Shown here: positions 1-64,000 of the stretch, one piece after another | How positions within the stretch are numbered: the stretch's first letter is position 1 | How the letters are laid out: every line of letters begins with the position of its first letter | NCBI GenBank assembly: GCA_020161695.1 | Contig: JAIUOO010000010.1 | Span: 1-64,000, forward strand | Length of the DNA: 64,000 nt | Source of the DNA: Pseudomonadota bacterium | GTDB lineage: Bacteria > Pseudomonadota > Alphaproteobacteria > Rhizobiales > Phreatobacteraceae | Direction of reading: 5' to 3' | Notes under the pieces: generated by a model | What the model saw: only the letters and a program-made list of their open reading frames with translations | Told to the model about the DNA's origin: nothing | Databases searched by the model: none | Position numbers and translations under genes: made by a program

Positions 1-264
1 CGCGCCCGGGCCATCGAGAACGGCGCCTTCGTCATCGCCGCGGCGCAGGGTGGCAAACATGCCTGCGGCCGCGAGACCTATGGCCACAGCCTGATCGTCG
101 ACCCGTGGGGAACGATCCTCGCCGAAGCCGATCACGACGATCCCGGCATCGTCGTCGCCGAGATCGACATGGCCAGGGTCGAGGAAACGCGCGGGCGCAT
201 TCCCTCGCTCGCCAATGGCCGCGTCTTCAGCCTGCCCGACATGTCCAGCGTCACCGCGTCATGA
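1..264 (+). CDS. carbon-nitrogen hydrolase (nitrilase superfamily), C-terminal part
   Basis: Only the last 87 codons lie in the window; the 5' end is cut off. The visible part has the nitrilase-superfamily C-terminal pattern: an [11 protein letters not shown] strand, then [19 protein letters not shown], the loop that normally follows the catalytic cysteine, and a final [10 protein letters not shown]-like segment (here [11 protein letters not shown]). The catalytic Glu, Lys and Cys would be upstream of the window. Family members hydrolyse amides, for example omega-amidase or deaminated-glutathione amidase. Its stop codon overlaps the start of the DUF1178 gene (ATGA), a pairing often seen in Rhizobiales. 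The precise substrate cannot be told from this part. Confidence 0.85.
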
Positions 265-737
265 TCAGATACGCCCTCCACTGCGACAAGGCCCATGAAT
301 TCGAGAGCTGGTTTCCCTCCGCCGCCAGCTATGACGAGCAGCGCAAGCGCAAGCTGGTGACCTGCCCGGTCTGCGGGTCGCACGGGATCGACAAGGCGCT
401 GATGGCGCCGCAGGTTGCCCGCAAGGACCGCGCGCCGGAGGCCCCGACGGCCCAGCCGGCGCCGGCTCAGGAGGCTCCGGCTCCGCAGGCGCCGGTCGCC
501 ATGGTCTCGCCGGCCGAGCAGGAGCTGCGGGCCAAGATCCGGGAGTTGCGCGAACATCTCACGAAGAACTCCGACCATGTCGGCGACAAGTTCGCGGAGG
601 AAGCGCGCAAGATCCATTACGGCGAGACCGAGCATCGCTCGATCCACGGCTCGGCGACGCCGGACGAGGCGCGCGAGCTGAGCGAGGAGGGCATCGAGTT
701 CCACCCGCTGCCCGTGCTGCCGGACGACCGGAACTGA
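261..737 (+). CDS. DUF1178 family protein
   Basis: A 158-residue protein starting [18 protein letters not shown]. The N-terminal half has a Cys at residue 8 and a CPVCGS knuckle near residue 35, consistent with a small zinc-ribbon. The middle is a Pro/Ala-rich linker (about 50-80) and the C-terminal half is charged and helical with a [15 protein letters not shown] segment. This is the usual architecture of DUF1178 proteins, whose function is unknown. The start is the ATG overlapping the upstream hydrolase stop by four bases, so the two are probably translationally coupled. Confidence 0.85.
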
Positions 738-801
738 GTGCGGCGACACATTTCGCGGCGCGGCAGATTCGCAGGTTGTAGTCAGTCTAGGATTTTTGTC
801 C

Positions 802-830
802 TTGACAACGTTACGCTGCTTCGGTACGTT
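802..830 (+). promoter_or_regulatory. candidate sigma-70-like promoter
   Basis: TTGACA at 802-807 is followed by a 17-base spacer and TACGTT at 825-830 (3 of 6 matches to TATAAT). It lies in the 265-base gap after the DUF1178 gene and would give a leader of about 165 bases for the exported protein at 1003. I see no other gene in that gap. The -10 is weak, so this is only a candidate. Confidence 0.35.
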
Positions 831-1002
831 TCGGGCATGTTCGACAACTGCGCCGGGCGTCCCGAAGCGAGGATCGTCGCGACGGCCGTGTCGAGATGCG
901 CGCCGTGGCCGATGGCCACGCCTTCCTGATGATCCCTGAGGTTCGAGCGGCTTCTCTGGCCGGTCGCATCCTGCTACGCCGGAAGCCCCGCAGGAGATTT
1001 GC

Positions 1003-1947
1003 ATGTTCCGTCCGCTCGTCCTTGCCGCCATCGTGCTTGCCGCCATGGTGCTTGCCATGTCGCCCATGGCGGTTCTGGCCGAACCCGCCACCGTCCGCAT
1101 CAGCAATGACAGCGTGCCGACGCTTTGCGCCGAGGAGGACAATGTCGACCTGCGGCTCCATGCGCCGGCGGTGCGACGCTTCCGCGTCGAGGCGGTCCAT
1201 CCGGCAGTGATCGGCTCCATCGTTCGCGATTCCACCGCGCCGGACTTCACCGACTGCACCATCACCGACAAGGCCGATTTCCGCTTCACGCCGCGTCGCG
1301 TGGTGATGCACGAGGATCAGCGCCTGCGCGTCGTCGGCATCACCTTCGACAAGTTCTGGCGGCCGGAGCGCGTGCCGGTGACGGTGGGCGCGCGGCGCGA
1401 GGAGGGCTTCCACCTGCTCCAGCTGTTCTGGAAGGAGCGGGGCTCGGCGCCCTACGAATTCCTGGTCCTCTATCCCGTCGACGGCTACTGGCGGATCAAG
1501 CCGCGCCCGCCGCGGCATCTGCGCGACATCGCCTACGGCACCTCGGTTCTGCTCGGCCCCATCGAGGTGATGCAGCGGCCGGTGGTGAATCTCTCGGCCA
1601 TCGCCTTCGACCCCGCGACGATGACGTTCAGCCTGACGTTCCGGGCCGGCGGCACGGCGACCGTCAAGGTCGATGCGGTGGACCGCACGCGCGTCGCGCT
1701 CGACGTGGCGCTGGAACGCGCGGTGCCGGGCGGCCCCTTCGCGGGCCTGCGCTCCATGTACGTGACCGAGACCAATGCCGACGGCGCGCGCGTCGAGTGG
1801 CGCAGGCGCGGCGAGAACCGCTGGCAGGAGAACCCGGTGATGGATTTCAAGGGCGGCGAGGGCATCGAGATGCGGCTCGGGCGCAACCAGCCGAGCCGGC
1901 ACAACACGTCCTCGCCCGACCACCGCTTCCTCGGCTTTTCGGAATAG
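1003..1947 (+). CDS. exported hypothetical protein
   Basis: A 314-residue protein with a clear Sec-type signal peptide (hydrophobic residues about 4-22, cleavage likely after VLA near residue 26). The mature part has two cysteines (CAEED and DCTITDK) about 45 residues apart that could form a disulphide, and alternating beta-rich sequence. I do not recognise the family. An AGGAG-like ribosome site (gcaggagatttgc) lies just before the ATG. It stands alone between a possible promoter at 802 and the reductase gene that starts 78 bases after its stop. Confidence 0.7.
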   Translation: MFRPLVLAAIVLAAMVLAMSPMAVLAEPATVRISNDSVPTLCAEEDNVDLRLHAPAVRRFRVEAVHPAVIGSIVRDSTAPDFTDCTITDKADFRFTPRRVVMHEDQRLRVVGITFDKFWRPERVPVTVGARREEGFHLLQLFWKERGSAPYEFLVLYPVDGYWRIKPRPPRHLRDIAYGTSVLLGPIEVMQRPVVNLSAIAFDPATMTFSLTFRAGGTATVKVDAVDRTRVALDVALERAVPGGPFAGLRSMYVTETNADGARVEWRRRGENRWQENPVMDFKGGEGIEMRLGRNQPSRHNTSSPDHRFLGFSE

Positions 1948-2025
1948 GTCGCGGCGTCTCGCCGGTTGCCGGCGGCCTGCTATAGTCCGGCCTTCCCGCG
2001 GAAGACGGGACCGGAGGACACCCCC

Positions 2026-3048
2026 ATGAAGGCCATCGTCATCGAGGGCTTCGGCGACCCCGCCGACACGATCCAGCTCAAGGACCTGCCCGAACTGTCG
2101 CCGCCGGGCGCCGGCGAGGTGACGGTCGAGATGCTGGTGCTCAACATCAATCCGTCCGACCTCCTGCAGATCCAGGGCCTCTACGGCGTATCGAAGCCGC
2201 CGCTGCCATTCGTTCCGGGCGGCGAGGCGGTCGGCCGCATCGCGGCGGTCGGCGAGGGCGTGAAGGGTCTTGCCGTCGGTGACATCGTCTCGCCGATGAT
2301 CCTCAATTGCTGGGTGGAGCGGGTGAACATCAAGGCCTCGCTCGCCATGAAGCTGCCGGCGGGCATCGATCTCAGCCAGGCCGCCATGCTGAAGGGCAAT
2401 CCGGCGACGGCGGTGGCGCTGCTCAACGACCAGGTGGCGCTGAAGCCCGGCGACTGGCTGATGCAGAATGCCGCGAACTCGGCGGTCGGCACCTTCCTGG
2501 TGAAGCTCGCCGCGCAGCGCGGCATCAACACGCTGAACATCGTCCGGCGCGACAGCGCGGTCGATGGCGTGAAGGCCGCCGGCGGCACGGCGGTCATCGC
2601 CGATGCGCTGGATGACGCGCGCGCGTTCCGCAAGCGGGTGCGCGAGGCGACCGGCGGCGCCGAGGTGAAGCTTGCCATCGACGCCATCGGCGGGGCGGCG
2701 ACCGGCGTCATGGCCAATGCGATCGCCGATGGCGGCACCATCGTCAATTACGGCCTGCTCTCCGGCGAGCAGTGCCGGATCGACGCGCAGCACCTGATCT
2801 TCCGCAAGGTGGTGCTCAAGGGCTTCTGGCTGATCCACTGGTTCCAGGAGGCCGGGCGCGAGCGGCTGGCGGAAACCTACACCACCATCGCGAAGGGCAT
2901 GGCGGACGGCACGCTGACGACGCCGGTGGCCGAACTGATCCCGATGGCGGAGGCGAAGCGCGCCATGGCGGCGGCTGGCGAGGCCGGCCGGGCCGGCAAG
3001 GTGCTGATGGCGACGCCCGCCGGCATCACCGTCGTCGGCAAGGGCTGA
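2026..3048 (+). CDS. zinc-free medium-chain dehydrogenase/reductase (2-enoyl thioester reductase-like)
   Basis: A 340-residue MDR-superfamily protein. It begins MKAIVIEGFGDP, has the GroES-like part with NINPSDLLQIQGLYG (residues about 43-57) and a Rossmann domain with NAANSAVGTFLVKLAAQRGI, where the usual GxGxxG is replaced by the NSAVG form seen in enoyl thioester reductases (MECR/ETR group). No catalytic or structural zinc cysteine set is visible. It probably reduces an enoyl or quinone-like substrate with NADPH. The ATG at 2026 is chosen because the family starts there and because GGAGG lies about 9 bases upstream. A hairpin terminator follows directly. Confidence 0.85.
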   Translation: MKAIVIEGFGDPADTIQLKDLPELSPPGAGEVTVEMLVLNINPSDLLQIQGLYGVSKPPLPFVPGGEAVGRIAAVGEGVKGLAVGDIVSPMILNCWVERVNIKASLAMKLPAGIDLSQAAMLKGNPATAVALLNDQVALKPGDWLMQNAANSAVGTFLVKLAAQRGINTLNIVRRDSAVDGVKAAGGTAVIADALDDARAFRKRVREATGGAEVKLAIDAIGGAATGVMANAIADGGTIVNYGLLSGEQCRIDAQHLIFRKVVLKGFWLIHWFQEAGRERLAETYTTIAKGMADGTLTTPVAELIPMAEAKRAMAAAGEAGRAGKVLMATPAGITVVGKG

Positions 3049-3051
3049 AAC

Positions 3052-3076
3052 GAAAAACGGGGCCCGAAGGCCCCGT
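3052..3076 (-). terminator. Rho-independent terminator at the end of the rplS operon
   Basis: Read on the minus strand, an 8-bp stem ACGGGGCC / GGCCCCGT closes a TTCG tetraloop (3057-3076) and runs straight into TTTTTCG. It lies 86 bases past the rplS stop and 9 bases after the convergent reductase gene, so it mainly ends the minus-strand operon. The stem would also form in the plus-strand transcript, but without a T-tract. Confidence 0.85.
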
Positions 3077-3161
3077 TCCGCAACTGCGATCCAAGTCGTC
3101 TTCTATCGCATTTTCTTCACGCGAACCGGTAACCACTTCGCTCGAAAATGCTTTACGAGGA

Positions 3162-3539
3162 TCAGGCCTTGTCGCTGGCGCGCTCGGTGCGCTCGGCGAT
3201 GCGGGCCGACTTGCCGCGACGATCGCGCAGGTAATAGAGCTTCGCGCGGCGGACCTTGCCGCGGCGGACCACCTTCACCGAGTCGATGACGGGGGAGTAG
3301 ATCGGGAAGACGCGCTCGACGCCCTCGCCGTAGGAAATCTTGCGGACGGTGAAGCTCTCCATCAGGCCGCCGCCGGAGCGGGCGATGACGACGCCCTCGT
3401 AGGCCTGAACGCGCGAGCGCTCGCCTTCGCGGACCTTCACGTTGACGATGACGGTGTCGCCGGGCTGGAAGTCGGGGATCTTCTTCTCGCCGAGGACGCG
3501 GGCGGCCTCTTCGGCCTCGATGGTCTGGATGAGGTTCAT
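3162..3539 (-). CDS. rplS: 50S ribosomal protein L19
   Basis: A 125-residue protein with the L19 hallmarks: [52 protein letters not shown] and [25 protein letters not shown]19 sits at the 30S-50S interface. The start at 3539 ([11 protein letters not shown]) matches the family; nine extra in-frame residues upstream are not expected. It is the last gene of the ffh-rpsP-rimM-trmD-rplS run, 156 bases after trmD, and is followed by a strong terminator. Confidence 0.97.
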
Positions 3540-3695
3540 GGCTCTGATCCTTGTGGCCCTTGCCACGAGCGGCAGGGCATCTTGTTGGTCTTGGTTCTGG
3601 GGACGGGCACCGGGGGCGCCCGAGCGACCGACGGCAGCGTCAAATGACGCCTTTTGCCAGCGGACGCGGCTCCTTACTGGAATGCGGCGGGTTTG

Positions 3696-4391
3696 TCACC
3701 CCTTCCGGGGCTGATATTTGGCCCAGAGGTCCGGCCGCCGCTCGCGGGTGAGGCGCTCGGCCTCGGACCGCCGCCACTTCGCGACCCTGGCGTGGTCGCC
3801 GGAGACGAGGATCTCCGGGATCGTCCGGCCCTCGAAGACCTGCGGCCGCGTGTAGTGCGGATATTCGAGCAGGCCGGCCTCGAAGCTCTCCTCGGTGCCG
3901 GAATCGTCGTGGCCCATGACGCCGGGCAGGAGGCGGACGACGGCATCGACCAGCACCATGGCGGCAAGTTCGCCCCCCGACAGCACGTAGTCGCCGATGG
4001 AGACCTCCTCCAGCGCGCGGGCCTCGATGACGCGCTCGTCGACGCCCTCGAACCGGCCGCAGAGGATGACCACGCCGGGGCCGGCGGCGAGTTCGCGAAC
4101 GCGCTCCTGCGTCAGCGGGCGCCCGCGCGGCGACATGTAGAGGCGCGGGCGCGGATCGCCCTCTGGCGCGACATGGTCGATGGCGCGGGCGAGCACGTCG
4201 GGCTTCATCACCATGCCGGGACCGCCGCCGGCGGGCGTGTCGTCCACGGCGCGGTGGCGTCCCTCCGCGAAGTCGCGCAGGAGATGGGTGTCGAGCGTCC
4301 AGGCCTGGCCCATGGCGCGCCCGGCCAGCGAGACGCCGAGGGGGCCGGGGAACATCTCGGGATAGAGGGTCAGCACCGAGGCGCGGAACAT
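3696..4391 (-). CDS. trmD: tRNA (guanine37-N1)-methyltransferase
   Basis: A 231-residue SPOUT-fold methyltransferase. Family segments seen are [14 protein letters not shown] at the N-terminus, [41 protein letters not shown] and [32 protein letters not shown], the last two forming the trefoil-knot S-adenosylmethionine site. It methylates G37 of tRNAs reading CNN codons, preventing +1 frameshifts. I chose the ATG at 4391; a GTG at 4415 inside the end of rimM would add eight residues. It follows rimM in the same operon. Confidence 0.96.
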
Positions 4392-4407
4392 CGGTCGCGT
4401 TTCCCGT

Positions 4408-4947
4408 TCAGTCACGGTCTTCCGGGCCGCGCTGAGTGTCCTCCAGCAGGCCCTCGGGCGGATCGACGACGACGCGTCCGCCTTTGATGTCGACGGTCGG
4501 CACGACGGCTTTCGTGAACGGGATCATCACCGACTTCCGCGCCCGGCGCGCGACGTCGAGCATGTCGCCCGCGCCGAAGTCATAGACCGCGGTGACGGTG
4601 CCGATGAGCTCGCCGGAGGTGGTCTCGACCTTCAGGCCGATCAGGTCGGCGTGAAGGAACTCGTCCTCGGCCTCGTCCGCGGCGGGAATGCGCTCGCGCG
4701 GCACGAAGAGCTGGAGATTGGTGACGGCCTCGGCATCGTCGCGGGTCTTCAGCTCGGCGATGCGGGCGACCATCACCTCGCCGGCCGGGCGCAGGCTCTG
4801 GACCGTGAAGAGGCGGCCGTCGCGCGAGGCGAGGGGGGAATAGTTGGCGATGGCGGCCGGGTCCTGCGTGAAGGACTTCACGCGCACCTCGCCCCTGACG
4901 CCGTGCGGCGCCCCGAATTTCGCGACGAGGACGAGATCGGAGGACAT
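4408..4947 (-). CDS. rimM: ribosome maturation factor RimM
   Basis: A 179-residue protein with the N-terminal RimM barrel ([22 protein letters not shown]) and the C-terminal PRC-barrel segment ([34 protein letters not shown], then [29 protein letters not shown]). RimM helps assemble the 30S head and binds S19. The ATG at 4947 is preferred over an upstream in-frame TTG at 4959. It lies between rpsP and trmD as in most bacteria; a repeat cluster separates it from rpsP. Confidence 0.95.
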
Positions 4948-4965
4948 GGGAGCCGCCAACGATAA

Positions 4966-5090
4966 CCCTCTCCCCTTGCGGGAGAGGGCGCCCGCGTCAG
5001 CGGGCGGGTGAGGGGAGACAAGGCAAAGGCGGCTGACCGCACCCTCACCCGACGCCTGACGGCGTCACCCTCTCCCATGAAGGGAGAGGG
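4966..5090. repeat. REP/BIME-like palindromic repeat cluster in the rpsP-rimM gap
   Basis: Four hairpins occur in mirror order: CCCTCTCCC/GGGAGAGGG (4966-4988), CGCCCGC/GCGGGCG (4989-5006), GACGCC/GGCGTC (5051-5066) and CCCTCTCCC/GGGAGAGGG (5068-5090). GGGTGAGGG near 5005 also pairs with CCCTCACCC near 5042. The whole is two similar modules head to head, as in bacterial interspersed mosaic elements. It is inside the operon, so it would be transcribed and could stabilise the upstream rpsP message or reduce readthrough to rimM. Confidence 0.8.
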
Positions 5091-5107
5091 TTCGCGCACC
5101 AACGTCC

Positions 5108-5470
5108 TCAGCCCTCGGCCGGAGCCTCGGCGCCCTTCGCGGCCTTGGCGGCCTTCGACGCGGCGCGCTCCTCGGCCTTCTTGCCGGGGACGGCCTTCTC
5201 AGGGTTGTTCGTGGCGGTGCGCTTCATCAGGCCCTCGGCGTCGAGGAAGCGGGCCACGCGGTCCGACGGGGTCGCGCCCTTGGCGATCCAGGCCTTGGCC
5301 TTCTCGACGTCGACCTCGTAGCGCTTCTGGTCCTTGGCGAGCATCGGGTTGTAGATGCCGATCTTCTCGATGAAGCGGCCGTCGCGCGGCGAGCGCGAGT
5401 CGGCGACGACGATCTGGTAGAAGGGGCGCTTCTTGGTGCCGCGGCGGGCGAGGCGGATCTTGAGCGACAT
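5108..5470 (-). CDS. rpsP: 30S ribosomal protein S16
   Basis: A 120-residue S16 with the conserved start [26 protein letters not shown] and the [15 protein letters not shown] and [12 protein letters not shown] segments. The C-terminal 40 residues form an Ala/Lys/Glu-rich tail ([16 protein letters not shown]), typical of alphaproteobacterial S16. It lies 63 bases downstream of ffh and starts the rpsP-rimM-trmD-rplS unit. Confidence 0.97.
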
Positions 5471-5533
5471 GGGTTACTCCGTGATGTGTCGTTCTGGATT
5501 TGAGTGGAATGCGATGCGGATGGGTTAGGCCGG

Positions 5534-7072
5534 CTACTTCTTCTTGCCGAACGGGAAGCCGGGAAGGCCGGGGAGCTTGCCGCCGCCGAGGCCGCCGAGC
5601 CCCGGAAAGCCGGGAGGCAGGCCGCCCGGCGGGAGAGCGGGCATCTTGTCGGGAAGGCCGCCGGGCAGCTTCTTCTGCATCTCGGCGATCATTTCCGGCG
5701 TCGGCTGGGGCATGCCGCCCCCGCCGCCGAGGCCGAACATGTTGGCAAGGCCGGCCATCGGGCCGCGCTTGCCCTGCGCGCCGCCCATGGACTTCATCAT
5801 GTCGGCCATGCCGCGATGCATCTTGAGGAGCTTGTTGACGTCCTCGGGGTTCGTGCCGGAGCCGCGCGCGATGCGGCGGCGGCGCTTACCGTCGATTTCC
5901 TTGGGGTTGCGGCGCTCCCACGGCGTCATGGCGAAGATGATCGCGCGCTGGCGCTTGAACATCTTGTCGTCGCCCATGCCGGCGATCTTGCCCTGCATCG
6001 CCTTCATGCCGGGGATCATGCCCATCAGGCTCTGCATGCCGCCGAGCTTCATCATCTGGTCGAGCTGGTCGCCCATGTCGTCCAGGTTGAACTGGCCGGC
6101 CTGCATGCGCCTGGCGATCGCCATGCCTTTTTCGGCATCGATCGTCTCGGCGGCCTTCTCGACCAGGGAGACGATGTCGCCCATGCCGAGGATGCGGTTG
6201 GCGACGCGGGAGGGGTGGAACTCCTCCAGCCCGTCCATCTTTTCCGATGTGCCGAGCAGCTTGATCGGCTTGCCGGTGACGGCGCGCATGGAGAGCGCGG
6301 CGCCGCCGCGGCCGTCGCCGTCGACGCGGGTGAGCGCGACGCCGGTGACATTGACGCGGGCCGTGAAGGAGCGCGCGACATTGACGGCGTCCTGACCGGT
6401 GAGGCTGTCGACGACAAGAAGGGTTTCGTGCGGGCGGGCGGCGGCCTCGACCTCCGCCACCTCGATCATCAGGGCTTCGTCGACATGGGTGCGGCCGGCG
6501 GTGTCGAGCATCACCACGTCGTAGCCGCCGAGCTTGCCGGCCTCGATGGCGCGGCGGGCGATCTGCACCGGCGACTGGCCCGCGACGATGGGAAGGGTGT
6601 CGATGCCGATCTGCTTGCCGAGGACGGCGAGCTGCTCCATCGCGGCCGGACGGCGCGTATCGAGCGAGGCCATCAGCACTTTCTTCTTCTGGCGTTCGAA
6701 GAGGCGCTTGGCGAGCTTGGCGGTGGTGGTGGTCTTGCCCGAGCCTTGCAGGCCGACCATCATGATCGGCACCGGCGGCACGGCCTGGAGGTCGATGGCG
6801 ACGCCCTCGCTGCCGAGCGTGTCGACCAGCGTGTCGTGGACGATCTTCACGACCATCTGGCCGGGGGTCACCGATTTCAGGACCTCGGCGCCGACCGCGC
6901 GGTCGCGGACCTTGTCGGTGAACGAGCGCACGACCTCGAGCGCCACGTCGGCCTCGAGCAGGGCGCGGCGCACCTCGCGCATCGCCTCCTGCACGTCGGC
7001 TTCGCTCAGCGCGCCGCGGCCCTTGAGGCGGTCGAGGATGCCGGACAGTCGTGTCGACAGGCCTTCGAACAT
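5534..7072 (-). CDS. ffh: signal recognition particle protein
   Basis: A 512-residue SRP54-type GTPase. The N domain begins MFEGLSTRLSGILDRLKGRG; the G domain has GLQGSGKTTTTAKLAKRL (P-loop), DTAGR and TRVDGDGRGGAALS; the C-terminal M domain is methionine rich and ends in a Gly/Pro-rich tail (LPPGGLPPGFPGLGGLGG). Ffh binds signal sequences and 4.5S RNA and docks at FtsY for co-translational membrane insertion. The start at 7072 is taken from the family N-terminus; the open frame extends 30 codons further with no homology. Confidence 0.97.
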   Translation of the reverse strand: MFEGLSTRLSGILDRLKGRGALSEADVQEAMREVRRALLEADVALEVVRSFTDKVRDRAVGAEVLKSVTPGQMVVKIVHDTLVDTLGSEGVAIDLQAVPPVPIMMVGLQGSGKTTTTAKLAKRLFERQKKKVLMASLDTRRPAAMEQLAVLGKQIGIDTLPIVAGQSPVQIARRAIEAGKLGGYDVVMLDTAGRTHVDEALMIEVAEVEAAARPHETLLVVDSLTGQDAVNVARSFTARVNVTGVALTRVDGDGRGGAALSMRAVTGKPIKLLGTSEKMDGLEEFHPSRVANRILGMGDIVSLVEKAAETIDAEKGMAIARRMQAGQFNLDDMGDQLDQMMKLGGMQSLMGMIPGMKAMQGKIAGMGDDKMFKRQRAIIFAMTPWERRNPKEIDGKRRRRIARGSGTNPEDVNKLLKMHRGMADMMKSMGGAQGKRGPMAGLANMFGLGGGGGMPQPTPEMIAEMQKKLPGGLPDKMPALPPGGLPPGFPGLGGLGGGKLPGLPGFPFGKKK

Positions 7073-7298
7073 TGTCGCTCCGGAGTTCACCTGATGGGAT
7101 GGCCCAAAGGTGGTCTCGGCGTCCCGGAACCGCAACGCATTTCGCGCCCGAGGGCGCACCATGCGCTGTCGGGCGGGAGCCTCCGGGGTCAGGCCCCGGT
7201 CGGCGGAAGCAGGTCTCGGAAAATCGAGAGTGGGGCGCGGATAGAGGGAAAGCGGCGGAAAGTCAAGGAAAGCGGGCGGGTGCTGAGGATACCTGCCG

Positions 7299-7781
7299 TC
7301 AATCGCCCTCGCCCGGAACCCAAGCGTAACCCGCTTCCGCGCTCACGAACTCCCGAATGATCGGCTCATTGAAGCCGACCGTTTCGTAGCAGTAATCATC
7401 GCCGGGAAAGCAGAAATGGCGCAAAATCTTCCGGTTGGCGACGTCGGGGTTACGCGTCATCGGGTGGTGAGGCGCTATTGCGTCTATGATCCGTGAGTTC
7501 TTCGTCTCCTTGATGTAGCTCCGGCGCCAGCCATCGCCGTGACCCACGATGGAGTAAAGCACTTCTTCGACAGCCAGATAGACATCGCATCTGATCGAGA
7601 TGCCGAACGCGGGCGGTCTCACACGTGATCCAGCAGTCAATCCTGATAGCTTGATCGAACCATCGACGACGAGGAGGTGCAATCGTCCCTCCCATTGTCC
7701 TCTATTGATCGCAAACGGCGATCCGATCCCGTCGATGATCGACGGATAGGCGTGCCATTCGAGGTCGGGATCGGGAAACAT
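7299..7781 (-). CDS. hypothetical protein of atypical composition
   Basis: A 160-residue soluble protein beginning MFPDPDLEWHAYPSI. I recognise no family. It has several cysteines and aromatic residues and no signal peptide or membrane segment. The stretch is visibly less GC-rich than its neighbours and uses rarer codons (ATA, TTA-type, AGT), which suggests recent acquisition. It is divergent from the DUF2161-like gene, and a 17-base dyad (7831-7847) lies between them. Confidence 0.55.
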   Translation of the reverse strand: MFPDPDLEWHAYPSIIDGIGSPFAINRGQWEGRLHLLVVDGSIKLSGLTAGSRVRPPAFGISIRCDVYLAVEEVLYSIVGHGDGWRRSYIKETKNSRIIDAIAPHHPMTRNPDVANRKILRHFCFPGDDYCYETVGFNEPIIREFVSAEAGYAWVPGEGD

Positions 7782-7830
7782 AGATACCCGCGTGAAATTC
7801 AGTTGCAGAATGCCGCTAGCTTGCCGCCGT

Positions 7831-7847
7831 TTGTAGCGAGGCTACAA
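7831..7847. promoter_or_regulatory. inverted repeat between divergent genes (possible operator)
   Basis: TTGTAGC GAG GCTACAA is a perfect 7-bp dyad with a 3-base centre, lying 50 bases from the minus-strand start at 7781 and 48 bases from the plus-strand start at 7895. No T-tract follows on either side, so a terminator is unlikely. No regulator gene is adjacent. Confidence 0.4.
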
Positions 7848-7894
7848 CCCAACCAGTATGCTGCCAAATTCGGCACTCGCGCCAACGGCCTCCC

Positions 7895-8566
7895 GTGGAA
7901 ACCTCGCTCTACCTCCCCGTCAAAACCTTCCTCGAAGGCCTCGGCTTCGCGGTGAAGGGCGAGGTCATGGGCTGCGACCTCGTGGCGCTGAAGGACGGCG
8001 CGCCGGAAGCCGTGGTGATCGGCGAGCTGAAACTCTCCTTCACGCTGGAACTGGTGCTGCAGGCGGTCGACCGCTCGGCCGCCGCCGACGAGGTCTGGCT
8101 GGCGGTGAAGGCTTCAGCACGGGGGCGCGGCCGCGAGCACGATTCACGGGTCAGGAAGCTCTGCCGGCTCTGCGGTTTCGGGCTCCTGTCGGTGCTGCCG
8201 ATGGGCGGCGTGGAGGTCGTGGTCGAGCCGGTACCGTGGAAACCGCGCCACGACGGCAAGCGCCGCTCGCGGATCGTCGCCGAGCATCGCCGCCGCAAGG
8301 GCGACCCCGCCGAGGGCGGCTCGACCCGCCGTCCCATCATGACCGCCTACCGGCAGCGGACGCTGGCCATGGCGCAGGCGCTGGCGGCGGGCCCGCTGCG
8401 GCCGCGCGATCTCCGGGAGCTTGCGCCCGACGCGCTGGCGATCCTTACCCGCAATGTCTACGGCTGGTTCGAGCGCACGGGCCGGGGTGTCTATGCGCTG
8501 TCGGAGCCCGGCCATGCCGCGCTCGCGACATGGAAGGAGCATCTGCCGGCGAGGCCGGCGGAATAG
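7895..8566 (+). CDS. DUF2161-like putative phosphodiesterase (PD-(D/E)XK-type fold)
   Basis: A 223-residue protein. Its N-terminal part (METSLYLPVKTFLEGLGFAVKGEVMGCDLVALK, then VVIGELKLSF) has the D-x(n)-E-x-K arrangement of the restriction-nuclease-like fold and looks like the DUF2161 family. The C-terminal part (about 150-223) looks like a small winged-helix region ending in GRGVYALSEPGHAALATWKEH. The start is a GTG at 7895. Known members are uncharacterised, so the biochemical role is open. Confidence 0.7.
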   Translation: METSLYLPVKTFLEGLGFAVKGEVMGCDLVALKDGAPEAVVIGELKLSFTLELVLQAVDRSAAADEVWLAVKASARGRGREHDSRVRKLCRLCGFGLLSVLPMGGVEVVVEPVPWKPRHDGKRRSRIVAEHRRRKGDPAEGGSTRRPIMTAYRQRTLAMAQALAAGPLRPRDLRELAPDALAILTRNVYGWFERTGRGVYALSEPGHAALATWKEHLPARPAE

Positions 8567-8779
8567 GCCGGGCGGGCCTGCTGTTGCGTTGAACGGGCGC
8601 GGATGGCAGGCCGAAGCCATGGCGTGTGGTCAAAGCCAGCCTGACGCGACCTGCGAAACAGCGGCGGGCCTGCGATGTGGCGAGCCGGCCTTTGCGACCA
8701 AAGGTCGCCCGGGGGGCACAATTGGGCCGCAAGCGCATTATCTCCTGCGCGTATCCCGCACCGCAAAAGGAGACGAACC

Positions 8780-9061
8780 GTGCCTGTCCGCTCGCGACGC
8801 GCCGTCCTGTCCGCCGCCCTCGGCCTGTCGGTCGTCGCGCCGCTGGCCCTCGCTCATGCGGGCGAACGCCCGGTGACGCCCGAGGAACTGCGCCAGATCG
8901 CCGATACGCTCAGGCGCGAGGGCTTCACCCGCTGGGGCGATGTCGCGTTCGACGACGGCCGCTTCGAGGTGGATGACGCGGTTGGCGCCGACGGGCGCAA
9001 GTATGAGCTGAAGCTGTCGAGCGTCGATTTCGCGATCCTCTCGCGCAAGCTCGACGACTGA
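8780..9061 (+). CDS. small exported PepSY-like protein
   Basis: A 93-residue protein with a signal peptide (RRAVLSAALGLSVVAPLALAHA, cleavage near residue 27). The mature part, TPEELRQIADTLRREGFTRWGDVAFDDGRFEVDDAVGADGRKYELKLS, resembles a single PepSY/DUF2502-type fold used by small periplasmic proteins. The start is a GTG at 8780 with an AGGAGA site eight bases upstream. It is convergent with and abuts the next gene. Confidence 0.65.
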   Translation: MPVRSRRAVLSAALGLSVVAPLALAHAGERPVTPEELRQIADTLRREGFTRWGDVAFDDGRFEVDDAVGADGRKYELKLSSVDFAILSRKLDD

Positions 9062-9487
9062 TCACTCGCGCCGGCAGAGCCGCGTGAGGTCCGCGACGGT
9101 CAGGCGGATGGCGTTCTCGGATTTCTCGATCATCTGCCGGCCGCCGGTGCTGACGCAGTCCCAGCGCAGGTTTTCGCGCGAGGCGACGGCGCGGCGGTAG
9201 TGGCCGGCGAGGGTCTCGATGGAGTCCGGCCGGATGCAACCCGAGACGATGTGGCGGACGCGGCGCTCCAGCGCCGGCGGCCGGCCGCAGGCGCGCAGGA
9301 AGACCTCGACGACGGCATAGCTGTCGAGGCGGCGCATCAGGTCGGCGCGCTGGGAATCGTTGAGCAGGCCGAGATGGTAATTGCCGTGCGTGACGCCCTG
9401 CGCCGCGGGTGGGATCGACTGCGCCGCGGCCGGCGCTGCGGCGAGGGCGAGCGCGGCGGCAGTCAGCAGGGAGCGGAGAAGGCGCAT
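9062..9487 (-). CDS. exported hypothetical protein
   Basis: A 141-residue protein with a classical signal peptide (MRLLRSLLTAAALALAAAPAAAQ, cleavage after residue 22). The mature region is helical with four cysteines (ACGR, GCIR, DCVS, LCRR) that may form two disulphides. I do not recognise the family. The start at 9485-9487 is chosen because it gives the signal peptide; the frame is open far beyond, opposite oxyR. Its stop abuts the convergent gene. Confidence 0.65.
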   Translation of the reverse strand: MRLLRSLLTAAALALAAAPAAAQSIPPAAQGVTHGNYHLGLLNDSQRADLMRRLDSYAVVEVFLRACGRPPALERRVRHIVSGCIRPDSIETLAGHYRRAVASRENLRWDCVSTGGRQMIEKSENAIRLTVADLTRLCRRE

Positions 9488-9564
9488 CGGTCGAGTCGCG
9501 GCAGCGTCGGGATGCGCGAAGATGAGCCGCAGCCGGTCAATTGGCAATGGCGCGCGAGGCCGGC

Positions 9565-10467
9565 TCAGGGAGCGGGGACATTCGGGCGCGACGCCGCGAT
9601 GAGCTGGCCGAGCTCGACGAAGTCGCGCTTGCGCGGCGAGGTCGCCCGCCAGGCGAGCCCGAGGGTGCGGCTCGGCTCGGGATCGGTGAAGCGCATGACG
9701 TTGAGCGCGCCGGCGCGCGCCTCCACGTCGAGGCAGATTTCCGGCAGCAGGGTCAGGCCGAGGCCGTTGGAGACCATCTGAACCAGCGTCGTCAGCGACG
9801 AGGCGCCGAACGTGTCGATGCTCTCCACCCGGCGCAGGCTGCAGAAGGTCAGCGCCTGCTCGCGCAGGCAATGGCCCTCCTCGAGCAGCAGCAGGCGGTC
9901 GTCCTTGAGGATGTCCGGCGTCGCGCGCACGCGGCTGTCGATGCGCCGGTCCGGCGGCAGGGCCAGCAGGAAGCGGTCCTCGAACAGGCGGATGGTCTCG
10001 ATGTCGGGATGCTCCACCGGCAGGGCGACGAGCAGGAGATCGAGCGCGCCGTCGATCAGTTCGCGGGTGAGCTGGTGCGTCTGGGTCTCGCGGATGTGGA
10101 TGTCGAGGTCCGGGAAGCGCTGGCGCATCAGCGGCAGGAAACGCGGCAGGATGTAGGGCGCAACGGAGGGGATGACGCCGAGTTGCAGGGTGCCGGCCAG
10201 CCGCTCGCCGCGATGGACCGCATAGTCCTTGAGGTCGCGGATGTCGGCAAGGATGCGGGCGGCGCGGCGGGCGATCTCGCGGCCGTCCTCGGTGAGCCGG
10301 ACGCCCGAGCGTCGGCGTTCGAGCAGCTGCAAGCCCAGTTCGGCCTCCAGGTCCTGGATCTGCATCGAGAGGGCCGGCTGGGTGACGGCGCAGTGGTCGG
10401 CCGCCCGGCCGAAATGGCCGAGCCGCGCGACGGCGTCGAAATAGCGGAGCTGCTTGAACGAGAGCAT
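9565..10467 (-). CDS. oxyR: LysR-type hydrogen peroxide regulator OxyR
   Basis: A 300-residue LysR-family activator. Residues about 1-60 are the winged helix-turn-helix ([20 protein letters not shown]). The regulatory domain has the OxyR redox motif [12 protein letters not shown], with Cys200 and Cys209 spaced as Cys199 and Cys208 of the E. coli protein, which form the activating disulphide. It is transcribed away from katA, and two dyads fill the shared intergenic region. It should sense peroxide and activate catalase. Confidence 0.93.
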
Positions 10468-10476
10468 GGATTGGCG

Positions 10477-10518
10477 ATCAGAAAATCTGATTGGGAGGCC
10501 AATATAATACGATTGGCC
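10477..10518. promoter_or_regulatory. oxyR-katA control region with two dyads and katA -10
   Basis: Two perfect dyads lie side by side: ATCAGA AAA TCTGAT (10477-10491) and GGCCAAT-N8-ATTGGCC (10497-10518). A perfect TATAAT at 10503-10508 sits in the second dyad's centre and would serve katA; no good -35 is present at 10480-10485, which is covered by the first dyad. This is what is expected for an activator-dependent LysR promoter bound by an OxyR tetramer. Confidence 0.7.
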
Positions 10519-10584
10519 GTGATCGTGAAGCTCCGCCTAGAACGGTTCCATCCTGAACTGCGGCAGCCAGCCCGGAGCATTCCC

Positions 10585-12054
10585 ATGGCCGACAAGACGA
10601 TCATGACAACCGCGGGCGGCGCGCCCGTCGGCGACAACCAGAATTCGCTGAGCGCCGGTCCGCGCGGGCCGCTGCTGATGCAGGACTTCCATCTCCTGGA
10701 GAAGCTCGCCCATCAGAACCGCGAGCGCATTCCGGAGCGCACCGTTCACGCCAAGGGCTCGGGCGCCTACGGCAAGCTGACCGTGACGAAGGACATTTCG
10801 AAGTTCACCAAGGCCGCGGCCCTCCAGCCGGGCGCGGCGACGGAGGCGTTCCTGCGCTTCTCGACGGTCGCCGGCGAGCGCGGCGCGGCGGATGCCGAGC
10901 GCGACGTGCGCGGCTTCGCGCTGCGCTTCTACACGAGCGAAGGCAACTGGGACGTCGTCGGCAACAACACGCCGGTCTTCTTCATCCGCGACCCCCTGAA
11001 GTTCCCGGACTTCATCCACACGCAGAAGCGCCATCCGCGCTCCAACCTGCGCTCGCCGACGGCGATGTGGGATTTCTGGTCGCTGTCGCCGGAGAGCCTG
11101 CATCAGGTGACGATCCTGATGTCGGATCGCGGCCTGCCGCAGTCCTACCGCCACGTCGACGGCTTCGGCTCGCACACCTATTCGTTCATCAACGCGGCGA
11201 ACGAGCGATTCTGGGTGAAGTTCCACTTCAAGACCAGGCAGGGCATCCGCAACTGGACCAATGCCGAGGGCGCGAAGGTCATCGCCGATGACCGCGAGTC
11301 GGCCCAGCGCGACCTCTACGAGGCGATCGAGAAGGGCGACTTCCCGAAATGGACGTTCTACGTCCAGATCATGCCGGAAGCCGAGGCGACCAGGCACTGG
11401 TACAACCCCTTCGACCTGACCAAGGTCTGGCCGCATGGCGACTATCCGCTGATCGAGGTCGGCGAGCTCGAGCTCAACCGCAATCCCGAGAACTATTTCG
11501 CCGAGGTCGAGCAGGCGGCGCTGGCGCCCTCCAACATCGTGCCGGGCATCGGCCACTCGCCCGACAAGATGCTGCAGGCGCGCATCTTCTCCTATGCCGA
11601 TGCCCATCGCTACCGCGTCGGCATCAACCACCACCAGCTGCCGGTGAACCAGCCGCGCTGCCCGGTCCACCACTACCATGCCGACGGCGCGATGCGGCTC
11701 GCCGGCCATGCCAACCCGAACGCCTACTACCAGCCGAACACGATGGGCGGCCCGGTGGACGATCCGCGCTTCAACGAGCCGCCGCTGGCGCTCGACGGCG
11801 CGGCCGCCCGCTACAACCACCGCGACGGCAATGACGATTATCGCCAGCCGGGCGACCTGTTCCGCCTGATGACGCCGGACCAGCAGGGTCAGCTCATGGA
11901 TAACATCGCCGCCGCCATGCAGGGCGTGCCGGTCGAGATCATCCGCCGGCAGGTCGTCCATTTCTACCGCTGCGACCCGGATTACGGGATCGGCGTTGCC
12001 ACCCGCATGGGCCTGTCGGTGACCGATCTGCCGCATGCGGTGGCCGCCGAGTAA
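10585..12054 (+). CDS. katA: monofunctional haem catalase
   Basis: A 489-residue small-subunit (clade 3 size) catalase. The distal haem site [16 protein letters not shown] has the catalytic His55; the [19 protein letters not shown] segment carries the distal Asn region; [23 protein letters not shown] holds the proximal tyrosine ligand. It converts hydrogen peroxide to water and oxygen, probably in the cytoplasm as no signal peptide is present. It is divergent from oxyR and should be peroxide-induced. The ATG at 10585 starts MADKTIMTT. Confidence 0.96.
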
Positions 12055-12070
12055 GGCGCCGCCGCAAGGC

Positions 12071-12101
12071 GGGAGGCCGGCGCCCCCGAGGCCGGCCTCC
12101 C
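12071..12101 (+). terminator. hairpin after katA
   Basis: GGGAGGCCGG (12071-12080) pairs with CCGGCCTCCC (12092-12101) around an 11-base loop, starting 17 bases after the katA stop. The sequence after it is C-rich with only TTT, so it may be a weak terminator or an mRNA-stabilising stem before the small gene at 12134. Confidence 0.5.
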
Positions 12102-12133
12102 GTCCCCCCGTTTCATTCACAGGAGATATTCAG

Positions 12134-12337
12134 ATGGCCGTTGCCCAAGCCCTGCATTCCAACCGCGCCGATGCCGTCGGCGAGATCGTCACCGAGGCCA
12201 ATGTCCCGGCCCTCAACGCGGCGCTCGCCGATCGCGGCATCGATGCCGGGCGGATCATCTCGATCCTGCCGGTGGCGGCGCAGACGCTCATGACGGCGGC
12301 GCCGGCGCAGTTTCGCGTGCTCTACCGCGCGCATTGA
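12134..12337 (+). CDS. small hypothetical protein downstream of catalase
   Basis: A 67-residue protein, MAVAQALHSNRADAVGEIV..., with no signal peptide or membrane segment. It has an excellent AGGAG ribosome site nine bases before the ATG, which supports translation. The C-terminal half (IISILPVAAQTLMTAAPAQFRVLYRAH) is amphipathic. Its position 80 bases after katA suggests co-regulation with peroxide stress. No family recognised. Confidence 0.6.
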   Translation: MAVAQALHSNRADAVGEIVTEANVPALNAALADRGIDAGRIISILPVAAQTLMTAAPAQFRVLYRAH

Positions 12338-12385
12338 CCGCCCGCCGGGCTTGACGGGCGCGGCCGGGTCCGCCACGGCTCGGCC

Positions 12386-13330
12386 ATGCCCGTCGCAACC
12401 GCCGCCGATCCCGCCTTCGAGACCCGCCTTGCCGCCGCCGCCGATCATGTCGAGGCGGCGCTGGCGGCGCTGCTGTCCGGCGATCCGGCGGCCGGCGAGA
12501 CGGCCCGGCCCGAGCGCCTGATCGCAGCGATGCGCCATGGCGTGCTCGCCGGCGGCAAGCGGCTGCGGCCGTTCCTGGTCATCGAGAGCGCGGCGCTGTT
12601 CGGCCTCGCGCCCGAAGCGGCGGTGCGCGCCGCCGCGGCGCTGGAACTCGTCCACTGCTATTCGCTGGTCCACGACGATCTGCCGGCGATGGACGACGAC
12701 GATGTCAGGCGCGGCCGCCCGACCGTCCACAAGGCCTACGACGAGGCCTCGGCCATTCTCGCTGGCGATGCCCTGCTGACGCTCGCCTTCGACGTGATGG
12801 CCTCGCCCGAAACCCATGCCGACCCTGCCGTTCGCGCCGAACTCGTCGTCATGCTGGCCCGCGCGGCCGGCGTCGGCGGCATGGCGGGCGGGCAGGTGCT
12901 GGACCTGACGGCGGAGGGACGCTTTGCCGACGGTCGGCCGCTGTCGCTCGCCGATGCGGAGATCCGCCGCCTGCAGGCGATGAAGACCGGCGCGCTGATC
13001 CGCTTCGCCTGCGAGGCCGGGGCGGTGCTCGGCCGCGCCCCGGGCGACCGGCGCGCCGCGCTCGCGGCCTATGGCGAGACCGTCGGGCTCGCCTTCCAGA
13101 TCGCCGACGACCTGATCGACGTGGAGGGTGACGCGGCAGAGGCCGGCAAGGCGACCGGCAAGGACGCGGCCCGTGGAAAAGGCACGCTCGTATCGCTTAA
13201 CGGTACGACATGGGCGCGCGACGAACTGACGCGCCTGGTCAGCGATGCGGAAGCGAAGCTGGCGGCTTTCGGCGAGCGGGCCGGCGTGCTGGCTGCCGCC
13301 GCGCGTTTCGTGGCCTTCCGCACGGCCTGA
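12386..13330 (+). CDS. ispA: short-chain polyprenyl (farnesyl/geranyl) diphosphate synthase
   Basis: A 314-residue all-helical prenyltransferase. The first Asp-rich motif is HDDLPAMDDDDVRRGRPT (residues about 96-113) and the second is FQIADDLIDVEGD (about 232-244), both needed to bind Mg-diphosphate. GGKRLRPFL near residue 56 binds isopentenyl diphosphate. It condenses isopentenyl and allylic diphosphates to C15 or similar chain. Two residues before the first motif lie His and Val rather than bulky aromatics, so chain length is not certain. No partner dxs is adjacent. Confidence 0.88.
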   Translation: MPVATAADPAFETRLAAAADHVEAALAALLSGDPAAGETARPERLIAAMRHGVLAGGKRLRPFLVIESAALFGLAPEAAVRAAAALELVHCYSLVHDDLPAMDDDDVRRGRPTVHKAYDEASAILAGDALLTLAFDVMASPETHADPAVRAELVVMLARAAGVGGMAGGQVLDLTAEGRFADGRPLSLADAEIRRLQAMKTGALIRFACEAGAVLGRAPGDRRAALAAYGETVGLAFQIADDLIDVEGDAAEAGKATGKDAARGKGTLVSLNGTTWARDELTRLVSDAEAKLAAFGERAGVLAAAARFVAFRTA

Positions 13331-13359
13331 CTGGCCCGTCGGATTCAAGGCCTGTCGCC

Positions 13360-13389
13360 TTGACACACTCGAACGGCGCGCGCGACGAT
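13360..13389 (+). promoter_or_regulatory. candidate promoter of the peptide importer operon
   Basis: A perfect TTGACA at 13360-13365 lies 68 bases before the binding-protein start. The best -10 is GACGAT at 13384-13389 with an 18-base spacer (3 of 6 matches). It lies just after the ispA stop, where a new operon begins. Confidence 0.4.
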
Positions 13390-13427
13390 CCGCGCTTTCC
13401 TGAATTTGGTGAATGGGGGAACGGGCC

Positions 13428-14972
13428 ATGGGCTGGTCTTTGAAGCGGTCGGCTATGCGCGGCCTTGCGGCGCTGGCGATGGGCGTCGTGCTCGCGGCGG
13501 GCCTTGCGGGATCGGCGGACGCGCAGAAGGCGCGGAACACGGTCCGGTTCGCCTATGACCAGGTGCCGGAGAACGTCGATCCGTTCTTCAACAATGTCCG
13601 TATCGGCGTGATCATCGCCCATCAGGTCTGGGACAACCTGATCTACCGCGACCCCAAGACCAACGAGTACAAGGGCCAGCTGGCGACCGCATGGCGCTGG
13701 GTCGACGAGAAGACGCTGGAACTGGACCTGCGCCGCGGCGTGAAGTTCCACAACGGCGCCGAGTTCAGCGCCGACGACGTGGTCTATACGCTGAACTACG
13801 TCGCCAATCCCGCGAACCGCTCGACCACCCAGTCGAACGTCAACTGGATCGAGCGCGTGGTGAAGGTCGATTCCCACAAGGTCCGCATCATCACCAAGCG
13901 GCCGTTCCCGGCGGCCATCGAATATCTCGCCGGCCCGATCGTCATCCACCCCGCCGCCTATTACGAGCAGGTCGGCCCGAAGGGCATGAACGAGAAGCCG
14001 ATCGGCTCCGGCCCCTATCGCGTCGTCGAGCACCAGATCGGCCGCTCGATCACGCTCGAGCGCAATCCCGACTATTTCCGCGACGGCCCGAAGCCGCAGC
14101 CGACCATCCAGCGCATCGTCATCCGCTTCATCCCCGACCGGCAGACGCAGATCGCGGAGATGCTGTCGGGCGGACTCGACTTCGTCATGAACGTCGCGCC
14201 CGATCAGGCCCAGCAGATGCGCGTCGTGCCGACGCTGCAGATCGTCTCGGGCGGCACCATGCGCATCGTCTTCCTCAACCTGGCGACGACCGAGCGGTCG
14301 CCGTCGGAGCCGCTGCGCGACGTGCGCGTGCGCCGCGCCATCGCCCATGCCATCGATCGCCAGACCATGGCGACGCAGCTGGTCGGGCAGGGCTCGCAGC
14401 TCATCAACGCCATCTGCTTCCCCGCGCAGTTCGGCTGCGACGCCTCGCAGGCCACGGTCTACAACTACGACCCCGCAAAGGCGCGCCAGCTGCTCGCCGA
14501 GGCCGGCTTCCCGAACGGCTTCGAGGTCGAGTTCCACGCCTACCGCGAGCGCAACCAGTCGGAGGCGATGATCAACTACCTGCGCGCCGTCGGCATCCGC
14601 GCGACGCTGCGCTTCGGCCAGTACGCCGCCATGCGCGACCAGATCCGCGCCGGCCGGGCCGCCATGGCGCACCAGACCTGGGGCTCGTTCTCGATCAACG
14701 ACGTGTCGGCCTCGACGCCGGTCTATTACAAGGGCCTCGACGACGACATTTCGCGCGACCCCAAGGTGATCGAGCTCTTGGAGCGCGGCGACACGGTGAC
14801 CGATCCGCAGCAGCGCATCGCCGCCTATCGGCAGGCTCATGCGATCATCACCGATCAGGCCTATTCGGTGCCGCTCTATAACCTCGTCACCTTCTATGCC
14901 GCGTCGAAGGACCTCGAGTTCAACGCCTATCCAGACGAGCTTCCGCGGTTCTGGGAAATGCGCTGGAAATAA
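13428..14972 (+). CDS. ABC transporter substrate-binding protein, family 5 (peptide type)
   Basis: A 514-residue periplasmic solute receptor. Signal peptide at about 1-33 ending SADA. The mature protein has the family 5 signature LRRGVKFHNGAEFSADDVVYTLNY and the middle domain RIVIRFIPDRQTQIAEMLSGGLDFV, followed by RRAIAHAIDRQTMATQLVGQG. It should deliver peptides or similar ligands to the permeases encoded next. The ATG at 13428 is preferred because GGGGGA lies eight bases upstream; an ATG five codons earlier is possible. A long hairpin separates it from the permease genes. Confidence 0.92.
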   Translation: MGWSLKRSAMRGLAALAMGVVLAAGLAGSADAQKARNTVRFAYDQVPENVDPFFNNVRIGVIIAHQVWDNLIYRDPKTNEYKGQLATAWRWVDEKTLELDLRRGVKFHNGAEFSADDVVYTLNYVANPANRSTTQSNVNWIERVVKVDSHKVRIITKRPFPAAIEYLAGPIVIHPAAYYEQVGPKGMNEKPIGSGPYRVVEHQIGRSITLERNPDYFRDGPKPQPTIQRIVIRFIPDRQTQIAEMLSGGLDFVMNVAPDQAQQMRVVPTLQIVSGGTMRIVFLNLATTERSPSEPLRDVRVRRAIAHAIDRQTMATQLVGQGSQLINAICFPAQFGCDASQATVYNYDPAKARQLLAEAGFPNGFEVEFHAYRERNQSEAMINYLRAVGIRATLRFGQYAAMRDQIRAGRAAMAHQTWGSFSINDVSASTPVYYKGLDDDISRDPKVIELLERGDTVTDPQQRIAAYRQAHAIITDQAYSVPLYNLVTFYAASKDLEFNAYPDELPRFWEMRWK

Positions 14973-14979
14973 CGGTATG

Positions 14980-15013
14980 CTGCCGCCCGCTTCCGTGAGA
15001 AGCGTGGCGGCAG
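14980..15013 (+). other. intercistronic hairpin after the binding-protein gene
   Basis: CTGCCGCC pairs with GGCGGCAG and CGCTTC with GAAGCG, giving a 14-bp stem with one bulged T and a CGTGA loop. There is no T-tract after it. Such stems between binding-protein and permease genes protect the 5' part of the message and allow excess binding protein to be made. Confidence 0.65.
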
Positions 15014-15037
15014 TCAATCCCTAAGGCGCATAGCCGA

Positions 15038-15955
15038 ATGTTCATCTACACGCTCAAGCGGCTGCTGCTCGCCGCTCTCGTCGCGTTTGCCGTGTCCGTG
15101 CTGGCCTTCGTGCTGGTCCGGCTGACGGGCGATGTCGCCATCGCCATTGCCGGCGAAGGCGCGCGCGCCGAGGACATCGCCGCCGTCCGCCAGCAATACG
15201 GCCTCGACCGTCCGCTGGTGGTGCAATATGTCGAATGGCTCGGGCGCACCCTGAAGGGCGACTTCGGCCAGTCGCTCTATTTCAAGACGCCGGTGACCGA
15301 ACTGATCGGCGACAAGATCCAGACCACCGCCGTCCTGGCGCTGCTGTCGATCGCCTTCGCGCTGATCCTGTCGATCCCGCTCGGCGTCATGGCCGCCGTC
15401 TGGCAGAATTCCTGGATCGACCGGCTCTGCCTCGGCCTCGCCGTCGCGGGTCAGGCGCTGCCGAACTTCTTCTTCGCCCTGTGCCTGATCATGGTCTTCT
15501 CCATCGGCCTCGGCTGGCTGCCGGTCTCGGGCGCCGACAGCTGGTGGCACTTCATCATGCCCACCGTCGCGCTCGGCTATTACGTGACGCCGCCGTTCAT
15601 GCGCCTTGTCCGCGCCGGCATGATCGAGGTGCTGAACGCCGACTACATCCGCACGGCGCGCGCCAAGGGCCTGCCGCCGGCGACCGTCGTGCTGCGCCAC
15701 GCGCTGCGGAATGCGCTGGTGCCGGTGGTCGCGCTGACGGCGGTGCAGCTCGGCTTCCTGCTCGGCGGCTCGATCGTCATCGAGACGGTCTTCGCGCTCG
15801 ACGGCCTCGGCTACCTCGCCTACCAGGCCATCGCGCAGAAGGACTTCCCCGTCATCCAGGCGGTGCTGCTGATGCTGTCGGTCGCCTATGTGCTTCTGAC
15901 CCTCGGCGCCGATCTGGTGAATGCATGGCTCGATCCGCGGATCAGGGTGGGCTGA
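15038..15955 (+). CDS. ABC transporter permease, DppB/OppB type
   Basis: A 305-residue inner-membrane protein with about six transmembrane helices, starting MFIYTLKRLLLAALVAFAVSVLAF. The QQYGLDRPLVVQYVEWLGRTLKGDFGQSLYF segment is characteristic of DppB, and the cytoplasmic EAA loop YIRTARAKGLPPATVVLRHALRNALVP contacts an ATPase. It pairs with the next gene product to form the channel. Confidence 0.93.
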   Translation: MFIYTLKRLLLAALVAFAVSVLAFVLVRLTGDVAIAIAGEGARAEDIAAVRQQYGLDRPLVVQYVEWLGRTLKGDFGQSLYFKTPVTELIGDKIQTTAVLALLSIAFALILSIPLGVMAAVWQNSWIDRLCLGLAVAGQALPNFFFALCLIMVFSIGLGWLPVSGADSWWHFIMPTVALGYYVTPPFMRLVRAGMIEVLNADYIRTARAKGLPPATVVLRHALRNALVPVVALTAVQLGFLLGGSIVIETVFALDGLGYLAYQAIAQKDFPVIQAVLLMLSVAYVLLTLGADLVNAWLDPRIRVG

Positions 15956-15956
15956 C

Positions 15957-16853
15957 ATGAGCGACATCGCCCACACCGACGTGCCCGTCGTCGCCACCGC
16001 CGAACCCTCGCGCCTGATGCGGCGCGTGATGGGCCACAAGGGCCTGCTGTTCGGCAGCGCCGTGTTCGGCATCATCGTGCTGATCGCGCTGCTGGCTCCG
16101 CTGATCGCGCCGCACGACCCCTATGCGCAGGATCTCAACAACCGCCTGGTGCCGCCGATCTGGTACGAGCGCGGCACCTGGACGCATGTGCTCGGCACCG
16201 ACAATCTCGGCCGGGACTACCTGTCGCGCACGCTCTACGGCGCGCAGATCTCGCTGCTGATCGGCCTCGCGGTGATGCTGATCTCCGGGACCATCGGCAC
16301 CGCCTTCGGCCTCGCGGCCGGCTATTTCGGCGGCCGGATCGACATGGCGATCACCTTCATCATCACGACGCGCCTGGCGCTGCCGGTGGTGCTGGTGGCG
16401 CTGGCAGTGGTCGCGATGGTCGGCGGCACGCTCGGCATCGTCATCGCTGTGCTCGGCCTGCTGAAGTGGGACCGCTTCGCCGTCGTGATGCGCTCGGCGA
16501 CGCAGCAGGTGCGCTCGCTGGACTATGTGGAGGCGGCGCGCGCCGGCGGCTCCAGCCAGCTCCGCATCATCCTGCGCGAGGTGCTGCCCAACGTGCTGCC
16601 GCATCTCATCGTGGTCGGCACCGTGGAGGCGGCCAGCGCCATCCTGCTGGAGGCGGCGCTGTCCTTCCTCGGGCTCGGCGTCCAGCCGCCGCTGCCGTCC
16701 TGGGGCCTGATGATCTCGGAAGCGAAGAACTTCATGTTCTTCTCGTTCTGGCTGATCGCCATTCCGGGCGCGGCGCTGGCGCTGCTGGTGCTCGCCATCA
16801 ACATGATCGGCGACGGCCTGCGCGACGTGACGGCACCGAAGAGCCATAGCTGA
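15957..16853 (+). CDS. ABC transporter permease, DppC/OppC type
   Basis: A 298-residue protein starting one base after the previous stop. It has the DppC N-terminal helix, the GTDNLGRDYLSRTLYGAQISL loop and an EAA loop near YVEAARAGGSSQLRIILREVLPNVLPHLIV, with FLGLGVQPPLPSWGLMISEA near the end. It is the second channel subunit. No ATPase gene follows; a peptidase gene does. Confidence 0.93.
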   Translation: MSDIAHTDVPVVATAEPSRLMRRVMGHKGLLFGSAVFGIIVLIALLAPLIAPHDPYAQDLNNRLVPPIWYERGTWTHVLGTDNLGRDYLSRTLYGAQISLLIGLAVMLISGTIGTAFGLAAGYFGGRIDMAITFIITTRLALPVVLVALAVVAMVGGTLGIVIAVLGLLKWDRFAVVMRSATQQVRSLDYVEAARAGGSSQLRIILREVLPNVLPHLIVVGTVEAASAILLEAALSFLGLGVQPPLPSWGLMISEAKNFMFFSFWLIAIPGAALALLVLAINMIGDGLRDVTAPKSHS

Positions 16854-16949
16854 CGACAGCAGGGCTCGGCGCGCAGTCATGCAGTGTTGCCGCTGCCTGC
16901 CGCGCGCCGACTTGCGCTATGAATCGATGCGTATCCGCCAGAGGCCTTC

Positions 16950-18344
16950 ATGACCCGCTCCACCGCCATTGCCGCCGCGCACCAGATGTTCGACGACGGC
17001 AGCCTGAAGGCGATCTTCGCCCGGCGCATCGCGATCCCCACCGAGAGCCAGAATCCGGCCCGCGCGCCGGACCTTGCCCGCTACCTCGCCGAGGAGATGC
17101 AGCCTTCGCTGGAGGCGCTCGGCTTCACCTGCCGCACGCTGACCCACCCGAAGGCCAAGGGTCCGTTCCTGCTGGCCGAGCGGATCGAGGATCCGGCGCT
17201 GGTCACCGTGCTCGGCTACGGCCATGGCGACGTCGTCGCCGGCATGGAGGGCCAGTGGCAGGAGGGCCGCGATCCCTGGACGCTCGATGATACGGGCGAG
17301 CGCTGGTACGGCCGCGGCGTGGTCGACAACAAGGGCCAGCACGCCATCAATATCGAGGCGCTGCGGGCGGTCATCGCGACGCGCGGCAAGCTCGGCTTCA
17401 ACATCCGCTACCTGATCGAGATGGGCGAGGAGGTCGGCTCGGCCGGCCTGCACGATCTCGCGCGCGAGCACGGCCACCTGTTCAAGGCCGACATCCTGAT
17501 CGGCTCCGACGGGCCGCGCCTCACCGCCGACCGGCCGACGCTCTGCCTCGGCTCGCGCGGCGGCTACCGCATCGACTTCGCGATCAATGCCCGCGAGGGC
17601 GGCCACCATTCCGGCAACTGGGGCGGGCTCCTGTCGAACCCGGCCGTGCGCCTCGCCCATGCGCTGGCGACCATCATCAGCCCGACGGGGCAGGTGCTGG
17701 TCCATGAACTGCTGCCGGCGTCGCTGCCGGATTCGGTGCGCCGGGCGCTCGCCGACATCGAGCCCGCCAGCATTCCCGGCGGACCGCAGATCGAGCCCTG
17801 GTGGGGCGAGATCGGCTTCACGCCGGCCGAGAAGGTCTATGGCTGGAACACGTTCGAGATCCTCGCTTTCGGCGCCGGCGACATCGGCAATCCGCAGAAC
17901 GCCGTGCCGCCCTCGGCCAAGGCCACCTGCCAGATCCGGACCGTGGTCGGCTCCGACCCCGACGGCTTCATTCCGGCGATCAAGAGGCATCTCGCGCGCC
18001 ACGGCTTCTCCGATGTCGAGGTGACGAGCGGCCGCGACGCGTCGTTCAAGGCGACGCGCACGGACCCCGACCATCCCTGGGTGCAGTGGGCGGCTGCTTC
18101 CATCGCGCTCACCACCAACAAGAAGCCGGCGGTGATCCCGAATGCCGGCGGATCGTTGCCGAACGACGTCTTCGCGGAAATCCTCGGCATGCCGACGATC
18201 TGGGTGCCGCACTCCTATCCGGGCTGCTCGCAGCACGCCCCCAACGAGCACGTGCCGAGCGCGCTGGTGCGCGAGGCGATCGGCCTGATGGCGGGGCTCT
18301 ACTGGGACCTCGGTGAGGGCACGCATCCCAAGGTCGTCAGGTGA
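16950..18344 (+). CDS. M20 family metallopeptidase
   Basis: A 464-residue di-zinc hydrolase. Metal-site motifs are GYGHGDVVAGM (His and Asp), GRGVVDNKGQH (bridging Asp) and MGEEVGSAG (Glu-Glu), with a dimerisation domain around residues 195-310 and a distal His near SQHAPNEHV. Family members cut dipeptides, N-acyl amino acids or amides. Its place behind a peptide importer suggests it hydrolyses the imported ligand in the cytoplasm. It overlaps the next gene by four bases. Confidence 0.9.
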   Translation: MTRSTAIAAAHQMFDDGSLKAIFARRIAIPTESQNPARAPDLARYLAEEMQPSLEALGFTCRTLTHPKAKGPFLLAERIEDPALVTVLGYGHGDVVAGMEGQWQEGRDPWTLDDTGERWYGRGVVDNKGQHAINIEALRAVIATRGKLGFNIRYLIEMGEEVGSAGLHDLAREHGHLFKADILIGSDGPRLTADRPTLCLGSRGGYRIDFAINAREGGHHSGNWGGLLSNPAVRLAHALATIISPTGQVLVHELLPASLPDSVRRALADIEPASIPGGPQIEPWWGEIGFTPAEKVYGWNTFEILAFGAGDIGNPQNAVPPSAKATCQIRTVVGSDPDGFIPAIKRHLARHGFSDVEVTSGRDASFKATRTDPDHPWVQWAAASIALTTNKKPAVIPNAGGSLPNDVFAEILGMPTIWVPHSYPGCSQHAPNEHVPSALVREAIGLMAGLYWDLGEGTHPKVVR

Positions 18345-19594
18345 TCGCTGCGCCGGCAAGCGATGTCGCCGTCATCGGCGGCGGCATTGTCGGGCTTGCG
18401 ACGGCGCTTGCCTGCAGGGCGCGCGGGCTCGGCGTCACGGTCGTCGATCCCGGCGGCATCCGCAATGCCGCGAGCTACGGCAATGCCGGCGTCATCTCGC
18501 GTGGCTCGCTGTTCTCGATGGCGAGCCCCGGGCTTCGCGCGAAGCTGCCGCGCTATGCGCTGAACCGCGAGGCTGCGGTCAGGGTCGATTATGGCTCGCT
18601 GCTGGCCGTGATGCCGTGGCTGCTGGCTTTCGTGCGCCGCTGCGACGAAGCCTCGTGGCGAGCGACGGCAGCCGCGCTCGATCCGTTGTGCAGTGCCGCC
18701 TATGACGAGCACTGGCGCATTGCCGGGATGATCGGCGCGCGCGACCTGATCCAGCGGCGCGGCTGGGTGAAGCTGTACCGGAGCGAGGCGGCCTTTGCCG
18801 CCTCGGCGCTGGAACGGGACATCCTCGGCCACCACAAGGTCGCCTTCGAGGTGATCGACGGCGCGGAGCTGCCGCAATTCGAGCCGGCGCTGACGCGGCG
18901 CTTCGCCAGGGCCGTCTGGCACACCGAGACGGGCGCGGTGAGCGATCCCGGTGGCCTCGTGCATGCCTACGAGGCGGCGGCGCGCCAGCAGGGCGTTGAA
19001 TTCGTCGGTGCGCGCGCCAGAACCGTCGTCGAAGGAGACGAGGGCGCCAGAGTGCTGCTGGAGGGCGGCGGCGAGGTCGAAGCCAGGACGGTCGTCATCG
19101 CGGCCGGTGCCCATTCGCACGCGCTGACGCGGACCATGGGCTATCGCCTGCCGCTGGCGGCGGAGCGGGGGTATCACCGGCACTTCGCCCCAACCGGTTC
19201 CCATGCCCTGACGCGGCCGATCAACGACACGGGCGGGGCCTATGTCATCGCGCCGATGAAGGCAGGCCTGCGCGTGCTTTCAGGCGTGGAACTCGCAACG
19301 CCCGATGCTGCGCCGAACCATGCGCAGATCGGCCTTGCGGAGCAGCAGGCGCGCGGGACGGTCGCCATGGGCGAGGCGGTCGAGGGCGAAGCCTGGCACG
19401 GGTCGCGGCCCTCGACGCCGGACGGCCTGCCGGTGATCGGTCGCGCGCCGCGCCACAGGCATGTCGTCTTCGCCTTCGGCCACGGCCATATCGGCCTGTC
19501 GACCGGACCGACCACGGGCAAGGTGGTGGCGGAGATCATCGCCGGCGAGGCGACTTCGATCCCGACGGCGCCGTTCGCGGCGGAGCGGTTCTGA
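18341..19594 (+). CDS. FAD-dependent amino-acid/amine oxidoreductase (DAO family)
   Basis: A 417-residue flavoprotein with the ADP-binding motif VIGGGIVGLATALACRARGLGVTVVD at residues about 10-35 and the DAO-family ending FAFGHGHIGLSTGPTTGKVVAEIIAGE. It resembles D-amino-acid dehydrogenase (DadA-like) proteins. Translational coupling to the peptidase (GTGA overlap) suggests it oxidises an amino acid or amine released by it. The exact substrate is not visible. Confidence 0.85.
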   Translation: MIAAPASDVAVIGGGIVGLATALACRARGLGVTVVDPGGIRNAASYGNAGVISRGSLFSMASPGLRAKLPRYALNREAAVRVDYGSLLAVMPWLLAFVRRCDEASWRATAAALDPLCSAAYDEHWRIAGMIGARDLIQRRGWVKLYRSEAAFAASALERDILGHHKVAFEVIDGAELPQFEPALTRRFARAVWHTETGAVSDPGGLVHAYEAAARQQGVEFVGARARTVVEGDEGARVLLEGGGEVEARTVVIAAGAHSHALTRTMGYRLPLAAERGYHRHFAPTGSHALTRPINDTGGAYVIAPMKAGLRVLSGVELATPDAAPNHAQIGLAEQQARGTVAMGEAVEGEAWHGSRPSTPDGLPVIGRAPRHRHVVFAFGHGHIGLSTGPTTGKVVAEIIAGEATSIPTAPFAAERF

Positions 19595-19635
19595 AGGGCG
19601 GCCGCGCCAATTCGGTTCAAAATGGCGACGGCCTC

Positions 19636-19776
19636 AACACGTCATCCCCGCCCTTGTGGCGGGAATCCACGACTTGCTTCCGAGGCCCATGTTCAAGGCG
19701 TGGATGGCCGGGACAAGCCGGCCATGACCAAACCCGGCCATGACCAAACCCGGCCATGACCAAGCACGGCCATGAC
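19636..19776. repeat. dispersed intergenic repeat with a 16-bp tandem array
   Basis: A segment beginning GTCATCCCCGCCCTTGTGG with a GTGGATGGCCGGGACAAG end resembles a widespread alphaproteobacterial intergenic repeat. It is followed by 3.7 copies of CCGGCCATGACCAAAC (19718-19733, 19734-19749, 19750-19765 and 19766-19776 partial). Units 1 and 2 are identical; unit 3 has one change. It lies between the convergent oxidase and typA genes. The array has probably grown by slippage of the repeat's own end. Confidence 0.7.
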
Positions 19777-19853
19777 GACGCGCGCTGCGACAGCCGCGCC
19801 TCGAAGGGCGCGCTTCGCCTGATGCGGGGAGAATGGAGGACGGAAGGCGGCGG

Positions 19854-21677
<1,824 letters not shown>

Positions 21678-21702
21678 GGGGGTGCGTCCGGTCGGCAAAT
21701 AC

Positions 21703-21736
21703 AAAAAGCGGGTCCCGGTTGGAAACGCGGACCCGC
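21703..21736 (-). terminator. terminator-like hairpin in the typA 5' leader (possible attenuator)
   Basis: On the minus strand GCGGGTCC (21736-21729) pairs with GGACCCGC (21715-21708) and is followed at once by TTTTTGTATTT. The structure ends about 25 bases before the typA start. There is no minus-strand gene upstream that it could terminate, so it probably acts within the typA leader. A TATAGA box on the minus strand near 21756-21761 would give a start just before the hairpin. Confidence 0.65.
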
Positions 21737-21761
21737 ATGAAATTGTGTTGCGGTGCATCTA

Positions 21762-22216
21762 TAGGAGCGAGGCGCCGAGCGCAACGGAAAGCGCGCAACT
21801 GGCATGATGGCGCGATTTTGCCGTGGCAGTCTCGCAATCTGCGACGGGTGTTGCAGAATGCGAGAGCCATTCCGGGAGAGCCTCAGTCGCCAGATGCAGG
21901 CTGATGCTGCATATAGTGGCAATGGGCCGGGGAAAATACCAGATATTGGCTCATGACGGCGCCGATGGCCGTGGCATCGGCCGTGCAGGGATGATCGCGA
22001 ACCGGCGTCAGGTATCTTGCGTTGCCGGCTCACTGGCTCGGACGGGAGGGGACCGCAATCTGCGACCCCTTGAGCGCGGTCTCCTCCCCTCCACTCCGGG
22101 CGCACCCCTGACCATACGTAATTTGCCCTTGAGTGACCTCCGTCGCCTGTGGCAATCTGTCTCGACTAGAACCGTTCAATTGTCCGGTGACGGCAGCGGT
22201 CAGGTGGGAGGCGTCA
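21762..22216. other. gene-free stretch between typA and the repeat peptide gene
   Basis: About 450 bases lie between the typA leader and the next gene. Open frames of up to about 140 codons exist on both strands but have low-complexity translations, no good ribosome sites and no recognisable domain. It must hold the promoters of both divergent genes. I see no RNA gene in it. Confidence 0.5.
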
Positions 22217-22564
22217 GTGGCTGACATCGACAACGACCTTGCGGGTGCAGGCGGCGACGCGCCGGCCCGGGATCCTCTCGACCGGCGCCTGTTCATGTTC
22301 AAGACGCTGCTCGGCGCGGCCGCGGTGACGACCGCTGCGGCGGTGACGACGTCCACCCCCGCCGAGGCGCAGCGCCTGCGCGTCACCGACAGCGATCCCT
22401 ATGACCGCGAAGGCCGCGGCCGCGGCCGCTTCGTGCGCCGGCGCGGCACCGACAACGACCCCTATGACGCCGAGGGCCGTGGGCGGGTTCGCGTCTACCG
22501 GCGGCGCGTGCGCGTCACCGACAACGATCCGCGCGATCCGCGCGGCGGCGGACGCGGCTGGTAG
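22217..22564 (+). CDS. small secreted repeat protein, candidate modified peptide
   Basis: A 115-residue protein starting with GTG at 22217 after a GGGAGG site. Residues 23-51 look like a Tat-type signal (RRLFMFKTLLGAAAVTT...PAEAQ). The rest is three imperfect repeats of about 21 residues beginning T57, T78 and T101, with consensus TD(S/N)DP(Y/R)D..GRGR followed by an Arg-rich spacer, and a Gly-rich end GGGRGW. It has no cysteine. The JmjC/cupin oxygenase gene starts 27 bases later. I infer that this may be its substrate; the family is not characterised as far as I can tell. Confidence 0.7.
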   Translation: MADIDNDLAGAGGDAPARDPLDRRLFMFKTLLGAAAVTTAAAVTTSTPAEAQRLRVTDSDPYDREGRGRGRFVRRRGTDNDPYDAEGRGRVRVYRRRVRVTDNDPRDPRGGGRGW

Positions 22565-22591
22565 CCGCAATCTGATTTCCCGGGGAATGCC

Positions 22592-23767
22592 ATGACGCTT
22601 GCGGCGGATGCCTTCGCGCTCGCCTTCGGAGCGCTGTCCGTCGATCAGGCCTTCGCATTGCGCGAGGACGGCCGGGCGCGGCACTTCAAGAACGAGAATC
22701 CCGCGCGGTTCGGCCGGCTTCTGGCGATCGCCGACCTCGACGCCTTCCTGCGCACCGATGCCGCGCAGGTGCCGCGCGTCAGCCTCGCCGACAGCGGCCG
22801 CAACGGCAGCGCCGGCGTTCCGGACGACGAGTTCACCTATTCGGACGGCAAGGTCGATCCGTCGCGCCTGTTTCCGCTGTTCGACGGCGGCGCGACGCTG
22901 GTCGTGTCGCAGTTCCACGAGTTCCACCGCCCGCTCGCCGATTTCTGCCGGGGGCTGGAAAAGCTGTTCCTGCATGCCGTGCAGGCCAATATCTACCTGA
23001 CGCCGCCGGGCGCGCAGGGGTTCCGGACCCATTTCGACACCCATGACGTGCTGGTGCTGCAGGTGTCGGGAGCCAAGCGCTGGCGCGTGTGGGACGATGC
23101 CATCGTGCCGAACGCGACGCGCCAGACGCGATGGGACGCCAAGCTGCACCGGCACGATCCGTCGGGCGGCAAGGAGGTCATCCTGAATGCCGGCGACGTG
23201 CTCTACGTGCCGCGCGGCGTTCTGCACGACGCCTCCGTGCAGGAGGGCGGCGAACCCTCGCTGCACGCGACCATCGGCCTTCTTGAGCCGAGCTGGGCTG
23301 ATGCCCTGCGCGCGGCCATCGACCAGATGGAGGCGCGCGACGCCGGCCTGAGGCGGTCGTTCCGCACCTGGCGCATCGGCGACGAGGCCGTGCGGTCCGG
23401 GCTGGTTCAGGCCGCGCGGGACAGGCTTTCGGCCATCGCCAGCGACGAGGCCATGGACCTCGTCGCCATGCAGTTCCTGCAGCAGCTCGCCTCGGACCGC
23501 ATGCCCATGGCCGCGCGCGGCCTGGTCACGCCCATGCCGGGGCCGGAGGACATGCTCGTCCTGGCCGATGCGGTGCATCACCATGTCGTGCCGGTGGGCG
23601 ATGGCGCGGAACTGCGCTGGGCCGGCGAGGCGGAGCGCCTGACCTCGGTCGAGCTCGGCTGGCTGGAGCGGTTGAGCGAAGGGGCGACGCCGGCATCGCT
23701 GGGCGGGGAGGCGGCGCTGGCCTTCTGCCGCCGCCTCGCGAAGGTCGGCCTGCTCGAGCGCCGCTAG
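22592..23767 (+). CDS. JmjC-type cupin oxygenase (Cupin_4/RoxA-like)
   Basis: A 391-residue protein of the Cupin_4 group. The iron site reads H147-F-D149-T-H (in GFRTHFDTHDVLVLQ) with the distal His212 in YVPRGVLHDA; VSGAKRWRVWDD is the conserved strand after it. Characterised relatives are 2-oxoglutarate-dependent hydroxylases of Arg or His in ribosomal proteins. The C-terminal 150 residues are helical with a winged-helix-like end. It is encoded right after a repetitive Asp/Arg-rich secreted peptide, which may be its target. The start is the ATG at 22592. Confidence 0.85.
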   Translation: MTLAADAFALAFGALSVDQAFALREDGRARHFKNENPARFGRLLAIADLDAFLRTDAAQVPRVSLADSGRNGSAGVPDDEFTYSDGKVDPSRLFPLFDGGATLVVSQFHEFHRPLADFCRGLEKLFLHAVQANIYLTPPGAQGFRTHFDTHDVLVLQVSGAKRWRVWDDAIVPNATRQTRWDAKLHRHDPSGGKEVILNAGDVLYVPRGVLHDASVQEGGEPSLHATIGLLEPSWADALRAAIDQMEARDAGLRRSFRTWRIGDEAVRSGLVQAARDRLSAIASDEAMDLVAMQFLQQLASDRMPMAARGLVTPMPGPEDMLVLADAVHHHVVPVGDGAELRWAGEAERLTSVELGWLERLSEGATPASLGGEAALAFCRRLAKVGLLERR

Positions 23768-24079
23768 GGCGGTTCGCGCCCGGCGCAAGACCCTGTTGCC
23801 GCATTGCTGGAATTCGGCGTCCACCCTGCAAGGGGTTGCGGATCGCGGCACGCAAAGTCATTGTCCTTTGGCGTTCCCGCGCCCTTGCCGGGGCGGACCG
23901 GACTTGCGCCAGATTGCGGCGCGCCCGCTGCATGACGATCGTGACAGGCGGGCAGGTTGCGCGGAAACGCCTCGTCGCCCGTCGAGCCGGCGCGCGACGT
24001 TGTATTGCCCGTGCCGCCGCAATTGGCCTGACCATCATCGCTGTCGCTGGGTCTCGCCGGAGACCATGGAGATCATCCC
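23768..24079. other. gap before the efflux operon
   Basis: This 312-base stretch has no convincing gene; a plus-strand open frame runs through it but lacks a good start and homology. It should carry the promoter of the RND efflux genes. I see no clear TetR-type operator or other dyad. Confidence 0.5.
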
Positions 24080-25267
24080 ATGAGCCGATCCACTGGTCGG
24101 GTTCTCGCCGTCGCCGTCATCCTGGCCGCAGGCGCCGCGGCAGGATGGTGGTTTCTCGGCCGGCAGCAGCCGCCCGCCGTCGCGCAGCCGGCAGGCGCCC
24201 CGCCGCCGCCGGAAGTGACGGTGGTCGAGGTCAAGGCGGCCGATACGCCGCTGCCGCTGCAATATGCCGGCAGGGTGGCGGGTTTCCGCGTGGTCGAGGT
24301 GCGTGCCCAGGTCGGCGGCATCCTGCTCAAGCGCGAATATGCCGAAGGCGCGGTGGTCAAGGTCGGCGACGTGCTGTTCCGCATCGATCCGCGCCCCTAT
24401 GAGGCGACGCTCGCCCGCGCCAACGCGCAGGTGGCGCAGGCGCAGGCGGCGCTGAAGCTGGCCGAGGAGAATTTCGGCCGCGCCGAGCAGCTCAACCAGC
24501 GCGGCATCGCGACGCCGCGGCAGCTGGACGACGCCACCGCCGCGCGCGACCAGGCTCGTGCGACGCTTCAGGCGACCGAAGCCGACGTGTCCACGGCCAG
24601 GCTCAATCTCGAATATACCGTCGTCAAGGCATCGGTCGCCGGGCCGACCGCAATCGGCGTTCCGCCGGAGGGCACGCTGATCCAGGCCCAGCAGACGCTG
24701 CTGACCACCATCACCCAGCTCAACCCGGCCTATGTGAATTACTCGGTCACCGAGCGGGAGCTGCGCGAATTCCAGGAGATGGACCGCCAGCGGGACAAGC
24801 CGCTCGACTGGGAGACCATCGGCGTGCAGATCCAGTTCGGCGACGGCACCTTCTATTCGCGCATGGGCAAGCCGGACACCTATTCGCGCACCGTCGATCC
24901 GCGCACCGGCACGATCCAGATCAGGGCGATCTTCGAGAATACCGACGGCGAGCTGCTGCCCGGCCAGTTCGTGCGCATCAACCTGAAGGGCCTGACCATG
25001 CCCAAGGCGATGGTGATCCCGAAGCGCGCGATCAATCAGGGGCCGCAGGGGCCCTTCGTCTATGTGGTCGATGCCCAGTCCACGGCGCAGGTGCGGCCGG
25101 TGCGGCTCGACCGCGAACTCAACGATGCCTGGATCATCCGCGAGGGCCTCGCCGACGGCGACAGGGTGATCGTCGACGGCGTCATCCGCGTCAGACCGGG
25201 CGGCCCCGTCCGGCCGGTGCCGGCCCCGCCGCGGCCGCAGGCCTCGACCAGCGGAGCCCGGCCGTGA
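24080..25267 (+). CDS. RND efflux periplasmic adaptor (AcrA/MexA-like)
   Basis: A 395-residue membrane fusion protein with an N-terminal membrane anchor ([19 protein letters not shown]). The lipoyl half-motifs are [35 protein letters not shown] and [13 protein letters not shown], flanking a coiled-coil hairpin (about 110-175). There is no lipobox cysteine, so it is held by the transmembrane helix. It links the inner-membrane pump to an outer-membrane channel; no TolC-like gene is next to it. It overlaps the pump gene by four bases. Confidence 0.93.
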
Positions 25268-28200
25268 TCTCCAAGTTCTTCATCGACCGGCCGGTTTTCG
25301 CATCGGTTCTCTCCATCGTCATCGTGCTCGCCGGCCTCGTGTCGATGCGCGCCCTGCCGATCGCGCAATATCCCGAGATCGTGCCGCCGGACGTGGTGAT
25401 CACCGCGAACTATCCGGGCGCGACCGCCGAGACGGTGGCGGCGACGGTGGCCGCGCCGCTCGAGCAGCAGATCAACGGCGTCGAGAAGATGATCTACATG
25501 CGCTCGACCTCGACCGGGTCGGGCGCGATGAGCCTGACCGTCACCTTCGAGATCGGCACCGACGCCGACCAGGCGGCGATCAACGTCAACAACCGCGTCC
25601 AGCGCGCCCTGCCGCTGCTGCCGGCCGAGGTCACGCGCCAGGGCGTGACCGTGCAGAAGCGCTCGACCTCGATCCTGCAGGTGATCGCGCTGTCGTCGCC
25701 GGGCGGGCGCTACGACCCGATCTTCATGTCCAACTACGCGCTGATCAACATTCTCGACGATCTGCGCCGCATTCCCGGCGTCGGCGACGCGCAGCTGTTC
25801 GGCGCCTCGGACTATTCGATGCGCATCTGGCTGCGGCCGGACAAGGTGGCGCAATACAACCTGACGCCCAGCGACATCGCATCGGCCATCCGCGAGCAGA
25901 ACTCGCAATATGCCGCCGGCCGCTTCTCCGAAGAGCCGATGCAGCAGTTCCAGGACTTCACCTATTCGGTGACGACACCGGGGCGGCTGGCCGATCCCGC
26001 CCAGTTCGAGAACATCATCATCCGCTCCGACGAGAATGGCGGCGCGCTGCGGCTGAAGGATGTCGCGCGGGTCGAGCTCGGCGCGCTGACCTACGGCTTC
26101 ACCGGCACGTTCAACGGCGCGCCGGCTGTGCCGCTCGGCATCTTCCTCCAGCCGGGGGCCAACGCGCTGCAGGTCGCGGAATCCGTGAAGTCGACGATGG
26201 ACACCATCGCGCGGCGCTTTCCCGAGGGCATGCGCTACGACATTCCGTTCAACACGACCCGCTTCGTGGAAGTGTCGATCCAGGAGGTCATCAAGACCTT
26301 CATCGAGGCGATCCTGCTGGTCACGCTGGTCGTGTTCATCTTCCTGCAGAGCCTGCGCGCGACGCTGATCCCGATCATCGCCGTTCCCGTGTCGCTGATC
26401 GGCACCTTCGCCGGCATGTACATGCTCGGCTTCTCCATCAACCTCCTGACCCTGTTCGGCATGGTGCTGGCCATCGGCATCGTGGTCGATGACGCGATCA
26501 TCGTGCTCGAAAACGTCGAGCGCATCATGACGCAGGAGAAGAAGCCGCCGCGCGAGGCGGCGGTGAAGGCGATGGAGGAGGTGTCCGGGCCGGTCGTCGC
26601 CATCGTGCTGACGCTCTGCGCGGTGTTCATCCCGGTGTCGTTCCTCGGCGGCCTCGCCGGCGAGCTCTACCGGCAGTTCGCGGTGACGATCTCCATTTCG
26701 GTGGTGATTTCCGGCATCGTCGCGCTGACGCTGACGCCGGCGCTCTGCGCGCTGATCCTGAAGCCCGGCCATCACGAGCCGGCGCTGCCGTTCCGCTGGT
26801 TCAACCGCGGCTTCGAGTGGGTGACGCTGCGCTATACCGGCAGCGTGTCGTTCTTCCTCAAGCGGGCCTTTCTCGGCATCGTGGTGTTCGCCTGCCTGCT
26901 CGGCAGCCTGTGGGTGCTGTTCCAGCGCGTGCCCTCGTCGCTCGTCCCCAACGAGGACCAGGGCTACGTCTTCCTGGTCACGGTGCTTCCGCCGGCGGCT
27001 TCCATTGCGCGCACGCGCGAAGTCACCAGCGTCGCCAGCGCCGAGGCGGCGCGCAATCCGGCCGTCGCCAATGTCGTGACCTTCGCCGGCTTCGACCTCC
27101 TGTCGGGCGGCCAGAAGACCAATGCCGGCATCTCGTTCCTGACGCTCAGGGACTGGTCCGAGCGTCGCGTCGCATCGCAGGATGCGCGCAACCTCGCGCC
27201 GCAGCTCGGCGCGATCAACGCCAAGTTCCGCGACGGCGTGGTCATCGGCTTCAACCCGCCGCCGATCCAGGGCATGAGCACGACGGGCGGCTTCGAGCTC
27301 TACCTTCAGGACCGCACCGGCGGCTCGCTCGCCAACCTCGCGGAGGCCGCGAACCGCGTCGTGCAGGCGGCCAGCCAGCGGCGCGAGCTTGCCGGCGTGC
27401 AGAATCTGTTCTCGACCTCGGTGCCGCAGTACCGGATCGACGTCGATATCGACAAGGCGAAGTCCATCGGCATCCCGATCTCGACCATTTTCGAGACGAT
27501 GCAGTCGTCGTTCGGCAGCCTCTACGTCAACGATTTCGCACTGTTCGGCCGCACCTATCGCGTCAGCCTGTCGTCGGAGGCCGACTTCCGCATGACGCCC
27601 GACGATCTCAGGCACGTCTTCGTCCGCTCATCGACCGGCTCCATGGTGCCGCTGAACGAACTGGTGACCGTGACGCGCGTCATCGGGCCGGATCAGGTCG
27701 ATCGCTTCAACATCTTCCCCTCGGCGAAGATCCTCGGACAGCCGGCTCCCGGCTTCTCCTCGGGGCAGGCGATCGCGGCGATGCAGGAGGTCGTCCGGGC
27801 GACCCTGCCGTCGGAATACACGATCGGCTGGACCGGCTCGGCCTATCAGGAGCTCTCGACGGCCGGCACCGGCTATCAGGGCTTCCTGTTCGGCATCGTC
27901 ATGGTGTTCCTGATCCTTGCCGCGCAATACGAGCGCTGGTCGCTGCCGCTCGCCGTCATCACCGCCGTGCCCTTCGCGGTGTTCGGGGCGCTGCTGGCGG
28001 TCTGGCTGCGCGGGCTGGAGAACGACGTCTATTTCCAGATCGGCCTCGTCACGCTGATCGGGCTTTCAGCGAAGAACGCCATCCTCATCGTCGAGTTCGC
28101 CTCGCAGCGATATCAGCAGGGGCTGGACGCCTACGAGGCGGCGATGGACGCGGCGAAGCTGCGCTTCCGGCCGATCATCATGACCTCGCTTGCATTCATC

Positions 28201-28398
28201 CTCGGCGTTCTGCCGCTGGCACGCTCCACCGGCGCCGGCTCGGCCAGCCGGCACTCGATCGGCACGGGCGTGATCGGCGGAATGCTGGCGGCGACCGTCA
28301 TCGCCATCATCTTCATTCCGCTCTTCTTCAAACTGGTGACGCCGCGCCGCAAGGCCGTCGCCGAGGAGGCCAGGGCGGCGGAGACGCCGGCAGAGTGA
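25264..28398 (+). CDS. RND efflux pump, inner-membrane permease (HAE1/AcrB type)
   Basis: A 1044-residue, 12-helix proton-driven pump. It starts [42 protein letters not shown] in AcrB fashion. The proton relay Asp pair is in [22 protein letters not shown], and the second half has [22 protein letters not shown] with the relay lysine. Length and motifs fit the drug-exporting HAE1 family rather than metal pumps. Substrate range cannot be predicted. It follows the adaptor gene in one operon. Confidence 0.95.
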
Positions 28399-28461
28399 GG
28401 GCGGCTTAAGCCGTCATTAAGTTCCTCGGCGCATAGAGCAGTCAGAACCTTCCGTTAGGTC

Positions 28462-29091
28462 ATGTTTCTCTTGCGTTCCGCCCCCGGCCTGCCGCGTCCA
28501 ACAGCCACCACGATCGTCGTCGCCGACGATCAGGCCTTTTCGCGCCGACTGATCAGGTCGTCGCTGAGCGGTCTCGGCAAGGTGATCGAGTGCCGGACTG
28601 GTTTCGAGGCGCTCGAAATGGTCGAGCGCCAGCGGCCCAATCTCCTCGTCATCGGTTCGCGACTGGTCGGCCTCGACGGCGCGGAAGTGACGCAACTGCT
28701 CCGCCGCGCCTCGAACGGCGTCCAGTTCACGCCGGTCATCCTTGTCAGCGGACGCACGACGCAATCCTCGGTGCTCGGCGCCGTGACGGCCGGCGTCCAC
28801 GAATATGTGGCGCGGCCGTTCAGCATGAAGACGCTGCGGATGCGTGCGGAGGCCGTATTGACCCGGCCGCGTCCCTTCGTGCGCACGCGCCTGTTCTTCG
28901 GCCCGGTGCCGCGCGCGAGCCGGGTCAGGGGCGAAGTCCTCGGCATGAGCGGCGAGAACGCCCTGGCGCGGATGATCTGCGGGGTGCGGCTGGAGCGCGC
29001 CGACGCCGAGACCTGCCCTCTCGGCCTCGGGTGCATCTGCCGCAGCTACGTCGCGGCGGCAGTGGTGGAGCCCGCCCGCATCGAGATCTGA
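28462..29091 (+). CDS. receiver-like protein lacking the phosphorylation site, with C-terminal Cys cluster
   Basis: A 209-residue protein. Residues about 17-135 follow the CheY fold: acidic pair D22-D23 in VVADDQAFSRRL, S96 in ILVSGR. The phospho-acceptor position is Gly65 (LLVIGSRLVGLDG, where LLD is normal) and the conserved Lys is Arg118 (VARPF). It is therefore probably a pseudo-receiver acting by protein contact. After an Arg-rich linker it ends with CPLGLGCICRSY, a CX5CXC cluster that could bind metal. It faces the GGDEF-EAL gene tail to tail (6-base gap). Confidence 0.75.
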   Translation: MFLLRSAPGLPRPTATTIVVADDQAFSRRLIRSSLSGLGKVIECRTGFEALEMVERQRPNLLVIGSRLVGLDGAEVTQLLRRASNGVQFTPVILVSGRTTQSSVLGAVTAGVHEYVARPFSMKTLRMRAEAVLTRPRPFVRTRLFFGPVPRASRVRGEVLGMSGENALARMICGVRLERADAETCPLGLGCICRSYVAAAVVEPARIEI

Positions 29092-29097
29092 TCCGGT

Positions 29098-31689
29098 TCA
29101 GGCGACCTGGTGCTCGACGTCGCCACGGCGCCCGGCCAGCCAGGATTCAAGCGCTTCTGCTCGCATCGCGGGGGCGAACAGATAGCCCTGGAGCACATGG
29201 CACCGCAGGCCCTGCAGGAAGCGGCGCTGCGCCTCGGTCTCGACGCCCTCGGCGACGACCGTCAGCCCGAGGCTGCGCCCGATGCGCACCACCGCCGAGG
29301 CGACGGCGCGGGCATTCTTGTCGGTGCCGAGATCGCGCATGAAGCTGCGGTCGAGCTTGATCTCCTCGATCGGCAGGGTGGAGATCGAGGCGAGGCTGGA
29401 ATAGCCCGTGCCGAAATCGTCGAGCGACAGGCGCACGCCGAGACACGCCACCTGTTCGATGGTGGCGGCGGTCGAGGGGCAATCGTCCATCATGATGCCT
29501 TCCGTGATCTCCACGGTCAGGGCGCTGGCCGGCAGGCCGACGCCCGACGTCGCCTCGACGATGAGTTCGGGCAGGCGGCGGTTGCGGAAATGCAGCGGCG
29601 ACAGATTGACGGAGACTGTCGGGATTTCGAGGCCGCGGCGACGCCAGTCCGCCATCTGGCGGCAGGCCTCGCGCAGCGCCCATTCGCCGATGGCCTCGAT
29701 CAGTCCGCACTCTTCGGCAACCGCGATGAAGCGCGCCGGCGACACGTCGCCGAAGGCCGGATGCCGCCAGCGGGCGAGGGCCTCGACGCCATGGATGGCA
29801 TCGCTGTCGGCCCCGATCTGCGGCTGGTAGTGCAGTTCCAGCAGGCCGAGCGCGAGGGACTCGCTGAGGGCGGCGCCCATCAGCAGGCGCTCCTGCGCGA
29901 TCCGGTTCATCTCCGGCGAGAAGAAGCGGTGCGTGCCCCGCCCGGCGTTCTTGGCTTCGTACATCGCCGTGTCGGCGTGCTTGAGCAGCGCCTCGCGGTC
30001 GCGGCCATCCTCGGGGAACAGGCTGATGCCGATGCTGGCCGAAACCGGCAGGGCCATGGCGTCGATCTCGATCGGCTGGGCAAGCGCCGCCAGGATGCGG
30101 TCGGCCACCGCCGAGGCGTGGGCCGCTTCGCAATCGTTGAGGATGACAACGAACTCGTCGCCGCCGAGCCGGCTGACAATGTCGCCGGCGCGCAGCTGCT
30201 TCTGCAGCCGCCGGGCGATCTCGACGAGCAGCGCGTCGCCGGCCGAGTGCCCGAGCGTGTCGTTGACGTCCTTGAAATTGTCGACGTCGAGGAAGAGCAC
30301 CGCCATCCGCCGGTTCTCGTTGGCGGCGCGCGCGATGCAATCGTCGATCTCACCGCCGAGCCGGGTGCGATTCGGCAGGCCGGTCAGCGTGTCGAAATAG
30401 GCGAGCTGCGCGATATGGGCCTTTTCCTCGTGGCGCTCGATGGCCAGTGCGCAGAGGTGGACGCAGGCCTCCACGAGACGCTCGTGCCAGACGCTCGGCC
30501 CCCGCTTCTCCCGGAAGTAGAAGGCGAATGTGCCGGCAACGCGGCCGTCCTTCAGCTTGATCGGCGTCGACCAGCAGGCGGCGAGGCCGAGCGGCAGGGC
30601 AAGCTCCTTGTAGGGCGCCCAGAGGGGATCGGTGGCGATATCCTCGACCACGACGGGCTCGCCGCGCCAGGCGGCGGTGCCGCAGGAGCCGGTCTCCGGC
30701 CCGATGGGCAGGCCTTCGAGCGCCTGCGAATAGTGTTCGGGCAGGCTCGGCGAGGCGAGGGGGTGGATGATGCCCTCGCGGTCGACGCGCAGCACCGAGC
30801 ACATGACGCCCGGCGCGATGGCCTCGACCTGCTGGCAGATCAGCGTCGCGATCTCGGGGAGGGTCTGATCCTTGGCGACCGCTTCCAGAACGGTCTGCTG
30901 CAGGACCTGCGTCTGGCGCGTCTCCGTGACATTGGCGATCACCGACACGGCGTGGCGGAACACGCCGTTGGCGTCGAAGACCGGGTTGACCGTGACGGAG
31001 ATCCAGATCTCGCGGCCGTCCTTGCCGTAGCTGATCGTCTCCAGCGTCATGCCGTGCTGGTTCCGGGCGACCCGGTTCAGCTGCCTCACGACCTCGGGAT
31101 CGCTATGGCGGCCGGCGAGGAGTGCCACGGGAACGCGGCCCATCACCTCGTCGCGCTGATAGCCGAAGAGCTGCGTGAAGGCGGCATTGCAATAGACGAT
31201 CTGCTGGTGCCCGTCGGTGATGACCACCGCCCGGTCGGTTTCGTTGGCGACCAGCGACAGGAGGTAGAGATCCTCGCGGCGGCGGACCTCGTCGGTCATG
31301 TCCTTGACGAAGGCGGCATAGTGGACCTCGCCGCCGGCCTGGATGCGCGACAGCGACAGCGAGCCGACGCGCCTGGTGCCGTCCGGGCGGTCGATCGGCA
31401 CCTCGACGATCGTGCCGACCAGCTTGTCCGAGGCGCCGCCGCGATTGGCGTTGACGTAGCCGTCATGGTGCGGCCGGACCGCCTCCGGCACCAGCATGCG
31501 GACGTTCTGGCCGAGAACCTCGCTCCGGTCGCGGCCCCACAGCCGCTCGGCGGCGGCATTGAAGAAGGAGACCTCGTTGCGTCCGTCGATGATCACCACG
31601 GCGTCGATCGACTGCTCGAGCGCCGCGATCAGGACGCCATCGACCTGGCGGCCTGTGCGGTCTTGGCTGACTGAATGCTCGTCCCGCAT
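29098..31689 (-). CDS. PAS-PAS-GAF-GGDEF-EAL cyclic-di-GMP turnover protein
   Basis: An 863-residue cytoplasmic multidomain protein with no membrane helix. Order: PAS (about 20-135, VVIIDGRNEVSFFNAAAERLWG), PAS (about 145-265, NAAFTQLFGYQRDEVMG), GAF (about 280-415), GGDEF (about 430-590, with intact SRLGGDEF) and EAL (about 610-855, with GVEALARWRHP and DDFGTGYSSL). Both catalytic motifs look intact, so it may make and break cyclic-di-GMP. The ATG at 31689 has GGAAGG upstream and is preferred to a TTG at 31710. Confidence 0.93.
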   Translation of the reverse strand: MRDEHSVSQDRTGRQVDGVLIAALEQSIDAVVIIDGRNEVSFFNAAAERLWGRDRSEVLGQNVRMLVPEAVRPHHDGYVNANRGGASDKLVGTIVEVPIDRPDGTRRVGSLSLSRIQAGGEVHYAAFVKDMTDEVRRREDLYLLSLVANETDRAVVITDGHQQIVYCNAAFTQLFGYQRDEVMGRVPVALLAGRHSDPEVVRQLNRVARNQHGMTLETISYGKDGREIWISVTVNPVFDANGVFRHAVSVIANVTETRQTQVLQQTVLEAVAKDQTLPEIATLICQQVEAIAPGVMCSVLRVDREGIIHPLASPSLPEHYSQALEGLPIGPETGSCGTAAWRGEPVVVEDIATDPLWAPYKELALPLGLAACWSTPIKLKDGRVAGTFAFYFREKRGPSVWHERLVEACVHLCALAIERHEEKAHIAQLAYFDTLTGLPNRTRLGGEIDDCIARAANENRRMAVLFLDVDNFKDVNDTLGHSAGDALLVEIARRLQKQLRAGDIVSRLGGDEFVVILNDCEAAHASAVADRILAALAQPIEIDAMALPVSASIGISLFPEDGRDREALLKHADTAMYEAKNAGRGTHRFFSPEMNRIAQERLLMGAALSESLALGLLELHYQPQIGADSDAIHGVEALARWRHPAFGDVSPARFIAVAEECGLIEAIGEWALREACRQMADWRRRGLEIPTVSVNLSPLHFRNRRLPELIVEATSGVGLPASALTVEITEGIMMDDCPSTAATIEQVACLGVRLSLDDFGTGYSSLASISTLPIEEIKLDRSFMRDLGTDKNARAVASAVVRIGRSLGLTVVAEGVETEAQRRFLQGLRCHVLQGYLFAPAMRAEALESWLAGRRGDVEHQVA

Positions 31690-31997
31690 CAGCGACCTTC
31701 CACGCGACAATCGGCGGTTGCAAACGGCACTATGACACCGCGGTCGTAAATTTTTTCGACAACCCGGATCGATCCGCGCGCCCGTTTCAGCCCGGTGGCG
31801 GCAGGGTCAGCAACTGCTCAAGACGCTCGGGAGAATTCGCTACAGTTCCGGGTGTACCGGCTCCCTCGCGCGTCGTGTCCCGGCGGGCCGGAACGGCTGG
31901 CGCTTCACCATAGGCGCAGCATTTTCTTGCCCGGCGCGGCCGCTGCCCCTACCTCTCGGCCTGCCGCCGCCCGCGCGCGGGTTCAGGACCCATTGCC

Positions 31998-33323
31998 GTG
32001 CCGACCGATCGAACGCTGCCGCAAGCCTTCGCCGTTCCGCCGCTGGCCGGCCTGGACGGTCTCCTGCGCGCACTCCGCTCGGCGCTGTTCGTGGCGATCT
32101 GGTGCCTCGTCTGGATCGGGCTCGAAGCCTTCGGCAACCTGTCCAGCAACGACCTGCTTGCGCTGACCACCGGCAACGACTTCTGGACCTACGTGCTGTT
32201 CGGCCTTGCGGCGGCCCTCGTCGCGGCCGGCGCCTATGCCCGCCGGCGTGCCTTCTGGACGGTCTTCCTCGATCCGGTGCTCATCGTCCTTCTCGGCTAT
32301 ATCGCGCTCAACGTCCTCGTCTCCGTCGATTTCTCCGCCTCGCTCCGGCGGTTCGTCCTGTCATGCGCCGTGCTGGTGGTCGCCGCACTCGTCTGCCTGT
32401 TGCCGCGCGACCGGGACGATTTCGCCAGGCTGATCGTGGGCACCGCGCTGTTCGTGGTCGTCCTGTCCTATGTCGGCGTCCTTCTCGTTCCTGAACTGAC
32501 CGTCCATCAGGCGACGGATCTGGTCGAGCAGCGCCTCGCCGGCGACTGGCGCGGCGTGTTCGGCCACAAGAACATTGCCGGAGGCGTGTTCTCGTCGATG
32601 GTGTTCATCGGCATTTTCGGAATACGCGCGGGCTTGCCGGTCGCGGGCGGGCTGCTCGCGATCCTGTCGCTGGTCTTCGTGGTCATGACCGGCGCGAAGA
32701 GCTCCATCATCATCATCGCGGCGGTGCTGCTGCTCAGCGGGCTTGCCAGTTGCATCCGTTCGGCCTTCCTGCGCGCGGTCATCGTCTATTCGCCGCTCGT
32801 CGGCCTGCTCACCATCGGCGTCGGCTCCGTGCTCAGTCCGGCGGTCAGCGCCATGGTCGCGGCGCTGCCGGTCGATGCCTCGTTCACCGGCCGGGCCGAC
32901 GTCTGGGCCTTCGCGCTGGAGAAGTTCGCGGAGCGGCCGTGGACGGGCTTCGGCTTCCAGTCGTTCTGGACGCTGGAGAGCACCCGGTTCGGCGTCGAGG
33001 ACAGCGAGCAATGGGCGGGCAGCGCGGCCAACGGCCATAACAGCTTTCTCGATACCGCACTGAACCTCGGCCTGATCGGCCTCGTCCTCACCGTTGCCTA
33101 TGTGGTGATCCAGCCGTTTCGCGACGACGCGCAGGCGCGGCGCATCAGTGCCGACCCGGCAACGCGGACGCTCTGGCTGCAGCTCTGGATGTTCGGCATC
33201 TATCTCGGCTGCATGGAGAGCTTCTTCTTCCTGCGCGCCGATCCGATCTGGTTCACGCTGCTGGTGGCGATCACCGGCATGCGCCTGACGGCCCGCTTGC
33301 CGATGAGCCCCGCCTCGCCATGA
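31998..33323 (+). CDS. O-antigen ligase/polymerase family membrane protein (Wzy/WaaL-like)
   Basis: A 441-residue protein with about 10-11 transmembrane helices. The large periplasmic loop has WRGVFGHKNIAGGVFSSMVF and, later, GFGFQSFW and NGHNSFLDTALNLGLIGLV, the motifs shared by O-antigen ligases and exopolysaccharide polymerases. It would join or polymerise undecaprenyl-linked glycans at the outer face of the inner membrane. The start is a GTG at 31998. No glycosyltransferase genes are adjacent, so its glycan is unknown. Confidence 0.87.
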   Translation: MPTDRTLPQAFAVPPLAGLDGLLRALRSALFVAIWCLVWIGLEAFGNLSSNDLLALTTGNDFWTYVLFGLAAALVAAGAYARRRAFWTVFLDPVLIVLLGYIALNVLVSVDFSASLRRFVLSCAVLVVAALVCLLPRDRDDFARLIVGTALFVVVLSYVGVLLVPELTVHQATDLVEQRLAGDWRGVFGHKNIAGGVFSSMVFIGIFGIRAGLPVAGGLLAILSLVFVVMTGAKSSIIIIAAVLLLSGLASCIRSAFLRAVIVYSPLVGLLTIGVGSVLSPAVSAMVAALPVDASFTGRADVWAFALEKFAERPWTGFGFQSFWTLESTRFGVEDSEQWAGSAANGHNSFLDTALNLGLIGLVLTVAYVVIQPFRDDAQARRISADPATRTLWLQLWMFGIYLGCMESFFFLRADPIWFTLLVAITGMRLTARLPMSPASP

Positions 33324-33379
33324 TGGCCGCCCGCGCGCCGTGACCGGCGCCGAGGAAACGGATTCAAAGGGAGCGGTTC

Positions 33380-33868
33380 ATGACGGCGAGCGAAACCATG
33401 CCGACGGTCGGCCTCGGATTTCGATGGGAGGATACTCCCGTCGGCTTCCGCTTCAGGACCATCGGCCGCACGGTGACGGACGCCGACATCACCGCCTTCG
33501 TCGGTGTCACCGGCATGGTCGAGGTGCTGTTCACCAACCTCGACTATATCGAGAAGGAATCGCTGTTCGCCGGCAAGCGCCTGGCGCCGGGCGCGCTGGT
33601 CTATTGCTTTGCCGAAGGGCTGCTCATGCAGTCCGCCGTGCAGGGCGTCGGCCTGTCCTTCCTCGGCATGGACCTGAAGGTGGAGGCGCCGACCTTTGCC
33701 GGCGACACGATCCATGTCGAATGCGAGGTGGTGGAATCGCGCGCCACCAGCAAGCCCGGGCGGGGCATGGTGAAGACCGTCAACCGCATCGTGAACCAGC
33801 GCGGCGAGACCGTGATGACCTATTCGCCGGCGCGGCTGGTCAAGGGACGGGACTATCGGCGGGGATAG
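33380..33868 (+). CDS. MaoC-like hot-dog fold dehydratase
   Basis: A 162-residue single hot-dog domain protein. It has the MaoC pattern GRTVTDADITAFVGVTG near residues 30-46, where the usual hydratase D-x4-H is incomplete (no His follows), and LAPGALVYCFAEGLL with FLGMDLKVEAPTFAGDTIHVECEV. Relatives are enoyl-CoA hydratases or mesaconyl-type dehydratases, but the missing His leaves activity uncertain. It lies between the membrane protein and tRNA-Ala. Confidence 0.8.
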   Translation: MTASETMPTVGLGFRWEDTPVGFRFRTIGRTVTDADITAFVGVTGMVEVLFTNLDYIEKESLFAGKRLAPGALVYCFAEGLLMQSAVQGVGLSFLGMDLKVEAPTFAGDTIHVECEVVESRATSKPGRGMVKTVNRIVNQRGETVMTYSPARLVKGRDYRRG

Positions 33869-33927
33869 GGCTGCAAGGCATCATGCCTGCATCCGCCGGT
33901 TTGCGGCCGGAGGGCACGCGCTTTGTC

Positions 33928-33956
33928 TTGACCGCTGCCGGGGGACGCCCTAAAAG
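33928..33956 (+). promoter_or_regulatory. promoter of tRNA-Ala
   Basis: TTGACC at 33928-33933, a 17-base GC-rich spacer and TAAAAG at 33951-33956 sit 14 bases before the first tRNA base, the right place for a sigma-70 promoter of a tRNA gene. The -35 matches 5 of 6 positions. Confidence 0.7.
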
Positions 33957-33970
33957 GCGCGCTCGCGGGC

Positions 33971-34046
33971 GGGGCTGTAGCTCAGATGGGAGAGCGCTGC
34001 AATCGCACTGCAGAGGTCGGGGGTTCGAATCCCCCTAGCTCCACCA
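33971..34046 (+). tRNA. tRNA-Ala (anticodon CGC)
   Basis: A complete 76-base cloverleaf with encoded CCA. The acceptor stem GGGGCTG/TAGCTCC has the G3-U70 wobble pair that identifies alanine tRNAs. The D arm is GCTC...GAGC, the anticodon stem CTGCA/TGCAG with loop ATCGCAC (anticodon CGC at 34004-34006, T33 and A37 in place), and the T arm GGGGG-TTCGAAT-CCCCC. It reads GCG codons, which are common in this GC-rich genome. Confidence 0.97.
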
Positions 34047-34384
34047 GCCCGCACTCTTGAGATCGACCCACGATTTCAAGACTCCTTCCCGAATCGGAAA
34101 TCCCTTCCAGAGCTGTGGCCGCGCCAGAAGCGCGGCTCGCGGCATTGCGTCGATCCTCGCACCCGAGAACGGCGCAGTGTTCGGGGTGGCGGCCGGCCCT
34201 CTGGCACGAGACCTGTCGCTTTCCTCCGGATGCCGGCCTTTGGGCGAGGTCTGGTGATGGGAAGACCGGCAGGATGCGATATCGCTTGCGGCATCAGGGT
34301 GGCGTATGGCCTGAATGATGGCCGTCGATGATCGGCCGCCCCGACAGGCGGGCGATGGACGACCGAAGCGGAGAGCCTTGTCCG
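34047..34384. other. gap after tRNA-Ala
   Basis: This 338-base stretch has no convincing gene. It contains one small hairpin, GCCGCGC CAGAA GCGCGGC (34118-34136), without a T-tract. I found no integrase gene or second copy of the tRNA 3' end in the window, so no island insertion at this tRNA can be shown. The promoter of the two-component pair should lie near its end. Confidence 0.5.
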
Positions 34385-35908
34385 ATGACGCCGATCCGCC
34401 GCCGCATCCTGGTCGGCCTGAGCGCGGTCCTGCTTCTGGCCGCGCTGGACGCGGGCATCGTGATGAAGGCGCGGCAGGACATCGTCGCGGCGGTGTCGGC
34501 GCAGGGCGCCGCGCTCCAGCGTCTCGTTTCCCAGAGGGTCGACCAGCACGACGCGCACCTGACCAGCGTGTCGGCGCTGGCCAACGCGTCCGATCCGCCG
34601 CCAGCCGAGGCGTTGCAGCAGGTCATCGCCAGCATCACGCGCTTCTACCCGCGGATCGTCGCCATCGACGTGCTCGACCTGACCAGACAACCGCCAGCGG
34701 CTTTGCTCGGTACGGCCGTCCCGGCCGAGGTTGCGGCCGTGCATGGGCGGCTGGCCGACATGCCTTTCCTGCTCGTGCCGAGGGAGCAGGGCGGCGTCCT
34801 GCACATCCTGAAGCGGTCCCCGACGGACGGGCCGGCGCGGCTGGCCATCATGATGTCCATCGATCTGGCGCGGCTGATCGCGTCCGACGACGCTCTCGCC
34901 CCGACCACGCGCGTCAGCCTGCTGCTCGACGGTCAGACGCTGTTCAGCGAGGGCCCCGATGCCGGCCAGCGCGTGCTGTTCGACCAGCCGCTGGCAAGCA
35001 GCACCCAGCCCCTGCGCCTCGTGCTGGCGGCCGAGACCCTGCCCGTTATCCCCTGGGGCTGGCTGCTTCTGGCGACGGCCCTCGTCGCGCTCGGAGCGCT
35101 GGCGGTGGAGCGGCTGCTCGACGCGCGGAGCGCTGCCCGCGAAGCCGGCCTTCGCGCGCTGGTCGCCTCGCATGATGCGAAGCTCGCCCATGCCAGCCGC
35201 GTCAACGCCATGGGGGAACTGGCCTCCGGGATCGCGCACGAACTGACCCAGCCGCTGACCGCGATCCTCAGCCACAGCCAGGCCGGCCAGCGCCTCGCGA
35301 AACGGCCCGAGATCGACCGCGAGGCCATAGCCACCGCCTTCGACGCCACGACCCGCAACGCCAAGCGCGCGGGCGATATTCTGGGGCGGCTCAGGTCATG
35401 GCTCACCAAGGGCCAACCGACCATCGAACAGGTCGATCTGGCGGCGGTGGTTGCGGACGTCGTGCAGCTGCTCGACGCCGAGGCAGCGCACGCGGGCATC
35501 GCGATCAGCGTCGCGCCGCCACCGCATGAGCCGCTGGTGATGGCCGACCGCGTCCATATGGAACAGGTGGTCTTCAACCTGGTCCGCAACGCCATGGATG
35601 CCCTGCGGGATCGCGGCGCCGGCCGGGCCATCGACATCCGCTGGGGCGACGAGGCCGGGCGCGTCGTGCTCGACATCGTCGACAACGGGCCGGGCTTCAC
35701 GACAGAGGCCCTCGGCCGCGTGTTCGAGCCGTTCTTCACCACCCGCGCGGAGGGCATGGGCCTCGGCCTGTCGCTCTGCACCACGCTGGTGGAGCGCTAT
35801 GGCGGAACGCTCGGCGCCGGCAACGGTCCTGCCTGCGGTGCCGTCCTGCACATACGGATGCCGCGCGCGCGATCGGGCAGGCAGGTTGGCCGGGTGGCGG
35901 CCGAATGA
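34385..35908 (+). CDS. membrane sensor histidine kinase
   Basis: A 507-residue kinase. TM1 at about 7-26, a periplasmic sensing region of about 190 residues, TM2 at about 222-243, then a dimerisation domain with the phospho-histidine in GELASGIAHELTQPLTAILSH (the NtrB/FixL/DctB type) and an ATPase domain with NLVRNAMDALRD, DNGPGFT and GMGLGLSLC. The periplasmic part is not a family I recognise. The ATG at 34385 has a GGAGAG site; an upstream ATG at 34328 is possible. It overlaps the regulator gene by four bases. Confidence 0.92.
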   Translation: MTPIRRRILVGLSAVLLLAALDAGIVMKARQDIVAAVSAQGAALQRLVSQRVDQHDAHLTSVSALANASDPPPAEALQQVIASITRFYPRIVAIDVLDLTRQPPAALLGTAVPAEVAAVHGRLADMPFLLVPREQGGVLHILKRSPTDGPARLAIMMSIDLARLIASDDALAPTTRVSLLLDGQTLFSEGPDAGQRVLFDQPLASSTQPLRLVLAAETLPVIPWGWLLLATALVALGALAVERLLDARSAAREAGLRALVASHDAKLAHASRVNAMGELASGIAHELTQPLTAILSHSQAGQRLAKRPEIDREAIATAFDATTRNAKRAGDILGRLRSWLTKGQPTIEQVDLAAVVADVVQLLDAEAAHAGIAISVAPPPHEPLVMADRVHMEQVVFNLVRNAMDALRDRGAGRAIDIRWGDEAGRVVLDIVDNGPGFTTEALGRVFEPFFTTRAEGMGLGLSLCTTLVERYGGTLGAGNGPACGAVLHIRMPRARSGRQVGRVAAE

Positions 35909-36525
35909 ACCGGGCAGGGATTGTCCATCTGGTCGATGACGACCTGGAGGTGCGCGACGGGCTGAGCTTCCTGATGCGCACCGTCGGGCTCACGGTGCAT
36001 TCCTATGCCGACGGGCTCGCCTTCCTCGAGGCGCTGCCGGGCCTTCCCGAGGGCTGCATTCTCATCGACATCCGCATGCCCCACGTCACGGGCCTCCGCC
36101 TGCAGGAGCGCCTGACCGCGGCCGGCTGCGACTGGCCGGTGATCGTCATCACCGGGCACGGCGACGTCGAAGCCTGCCGCCGCGCGTTCCGGGCGGGCGC
36201 GGTGGATTTCCTGACCAAGCCGATCGACGAGCAGGTGCTGATCGACGCCGTGCAGGGCGCGCTGTCGGTGCTCGCGGACCGCGTCGCCTCGCGCAGCGAA
36301 GGCACCCGCGCCGCAAGGCTGATCGAGCGCCTGTCGTCGCGCGAACTGGAGATCCTCGCTCTTATCACCGATGGCCTTGCCACCAAGGAGATCGCGCGGA
36401 AGCTGGCGCTCTCGCCGCGCACCGTCGATACCCACCGGGCCCATATCGCCGACAAGCTGGGCACCACATCCGTGGCCGACATGGTGCGGCTGCGCCTGAG
36501 CGCGCGCGACCCCGGCCATCGGTAG
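35905..36525 (+). CDS. FixJ-type response regulator
   Basis: A 206-residue protein with a complete receiver domain (acidic D11-D13, phospho-acceptor D55 in CILIDIRMP, Lys near 107 in FLTKPID) and a LuxR-type helix-turn-helix (LSSRELEILALITDGLATKEIARKLALSPRTVDTH, about 142-176). It is the partner of the kinase encoded just before. A perfect 18-base palindrome overlaps its stop codon and may be its binding site for the next gene. Confidence 0.93.
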   Translation: MNRAGIVHLVDDDLEVRDGLSFLMRTVGLTVHSYADGLAFLEALPGLPEGCILIDIRMPHVTGLRLQERLTAAGCDWPVIVITGHGDVEACRRAFRAGAVDFLTKPIDEQVLIDAVQGALSVLADRVASRSEGTRAARLIERLSSRELEILALITDGLATKEIARKLALSPRTVDTHRAHIADKLGTTSVADMVRLRLSARDPGHR

Positions 36526-36535
36526 CGCTACCGAT
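36518..36535. promoter_or_regulatory. 18-base perfect palindrome, possible regulator site
   Basis: ATCGGTAGCGCTACCGAT (36518-36535) is fully self-complementary and spans the last codons and stop of the response regulator gene, 98 bases upstream of the heme-binding-like gene. A spacer-free palindrome does not make a good terminator hairpin and no T-tract follows. Its place directly after a LuxR-type regulator fits an operator for the downstream gene. Confidence 0.45.
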
Positions 36536-36632
36536 CCCGGCCAGCGGCCGAGCGGATACTGCGCAACCGGCATTTGCTGCATCACTGACGGCGCTGCGGG
36601 CCGCCCATGGCCCCGCGACCCGGAGATTTCAA

Positions 36633-37121
36633 ATGTCGAAGATGACCCTTGCCGCAGCCTGCCTCGTCCTCGCCGGAACCGCCGCCGCCGGCGCGCAGGT
36701 CCTGCAGGAGCGCAACATCTCCTCCGCCCTCGCCGTGGAACTGGCCCAGGCGACCGTGGCGGCCTGCGCCGCCAAGAATTTCGCCGTGACCGCGACCGTC
36801 GTCGACCGCGCCGGCATCGTCCGCGCCATGGTCCGCGCCGACCGCGCCGGCCCGCACACGATCGATGCGAGCCGCGCCAAGGCCTTCACCTCCGCTTCCG
36901 CCCGCGGCAACACGTCGGCCATGGCCGAGACCGCCGCCAACAATGCCGGCGCGCGCAACCTCGTGCATATTCAGGGCTTCCTCCTGCTCGGCGGCGGCGT
37001 GCCGGTTCGCGCCGGTGAAGAGGTCATCGGCGCGGTCGGCGTCGGCGGCGCGCCGGGCGGCCACCTCGACGAGGAATGCGCCAATGCCGGCCTCCAGGCG
37101 ATCGCCGCGAAGCTGCGCTGA
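36633..37121 (+). CDS. exported heme-binding-like protein (GlcG/HbpS, DUF336)
   Basis: A 162-residue protein with a short signal peptide (MSKMTLAAACLVLAGTAAAGAQ). The mature part matches the GlcG/HbpS fold: AVELAQATVAACAAKNFAVTATVVDRAGIVRAMVRADRAG, then AKAFTSASARGNTS and GGGVPVRAGEEVIGAVGVGGAPGGHLDEECANAGL. HbpS binds heme and signals to a two-component system in Streptomyces; here too a two-component pair lies directly upstream. The ligand is not proven. Confidence 0.85.
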   Translation: MSKMTLAAACLVLAGTAAAGAQVLQERNISSALAVELAQATVAACAAKNFAVTATVVDRAGIVRAMVRADRAGPHTIDASRAKAFTSASARGNTSAMAETAANNAGARNLVHIQGFLLLGGGVPVRAGEEVIGAVGVGGAPGGHLDEECANAGLQAIAAKLR

Positions 37122-37185
37122 CCCGAGGCGTTCCGAGAACCGTCGGGGAGCGCAAGCCCCCCGACGCCCACGGCAGGAGCCCGTC

Positions 37186-37863
37186 ATGAAGCGATCCGTC
37201 TCCACCCTGCTGGCCCTGCTCGCCCTTGCCGTCGCGCCGGCGGGCCTGCGCGCCCAGACCGCGCCTTCGGCGGCGGAGGTTGCCGACTATCGCGGGCTTC
37301 ACGCCGCGGCCCAGCGCGGCGATGCCGCCGAGATCGGCCGCCTGCTCGCCGGCCGCGCCGATCCCAATGCCCGCGACCGCCACGGCCGCACGCCGCTCCA
37401 TGTCGCAGCCCATGCCGGGCACCGCGACGCGATGCGCGCCCTCGTTCGCGGCGGCGGCGATCCGCGCGCCCTCGACAGCCAGCGCTATGACGCGATCACC
37501 ATCGCGGCGGTGCGCGACGATCTCGCCACCATGCGCGTCGCGCTGGAGATCGGCGGCGATCCCCGTGCGGTGACCAGCCCCTATCTCGGCACGGCGCTGA
37601 TCGCCGCGGCGCATCTCGGCCATGCCGAGGTCGTCAAGGCGCTGATCGATGCCGGCGCGCCGCTCGATCACGTCAACAATCTCGGCTGGACCGCGCTGAT
37701 CGAGGCGGTGATCCTCGGCGACGGCGGCACCCGTCACATCAGGACGGTCGCCCACCTCGTCCGCGCCGGCGCCCGCCGCGACATAGCGGACCGCGCCGGC
37801 GTGACGCCGATCGACCATGCGCGCCGCCGCGCCTATTCGGAAATCGTCGCGCTGCTGGAGTGA
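37186..37863 (+). CDS. exported ankyrin-repeat protein
   Basis: A 225-residue protein with a signal peptide (VSTLLALLALAVAPAGLRAQ, cleavage near residue 24) and about five ankyrin repeats, clearest in ADPNARDRHGRTPLHVAAHAGHRDAMRALVRGGGDP and NNLGWTALIEAV. It should be a periplasmic protein-binding scaffold. The ATG at 37186 follows a GGAG site. It is 64 bases after the heme-binding-like gene and may be in the same operon. Confidence 0.85.
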   Translation: MKRSVSTLLALLALAVAPAGLRAQTAPSAAEVADYRGLHAAAQRGDAAEIGRLLAGRADPNARDRHGRTPLHVAAHAGHRDAMRALVRGGGDPRALDSQRYDAITIAAVRDDLATMRVALEIGGDPRAVTSPYLGTALIAAAHLGHAEVVKALIDAGAPLDHVNNLGWTALIEAVILGDGGTRHIRTVAHLVRAGARRDIADRAGVTPIDHARRRAYSEIVALLE

Positions 37864-37897
37864 GGCAGGCGGGCGGTAGGCGCTGCCTGCCGCCGGT

Positions 37898-38131
37898 TCG
37901 GTGGATCGTCGCGAGAAACGCCTTGAGGCGGGGGCTCGGCTGGTCGCGGAAGAATGTCTCGGGGTCGGCCTCGCAATCGACCTTGCCGCTCTCCATGAGC
38001 ACGACGCGGTTCGACACCTGCCGGGCGAAAGCCATCTCGTGGGTGACGACCACCATGGTCATGCCGGTCTTCGCGAGATCGGCGATGACGCCGAGCACCT
38101 CGCCGGTCGTTTCCGGGTCGAGCGCGCTGGT
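37898..38131 (-). pseudogene. remnant of a polar amino acid ABC transporter ATPase
   Basis: About 78 codons on the minus strand (TSALDPETTGEVL... to FLATIHR) match the C-terminal third of a GlnQ/HisP-type ATPase: D-loop SALDPE, switch His in VVVTHEMAFARQVSNRVV and the FFRDQPSPRLKAFL tail. The P-loop, signature motif and Walker B are absent, and sequence before and after the match is unrelated. No permease or binding-protein gene is near. This looks like what is left after a deletion or rearrangement just upstream of the unusual biosynthetic locus. Confidence 0.8.
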
Positions 38132-38353
38132 CCGCCGGCCGTGTGCCGGCCGGCATTCCCGGCGGAATCTCCCTCGGATTCGTCGCGCCCGCGCCATGAT
38201 GGCCGGCGGCCTCCTTTCGGCCGGCGCAGCTATCCTTAAGAGGCAGTTCTAATCCCTCTGCGCTCTGGCTGCCGTACTCCGAATGGCGGCAGGCTGATCC
38301 ACCGGCCTAGTCCGGGCGGCCTGGGCGACGACCGCGGAACCCCGGAGGATGCA

Positions 38354-39049
38354 GTGCGCGCAATCGGGGACGACGAGGTCGCTGAAGCCTATGCCAGCGG
38401 CCGGACCACCTTCATGGGACTCGAGCTTCTCGTCGCGCCGGGCGCGCTCGTGCCGCGGCCGGAAACCGAACTGCTGGGCGCCACCGCCATCGAGGCGCTG
38501 CGGCGCATGAACGTGAGGCCCCCGCGGGTCATCGACATGTGCTGCGGCACCGGCAATCTCGCCTGCGCCATCGCGATGCAGCTTCCCGAAGCACGGATTT
38601 GGGCCTGCGACCTGACGCAGGAATGTGTCGATGTCGCTCGGCGCAACGTCGACAGCCTCGACCTCGGCGATCGCGTCAGAGTGTCACGCGGCGACCTGTT
38701 CGGTGCCCTGTCCGGTCTGGGGCTTGAGGGGACGGTCGACGCGATCGTGTGCAACCCGCCCTACATCTCCGAGAAGCGGCTGGAGGGCGACCGGGCGCAC
38801 CTGCTGGCGCTGGAGCCGCGCGAGGCTTTCGCGGCGGGTCCCTACGGGCTCAGCATCCACATGAAGGTGCTGAAGGAAGCGCCGCGCTTCCTGCGTCCCG
38901 GGGGCGTCCTGCTGTTCGAGGTCGGCCTTGGACAGGATCGTCAGGTCGCTGGTCTGTTCGAGCGCAACGCCGCCTACGAAGCCGTTTCGGCCGTGGCGAA
39001 TGGCGCCGGCGAGGGACGGGTCGTCCTCGGCCATCTGCTCCGATCCTGA
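38354..39049 (+). CDS. PrmC/HemK-like SAM-dependent methyltransferase
   Basis: A 231-residue class I methyltransferase starting with GTG at 38354 after a GGAGG site. It has FMGLELLVAPGALVPRPETELL, the SAM-binding RVIDMCCGTGNLACAIA (PrmC has DLGTGSG) and the amide-methylating motif AIVCNPPYISE. The N-terminal helical domain of true PrmC is missing. NPPY enzymes methylate amide or ring nitrogens, so this may act on an amide made by the operon's amidotransferases; that is inference. It opens the operon, 109 bases before the thioesterase start used here. Confidence 0.82.
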   Translation: MRAIGDDEVAEAYASGRTTFMGLELLVAPGALVPRPETELLGATAIEALRRMNVRPPRVIDMCCGTGNLACAIAMQLPEARIWACDLTQECVDVARRNVDSLDLGDRVRVSRGDLFGALSGLGLEGTVDAIVCNPPYISEKRLEGDRAHLLALEPREAFAAGPYGLSIHMKVLKEAPRFLRPGGVLLFEVGLGQDRQVAGLFERNAAYEAVSAVANGAGEGRVVLGHLLRS

Positions 39050-39157
39050 TCGTCGCCTCACCGCTCCGATCAGGTCGCTGCCGTGCGTTCGGAGCGACCT
39101 TTCGACCAGCTCCGGAGGGCTTCGCGGGCAGCGCTGGAGGGTGCGTCGTTCAAACGG

Positions 39158-40129
39158 ATGATGAAGCTCCGGGCCGGGCATCGGAAAAAACTCGCCGGAC
39201 TTCAAGCGGGGTTTGCCATGGCTCCGGCGCATCTGCGAACAGCATCGGGGGAACAAGGCCCGGAGGCATCGACGCCGCGGGCAGCCGAGGTTGCGACGCA
39301 GACCAGACGCGGTCTCGTGCGTGAAACCGGCCTCCCCTTCGTGTTCCTGTTCCCCGGATCGGTCGGCTATGGCCGAAGCCTCGCCGCGCTGGCCGGGGTG
39401 ATGGCGGGAACCGCCCAGATCGTCCCGGTCCGCTACCCGGATCTTCGGATGATGCTGGCCGGGCGCGCGTCGCTGGCGGCCATGGCCGACGACGCCATGG
39501 AGCAGATCGGCCGCAGGCAGCCGACCGGACCGGTCCGCCTCCTCGGGCATTCGCTCGGCGGCGCAGTGGCGTTCGAGGTCGCCGGCCGGCTTCTGGAAGG
39601 CGGCCGCTCGGTACGGTTTATCGGCATTCTCGACACGAGCATCCTCGGCGAGCGTTCGGAATACCGCGAGACCTTGTCGCGCACCGTGCAGCGCATCCGC
39701 ACCAGCCAGGTGACGGCCGCGCGGATGGCCTGCCGGGGCATTGCCAAGATCGCGGCACGCCTCGGCTGCGAGGGCCTGCTCGCGCGCATGGTCGATCGCA
39801 AGGGCAATAGCCAGTTCAACGCCACGCGCTTCCGCATCACGCTCGAACTGCAGGAAGTGCTGCGCTCGCGGGCGTTCTTTCGCTGGCTGGACCAGCCGAA
39901 GGCTTCCCTGCCGCTGACCGCCACGCTATTCCGCTGCGCGCGCAAGGACATGCCGCAGCATCTCGGCTGGGACGGCCTGTTCGCGAGGCTCGACGTCGTC
40001 GCCATCGATGGCGGCCATATCGACCTGATCATGCAGCCGCACCTGACCCGCAACCATCCGCTGATCGAAGCGGCGGTGGTCCGCTCCTACGCGCCGACGG
40101 AACTCGCGCTGCGTGGAGCGGCGTCATGA
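39158..40129 (+). CDS. alpha/beta-hydrolase thioesterase
   Basis: A protein of about 323 residues of the thioesterase type found in non-ribosomal peptide and polyketide clusters: FVFLFPGSVGYGRSLAALA near the N-terminus, nucleophile elbow GHSLGGAVAFEVAGRLLEGG, and a distal GGHIDLIMQPHL carrying the catalytic His. It should release or transfer an acyl group from a carrier protein such as that at 44758. The start is uncertain: ATG 39158 is used, with a GTG at 39083 and an ATG at 39218 as alternatives. It overlaps the next gene by four bases. Confidence 0.82.
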   Translation: MMKLRAGHRKKLAGLQAGFAMAPAHLRTASGEQGPEASTPRAAEVATQTRRGLVRETGLPFVFLFPGSVGYGRSLAALAGVMAGTAQIVPVRYPDLRMMLAGRASLAAMADDAMEQIGRRQPTGPVRLLGHSLGGAVAFEVAGRLLEGGRSVRFIGILDTSILGERSEYRETLSRTVQRIRTSQVTAARMACRGIAKIAARLGCEGLLARMVDRKGNSQFNATRFRITLELQEVLRSRAFFRWLDQPKASLPLTATLFRCARKDMPQHLGWDGLFARLDVVAIDGGHIDLIMQPHLTRNHPLIEAAVVRSYAPTELALRGAAS

Positions 40130-41133
40130 ACCGGGTGGCCTCCGTCGCGCACTATCGGGCCTTCGACAGGGACATCCTGAGGCTCGATGCGGCGGCGGAG
40201 ACGGATCGCATCGTGGAGGTGCTCTCGGGGCAGGTTCTCGCCATTCTCGGCCGCCGCGGCGCGGTCGTCGGCCTGTCCGGCGGCGTCGACAGTTCCGTCG
40301 TCGCGGCGCTCTGCGCGCGAGCGTTCGGGCGCGAGAGGGTTCTCGGCCTGCTGATGCCCGAACACCATTCCTCCGGCGACTCGCTGAGGCTCGGGCACGT
40401 CATCGCAGCGGCGCTCGGTATCGAGACGATGGTCGAGGATATCGGGCCGGCACTCGGCGCGCTCGGCGCTTATCGCCGGCAGGACGAGGCGATCCGCACG
40501 GTGGTGCCGGACTATGGCGAGGGCTGGAAATGCAAGCTCGTCCTGCCGTCGATCCGCGAGAGCACCGGCATCAACATCACGCGCCTGACGGTGCAGGACC
40601 CTGAAGGCGCTGTCCGGACCGTGCGCCTGCCGCCGGACGCCTACCTCAAGCTCGTCGCGGCGACGAATTACAAGCAGCGCCTGCGCAAGATGAGCGAATA
40701 TTACCACGCTGACCGGCTGCGCTATGCGGTGATCGGCACGCCCAACCGGCTGGAGCACGATCAGGGCTTCTTCGTCAAACAGGGCGACGGGATGGCCGAT
40801 GTCATGCCGATCGCGCATCTCTACAAGACCCAGGTCTACCAGCTCGCCGAGCATCTCGGCGTGCCGGAGGAGATCCGGCAGCGGCCGCCGACCACCGACA
40901 CGTTCTCGATGCCGCAGAGCCAGGAGGAGTTCTATTTCGCGCTCCCCTACGATCTGATGGACCTCTGCCTCTATGCCGCGGACCATGGCATTGCCGCCGA
41001 GGCCGTCGCGGCCGCCACCGGCCTGACCGCCGAACAGGTGCGCCGGGCGTTCCGTGACATCGAGGCCAAGCGCCGCGCCTCCCGCTATCTCCATGCGCGG
41101 TCCCTTCTCGTCACCCCGGTCGCGGCGGAGTGA
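40126..41133 (+). CDS. NAD-synthase-like ATP pyrophosphatase (amide-forming)
   Basis: A 335-residue protein with the PP-loop SGGVDSSVVAALCARAFG near residue 52 and NAD-synthase-like segments LGLLMPEHHSSGDSL and VKQGDGMADVMPIAHLYKTQVYQLAEHLGVP. The usual GTGNKSE is GTPNRLE, and a segment around GINITRLTVQDPEG looks inserted. It has no glutaminase domain, unlike typical alphaproteobacterial NadE. Within this operon it is more likely to adenylate and amidate a carboxylate than to make NAD, perhaps using ammonia from the AsnB-like neighbour. Confidence 0.82.
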   Translation: MNRVASVAHYRAFDRDILRLDAAAETDRIVEVLSGQVLAILGRRGAVVGLSGGVDSSVVAALCARAFGRERVLGLLMPEHHSSGDSLRLGHVIAAALGIETMVEDIGPALGALGAYRRQDEAIRTVVPDYGEGWKCKLVLPSIRESTGINITRLTVQDPEGAVRTVRLPPDAYLKLVAATNYKQRLRKMSEYYHADRLRYAVIGTPNRLEHDQGFFVKQGDGMADVMPIAHLYKTQVYQLAEHLGVPEEIRQRPPTTDTFSMPQSQEEFYFALPYDLMDLCLYAADHGIAAEAVAAATGLTAEQVRRAFRDIEAKRRASRYLHARSLLVTPVAAE

Positions 41134-41137
41134 TGAC

Positions 41138-43156
41138 ATGTGCGGCATGGCAGGGATCGTGTCTCTCGGCGTGTCGGCACCGCCTCCCGCGCGCGACGCC
41201 CTGATCCGGATGGCCGGCGCGCTCGTGCACCGTGGACCGGACGAGCAGGGCATCTATCGCGACGAGCGGGCGGGCCTTGCCCATGCACGGCTGTCGATCA
41301 TCGACATCGACGGGGGCGGGCAGCCGCTGTCCGATGCCGATGGCGCGGCTTGGATCGTCTTCAACGGCGAGATCTTCAACTATGTCGAGCTGCGCGCCGA
41401 ACTGGCGGCGCTTGGCTATCGGTTCCGCACCCGGAGCGACACCGAGGTGATCGTCCAGGCCTGGCGCGCCTGGGGCGAGGCGGCCTTCGAGCGGATGAAG
41501 GGTCAGTGGGCGCTGGCGCTCTGGGAGCCGGCGGGGCGCCGCCTGATCCTGTCGCGCGACCGGACCGGCATCTGTCCGCTCTATCTCTGCGAACATGGTG
41601 GCCGCGTCCTGTTCGCCAGCGAGGTGAAGGCGATCTTCGCGGCCGATCCGGCAATTCCCCGCGCCTTCGATCCGGCAGGGCTCGACCAGACCTTCACGCT
41701 ATGGGCTCCCGTCGCGCCGCAGGGCGTCTTCGCGGGCATCCGCGAACTCGCGCCGGGCCATACCCGCATCTATCGGGACGGCACCGCGCGCGAGCGCTGT
41801 TTCTGGCAGCCGCGCTTCCCCGAAGGCTCCGGCGAGGGTTTCGCCGGCTCGCTGGACGACGCCGTGGAGATGGTGCGCGAGGCTCTCGACGCGGCGGTGT
41901 CGCTGCGCATGGTCCGATCGGACGTGCCGGTCGGCAGCTATCTTTCCGGCGGCCTCGACAGTTCGCTTGTCGCCGCCATGGGCCGGCGCTTCGCGGGCGA
42001 GCGGTTCCAGACTTTCTCGCTGCGCTTCGCCGATGCCGAGTACGACGAAACGGATTTCCAGCGCCTGATGGTGCGCAGGACCGGGAGCGAGCACCACGAG
42101 CTCGTCGTCGAACGACGCGACATCGCCCGCATCTTCCCCGATGTCGTCCGCCACGGCGAACGGCCGATCCTGCGGACCGCGCCCGCGCCGCTGTTCCTCC
42201 TGTCGCGGATGGTGCGCGAGGCCGGCATCAAGGTGGTGCTGACCGGCGAGGGGGCCGACGAGGTCTTCGCCGGCTACGACCTGTTCCGCGAGGCCAAGGT
42301 CCGCCGCTTCTGGGCGTCTCAGCCCGATTCAGCCTGGCGCTGGCGGCTGATCGAGCGGCTCTATCCCTATCTGTCCCGGTCGCCCGTCCGCCAGCAGGCC
42401 ATGGCGCGGCAGTTCTTCGGGCATGGTCTTGCCGGCAGCGCCGATCCGGGCTTCGGCCACGATACGCGCTGGCGCACGACCGGCGCGATCAAGCGGCTGT
42501 TCTCCGCCGACCTGAGCGCGCGCATCGCGGGCGAGGATGCCGTGTCGAGCCTCATCGACGGCCTGCCGCCGGCGTTCGCGCGCTGGGAGCCGCTGGCGCA
42601 GGACCAGTATCTGGAGATGCGGACGCTGCTGTCGGGCTATCTCCTGTCGGCGCAGGGCGACCGGATGCTGATGGCCCATTCGGTCGAGGGCCGCTTCCCC
42701 TTCCTGGACGAGGACGTCATGGCGGTGGCGAACGCCCTGCCGGCCGCCCACAAGCTGCGCGTGCTCGACGAGAAGCATGTCCTGAAACGCGTCGCCGCGC
42801 CGCTCGTCCCACCCGAGATCGTGGCGCGGAAGAAGCAGCCCTACCGCGCGCCCAACGCCTTGTGCTTCTTCGGCGCGGACGCGCCTGAACATGTCGGGGA
42901 CATGCTGTCGGAGGCGGCGCTTCGCGATGCGAACGTGTTCGATCCCGCCGCCGTCATGCACCTCGTCTCGAAATGCCGGAAGCATGCGGAGGATGGCGGC
43001 GGCGATCTCTCCAATTCCGACAACATGGCGCTGGTCGGCGTGCTGTCGACCCAGTTGCTGCACCACCAGTTCGTCGCCAGCCGTCCGGATGCCGCAAGGC
43101 CTCCGGCCCTGGCGACCGACATCGACCACCTGCACCGCGCAGAGGCCTTCGCGTGA
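41138..43156 (+). CDS. asnB: asparagine synthetase-like glutamine amidotransferase
   Basis: A 672-residue two-domain enzyme. The class II glutaminase begins MCGMAGIVSLG, so Cys2 becomes the N-terminal nucleophile, and has LVHRGPDEQG and the FNGEIFNYVELR segment. The synthetase domain has SYLSGGLDSSLVAAMGRR, the PP-loop ATP site. It resembles the amidotransferases of exosortase and capsule loci as much as housekeeping AsnB. Lasso cyclases share this fold. The family start decides the ATG at 41138. It shares one base with the ligase gene that follows. Confidence 0.88.
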   Translation: MCGMAGIVSLGVSAPPPARDALIRMAGALVHRGPDEQGIYRDERAGLAHARLSIIDIDGGGQPLSDADGAAWIVFNGEIFNYVELRAELAALGYRFRTRSDTEVIVQAWRAWGEAAFERMKGQWALALWEPAGRRLILSRDRTGICPLYLCEHGGRVLFASEVKAIFAADPAIPRAFDPAGLDQTFTLWAPVAPQGVFAGIRELAPGHTRIYRDGTARERCFWQPRFPEGSGEGFAGSLDDAVEMVREALDAAVSLRMVRSDVPVGSYLSGGLDSSLVAAMGRRFAGERFQTFSLRFADAEYDETDFQRLMVRRTGSEHHELVVERRDIARIFPDVVRHGERPILRTAPAPLFLLSRMVREAGIKVVLTGEGADEVFAGYDLFREAKVRRFWASQPDSAWRWRLIERLYPYLSRSPVRQQAMARQFFGHGLAGSADPGFGHDTRWRTTGAIKRLFSADLSARIAGEDAVSSLIDGLPPAFARWEPLAQDQYLEMRTLLSGYLLSAQGDRMLMAHSVEGRFPFLDEDVMAVANALPAAHKLRVLDEKHVLKRVAAPLVPPEIVARKKQPYRAPNALCFFGADAPEHVGDMLSEAALRDANVFDPAAVMHLVSKCRKHAEDGGGDLSNSDNMALVGVLSTQLLHHQFVASRPDAARPPALATDIDHLHRAEAFA

Positions 43157-44706
43157 TGGACACCGCCGTTCCGTTGCTGCACGACCACCTCATCCGTTCG
43201 GCCTGCCGAAGCCCGGAAAAGGTCGCCCTCGTCTGCGGCAGGCGCCGCGTCACCTATGACGAGCTCGATGCGAGCTCCGACGCGCTGGCGGCGCACCTCG
43301 CCACTGCGGGCGTCGCCCGGGGCGACCGCGTCATGATCTTCGCGGACAATACGGTCGAGGCGGTCGTCGGCTTCTGGGCGACGCTGAAGGCCAATGCGGT
43401 GGCCTGCCTGATCAATCCGCTGACCAAGGCCGACAAGCTCGACTATCTCCTGCAGGACTGCCGGCCGGCGGCGTTCATCACCGATGCGCACCTGCACGCA
43501 GCGTTCGGCGATCCGGTTCGCCGCGCCAGCTTCCTCAAGCGGGTGGTCGTCAGCGGCGAGGCCGGCGATTCCGAACCGATCAGGCTGCCGCGCGCGGTCC
43601 GGTGGGAGGTGGCGACGACGGCGCACGGCGCGCCGCCGGTGCCGCGCTGCATCGACATCGACCTCGCGGCGATCGTCTACACGTCGGGATCGACCGGCGA
43701 TCCCAAGGGCGTGATGCTGACCCACCGCAACATGCTCACCGCCTGCGCGTCGATCGCCTCCTATCTCGAGCTGCGCGAGGACGAGGTGATCCTCAACGTC
43801 CTGCCGCTGGCCTTCGACTACGGCCTCTACCAGATGATCATGGCTTTCAGCGTCGGCGCGCGGCTGGTGCTGGAGCGGTCCTTCGCCTTCCCGGCGCAGA
43901 CGATCCGGGTCCTGTCCGAGGAGAAGGTCACCGGACTTCCCGGCGTGCCCACCGTCTTTTCCACGCTGCTCGGCTTCAAGTCGCTTCGCGGCAGCGACCT
44001 CGCCAGCATCCGCTATGTCACCAATACCGGCGCGGCGCTGCCGGTGAAGCACATCCAGATGCTGCGGGAGCTTCTGCCGGCGGCCCGGATCTATTCGATG
44101 TACGGGCTCACCGAGTGCAAGCGCTGCACCTACCTGCCGCCGGAGGATATCGACCGGAAGCCGGAAAGCGTCGGCATCGCCATTCCGAACACCGAAATGT
44201 GGATCGTGGACGAGGGCGGCCGGCGGCTCGGTCCCGGCCTCGTCGGCCAGCTGGTGATCCGAGGCGCGACCGTGATGAAGGGCTACTGGGGCAAGCCCGA
44301 GGCGACCGCCGAGAAGCTGAAGCCCGGGCCGCTGCCCGGCGAGCAGGTCCTCCACACCGGCGACTACTGCCGCATGGACGAAGAGGGCTATCTCTATTTC
44401 GTCGGCCGCAGCGACGAGATCATCAAGTCGCGCGGCGAGAAGGTCGCGCCGAAGGAGGTCGAGAATGTCCTGATGGGCATTCCCGGCGTCAAGGAGGCGG
44501 CCGTCATCGGGGTTCCCGACGACCTGCTCGGCGAGGCGGTCAAGGCCTTCGTGGTGATCGAGCAGGGGACGGCGATCGGCGAGGCGCAGATCCGCAACGA
44601 GTGCCGCCGGCGCCTCGAGACCTTCATGGTGCCGAAGCACATCGACATCGTCGCCAGCCTGCCGAGAACCGATACGGCGAAGATCAACAAGCGGGCTCTG
44701 TCATGA
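43156..44706 (+). CDS. acyl-adenylating ligase (AMP-binding, ANL family)
   Basis: A 516-residue enzyme with ANL motifs AIVYTSGSTGDPKGVMLTH, MYGLTECKRCTYLPPED, HTGDYCRMDEEGYLYFVGRSDEIIK and the C-terminal catalytic lysine region DTAKINKRAL. It resembles the AMP-forming ligases linked to exosortase A and to carrier proteins more than catabolic acyl-CoA synthetases. It should activate a carboxylic acid as acyl-AMP and load it on the carrier encoded next. The start at 43156 overlaps the previous stop (TGATG). Confidence 0.88.
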   Translation: MDTAVPLLHDHLIRSACRSPEKVALVCGRRRVTYDELDASSDALAAHLATAGVARGDRVMIFADNTVEAVVGFWATLKANAVACLINPLTKADKLDYLLQDCRPAAFITDAHLHAAFGDPVRRASFLKRVVVSGEAGDSEPIRLPRAVRWEVATTAHGAPPVPRCIDIDLAAIVYTSGSTGDPKGVMLTHRNMLTACASIASYLELREDEVILNVLPLAFDYGLYQMIMAFSVGARLVLERSFAFPAQTIRVLSEEKVTGLPGVPTVFSTLLGFKSLRGSDLASIRYVTNTGAALPVKHIQMLRELLPAARIYSMYGLTECKRCTYLPPEDIDRKPESVGIAIPNTEMWIVDEGGRRLGPGLVGQLVIRGATVMKGYWGKPEATAEKLKPGPLPGEQVLHTGDYCRMDEEGYLYFVGRSDEIIKSRGEKVAPKEVENVLMGIPGVKEAAVIGVPDDLLGEAVKAFVVIEQGTAIGEAQIRNECRRRLETFMVPKHIDIVASLPRTDTAKINKRALS

Positions 44707-44757
44707 GCCGCTCCCCGTTCCGGCCGGCGAATGTCATGAGATGAGGAGGGTGAACCG

Positions 44758-45042
44758 ATGATGCGAGAAACGGCGGCGCTTGGCGCCTGCAGGGATCAGG
44801 TCCGCGCCTTCCTGGCAGCGAATTTCTATGTCGGCGACATGGCCGCGCTGCGCGACGACACATCGTTGATCGACAAGGGCATCATCGATTCCACGGGGGT
44901 GCTTGAGGTGGTGGGCTTCATCGAGCAGACCTTCGGTATCGCGGTGGACGACAGCGAACTGCTGCCGGAGAATCTCGACACCATCCAGGGCATCGCGGCC
45001 TACGTGATCCGCAAGCAGGAGGAGCCGGTCACCAGCGGCTAG
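44758..45042 (+). CDS. acyl carrier protein
   Basis: A 94-residue carrier. The phosphopantetheine serine is in LIDKGIIDSTGVLEVVGFIEQTFGI (IDS in place of the usual DSL), with a following DLDTI-like helix (ENLDTIQGIAAYVIRKQ). It lies 51 bases after the ligase, which most likely charges it. The charge pattern fits a stand-alone ACP rather than a PCP in a large synthetase. GAGGAGG upstream supports the start at 44758; the second ATG one codon later is equally possible. Confidence 0.88.
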   Translation: MMRETAALGACRDQVRAFLAANFYVGDMAALRDDTSLIDKGIIDSTGVLEVVGFIEQTFGIAVDDSELLPENLDTIQGIAAYVIRKQEEPVTSG

Positions 45043-45127
45043 GCTCATTCCGTCGCGGCAGAATGGCCGCGGACGCTGCGTCACGTCGCCGTTGCGCTCG
45101 ACCGGCCGCGTAGGGCATACGCGTCTG

Positions 45128-45898
45128 ATGGATGTCGCGATCAAGCTGTCTCTGGCGGGTGGCCACGCGTGGGAATTCGTGTGCGACGAGAACGACCCGA
45201 TGGTGATCGGGGTCGTCTCGGCGCTGCCCGGCGCGACTGTCGATGCCAATCTGCCGCCGGACGGGCTGGTGCAGGTGGAGAATCGCGCCGGAGAGCGCCT
45301 CTATTTCTCGCGCACGTCGCTGGTCGCGGTTTCCGTCCGGCATGTGCCGGCAGCTCCGAATGCCCCAAAGCCCGGTTCGCCGGCCCTGCGGCCGCCACGC
45401 TTCCTGCTGCTGCCGGCGGTGCTGCCCCGCGAGGCGTCAGCGGAAGCCATGGCGCTTCCCGAAGTGGAGGGCCGCGGCCATCCCGCGCCGGGCGTGCAGG
45501 ACGTGGTCGACCCGCAATCTCTGCCCGCCGCTGTCGTCGATGCGCTTGTCGCTGCCGCCGCGCGAGGCGTCGCGGCTCTTGAGGTCGATGCCAGCGGGGG
45601 AACCCATCTCGATATCCGCCTGATCCGGGCGGGCGCGGGCGCGGCCTTTGCCCTGCCGGTGGGCGATGCGGCCGACGTCCTGCTCGACGTGCTGGTCGTG
45701 CTGGAAGCGCCGCTCGGGCTTTCGGTCCGGCTCGCCGGCGACGGCAGCGGACGTGGTCTCGGTCTGGCCGAGGGCGACATCCTGCTGGTGCCCCCGGCTG
45801 AAGCGGGCGCGGCCATCGGGGCGGGCGATCCCTCGCCATCGCCCGTCATCCTGCTGGCGGGCCGCCTCATCCGGGGCGAGCGCCTTGCCGCCGCCTGA
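45128..45898 (+). CDS. hypothetical protein, possibly a degenerate oxygenase-fold protein
   Basis: A 256-residue protein, MDVAIKLSLAGGHAWEFVCDEND... The N-terminal 70 residues (to TSLVAVSVRHVP) are a beta-rich domain; then PPRFLLLPAVLPREASAEAM resembles the linker that opens many prolyl-hydroxylase-like 2-oxoglutarate oxygenases. The rest is beta-rich with one HLD (in GGTHLDIRL) but no later His or Arg for an iron site. I therefore call it unknown, with a decayed double-stranded beta-helix as a weak guess. It overlaps the fusion kinase gene by 14 bases. Confidence 0.6.
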   Translation: MDVAIKLSLAGGHAWEFVCDENDPMVIGVVSALPGATVDANLPPDGLVQVENRAGERLYFSRTSLVAVSVRHVPAAPNAPKPGSPALRPPRFLLLPAVLPREASAEAMALPEVEGRGHPAPGVQDVVDPQSLPAAVVDALVAAAARGVAALEVDASGGTHLDIRLIRAGAGAAFALPVGDAADVLLDVLVVLEAPLGLSVRLAGDGSGRGLGLAEGDILLVPPAEAGAAIGAGDPSPSPVILLAGRLIRGERLAAA

Positions 45899-47036
45899 AC
45901 CGGCATTGCCCGTTCGCGGCGCCAGCTTCTTTCCCATCGCCGATGGCGGGATCGTCTATCTCGACCGCGTTCGACGGCTGTACGGACTGAATGCTCCGGC
46001 GGCGCTGGTCTGGCGCGACCTGACCGAAAGCGCGGCCCCGGCCGAGACCGTGGCGCGGCTTGCCGAGGCCTATTCGCTCGACGCCGCGACCGCGCATGAG
46101 TGGCGCGACCTTGCCGTCAGGTCGTTCGCCGAATCGATCCTGAGGGATGCGGCGGAAGCTGCCGATGCGCCGGACGCGCCGCACGTCGCGGATCCACGCC
46201 CCTTCGACGCGGGAGTCGTCTATCGCCTGCTCGGCCAGCCCGTCCACGTCGATGCGCCCGCTGCCGTTCTCGACGGCATCGATACGCTTCTCGGCGACCG
46301 GATGATCCCGGCCCGCGCACCGGCGAGCGCGGACGCGCTCTGGGTCCGGGTCACGCCGGAGGGCGGGCACCTGCGCGTCGAGAGCGGCGGCGATCCCCCG
46401 ACGGTCGAAACCCGCGAGACGGTCGTGCCGGACGTGGAACGGCGCATCGTTCAGGACATCGTCCCCCGCGTGCCGCATTTTCTTGCTTTCCACGGCGCGC
46501 TGCTGGCACAGGGCGACCGGTCGGTCCTGCTCTCCGCGCCGTCAGGTTCGGGCAAGACCACGCTGGCGCTGGCGCTCGCAAGGGCCGGCTGGTCTCTCCT
46601 GACGGACGAGATGGCTCTGCTCGATCGCGATCTCGGCTGGCGCGGCCTGCCGTTCCGACCCTGTGTGAAGAGCGACAATTACGGCCTGATCGCAGCGGCC
46701 TTCCCGGAGCTCGGCGATGCGATGGAGCACGTCCGATTCGGCCGCAAGGTGAAGTTCCTGCCGCTGCCGCTCGACACGCGGCGCCTGACGTTGCGGACGG
46801 TCGTCTTTCCCCAGTACCGGCCCGGACCGGCAACCGAACTGATGCCCATTTCGCCAGCTGACGGCCTCCAGCGGCTTCTCGCGCAGTGCATCTACGTGCC
46901 GCCCGGATTCGGCGAGGAAGACGTTACCCGGCTCATATCCTGGCACGATGGCACGAATTACTACGCGCTTGGCTTCGGCGATTCGCAGTCTGCATCGAAA
47001 CTTATCAACGGTGCCGATTTTTCAAGCTTGCGTTAG
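45885..47036 (+). CDS. PqqD-HprK-like fusion protein (peptide-modifying kinase candidate)
   Basis: A protein of about 383 residues. Residues about 10-90 (VYLDRVRRLYGLNAPAALVWRDL..., AETVARLAEAYSLD) match the PqqD/leader-recognition winged helix. The C-terminal part is HPr-kinase-like, with a P-loop LLSAPSGSGKTTLALALARAGWSLLTDE (about 214-241) and FRPCVKSDNYGLI. It resembles the HprK-related kinase A and PqqD pair of HPr-rel-A loci, here fused. PqqD domains bind leader peptides, and HprK-like enzymes in lasso peptide loci phosphorylate the precursor. No ATG fits; a TTG at 45885 is the best start. Confidence 0.8.
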   Translation: MPPPEPALPVRGASFFPIADGGIVYLDRVRRLYGLNAPAALVWRDLTESAAPAETVARLAEAYSLDAATAHEWRDLAVRSFAESILRDAAEAADAPDAPHVADPRPFDAGVVYRLLGQPVHVDAPAAVLDGIDTLLGDRMIPARAPASADALWVRVTPEGGHLRVESGGDPPTVETRETVVPDVERRIVQDIVPRVPHFLAFHGALLAQGDRSVLLSAPSGSGKTTLALALARAGWSLLTDEMALLDRDLGWRGLPFRPCVKSDNYGLIAAAFPELGDAMEHVRFGRKVKFLPLPLDTRRLTLRTVVFPQYRPGPATELMPISPADGLQRLLAQCIYVPPGFGEEDVTRLISWHDGTNYYALGFGDSQSASKLINGADFSSLR

Positions 47037-47090
47037 GGAAGCTCGGCGGATAGTGGTCTCGGGTCTTTGATCAATGGCCGGAGGTTCCGC

Positions 47091-47288
47091 GTGGCGCCCA
47101 AGAATCCGATGGACAAGGTGTCTGACCGCGACCGCCGCCAGTTTCTGGACAAGGCTGGCCGCTTCGCGGCCGTGACGCCGCCGACCGTCGCCCTCATGCT
47201 GTCGGCGACCGGACGCGCACGCGCTCAGGCCACCTCGGGCACGACCACCACCACCACCACGACGGTCACGACGTCGACGCCAGTCTAA
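47091..47288 (+). CDS. leader-like small peptide with poly-Thr tail (candidate precursor)
   Basis: A 65-residue peptide starting with GTG at 47091, six bases after a GGAGG site. The first half (SDRDRRQFLDKAGRFAAVTPPTVALMLSATGRARAQ) looks like a Tat-type signal or PqqD-recognised leader; the tail is TSG, eight Thr, V and TTSTPV. It follows the PqqD-HprK gene by 54 bases. I infer that it is the substrate, with the Ser/Thr tail as possible phospho-acceptor. Such small proteins are often missed. A later in-frame ATG at 47109 is possible. Confidence 0.7.
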   Translation: MAPKNPMDKVSDRDRRQFLDKAGRFAAVTPPTVALMLSATGRARAQATSGTTTTTTTTVTTSTPV

Positions 47289-47299
47289 CCGCTCTAAAC

Positions 47300-47316
47300 C
47301 CGCTCCTCGGGGGCGG
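47300..47316. terminator. hairpin between convergent genes
   Basis: CCGCTCC TCG GGGGCGG forms a 7-bp stem with one G-T pair in the 31-base gap between the peptide gene and the convergent TPR gene. There is no T-tract, so it is at best a weak bidirectional terminator. Confidence 0.3.
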
Positions 47317-47319
47317 CGT

Positions 47320-49125
47320 CTATGCGGGTATTGCGAGCTGGCGCAGTTCGCCTTCCATCGCGCCGAACGCGTCATGCCAGTAGGTCGGTGACGACTGCCT
47401 GAACAGCCGCATCGACGGATACCAGACGGATGTCGGTGTTTCGCGCTGCCAGCGCCATTCCGGTGCGGCCCTGAGGGCTGTCCAGACCGGGCGGCCGAGC
47501 GCACCGGCCAGATGCGCGATCGACGTGTCGCAGGAAATCACCAGATCGAGACATTCGATGGCCGCGGCGGCATCGACGAAGCCGTCGTCGCCCGAATCGA
47601 AATCCTCGCCGAGCGTCTCGATCCTGTGACCGTTCGGCAGCGGCGGCAGGTCGCCGATCGCCGCTTCGGTATGAAGGCTGATCAATCGGACGCCGGGAAT
47701 TGCGGCGAGCGGGGCGAACTGGTCCTCGCCGAAGGACCGGGCGTCGTTGTTGCTGCCGCGCCAGGCGATTCCGACCCGGAAGCCCTTCGACCCGATGCGG
47801 GTGCGCCATTTCTCGACGAGGCCGGGCTCCGCCGAGAGCCATGGCGCTGTCGGTATCGGCTCGCCCATGCGCTGGAATCGCTCGGGCAGGCTCATCAGGT
47901 GGCACTGATGGTCGAAGCGCATGCCGGCCGTCAGCCCGGTGATGATCTCGATATCGCCCGCGAGCCCCGCGAACAGCCGCTTGAGCCGCGATGGCGTGAA
48001 GAACTGCACCTTCGCGCCCAGCGCGACGAGACGCGGCAGATGCGACGAGAACTGGATGTAGTCGCCATTGGCCTGTTCGCCGAGCACGAGGATCGACCGG
48101 CCGGCGAGGGGCTCGCCCAGCCAGGGCGCGGCAATCAGGTCCTCCCGCGCGCCCTTCTGGTTGTCCTTGGTGAAGCGGTGCTCGTAGCCCGCCCATCCGG
48201 GCCCGAACTCGCCGCGCGTGAGGTGGATGCAGCCCTTGGTGAACCGGACGGACCGCGAATCCGGTTCGATCGACAGCGCCCGGTCGATTGACAGGACGGC
48301 CTCGTCGAGACGGCCGAGATCGGCAAGCGCCATGGCCATGTTGGCGTGAGCCGCGGCAAAGGTCGGCTTGAGGACGAGCGCCCGCCGGAACGCGTCCAGC
48401 GCCTCGCCGAGCTGGCCGTTGGAGCGCAGCGCGCAGGCGAGCTCCTGCCATGCGTTGGCATCGTCAGGGCGCGCATCGACGACCCTGCGCAGCAGGTCGA
48501 TCGCCGGCGCGGGGCGGGTTGCCTCGACGAACCGCCGAGCGAGAAGCTGCGCGGCCTCCAGCTGGTCCTTGTACCGGTGGCAGATATCCTCGAGCGCAGC
48601 GGTCGCCTCGTCGTCGCGCTTCAGGTCGGCAAGTGCCCGGGCGCGCTCGAGCAGGACCAGCGGATGGTCGGGCGCAAGCGCAGTGCCGCGCTCCGCGACC
48701 GCGAGCGCCATGTCCGGTTTGCCGGCGAGGCGGAGGCAGGCTGCCTGCCCGGACAGGGCGTCGATATCCTCCGGGCGCGCCGCGAGGATGTCCTCGAAAT
48801 TGACGCGGGCATCGGTATGCCGCCCCAGGGCGAGAAGGGCCCGGGCGAGCGCCATCTTGCTGGCCTCGGCGGCTGGTGCGTATTGCAGCGCCCGCTCGAA
48901 GCTCCCCAGCGCATCGGCATGGCGGCCGAGGGCGACGAGCGCGCTGCCCAGCGCATGCGCCGCATCTGCATCGTCAGGGCTCGCGTGGAGAACGGCGCGC
49001 CAAGCTTCGACCGCATCCTCATGCCGGCCGGCCTGGCTGAGGCCAAGGGCCTCGCGTCGCCGCAGCGCAAGAGTGGTGGCTGTCCCGTCCGTTGCCATGC
49101 CGAGCGTGGGCATCGAGATGATCAT
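47320..49125 (-). CDS. TPR-repeat protein with GT9-like glycosyltransferase domain
   Basis: A 601-residue protein. Residues about 15-330 are some nine TPR units (for example EALDAFRRALVLKPTFAAAHANMAMALADLG). The C-terminal half (about 350-595) resembles the heptosyltransferase/GT9 fold: ILVLGEQANGDYIQFSSHLPRLVALG, VGIAWRGSNNDARSF and LDLVISCDTSIAHLAGALGRPVW. It may glycosylate a protein or peptide bound by its TPRs. AAGGG six bases before the ATG at 49125 supports that start. It heads a minus-strand group facing the peptide operon. Confidence 0.85.
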   Translation of the reverse strand: MIISMPTLGMATDGTATTLALRRREALGLSQAGRHEDAVEAWRAVLHASPDDADAAHALGSALVALGRHADALGSFERALQYAPAAEASKMALARALLALGRHTDARVNFEDILAARPEDIDALSGQAACLRLAGKPDMALAVAERGTALAPDHPLVLLERARALADLKRDDEATAALEDICHRYKDQLEAAQLLARRFVEATRPAPAIDLLRRVVDARPDDANAWQELACALRSNGQLGEALDAFRRALVLKPTFAAAHANMAMALADLGRLDEAVLSIDRALSIEPDSRSVRFTKGCIHLTRGEFGPGWAGYEHRFTKDNQKGAREDLIAAPWLGEPLAGRSILVLGEQANGDYIQFSSHLPRLVALGAKVQFFTPSRLKRLFAGLAGDIEIITGLTAGMRFDHQCHLMSLPERFQRMGEPIPTAPWLSAEPGLVEKWRTRIGSKGFRVGIAWRGSNNDARSFGEDQFAPLAAIPGVRLISLHTEAAIGDLPPLPNGHRIETLGEDFDSGDDGFVDAAAAIECLDLVISCDTSIAHLAGALGRPVWTALRAAPEWRWQRETPTSVWYPSMRLFRQSSPTYWHDAFGAMEGELRQLAIPA

Positions 49126-49199
49126 GGTCGACCCTTAGCGGTGTCCGCGGCCGGCGCGCAGCGGAAGGTCTGGCGACGGGCCGGAGTATGATGTCCCGG

Positions 49200-50348
49200 T
49201 CATCCCCGCAACAGCCTTCCGAGGCCCGTCCAGGCCCGGGTGATGCGGCGACGATTGACCTTGAGCCGGGCGCCGACGTCGCGCCGGTCGCCGAGCCCGA
49301 GGGAGAAGGCGTCGCGTTCCCAGGCAAGGCCGCGCGACAGGTTGGCGAGCGGCCGCAGCGCGCGGTCCAGCGGGGGCCATCGGCGCTGTATCAGGCATCG
49401 CCGCAGGTGCCGCCGGCCGCGCGCGTCCTGCGCGAACGGCTCCGGCGGCGGGCAGGCCGAGACGAAAGCCGCCTTGTGGAGCCCGCCGGCCAGGGCAGGG
49501 CCCATGCCGCGTTCACCGGCTTCGCGGGCGAGCACGGTCCAGTCGAGCGTGGCCGCGGAGGCCTGCATGAGGCGTCCGAGGTCCATTGCCTCGCGCAGGT
49601 CGATGATGCCGCCCGCGCGATTGCCGTTGACGATCTCGCCGTGGATGACGTTGTGCAGGATGCGGTGGCGCGGCGAGGGAATGGCGAGCCCCGGCGCGAC
49701 GGGCACGGCTTCGGCGAGCATGTCCGCGCCCGACAGCATGCGGGTGCGCGTGGACAGGGCGGTGTGAACCTCGACGCTGACCGGGTGCCCGGCATGTTCC
49801 AGCGGCCATTCATGGATATGGGCCTGTTCGGTGCCGATCGTGCCCGACGGCAGGAAGCCGGCGAGGGCGAGCGAGCGCATCGCCGTGTCGAGATCGTCCG
49901 ATGCGACCAGCAGGTCGATGTCCCGCATCATGCGGTCGCCCGAAGCGGGGCCTGCCTCGAACAGCCAGGCGGCACCCTTGAGAACAACGCCCGTCACGCC
50001 GGCCGCGTCGAGCGCATGGCCGATGGCCAGTGCCTCCGTGCGGATCGCGGCATTGCCATCGGCATTGGCGGCGAGGGCATAGTCCAGATAGGAGGCGACA
50101 TCGGCCGGGATCCGGCTTCTGACGCCGGCATCGTCGAGAACGGTTGCCAGCATCGGCAGAGCGAAATCACGGGCCGCCAGCGCGACGGTCGCCATCCAGT
50201 CGATGGCATTCTCGGAAAGGTCGGCAACGGAACCGCGCCGTCCGGAGCGCCAGACGAGCCAGGCAGCCAGAATCTGCTCGGCCGGCGGTGCAGGAGGTGT
50301 CGCTGCCGCCGTCGTGGCCCGAGCCGTGTCGCGCGCCTCAGGGCTCAC
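49200..50348 (-). CDS. nucleotidyltransferase, NTP_transf_5 family
   Basis: A 382-residue protein with the polymerase-beta-like core GVVLKGAAWLFEAG...RMMRDIDLLVASDDLDTAMRSL (GxxxxR...D-I-D), and VEVHTALSTRTRM and HRILHNVIHGEIVN downstream, typical of NTP_transf_5. These genes are found beside HprK-like kinases in HPr-rel-A and lasso peptide loci, where they extend a phosphate or transfer a nucleotide. Here it is 3 kb from a PqqD-HprK fusion. The start is a GTG overlapping the DUF6165-like stop (GTGA). Confidence 0.85.
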   Translation of the reverse strand: MSPEARDTARATTAAATPPAPPAEQILAAWLVWRSGRRGSVADLSENAIDWMATVALAARDFALPMLATVLDDAGVRSRIPADVASYLDYALAANADGNAAIRTEALAIGHALDAAGVTGVVLKGAAWLFEAGPASGDRMMRDIDLLVASDDLDTAMRSLALAGFLPSGTIGTEQAHIHEWPLEHAGHPVSVEVHTALSTRTRMLSGADMLAEAVPVAPGLAIPSPRHRILHNVIHGEIVNGNRAGGIIDLREAMDLGRLMQASAATLDWTVLAREAGERGMGPALAGGLHKAAFVSACPPPEPFAQDARGRRHLRRCLIQRRWPPLDRALRPLANLSRGLAWERDAFSLGLGDRRDVGARLKVNRRRITRAWTGLGRLLRG

Positions 50349-50755
50349 GTCACGTCCCGATAGCTCTTCTCCTCGACAAAAGCCGAGCCGACCGCCGCGT
50401 TGATGGCACGCTTCACCCGCGCCCGCTCGTCGTTGGTCAGATAGACGGCCCGGGCGAGGGCCACGAAGGAGGCACCGAAATCACCCGTCCGTTCGCAGTC
50501 GCGAATGTCATCCTCGATGGTCCACAGGCGCTCGTTGATGGCCTGAAGTTCGAGGATCGACGCGTGCAGGTCGGGGCCTGCGGCGGGGAAGTGGGTCGAC
50601 AGAACCTGCTCCAGCGCAGCCAGTTCCTTGCGGACATTGGCCAGCTTGGCGGAATCGGCGATCCGTTCCGATTTGATCCTGAGGATCGTGATCTTGTCGA
50701 TCAGTTCACCGGCCGACGCCGGGACCATGAGAACGATGCTGTCGGTGTCCTGCAT
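50345..50755 (-). CDS. DUF6165-like protein
   Basis: A 136-residue soluble helical protein with VPASAGELIDKITILRIKSERIADSAKLANVRKELAALE and, at the end, NDERARVKRAINAAVGSAFVEEKSY. This conserved pattern is what I know as DUF6165, often found near glycan or TPR/GT9-like genes; function unknown. It is coupled to the nucleotidyltransferase by a four-base overlap and is first in the minus-strand group. Confidence 0.75.
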   Translation of the reverse strand: MQDTDSIVLMVPASAGELIDKITILRIKSERIADSAKLANVRKELAALEQVLSTHFPAAGPDLHASILELQAINERLWTIEDDIRDCERTGDFGASFVALARAVYLTNDERARVKRAINAAVGSAFVEEKSYRDVT

Positions 50756-50890
50756 GTAAACCCGCGCCCGCCATGCCGCAGCCGATCATGGCCGGAAATC
50801 GGAGCCGGGGCCAGCCTTTGCAGCGCACAACGACCGACCGGATTCCCGGCCCCCGATGCCGGGCCGCTGCCGTGGTCGCATGGCGACTGG

Positions 50891-51559
50891 TCAGGCGTGC
50901 CGGTTGCAGATGACCCAGATCGCGTTCACGGGTTCGTCGCCGATCGCCCAGATGCGGTGCGGCGTCTGCGAACTGAACGAGGTGGAATCGCCGGGGCCGA
51001 GCTCGTAGGTCTCGAAGCCGATCTGCACGCCCAGCCGGCCCGCCAGCACATAGGCATATTCGCGCCCGGCATGGCGGACGAGCGAGTCCGGCGGGCAGGA
51101 GGATGCGCCGACTTCGTAGATCACGTGAAGAAACTCGACCTGCGCGTCGTGCTGCGGCGTCAGCCGCTCCCACTGCACGCCGCCGGAGAGGCGGATGGTC
51201 TTGCGGTCGGACGCGCGCAGGACCGGGCTGACCGGCGCCTCGGCGGGCACGAGTGATTCCGCCGGTTCCGCCGGAGGCGCGGAATGTGCAGCCGGATTAA
51301 ACATATCGTCGAAGCTCAGGTCGAGCTCGTTGGCTATGGCGTAGAGCGTGCCGACCGAGGGCATGACCCGGCCGTTCTCGATCTGCGAGATCAGGCTGGG
51401 CGAGACCTTCAGCCGCCGGGAAAACTCGCGCAGGCTGATGCCAAGCGCCTCGCGCCCGGTCCTGATGCGCTGGCCAAGGGAAAGCAGGCCCTCCTGCCCG
51501 GGGGCTGCCTTGGCCGGAATGACGAGGGTGCGCCTCGCCCTGTCGACTAGTCCGCTCAA
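50891..51559 (-). CDS. XRE-family regulator with cupin sensor domain
   Basis: A 222-residue regulator. Residues about 28-85 are a helix-turn-helix (GISLREFSRRLKVSPSLISQIENGRVMPSVGTLYAIANELDL), then a linker and a C-terminal cupin (about 130-218, EFLHVIYEVG, LVRHAGREYAYVLAGRLGV, SFSSQTPHRI). Such proteins repress catabolic or transport genes and sense a small ligand. The start is a TTG at 51559 with AAGGA seven bases upstream; the frame is open further. It diverges from the bicupin gene and probably controls the 51.7-61.2 kb locus. Confidence 0.82.
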   Translation of the reverse strand: MSGLVDRARRTLVIPAKAAPGQEGLLSLGQRIRTGREALGISLREFSRRLKVSPSLISQIENGRVMPSVGTLYAIANELDLSFDDMFNPAAHSAPPAEPAESLVPAEAPVSPVLRASDRKTIRLSGGVQWERLTPQHDAQVEFLHVIYEVGASSCPPDSLVRHAGREYAYVLAGRLGVQIGFETYELGPGDSTSFSSQTPHRIWAIGDEPVNAIWVICNRHA

Positions 51560-51645
51560 ACCGCCGTCCTTCTGTTCACGATCACCGGCCGGCTGCTGTT
51601 GACATTGCCAGAAGCCGATGTTTATCGTCAATGAACAATAATGAT

Positions 51646-51668
51646 CCTGCCTGAACAGATATGGCAGG
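51646..51668. promoter_or_regulatory. dyad between regulator and catabolic operon
   Basis: CCTGCC (51646-51651) and GGCAGG (51663-51668), 11 bases apart, lie in the 127-base gap between the divergent XRE-cupin and bicupin genes. It is a possible operator, but short dyads are frequent in GC-rich DNA. Confidence 0.3.
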
Positions 51669-51686
51669 CCGGGGAGGACAGCAAGC

Positions 51687-52586
51687 GTGCATCACGTGCT
51701 TCGCGCCGCGGAGATCGGTTACGTCGATGTCGATCCCGCGCAGGGGCGGGGCTTCGGCCGCGCGATGCTGGTCGACCGCTCCTCCGGCGCCGTTCACACC
51801 GGCCTCTATGCCTGCCGGCTCGCCGCGCGCGGCGCGGTGAACCTGCACGTCCAGTCCTACGAGGAATATGTCTACGTGACCGCCGGCGAGCCGGTGCTGA
51901 TCCTCGATGGCAAGGCGCAGAGGCTGGTGCCCGGCGCCTGCGCCTTCATCCCCATGGGGTCCGAGCACGGCTGGCTGGGGCCGGACAACGGCGCGGCGAC
52001 CTGGATCGAGCTCGCAACGCCCATCCCGCGCGGCCCCGAAGGGCCCGCCGACACGTTCTGGCTCGGCCGGGCAGCCGCCGACGCCGTCGCGCCTCTCGAC
52101 ATCCGCGATCCGCGCTCGCGCCACTTCTTCCGCATGACCGACGAGGACATCACGGTCGACAAGCTGAAGGTCGGCTCGCGGGCCGATGCGCCGACCGTCT
52201 CGGCGGGCATGAACACCGCGCTGCTGGCCTATAGCGGCATCGCCGTGAAGATGCTGATCGACCAGCGGCTGTCCGCGGCGCTCGCGACCATGTTCATGGT
52301 CGAATACCAGCCGGGCGGCGTCGCCCATCCGCACGACCATCCGCTGGAGGAGGCCTACATCATCCTCCAGGGTGAGGTGGAGGCGATGGCCGATGGCCAG
52401 CACTACGTTCTGAAGGAGGGCGACGTGTTCTGGACCGGCGTCGGCTGCATCCACGCCTTCTGGAACCGCACGGATACGACGGTGCGCTGGCTGGAGACAT
52501 CCTCGCCGGCACCGCCCGCGCGGCACGGATACCGCTTCAATCGCGACTGGGAATATCTCGAGGAAAAGCTCGGGAAGGGCGGCTGA
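51687..52586 (+). CDS. bicupin protein
   Basis: A 299-residue protein with two cupin domains. The first (about 50-115) has VQSYEEYVYVTAGEPVLIL and PMGSEHGW; the second (about 205-285) has a full metal-site pattern AHPHDHPLEEAYIILQGEVEAM and GCIHAFWN. It resembles (S)-ureidoglycine aminohydrolase/gentisate-type bicupins, but the substrate is unknown. The start is GTG at 51687 after GGGGAGG. It is first in the catabolic operon and diverges from the regulator. Confidence 0.82.
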   Translation: MHHVLRAAEIGYVDVDPAQGRGFGRAMLVDRSSGAVHTGLYACRLAARGAVNLHVQSYEEYVYVTAGEPVLILDGKAQRLVPGACAFIPMGSEHGWLGPDNGAATWIELATPIPRGPEGPADTFWLGRAAADAVAPLDIRDPRSRHFFRMTDEDITVDKLKVGSRADAPTVSAGMNTALLAYSGIAVKMLIDQRLSAALATMFMVEYQPGGVAHPHDHPLEEAYIILQGEVEAMADGQHYVLKEGDVFWTGVGCIHAFWNRTDTTVRWLETSSPAPPARHGYRFNRDWEYLEEKLGKGG

Positions 52587-52623
52587 CCGCGGGGAGCGGC
52601 ACAGCGTCGTTGGAGGGAATTCT

Positions 52624-53319
52624 ATGGCAGTGGTTTCGGTCATCGTCGGTGGCACGCAGGGCCTCGGCAAGGACATTGCCAGGCGCCTCGCCGCGCGTGG
52701 CGAACAGGTCTACCTGTCCGGTCGCGACCAGAGCCGGGCGGACGCGGTCGCGGCCGAGATCGGACATGGCGCGAAGGGGCTCGCCATCGACCTGTCGCGC
52801 CCCCACGACATCGCGGGCGCGCTGAAGGCGGTGCCCGCCGTGACGAATGTCGTCATCGCCGCCATCGAACGCGATTCCAATTCCGCACGCGACTACGGCA
52901 TCGACCGGGCGATCAAGCTCGCGACGCTGAAGCTCGTCGGTTACACGGAGGTCGTCCACGCGCTGGCCGACCGGCTGACGCCGAACGCTTCGGTGGTGCT
53001 GTTCGGCGGGCTCGCCAAGGAGCGGCCCTATCCCGGCTCGACCACGATCACCACGGTCAACGGCGCCGTCTCCAGCATGATCCGCACGCTGGCGGTCGAA
53101 CTCGCGCCCGTCCGCTTCAACGCGATCCACCCCGGCATCATCGGCGACACGCCCGAATGGGCCGGCAAGGCCGAGGCGCTGGAGCGCACCATCGCCCGCA
53201 CGCCGCTGAAGCGTCTCGCGACCATGGAGGACGTGGCCGGCGCGACGCTGTTCCTGCTCGACAATCAGGCCGTCAACGGCGTGAACCTCAACATCGACGG
53301 CGGCTGGGTGCTGACCTGA
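52624..53319 (+). CDS. SDR-fold protein without catalytic residues
   Basis: A 231-residue Rossmann protein. The cofactor motif VGGTQGLGKDIARRLAARG (residues 8-26) fits a classical SDR, and the AVELAPVRFNAIHPGII and LNIDGGWVLT segments are normal. The catalytic Ser-Tyr-Lys is missing: the Ser site is FGG (127-129) and YxxxK is replaced by I142-T-T-V-N146. It therefore probably binds NAD(P) without ordinary dehydrogenase chemistry, or uses another mechanism. It lies between the bicupin and the transporter genes. Confidence 0.82.
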   Translation: MAVVSVIVGGTQGLGKDIARRLAARGEQVYLSGRDQSRADAVAAEIGHGAKGLAIDLSRPHDIAGALKAVPAVTNVVIAAIERDSNSARDYGIDRAIKLATLKLVGYTEVVHALADRLTPNASVVLFGGLAKERPYPGSTTITTVNGAVSSMIRTLAVELAPVRFNAIHPGIIGDTPEWAGKAEALERTIARTPLKRLATMEDVAGATLFLLDNQAVNGVNLNIDGGWVLT

Positions 53320-53409
53320 CCAGGATCGGCCTGCCGGACGCGGAGCCGGTCCGCCTCAAGCATCAGAACGAGCGCAACGCATAATCATAACCCCCGAGGG
53401 AGAACTCCC

Positions 53410-54672
53410 ATGACCATATCGAGGCGCGATTTCGGAAAGCTCGCAGGCGGCGTATCGGCCGGCCTTGCCACCCCCGCGGCATGGACCAGCGCGCGGGCCC
53501 AGAACCAGCCGATCCGCGTCGGCTGCACCGTCTCGCAGACCGGCGCGCTGGCCAGCACCAAGAATTCGCTGATCGGCTACGAGCTTTGGCGTGACGACAT
53601 CAACGCCGCGGGCGGCCTGCTCGGGCGCAAGATCGAGCTCGTCGTCTATGACGACCAGTCGGCCCCGGCGCAGGTGCCGAGCATCTATTCCAAGCTCATC
53701 GACGTCGACAAGGTCGACTTCCTGTTCTCGCCCTACGGCGCGAACCTGACGGCCACCATGATGCCGCTCGCCAAGCAGCGCGACCGCCTCGTGGTCGGCA
53801 TCCTGACGCTCGCCTCCAACGACCGGCTGCGCCACGACAAGTTCTTCCAGGCGGCGCCCTGGGGCCCGAACGGCGCCGACGACTGGGCGCGCGGCTTCTT
53901 CGACCTCGCCAAGGCGCAGGGCATCAAGAAGATCGCCATCGTCGCGGCCGACACCGAGTTCTCCAAGACGGCGGCGGCCGGCGGCAGGCGCGTCTCCGAG
54001 TCCATGGGCATGGAGGTCGTCGGCTACGACATCTACCCCCCGACGCTGAACGACTTCTCCTCGATCCTGCGGAACCTGCGCTCGCGGCAGCCGGAAGCGA
54101 TCTTCCTGTGCTCCTATCCGCCGGACTCGACCGCCATGGTCCGCGGCCTCTCCGAGATCGGCGTAGCCAATTCCGTGCGCCTGTTCGGCGGCGCCATGGT
54201 CGGTCCGCAATATGCCTCGCTGCTGCAGTCGCTCGGGCAGAACCTCAACGGCATCGTCAACTTCCACCTCTACGTGCCCGAGCCGACGCTGAAGTTCCCG
54301 GGCATCGAGGGCTTCCTGCAGAAATACGAGGTGAAGGCGAAGGAGGCGAATGTCGATCCGCTCGGTTTCTACATCCCGCCGTTCTGCTATGCCGCCGGCC
54401 AGATCATCTCGGAGGGCATCAAGGCCACCGGCTCGACCGATCAGGCCGTGGTGTCGAAATGGCTGCACGAAAACCCCGTCAGCACGATCGTTGGCCAGAT
54501 CCGCTTCAACGATATCGGCGACTGGACGGAGCGCCGGGTGCTGATGGCGCAGTTCCAGGGCGTGCGTGGGAACGACGTCAACCAGTTCCGGCAGGCGGGA
54601 AAGCAGGTGGTGCTCGATCCGCCGGCGCTGAAGAGCGGCGAGTTCGTGCCGTTCCGGCAGGCGCGCGCCTGA
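53410..54672 (+). CDS. branched-chain-type ABC transporter substrate-binding protein
   Basis: A 420-residue periplasmic receptor with a Tat-type signal (SRRDFGKLAGGVSAGLATPAAWTSARAQ). The mature protein has the LivJ-family beginning IRVGCTVSQTGALAS and INAAGGLLGRKIELVVYDDQS. It recruits ligand for the LivHMGF-type system encoded next. Given the ring-cleavage genes downstream the ligand may be an aromatic or related carboxylic acid; that is inference. Confidence 0.92.
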   Translation: MTISRRDFGKLAGGVSAGLATPAAWTSARAQNQPIRVGCTVSQTGALASTKNSLIGYELWRDDINAAGGLLGRKIELVVYDDQSAPAQVPSIYSKLIDVDKVDFLFSPYGANLTATMMPLAKQRDRLVVGILTLASNDRLRHDKFFQAAPWGPNGADDWARGFFDLAKAQGIKKIAIVAADTEFSKTAAAGGRRVSESMGMEVVGYDIYPPTLNDFSSILRNLRSRQPEAIFLCSYPPDSTAMVRGLSEIGVANSVRLFGGAMVGPQYASLLQSLGQNLNGIVNFHLYVPEPTLKFPGIEGFLQKYEVKAKEANVDPLGFYIPPFCYAAGQIISEGIKATGSTDQAVVSKWLHENPVSTIVGQIRFNDIGDWTERRVLMAQFQGVRGNDVNQFRQAGKQVVLDPPALKSGEFVPFRQARA

Positions 54673-54694
54673 ACGCCCTGCACGGACGACGGCC

Positions 54695-55570
54695 ATGGAA
54701 TTCCTCGATCTCATCACGAACGCGCTCGTCAGCGGCGTGGCGCTCGGCAGCATCTACGCGCTGCTGGCGCTGGGGCTGTCGATCACCTTCGGCGTGCTGC
54801 ACATCCCGAATGTGGCGCATCCCGCGCTGATGATCGCGGGCGCCTATGCCGTCGTCTTCGCCAATGCGCGGGGCCTCGACCCGATCGTCGCGGCCCTGCT
54901 GCTCACGGTGCCGTTCTATGCGCTCGGCATCGTCTTCTACGAGTTCTACGCCCGCGCCTTCGAGAAGCGCGGGCGCGGCAACACGCTGCAGAGCCTGACG
55001 CTGTTCTTCGGCGTCTCGCTGGTCATCGAGATTGCGCTGGTGGTGGCCTTCGGCACCGACCTTCGCTCGGTCGAGGTGCCCTATGTCGGCCGCAGCCTCG
55101 AATTCGGCATCGTGCTGCTGCCCTATCGCTTCCTCGTGCCGGCGCTGCTGGCGCCGGTCGTGATCCTGGCGCTCTGGCTCTACATGACCCGGACCTATTC
55201 GGGCCTCGCCCTGCGCGCGGTGGCCCATGACGACCGGGCACTGTCGATCTCCGGCGTCAATCCCGTCTCCATCAAGCGTCATGCCTTCGGCATCGCCACG
55301 GCGCTCGCGGTTCTGGCTGGCGCCGCCCTCGTCATCACCGGTCCCGTCGACCCCTTCGCGGGCCGCGTCCAGATCGGCCGGGTCTTCGCCATCGTGGTGC
55401 TCGCCGGCCTCGGCTCCATTCCCGGCACGCTCGTGGCGGCCATCCTCATCGGCATAGCGGAAGCCCTGGTGACCGCCTTCCTCTCGCCCTCCTGGGCGCC
55501 CGGCGTCGCTTTCGCCATCCTGCTCGGCACGCTGGCGATCCGGCCGAGCGGCCTGTTCGGAGCGCGCTGA
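54695..55570 (+). CDS. branched-chain-type ABC permease, LivH family
   Basis: A 291-residue protein with about eight transmembrane helices. It starts MEFLDLITNALVSGVALGSIYALLALGLSITFGVLHIPNVAHPALMIAGAY as LivH does, with TRTYSGLALRAVAHDDRALSISGVN as the ATPase-contact loop. It overlaps the LivM-type gene by one base. Confidence 0.92.
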   Translation: MEFLDLITNALVSGVALGSIYALLALGLSITFGVLHIPNVAHPALMIAGAYAVVFANARGLDPIVAALLLTVPFYALGIVFYEFYARAFEKRGRGNTLQSLTLFFGVSLVIEIALVVAFGTDLRSVEVPYVGRSLEFGIVLLPYRFLVPALLAPVVILALWLYMTRTYSGLALRAVAHDDRALSISGVNPVSIKRHAFGIATALAVLAGAALVITGPVDPFAGRVQIGRVFAIVVLAGLGSIPGTLVAAILIGIAEALVTAFLSPSWAPGVAFAILLGTLAIRPSGLFGAR

Positions 55571-56529
55571 TGCGGACGCTCCCCTTCCTCGTCATCGCGG
55601 CGCTGATCCTCGTCGGGGGGCTGTTCCTGCCGCAGTTCGTCGGCAATCCCTATTATTTCTTCGCCGGCTACGTTGTTCTGCAATACGTGGTCATCGCCAC
55701 GGGCTGGAACATCCTCGGCGGCTATGCCGGCTACATCAATTTCGGCACCAGCGCCTTCTTCGGCGCGGGCGTCTATGTCGCCGCCTTCCTGATCAAGGCC
55801 TTCGGCGCGCCGCTGCCGGTACAGATCCTCGCGGCGGGAGTCGTCGGCATGCTGCTGGGCGTCGCGACCGGTTACCTGACGCTGCGCATCCAGGGCGTCT
55901 ATTTCTCCATCGCCACCGTCGCGCTGGTCGTGGTGCTGGAGACCTTGATTCACAATATCGACTATCTCGGTGGCGCCTCGGGCATGCAGACCATCGCGCC
56001 GCCGGCGCCGGCCTGGTTCGGCGGCCAGACGCAATATGTGTTCTGCGCGATGCTGGTGCTGGCGGTTGTCGCCGTGGTCGCGGCGCGGTTCATCGAGCGC
56101 TCGTGGATCGGCCGGTCGCTGCGCGCCATCAAGGCGAGCGAGCCGGCTGCGGAAGCCTGCGGGGTGCCGACGCTGTCGATGAAGCTCGTCGCCTGCGCCA
56201 TTTCCGGCGCGATCATCGCCATCGCCGGCGCGCCCTACGCCTATTATGCCTCGCATGTCGATCCGCTCAGCGCCTTCAGTCTGACCATCGGCCTCAATGC
56301 GCTGGCCATGCCGCTGATCGGCGGGACGCGCTCCTGGATCGGCCCGGTGATCGGCGCGCTGCTGCTCGCCAGCGTCCAGCAGATCGCGACGGTGACGATC
56401 TCGTCGGAGTTCAACATCCTCGCCGTCGGCATCGTTCTGATCGCCTTCGTCGTGCTGGCGCCGGAGGGCATCCTGGGACTGATCGCCGACCTCAAGGAGA
56501 AGCTGCGGCGCAGGGGGGCACGGCCATGA
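55570..56529 (+). CDS. branched-chain-type ABC permease, LivM family
   Basis: A 319-residue protein with about nine helices. LivM features are GWNILGGYAGYINFGTSAFFGAGVYVAAFL and RSWIGRSLRAIKASEPAAEACGV, the cytoplasmic coupling loop. It pairs with the LivH-type subunit. Its end overlaps the first ATPase gene by four bases. Confidence 0.92.
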   Translation: MRTLPFLVIAALILVGGLFLPQFVGNPYYFFAGYVVLQYVVIATGWNILGGYAGYINFGTSAFFGAGVYVAAFLIKAFGAPLPVQILAAGVVGMLLGVATGYLTLRIQGVYFSIATVALVVVLETLIHNIDYLGGASGMQTIAPPAPAWFGGQTQYVFCAMLVLAVVAVVAARFIERSWIGRSLRAIKASEPAAEACGVPTLSMKLVACAISGAIIAIAGAPYAYYASHVDPLSAFSLTIGLNALAMPLIGGTRSWIGPVIGALLLASVQQIATVTISSEFNILAVGIVLIAFVVLAPEGILGLIADLKEKLRRRGARP

Positions 56530-57254
56530 GCGAGCCCATCGTCGTCATTCGCGGCGTCGAGAAATGGTTCGGCGGCCTGCGCGCGCTCGGCCCGGTCGAC
56601 GTGGATCTGAAACCTGGCGAGCGGCTCGGACTGATCGGGCCCAACGGCTCCGGCAAGACGACGCTGATCAACTGCCTGTCGGGTCTGTTCGTGCCGGACA
56701 AGGGCACCATCGTCTATGACGGGCGCGACATCACGCGCGAACCGGCCTTCCGCCGGGCACGCATGGGCATCGCGCGATCGTTCCAGATCCCGCGGCCGTT
56801 CACGGGGATGACGGTTCTCGAAAACCTGCTCGTGCCGATGGACTATCTCGGTTCGCACGAACGGTCGGAGCTCGAGCGCGCCGACGAGGTGCTCGCCTCG
56901 GTCGGGCTCGCCGCGCGCCGTGACGCGCCGGCCGAGTCGCTGTCGCAGCTCGAACTGCGCAAGCTGGAGCTGGCCCGCGCGCTGGTGACCGAGCCGAAGG
57001 TGCTGGTCGCTGACGAGGCCATGGCCGGCCTCTCCGAGAACGAGATCGACGACGTTCTGGCGCTGCTCATGCGCCTCAACGACACGGGCGTGGCGATCAT
57101 CATGATCGAGCACATCATGCATGCCGTCATGCGCTTCTCGCAGCGGATGATCTGCCTGGAGACGGGTAGGATCATCGCCATGGGAACGCCGCAGGACGTG
57201 GCGCAGGACAGACAGGTTCAGAAGGTCTATTTCGGTGAACGGGCTGGTGCTTGA
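56526..57254 (+). CDS. branched-chain-type ABC ATPase, LivG family
   Basis: A 242-residue ATPase: Walker A LIGPNGSGKTTLINCLSG, LivG-type FQIPRPFTGMTVLENLLVP, signature-region SLSQLELRKLELARAL (the LSGGQ is LSQLE, as in LivG proteins) and Walker B VLVADEAMAGLSENE. It powers transport with the LivF-type subunit. The next gene starts 20 bases before its stop. Confidence 0.92.
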   Translation: MSEPIVVIRGVEKWFGGLRALGPVDVDLKPGERLGLIGPNGSGKTTLINCLSGLFVPDKGTIVYDGRDITREPAFRRARMGIARSFQIPRPFTGMTVLENLLVPMDYLGSHERSELERADEVLASVGLAARRDAPAESLSQLELRKLELARALVTEPKVLVADEAMAGLSENEIDDVLALLMRLNDTGVAIIMIEHIMHAVMRFSQRMICLETGRIIAMGTPQDVAQDRQVQKVYFGERAGA

Positions 57255-57963
57255 GAACGTCTGCGCCGGCTATGGCGCAGTCACCGTGCTGCACGATGTC
57301 AGCCTGACCGTGCGCGAGGGCGAACTCGTGGCGCTGCTCGGCATGAACGGCAATGGCAAGTCGACGCTGCTGAACGCCATCCTCGGCTTCGTCCGGCCGA
57401 GCGCCGGCTCGATCCGGCTCGACTGGGAGGGCGAGAGCACCGAGCTTTCCGGCCGCGAGCCGCATCGCGTCGTCGATCTCGGCATCGGCTACGTGCCCGA
57501 GGGACGCCGGCTGGTGCCGAACCTCACCGTCGAGGAGAACCTGCGGCTGGCCGCAGCGGGGCGTTCGCGTCCGGACCTCAAGGACAATCTCGCCTTCTGC
57601 TTCGAGACCTTCCCGATCCTCGCCGAGCGTCGCCGGCAGCTTGCCTCGACCATGAGCGGCGGGCAGCAGCAGCAGCTCGCCATCGCCCGAGCGCTGATGA
57701 CCTCGCCGCGCATCATGGTGATCGACGAGCCTTCCGTCGGGCTCGCGCCCATCGTCGTCGACCAGATGATCCAGGCGATCAAGACGCTGCAGTCCGAGAA
57801 GAACATGACGATCCTGATGGCGGAGCAGAGCTTCTTCCAGGCGGTGGAGGTGGCCTCGCGCGCCTACGTGCTCGCGCACGGGCGCGTGGTCCACGCCATC
57901 GAGCATGGCCTTGACGCCGACGCGATCGAGACCATCCGCAAGGCCATGATGGGGGTCGACTGA
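57235..57963 (+). CDS. branched-chain-type ABC ATPase, LivF family
   Basis: A 242-residue ATPase starting with GTG at 57235, 20 bases inside the LivG-type gene. It has LLGMNGNGKSTLLNAILGFV (Walker A), MSGGQQQQLAIARALM (signature) and IMVIDEPSVGLAPIVV (Walker B, as in LivF). It completes the importer. The system has all five parts. Confidence 0.92.
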   Translation: MNGLVLENVCAGYGAVTVLHDVSLTVREGELVALLGMNGNGKSTLLNAILGFVRPSAGSIRLDWEGESTELSGREPHRVVDLGIGYVPEGRRLVPNLTVEENLRLAAAGRSRPDLKDNLAFCFETFPILAERRRQLASTMSGGQQQQLAIARALMTSPRIMVIDEPSVGLAPIVVDQMIQAIKTLQSEKNMTILMAEQSFFQAVEVASRAYVLAHGRVVHAIEHGLDADAIETIRKAMMGVD

Positions 57964-58005
57964 GGCCATCGGCCTCGCCGGCCCCGCAATGACGAGGAAC
58001 GGGAC

Positions 58006-58293
58006 ATGCTGTTTGCCATCCACGCGCTCGACCGCGCCGGAGCCCTGCCGCGACGGCTGGAGAATTACGACGCGCACAAGACCTTCCTGTCCGACACCTC
58101 GGCCTTCGGGGTCAGCATCGTCATGTCGGGCCCGCTGATTGCCGACGACGGCACGACGATGATCGGCTCGCTGTTCCTGATCGAGGCGGAGAGCCGCGAG
58201 GCCGTCGAGGCGTTCAACGCCGCCGATCCCTTCCGCAAAGCCAATGTCTGGCAGCAGGTGAACATCACCGGCTTCCTGCGCCGGCAGGGCTGA
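58006..58293 (+). CDS. YciI-like protein
   Basis: A 95-residue single-domain protein with the YciI (dimeric alpha/beta barrel) pattern: FAIHALDRAGALPRRLENYDAHKTFL, GPLIADDGTTMIGSLFLIEAESREAVEAFNAADPF. Relatives include muconolactone-isomerase-like enzymes and chlorohydroquinone dehydrochlorinase (TftG). The conserved His and Asp of the family (YDAHKTFL) are present. In a hydroxyquinol locus it may help shape an intermediate. Confidence 0.85.
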   Translation: MLFAIHALDRAGALPRRLENYDAHKTFLSDTSAFGVSIVMSGPLIADDGTTMIGSLFLIEAESREAVEAFNAADPFRKANVWQQVNITGFLRRQG

Positions 58294-58305
58294 GGCGCGG
58301 CCGCC

Positions 58306-59367
58306 ATGCGCGACTTCACGTTCCAGGCACTGCCGACGCGGGTCATCCTCGGCTCGGGGACCATCGAGCGCCTTCCCGACGAGATCCGGCGCATGGGTCT
58401 TTCGCGCGTGCTGGTGCTCTCGACGCCGCAGCAGGCAGGCGAGGCGGAGCGGCTGGCGGCAAGTTTTGGCCCGCTCGCTGCGGGTACCTTCTCGGGCGCG
58501 ACCATGCACACGCCGGTAGCGGTCACGGAGGCGGCGCTGGCAGTCGTGCGGGAGATGCGGGCCGATGGCGTCGTCTCGGTCGGCGGCGGATCGACGACGG
58601 GGCTCGGCAAGGCCATCGCGGTCAACACCGACCTGCCGCAGATCGTCGTGCCGACGACCTATGCCGGCTCGGAGATGACCGACATTCTCGGCGAGACCAG
58701 AGACGGCGTGAAGACCACGCGCCGCTCGCCGGCCATCCAGCCTGAAACTGTCATCTACGATATCGATCTGACGCTCGGGCTGCCGGTCGGCATGTCCGCG
58801 ACGTCCGGCCTCAACGCGATCGCCCATGCCGTCGAGGCGCTCTATGCCGAGGATGGCAGCCCCCTGGTCTCGCTCATGGCCGAGGCCGGCATCGCCGCCT
58901 TCGCCAAGGCGCTGCCGGTCATCGTGGCGGAGCCGAGGAACGGTGAGGCGCGCGCCGATGCGCTCTATGGCTCTTGGCTCTGCGGCACCTGTCTTGGCAT
59001 GGTGTCCATGGCGCTGCACCACAAGCTCTGCCACACGCTCGGCGGGACGTTCGACATGCCGCATGCCGAGACGCACAGCATCGTCCTGCCTCATGCCACC
59101 GCCTACAATGCCCCGGCTGTGCCCGAGGCCATGGCGCGCATCGCCAAGGCGCTGAGCGCGCCGGATGCGGCACAGGGCCTCTACGATCTCGCCGGGCGGA
59201 TCGGCGCGCCGCGCGCGCTGAAAGATATCGGCATGCCCGAGAGCGGCATCGACCGCGCCGCCGACCTCGCGGTGGCCAATCCCTATCGCAATCCGCGCCC
59301 CGTCGAGCGGGAGGCCGTCCGGCGCCTGATCGCGCGCGCGTGGGCGGGCGAGCCGCCGACGGCCTGA
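58306..59367 (+). CDS. maleylacetate reductase
   Basis: A 353-residue iron-ADH-superfamily protein of the maleylacetate reductase group: DGVVSVGGGSTTGLGKAIAV, VVPTTYAGSEMTDILGETRDGVKTTRR, and the His-rich SMALHHKLCHTLGGTFDMPHAETHSIVLPHA. It reduces maleylacetate to 3-oxoadipate with NAD(P)H, the step after hydroxyquinol ring cleavage, and the dioxygenase is encoded two genes later. This neighbour pair strongly supports the role. Confidence 0.92.
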   Translation: MRDFTFQALPTRVILGSGTIERLPDEIRRMGLSRVLVLSTPQQAGEAERLAASFGPLAAGTFSGATMHTPVAVTEAALAVVREMRADGVVSVGGGSTTGLGKAIAVNTDLPQIVVPTTYAGSEMTDILGETRDGVKTTRRSPAIQPETVIYDIDLTLGLPVGMSATSGLNAIAHAVEALYAEDGSPLVSLMAEAGIAAFAKALPVIVAEPRNGEARADALYGSWLCGTCLGMVSMALHHKLCHTLGGTFDMPHAETHSIVLPHATAYNAPAVPEAMARIAKALSAPDAAQGLYDLAGRIGAPRALKDIGMPESGIDRAADLAVANPYRNPRPVEREAVRRLIARAWAGEPPTA

Positions 59368-59378
59368 CGGAGACGATC

Positions 59379-60275
59379 ATGCAGCAGGCTATGACTATCG
59401 GATGGATCGGCCTCGGCAAGCTGGGGCTGCCGATGGCGGCCTGCCTTGCGCGCGCCGGCCACGCGGTTCAGGGCTTCGATCGCGACGAGGCCCGTCTGGC
59501 GCTGGCGCAGGAGCAGGGCATCGCCATCGCGGAAAGCCAGAATGCCGCCGCGCGCGGAGCCCGGATCATGTTGACCTCGCTGCCCGACGACACCGTGCTG
59601 GAGCGCGTGATGCTCGGCCCCGATGGGCTGATCGCGCATATGGACGCCGGTGCTGTTCTTGCCGAAACCAGCACGGTGAGCCCGCGCGCGTCCGCGCGCG
59701 TGGGCGAGGCCGCCGCGAAAGCGGGCATCGCCTATCTCCGCCTGCCGATCTCGGGCAGCACGACACTGGCCGAGACCGGGCAGGTGACCTGCTTCGCTTC
59801 CGGCCCGAAATCCGCCTTCGAGGCGATCCGTCCAGTGCTTGCCGCTTTCACGCGCGCGCAGACCTGGCTCGGCGAGGAGGAACAGGCGCGCTACGCCAAG
59901 CTTGCGATCAACCTGATGATCTCGGTTTCGGCGGGCATGATGGCGGAATCGCTCGCGCTCGCGCGCAAGGGCGGCATCGACTGGCGGCAGTTCCTCGCCG
60001 TGATGGGCGAGAGCGCGGTCGCCTCGCCCTTCGTGAAATACAAGGTGGGGCCACTGGCGGAGCGCGATTTTGCGCCGATGTTTACCGCCGCCCAGCTGGT
60101 CAAGGACCTCGGCCTCATCCTCGATGCGGCCGGCGAGGCGAAGGTGCCGACGCCGCTGACATCGGTCCTTCAGGAGAGCTACGCGGCGATCCTCGCGGCC
60201 GGCGAGGGAGACCAGGATTTCATCACCATCGTCCGGCATGTCGAGCGCCTCGCGGGCCTCGGCGAGCCGGCATGA
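59379..60275 (+). CDS. 3-hydroxyisobutyrate-dehydrogenase-like NAD(P) oxidoreductase
   Basis: A 298-residue beta-hydroxyacid dehydrogenase. The Rossmann motif is IGWIGLGKLGLPMAACLARAG; the substrate motif appears as RLPISGSTTLAETGQVTCFASG, and the catalytic lysine in EQARYAKLAINLMI. Family members oxidise 3-hydroxyisobutyrate, tartronate semialdehyde and similar. Its substrate here is not evident; it may process a precursor or side chain of the aromatic substrate. The ATG at 59379 is taken from the family start. Confidence 0.87.
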   Translation: MQQAMTIGWIGLGKLGLPMAACLARAGHAVQGFDRDEARLALAQEQGIAIAESQNAAARGARIMLTSLPDDTVLERVMLGPDGLIAHMDAGAVLAETSTVSPRASARVGEAAAKAGIAYLRLPISGSTTLAETGQVTCFASGPKSAFEAIRPVLAAFTRAQTWLGEEEQARYAKLAINLMISVSAGMMAESLALARKGGIDWRQFLAVMGESAVASPFVKYKVGPLAERDFAPMFTAAQLVKDLGLILDAAGEAKVPTPLTSVLQESYAAILAAGEGDQDFITIVRHVERLAGLGEPA

Positions 60276-60289
60276 GAGAGGCGACCGCC

Positions 60290-61156
60290 ATGCGCAATTT
60301 CGACGAGAGCAACATCACCGAGGCGGTTCGCGACCGTGTTTCGGCTGCTCCGGATCCGCGCACGCGCGCCATCAGTGACGCGCTGGTGCGACACCTCCAC
60401 GCCTTCGTGCGCGAGATCGAGCCGACCTTCGCCGAATGGGAAGCGGCCATCGGCTTCCTCACCCAGACCGGCCATATGTGTGACGACAAGCGTCAGGAGT
60501 TCATCCTGCTGTCGGACACACTGGGCGTTTCCATGCTGGTCGATGCCATCAACCACCGCATGCCCGAAGGCGCGACCGAATCGACCGTGCTCGGCCCGTT
60601 CTTCGTCGCGGCCGCCCCGGAACTGCCGCTCGGGACGGATATCTCGCCGGGCATTGCCGGCGAGCCCATGTTCATCTCGGGCCGTGTCAGCGATCCCGAC
60701 GGGCGGCCGATCGCCGGGGCGGTCATCGACACCTGGCATTCCGACGATGACGGCTACTACGACGTCCAGAAGCTGGACGAGCACGGTCACTTCGCCATGC
60801 GGGCGCGGTTCCGCACCGATGCGGACGGCCGCTTCCACTACCGCACGATCAAGCCGGCGGCCTATCCGATCCCCCATGACGGGCCGGTCGGCCGCATGCT
60901 GGAAGCGCAGGGACGCCATCCCTGGCGACCGGCGCATGTGCACTTCATGATTGCCGCGCCGGGTTACGAGACGCTGGTGACCCATGTGTTCGAGGCCGGC
61001 GACCAGTATCTCGATTCCGACTCGGTGTTCGGCGTGAAGCAGTCGCTGATCCGCGAATGGCCTCGGCATCCGGCCGGTATCGCGCCAGACGGGACGGCGG
61101 TCGATCAGCCCTTCGCGACGCTCACCTATGATTTCGGGCTGAAGCCGGCCGCCTAG
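60290..61156 (+). CDS. hydroxyquinol 1,2-dioxygenase (intradiol)
   Basis: A 288-residue non-haem Fe(III) dioxygenase. The N-terminal linker domain starts MRNFDESNITEAVRDRV as in hydroxyquinol enzymes. The catalytic domain has GPFFVAAAPELPLGTDIS, DTWHSDDDGYYDVQ (Tyr ligand), KPAAYPIPHDG (Tyr ligand) and RPAHVHFMI (two His ligands). It cleaves 1,2,4-trihydroxybenzene to maleylacetate. No hydroxylase for making hydroxyquinol is in the window. ATG 60290 has GAGAGG eight bases upstream; ATG 60272 overlapping the previous stop is an alternative. Confidence 0.92.
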   Translation: MRNFDESNITEAVRDRVSAAPDPRTRAISDALVRHLHAFVREIEPTFAEWEAAIGFLTQTGHMCDDKRQEFILLSDTLGVSMLVDAINHRMPEGATESTVLGPFFVAAAPELPLGTDISPGIAGEPMFISGRVSDPDGRPIAGAVIDTWHSDDDGYYDVQKLDEHGHFAMRARFRTDADGRFHYRTIKPAAYPIPHDGPVGRMLEAQGRHPWRPAHVHFMIAAPGYETLVTHVFEAGDQYLDSDSVFGVKQSLIREWPRHPAGIAPDGTAVDQPFATLTYDFGLKPAA

Positions 61157-61174
61157 CCGCCGGCCGGCCGTTCG

Positions 61175-62824
61175 TCAGGCGGTGGCCTGAAGCAGGGAGC
61201 CGGGGCCAGCGAAGAGCCGCCGGCCGGGCACGGCGTCAAGCAGTTCGCGCGTATAGGCGTGGGCCGGGTTCGCGAAGACCTCGGCGGTCGCGCCCTGCTC
61301 GACGATCTCGCCGCGGCGCATCACCACGATCCGGTCGGCGATCTCGGCGGCGACGCGCAGGTCGTGGGTGATGAACAGCATGGCGAGGTTCATTTCCTCG
61401 CGCAGCTCCGCCAGCAGTTCGAGGATGGTCGCCTGCACGGAGACGTCGAGCGCCGACACGGCTTCGTCGGCGACGAGCACCTGCGGTTTCAGCGCGAGCG
61501 CACGCGCGATGCAGATGCGCTGGCGCTGTCCCCCCGAGAACTCGTGCGGGTAGCGGTCGGCGGCATTGTCCTTGAGCCCGACGCGGGCGAGCAGGCGCTT
61601 CGCCTCGGCCATGGCCTCCTGACGCGACGTGCCATAGGCCATGGGCCCGCGTGCGATGGCGTCGCCCACCTTCTGGCGCGGGTCGAGGGCGGCATAGGGG
61701 TCCTGGAAGACAATCTGCAGGCGCCGCCGCGTCTGCCGCAGCGGCTCACCGCGCAAGGCGAGCAGGTCGGTTCCGTTGAAGTCGACCACGCCGCCATCCG
61801 GTTCGATCAGCCGCATGATCATGCGACCGAGCGTCGACTTGCCCGAGCCGGATTCGCCGACAACCGCGACGGTCTCGCGGGCGTTGAGCGACAGCGCCAC
61901 CTGCCGGACGGCAGGCACGCGGCGCGGCGGCCGGAAGAAGCCCTGCCGCGTCACGAAGGTCTTTTCGAGGTTCTCAGCGACGAGGATCGGCGCGTCGTGA
62001 ATGTCGCGGGAGCGGGCTCCCACCGGGCGCGCGCCCGGGACGGCCGCGATCAGCGCCCTGGTGTAGTCGTGCTGCGGCGAACGAAGCACGGCCTCCGCCG
62101 TCCCCTGTTCGACAACCTGACCGTTGCGCATGACGACCACGCGATCCGCCATGTCGGCGACCACGCCGAAATCGTGGGTGATCAGCAGCACGCCCATGCC
62201 GCGTTCCCGCTGCAGGTCGCGGATCAGGCCGAGGATCTGCTTCTGGGTGGTCACGTCGAGCGCCGTGGTCGGCTCGTCGGCGAGAAGCAGGGCGGGATTG
62301 TTCGCCATGGCCATGGCGATCATCACGCGCTGGCGCTGGCCGCCCGACAGCTGGAACGGGAACGAGCGCACGATGGTCGCGGGTTCCGGAAGCCCGACCG
62401 CGGTGACCAGTTCGATCACCCGCGCATCGACGGTCTCGCGCGCCGGCGCGGGCTTCGCGTGGGTGACAATGGCCTCGGCGATCTGATCGCCGATCCGCGC
62501 AAGCGGGTTCAGCGCCGACATCGGTTCCTGGAAGATCATCGAGATCTCGCCGCCGCGCAGGTCGCGCATGGCGGCCTCGTCGAAGGCGGCGATGTCGCGA
62601 CCCTTGAAGTGGACCGCGCCGCTGGCGATCGAAACCCGCTCGGGAAGCAGGCGCAGGATGGCATGGGCGGTCATCGACTTGCCCGAGCCGGACTCGCCGA
62701 CGAGGCAGACGATCTCGTTGGCGCCGACGGTGAGAGAGACCTCCTCGACCGCATGGGCGCGGTCCGCCCCGCGGGGCAGGGCGATGGACAGGTTCTCGAC
62801 GGAAAGCAGCGTCGCCTCAGCCAT
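61175..62824 (-). CDS. fused double ABC ATPase of a peptide-type importer (OppDF/GsiA-like)
   Basis: A 549-residue protein with two complete ATPase halves. Half 1 (about 5-255): [46 protein letters not shown]. Half 2 (about 275-540): [46 protein letters not shown]. This replaces separate OppD and OppF. Its start at 62824 overlaps the upstream permease stop. It shares a narrow 18-base gap with the convergent dioxygenase gene. Confidence 0.94.
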
Positions 62825-63660
62825 CAGTGCCTCCCCGACCGGGCATTGCGCGGGTTGAGCGTGTCGTTCAGGCCCTCGCCGAGCAGGTTGATGGCCAGCA
62901 CGGTCAGGAGGATCGCGATGCCCGGGAAGACGCTCATCCACCAGGCCTGGCGGATTACGGTGCGCGCCGCGCCGACCATGAAGCCCCACGACATGGCGTT
63001 GGGGTCGCCGAGGCCCATGAAGGACAGGGCGCTCTCGATCAGGATGGCGCTGGCGATGGTCAGCGAACCCGTGACGATGATCGGCGAGATCGCGTTCGGC
63101 AGAATGTGTCGCAGGACCACCTGCAGCGGCGTCTCGCCCTGACAGGCGGCGGCCTGCACGAATTCGCGCCCGCGCAGACGCAGAAACTCGGCCCTGGTCA
63201 ATCGTGCCAGCGGCGGCCAGCTGACCACGCTGATGGCGACGATGACATTGACGAGCGAGGGACCGAGCGTCGCCACCAGCAGGATCGCTAGGATGAAGCC
63301 CGGAATGGTCTGGAACAGTTCGGTGACGCGCATCAGGAAGTCGTCGACGCGGCCGCCCCAGTAGCCGGCCATGGCGCCGATCAGCACGCCGATCAGCACC
63401 GCCGCCAGCGTCGAGGTGACGCCGATGGTCAGCGACACGCGCGTCCCATGGATGATGCCGGCGGCGACGTCGCGGCCGAGCGTGTCGGAGCCGAGCAGGA
63501 AGCCGTCGGTGAGCGGCGGCGCGAAGGGCCGGCCGACCATCTCCCACGGGTCTTCCGGATAGAGGACCGGCGCAAGGACGGCGAGGACGAGCACGACCAG
63601 CAGGATGGCGAGGCCGATCATGCCGCTTGGGTGCCGGGAGAAGGCGCGGATGGTGTCCAT
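62824..63660 (-). CDS. peptide-type ABC permease, DppC/OppC family
   Basis: A 278-residue protein with about six transmembrane helices: LGSDTLGRDVAAGIIHGTRVSLTIGV, REFVQAAACQGETPLQVVLRHILPNAISPIIV (EAA loop) and FMGLGDPNAMSWGFMV. It forms the channel with the permease encoded upstream and is energised by the fused ATPase, whose gene it overlaps. Confidence 0.93.
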   Translation of the reverse strand: MDTIRAFSRHPSGMIGLAILLVVLVLAVLAPVLYPEDPWEMVGRPFAPPLTDGFLLGSDTLGRDVAAGIIHGTRVSLTIGVTSTLAAVLIGVLIGAMAGYWGGRVDDFLMRVTELFQTIPGFILAILLVATLGPSLVNVIVAISVVSWPPLARLTRAEFLRLRGREFVQAAACQGETPLQVVLRHILPNAISPIIVTGSLTIASAILIESALSFMGLGDPNAMSWGFMVGAARTVIRQAWWMSVFPGIAILLTVLAINLLGEGLNDTLNPRNARSGRH

Positions 63661-63670
63661 ATGCGCCTCC

Positions 63671-64000
63671 TCAGTTCGTCGCGCGCGTGGTGACGCGCGG
63701 ATCGATCAGCCGGTAGATGGCGTCGGTGACGAGGTTGAGCACGATGACCAGCACCGACATGACGAGGAAGATGCCGAGAAGCACCGGATAGTCGCGCTGC
63801 ATCACCGCCTCGTAGGTCAGGCGGCCGAGCCCCGGCCAGGCGAAGACGGTCTCCACGACGACCGCGCCGCCGACCAGCGCGCTTGCCTGCATGCCGGCGA
63901 TGGTGACGACCGGCAGGATGGCGTTGCGCAGGATGTGGCCGGTGATGATGCGGGACTGGGTCAGGCCCTTGGCGCGGGCCGTCTTGATGAAGTCCTGATG
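63671..64000 (-). CDS. peptide-type ABC permease, DppB/OppB family (partial)
   Basis: The last 109 codons are inside the window and the reading frame runs off the right edge. The visible part has the EAA loop HQDFIKTARAKGLTQSRIITGHILRNAILPVV, then GGAVVVETVFAWPGLGRLTYEAVMQRDYPVLLG and the C-terminal DAIYRLIDPRV typical of DppB. It is 10 bases upstream of the DppC-type gene. The binding protein should lie further upstream outside the window. Confidence 0.92.
   Translation of the reverse strand, partial: HQDFIKTARAKGLTQSRIITGHILRNAILPVVTIAGMQASALVGGAVVVETVFAWPGLGRLTYEAVMQRDYPVLLGIFLVMSVLVIVLNLVTDAIYRLIDPRVTTRATN

Follow-up and report, generated by a model that had tools for sequence, protein, structure and literature searches.

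The window, i.e., the whole stretch of 64,000 nucleotides analyzed here, encodes a short peptide for which comparative analysis gives strong support as the conserved partner of fused PqqD-HprK genes, and we consider it probable that the two belong to a RiPP-like system in which a precursor is served by a maturation set: the RRE-kinase would phosphorylate the peptide, a nucleotidyltransferase (NTase) step would follow, and the product would be exported. The domain identities, the conserved gene set, the co-occurrence of its members, the leader/tail pattern and the conserved Ser on which this proposal builds are established here. The fusion, the peptide and the NTP_transf_5 gene are all present under the coordinates and names that an earlier note on this DNA had given them (Table 1). 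The start of the fusion ORF overlaps the end of the upstream ORF by 14 bases and a gap of 54 bases precedes the peptide ORF. The fusion stop (TAG, 47034-47036) and the peptide share one frame; genuine read-through of this stop was considered and dropped, as the peptide is encoded on the other strand at locus L063 and elsewhere in the genome in many species.

Table 1. Coordinates of the fusion, the peptide and the neighboring genes in the window.
Feature	Position	Strand	Remarks
RRE/PqqD-HprK-like kinase fusion	45885..47036	+	TTG start, 383 aa; profile, AF2 and fold matches
RRE (PqqD-type, lasso B1-like) domain	45885..46163	+	residues 1-93; three-stranded sheet and three helices
HprK-like kinase part of fusion	residues about 110-383	+	
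Kinase catalytic core	46491..46610	+	His203, P-loop SAPSGSGKTT (G221, G223, K224, T226), Asp241-Glu242
Predicted precursor peptide, 65 aa	47091..47288	+	GTG start, SD ggagg about 47080
Leader motif RRQFLDKAGRFAAVTPP (R15-P31)	47133..47183	+	R, R, F, L, T invariant (101 distinct peptides)
Ser49 codon, predicted phosphate acceptor	47235..47237	+	after AxA-like ARAQAT; role suggested by LPP Ser3 (PMC13381572)
Variable Thr-rich tail	47238..47285	+	3 replacement changes vs L002
TPR protein, weak GT9-like C-terminus	47320-49125	-	between peptide and NTP_transf_5
NTP_transf_5, predicted second modifying enzyme	49200-50348	-	Pfam E 3.6e-34
DUF6165 protein	50345-50755	-	

The N-terminal domain of the fusion is a winged helix-turn-helix RRE and kin of the lasso B1 proteins. 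Searching the PDB with a profile built from the N-terminal domains of the family returned TbiB1 (1.3e-9), TfuB1 (1e-6), PbaB1 (1.4e-5) and LppB (0.004) as the best four matches, all of them solved RREs from lasso and LPP systems. In the AF2 model, residues 13-93 follow the order beta-beta-beta-alpha-alpha-alpha, and Foldseek superposed the model on TbiB1 with a TM of 0.78 and an rmsd of 1.7 over 76 columns. Pfam PqqD scored the window sequence alone at 22.2 bits, slightly below its cut-off of 23.4. The kinase half has the HprK/PEPCK fold with a P-loop and the catalytic His/Asp: it matched HprK/P and PEPCK by fold and HprK by profile. Only PEPCK structures were found among the top rows of VIA-align, which is no argument against HprK because Foldseek and the profile search found it. 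An alignment of 17 diverse fusions identified H203, G221, G223, K224, T226, D241, K262 and R284 as invariant; the P-loop SGSGKTT, His203 and Asp241 are intact in the window kinase, which carries Glu242 where the DD motif of the family has its second Asp. Profiles, the AF2 model and this alignment thus bear out the reading in the earlier note of a PqqD-type domain joined to an HprK-like kinase with an intact P-loop. HprK_rel_A (TIGR04352) gave 68.3 bits (E 5.8e-19) for the window fusion and 67-70 bits for its relatives as compared to a cut-off of 200, and since both the PqqD and the HprK_rel_A scores lie below their cut-offs, the fusion goes unnamed by curated libraries. HPr-rel-A designates a grouping of HprK-related kinase A with separately encoded PqqD and NTase. 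The tie to HPr-rel-A suggested earlier therefore holds as a resemblance, with the same kinase superfamily and the same trio of functions, but not as NCBI-defined membership, given 68 bits vs 200; moreover, the domains are fused here and a precursor peptide is identified.

The peptide is a real gene under purifying selection, because its codons 1-49 differ from those of the sister species (genome G011, locus L002) by 9 synonymous and 0 replacement changes. The same comparison yielded 2 synonymous and 3 replacement changes for the tail plus stop (17 codons), and 63 synonymous and 47 replacement changes for the kinase. No model in Pfam or NCBIfam covers the peptide. The leader consensus reads RRxFL..(C/A)G(R/K)FA.VTPP, beginning with the twin-arginine-like motif RRxFL(K) and continuing into an apolar stretch and AxA, from which export is predicted. 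Past the leader mainly a single Ser-Gly is conserved, adjoining the AxA-like cleavage site, and the Ser lies 18 residues past PP in 97 of the 101 distinct peptides (96%). The tails are hypervariable, differing widely in length and being enriched in Gly/Asn, His, Cys or Thr, and that of the window peptide shows no conservation with relatives other than L002. Judged from this pattern, Ser49 is the best candidate for the phosphate acceptor. When fusion and peptide were modeled by AF2 as a single chain, from mixed alignment rows, the peptide was undocked and disordered (pLDDT <50).

The distribution of the gene set was analyzed starting from the peptide. A small alignment retrieved relatives across the class, followed by 204 stretches from named genomes, the best 80 of which comprise 78 distinct named loci. 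All ORFs around these 78 loci and 18 other loci were clustered with no chosen query, and the commonest neighbor families in this sample were NTP_transf_5 (40 loci) and the fusion (37 loci). HMMs made from these two clustered families detected both enzymes in 35 of the 78 named peptide loci (again from the best 80 of 204 stretches), where the enzymes usually adjoin each other, no more than about 1 kb away from the peptide. Of the 347 genomes surveyed in the order, 11 encode the peptide and 11 have a strong fusion match (E <= 9e-70), with 9 genomes common to both groups; the fusion of the other two peptide genomes is nearly full-length and matched at 1e-40 to 1e-43. The Fisher P of 1.7e-14 for this co-occurrence overstates independence, as the genomes fall into few families. 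Furthermore, a full-length fusion (E <= 1e-97) is encoded elsewhere in 30 of the 31 genomes in which the fetched peptide locus is without the enzymes, which points to several precursors, dispersed over the genome, that share one enzyme set. No shared neighbors were found around the distant peptides. In genome G353 the peptide occurs with no fusion match, and in G173 and G181 with weak partial fusion matches only. Neither a lasso cyclase nor a B2 peptidase is among the recurring neighbors, no B2-like gene is present among the scanned neighbors, and no SpI-like peptidase or MsbA-like transporter recurred across lineages in the clusters, which were judged by sequence, with family searches for a part of them. 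Within the window, AsnB (41141-43156) qualifies as an asparagine synthase and scored 184.7 with the lasso cyclase model, whose cut-off is 525. The other cassettes searched with the AsnB, AMP-ligase and ACP genes do not have these genes alongside, so that nothing supports counting them as parts of the system.

Loci fetched by the fusion alone gave the same picture from the opposite side: short leader peptides adjoin even far-diverged fusions, and NTP_transf_5 is present at such loci as well. Three leader peptides stand in tandem at L157 and seven at L165, a locus from the same genus as the window in which the kinase is unfused and whose peptides have KR for RR, keep A-x-P and end in ...AQ(V/A)ANGSG... 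The L160 peptide reads ...AAAMSNPDV, the tails at L154, L158 and L161 end in HSGC, and YxxP-like leader motifs are confined to some sister families (L157, L160). In G045 and G651 the peptides lie far from the fusion, and at L152 there is a fusion with no evident peptide nearby. The earlier note had proposed to look for a conserved small peptide beside homologous fusions, and such a peptide was found in the clustering, in the survey of the 347 genomes and at the diverged fusion loci.

NTP_transf_5 is part of the gene set in general. The link of this enzyme to the fusion, drawn earlier from the window, is consequently upheld by the 40 loci counted above, but it is less close in the window itself, where the gene lies on the opposite strand to the fusion, two genes off, with the TPR gene in between. 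The latter, with its GT9-like C-terminus, was absent from the earlier note. The window NTP_transf_5 scored 118.9 bits with PF14907 (gathering 31.2) and keeps K123, G124, L128, R138, D142, D144 and H235, which are invariant in 33 aligned NTP_transf_5 proteins. The structures most similar to its AF2 model (pLDDT 83) are NTases, although the matches are weak, namely TglT, ANT(2''), LnuA, CCA enzymes and FKRP, with a TglT-type toxin on top (E 0.02). The enzyme is thus predicted to be a nucleotidyltransferase-fold protein and a second modifier of the peptide.

For Bacillota, a linear peptide served by an RRE, an HprK-like kinase and an NTase has already been described. Expression of Paenibacillus genes in B. 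subtilis showed that an RRE present as a protein of its own gives rise, together with an HprK-like kinase and an SpI-like peptidase, to a linear peptide (LPP) with several phosphates on core Ser3, which adjoins a signal-peptidase-type cleavage site, whereas deletion of the gene for the NTase LppN was without effect and LppN had no activity in the host test (Popov et al., 2026; PMC13381572). The system described here shares with LPP a lasso-B1-type RRE, an HprK-like kinase and an NTP transferase, as recognized from sequence, as well as a linear precursor with a conserved leader and a highly variable C-terminus, and a conserved set without macrolactam cyclase. By contrast, the RRE is a separate protein in LPP and is fused to the kinase here, the leader YxxPxVLxHQ(xIxFETxxS) is replaced by RRxFL..GRFA.VTPP, the dedicated SpI-like peptidase and MsbA-like transporter have no recurring counterpart, the hosts are Alphaproteobacteria instead of Bacillota and the precursors are dispersed in the genome. 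In the lasso peptides paeninodin and pseudomycoidin, an HprK-like kinase, an RRE and a nucleotidyltransferase act on the precursor Ser (PMC8498205), as their counterparts may do here, and for pseudomycoidin the nucleotidyltransferase was reported to put one or two hexoses on the phosphorylated lasso peptide (review PMC8498205); B2 peptidase and lasso cyclase set these systems apart from the one analyzed here. What is new is the RRE-kinase fusion, the twin-arginine-like leader, the lack of a recurring dedicated peptidase or transporter, the range of hosts and the arrangement with multiple precursors acting in trans. Literature searches for the HPr-rel-A name, PF14907 and the peptide family, with most subscription journals outside their scope, retrieved nothing.

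Phosphorylation of Ser49, transfer onto the phosphate and removal of the leader are proposed because the anatomy parallels LPP and pseudomycoidin. Following this, we infer that the conserved leader (RRxFL..GRFA.VTPP) is bound by the RRE of the fusion and that the post-leader Ser (Ser49 of the window peptide) is thereby presented to the HprK-like kinase of the same chain, which would phosphorylate and possibly polyphosphorylate it. NTP_transf_5 may then put a nucleotide- or sugar-derived group on the phosphate, and the leader, Tat-like and AxA-ending, would be cut off by signal peptidase during export, so that the putative mature product carries a modified Ser near its N-terminus followed by a lineage-specific tail. 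A single enzyme set per genome could serve several precursors, adjoining or distant. As points against the proposal we count Glu242, the placement of NTP_transf_5, the undocked AF2 peptide, the genomes G353, G173 and G181, the locus L152, the G138 peptides discussed below and the inactivity of LppN.

The peptide might also be a precursor with the RRE-kinase as its maturase while the target lies elsewhere, i.e., in the poly-Thr tail as the earlier note had supposed, or while the product carries no phosphate and the kinase fold is that of another ATP-dependent enzyme. Almost all of the window tail is indeed Thr/Ser, and three Cys-rich peptides of genome G138 are without the conserved Ser although G138 has the fusion; yet the poly-Thr tail is a poor target candidate, because the tails vary fully between relatives, many being nearly devoid of Ser or Thr, while the post-leader Ser-Gly is kept (96% for the Ser). 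As for another enzymatic activity, the fold is similar to that of PEPCK as well, an enzyme outside the protein kinases, but those characterized relatives that act on peptides have Ser kinase activity (PMC13381572; PMC8498205). Altogether we regard these variants as rather unlikely.

Alternatively, the peptide could be a small Tat-exported protein, and kinase and NTase would act on something else and be linked to it by regulation only. This would fit the invariant RRxFL with AxA ahead of the variable part, as in Tat signals, and the many peptide copies far from the enzymes. However, general Tat export needs no particular kinase, yet the fusion accompanies the distant peptides in all but one of the genomes compared and the co-occurrence with one enzyme set is close; the supposed hydrophobic core contains, within G[R/K]FA.VTPP, a conserved charged residue (G[R/K]F) as well as the conserved TPP, the L165 sister family has KR for RR and retains A-x-P, and the domain fused to the kinase belongs to the RREs, a peptide-binding type, which makes this explanation improbable. 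That the peptide binds the RRE-kinase as a regulator or inhibits it instead of being its substrate, in a toxin-antitoxin or sensor-like pair, appears very improbable: although a small partner adjoins the kinase and a TglT-type toxin heads the weak structural matches of the NTase, those matches form a mixed NTase set, and a role as substrate agrees better with the several different peptides per enzyme, the hypervariability of their tails and the conservation of the Ser.

Modification of the peptide at Ser49 by the RRE-kinase is thus the reading we prefer. The more specific idea of a trans-served class of dual-leader (RRE plus Tat-type) peptides in rhizobia and other Alphaproteobacteria, with one Ser phosphorylated, NTase-capped and released by signal peptidase, is put forward tentatively, as a possibility that we presently doubt in its full form. 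RRE-guided peptide phosphorylation, if it takes place here, would no longer be confined to Bacillota and lasso peptides but would include linear peptides of Alphaproteobacteria, with Ser49 as the residue to look at, and a natural RRE-kinase fusion with trans-acting precursors would be a compact tool to phosphorylate chosen peptides. Sinorhizobium, Bradyrhizobium and Mesorhizobium are among the many bacteria of soil and nodules in which the three-part set of fusion, NTase and small peptides occurs. On pSymB of S. meliloti the members of the set are annotated as 'serine kinase', 'nucleotidyltransferase family protein' and 'hypothetical protein', and the proposal offers a testable role for these uncharacterized genes of model symbionts.

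The genes 5' of the gene encoding the fusion of a PqqD-type domain with an HprK-like kinase encode a thioesterase-like protein, an NAD synthase-like protein, AsnB, an AMP ligase whose score does not reach the cut-off for the exosortase-A-associated type, an acyl carrier protein and a 268-aa ORF, and together they look like a small assembly-line operon. The 268-aa ORF, which overlaps the start of the fusion, had no family match in the family searches, and its only clear relative within the genus was found in G011, the genome of a sister species. Between the peptide and NTP_transf_5 genes lies a TPR protein gene, the product of which has a C-terminus weakly matching glycosyltransferase family 9.

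Features around the fusion gene and in related loci
Feature	Position	Strand or setting	Basis
Gene run upstream of fusion	39083-45898	+, as fusion	family searches
TPR protein	47320-49125	-, opposite to peptide	family searches
DUF6165 gene	50345-50755	next after NTP_transf_5	family searches
Three tandem peptides, Cys-rich tails	L060:8427-9338		shared leader kept
Seven tandem sister-family peptides	L165:5615-7384	beside unfused HprK-like kinase	
Two sister-family peptides	L067:9459-10099	beside unfused HprK-like kinase	

The fusion stop codon TAG and the peptide share one frame with no further stop in between (47034-47090), as is likewise the case in L002, the sister-species locus. The shared frame was attributed to chance, because in other loci the peptide lies on the opposite strand or far off.

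The L060 peptides, which have the shared leader, lack the conserved Ser, and the genome of this locus (G138) carries a fusion on a different contig. Three Bradyrhizobium cassettes (L099, L139 and L143) encode, on the opposite strand, a second peptide with the same leader, which is much longer (about 145-150 aa) and Gly/Ser-rich. In L165 and L067, both from the genus of the window, the sister-family peptides follow the pattern SKRxTLDxLxKGAAFAxPxVASFAMDGL...QVANGSG.
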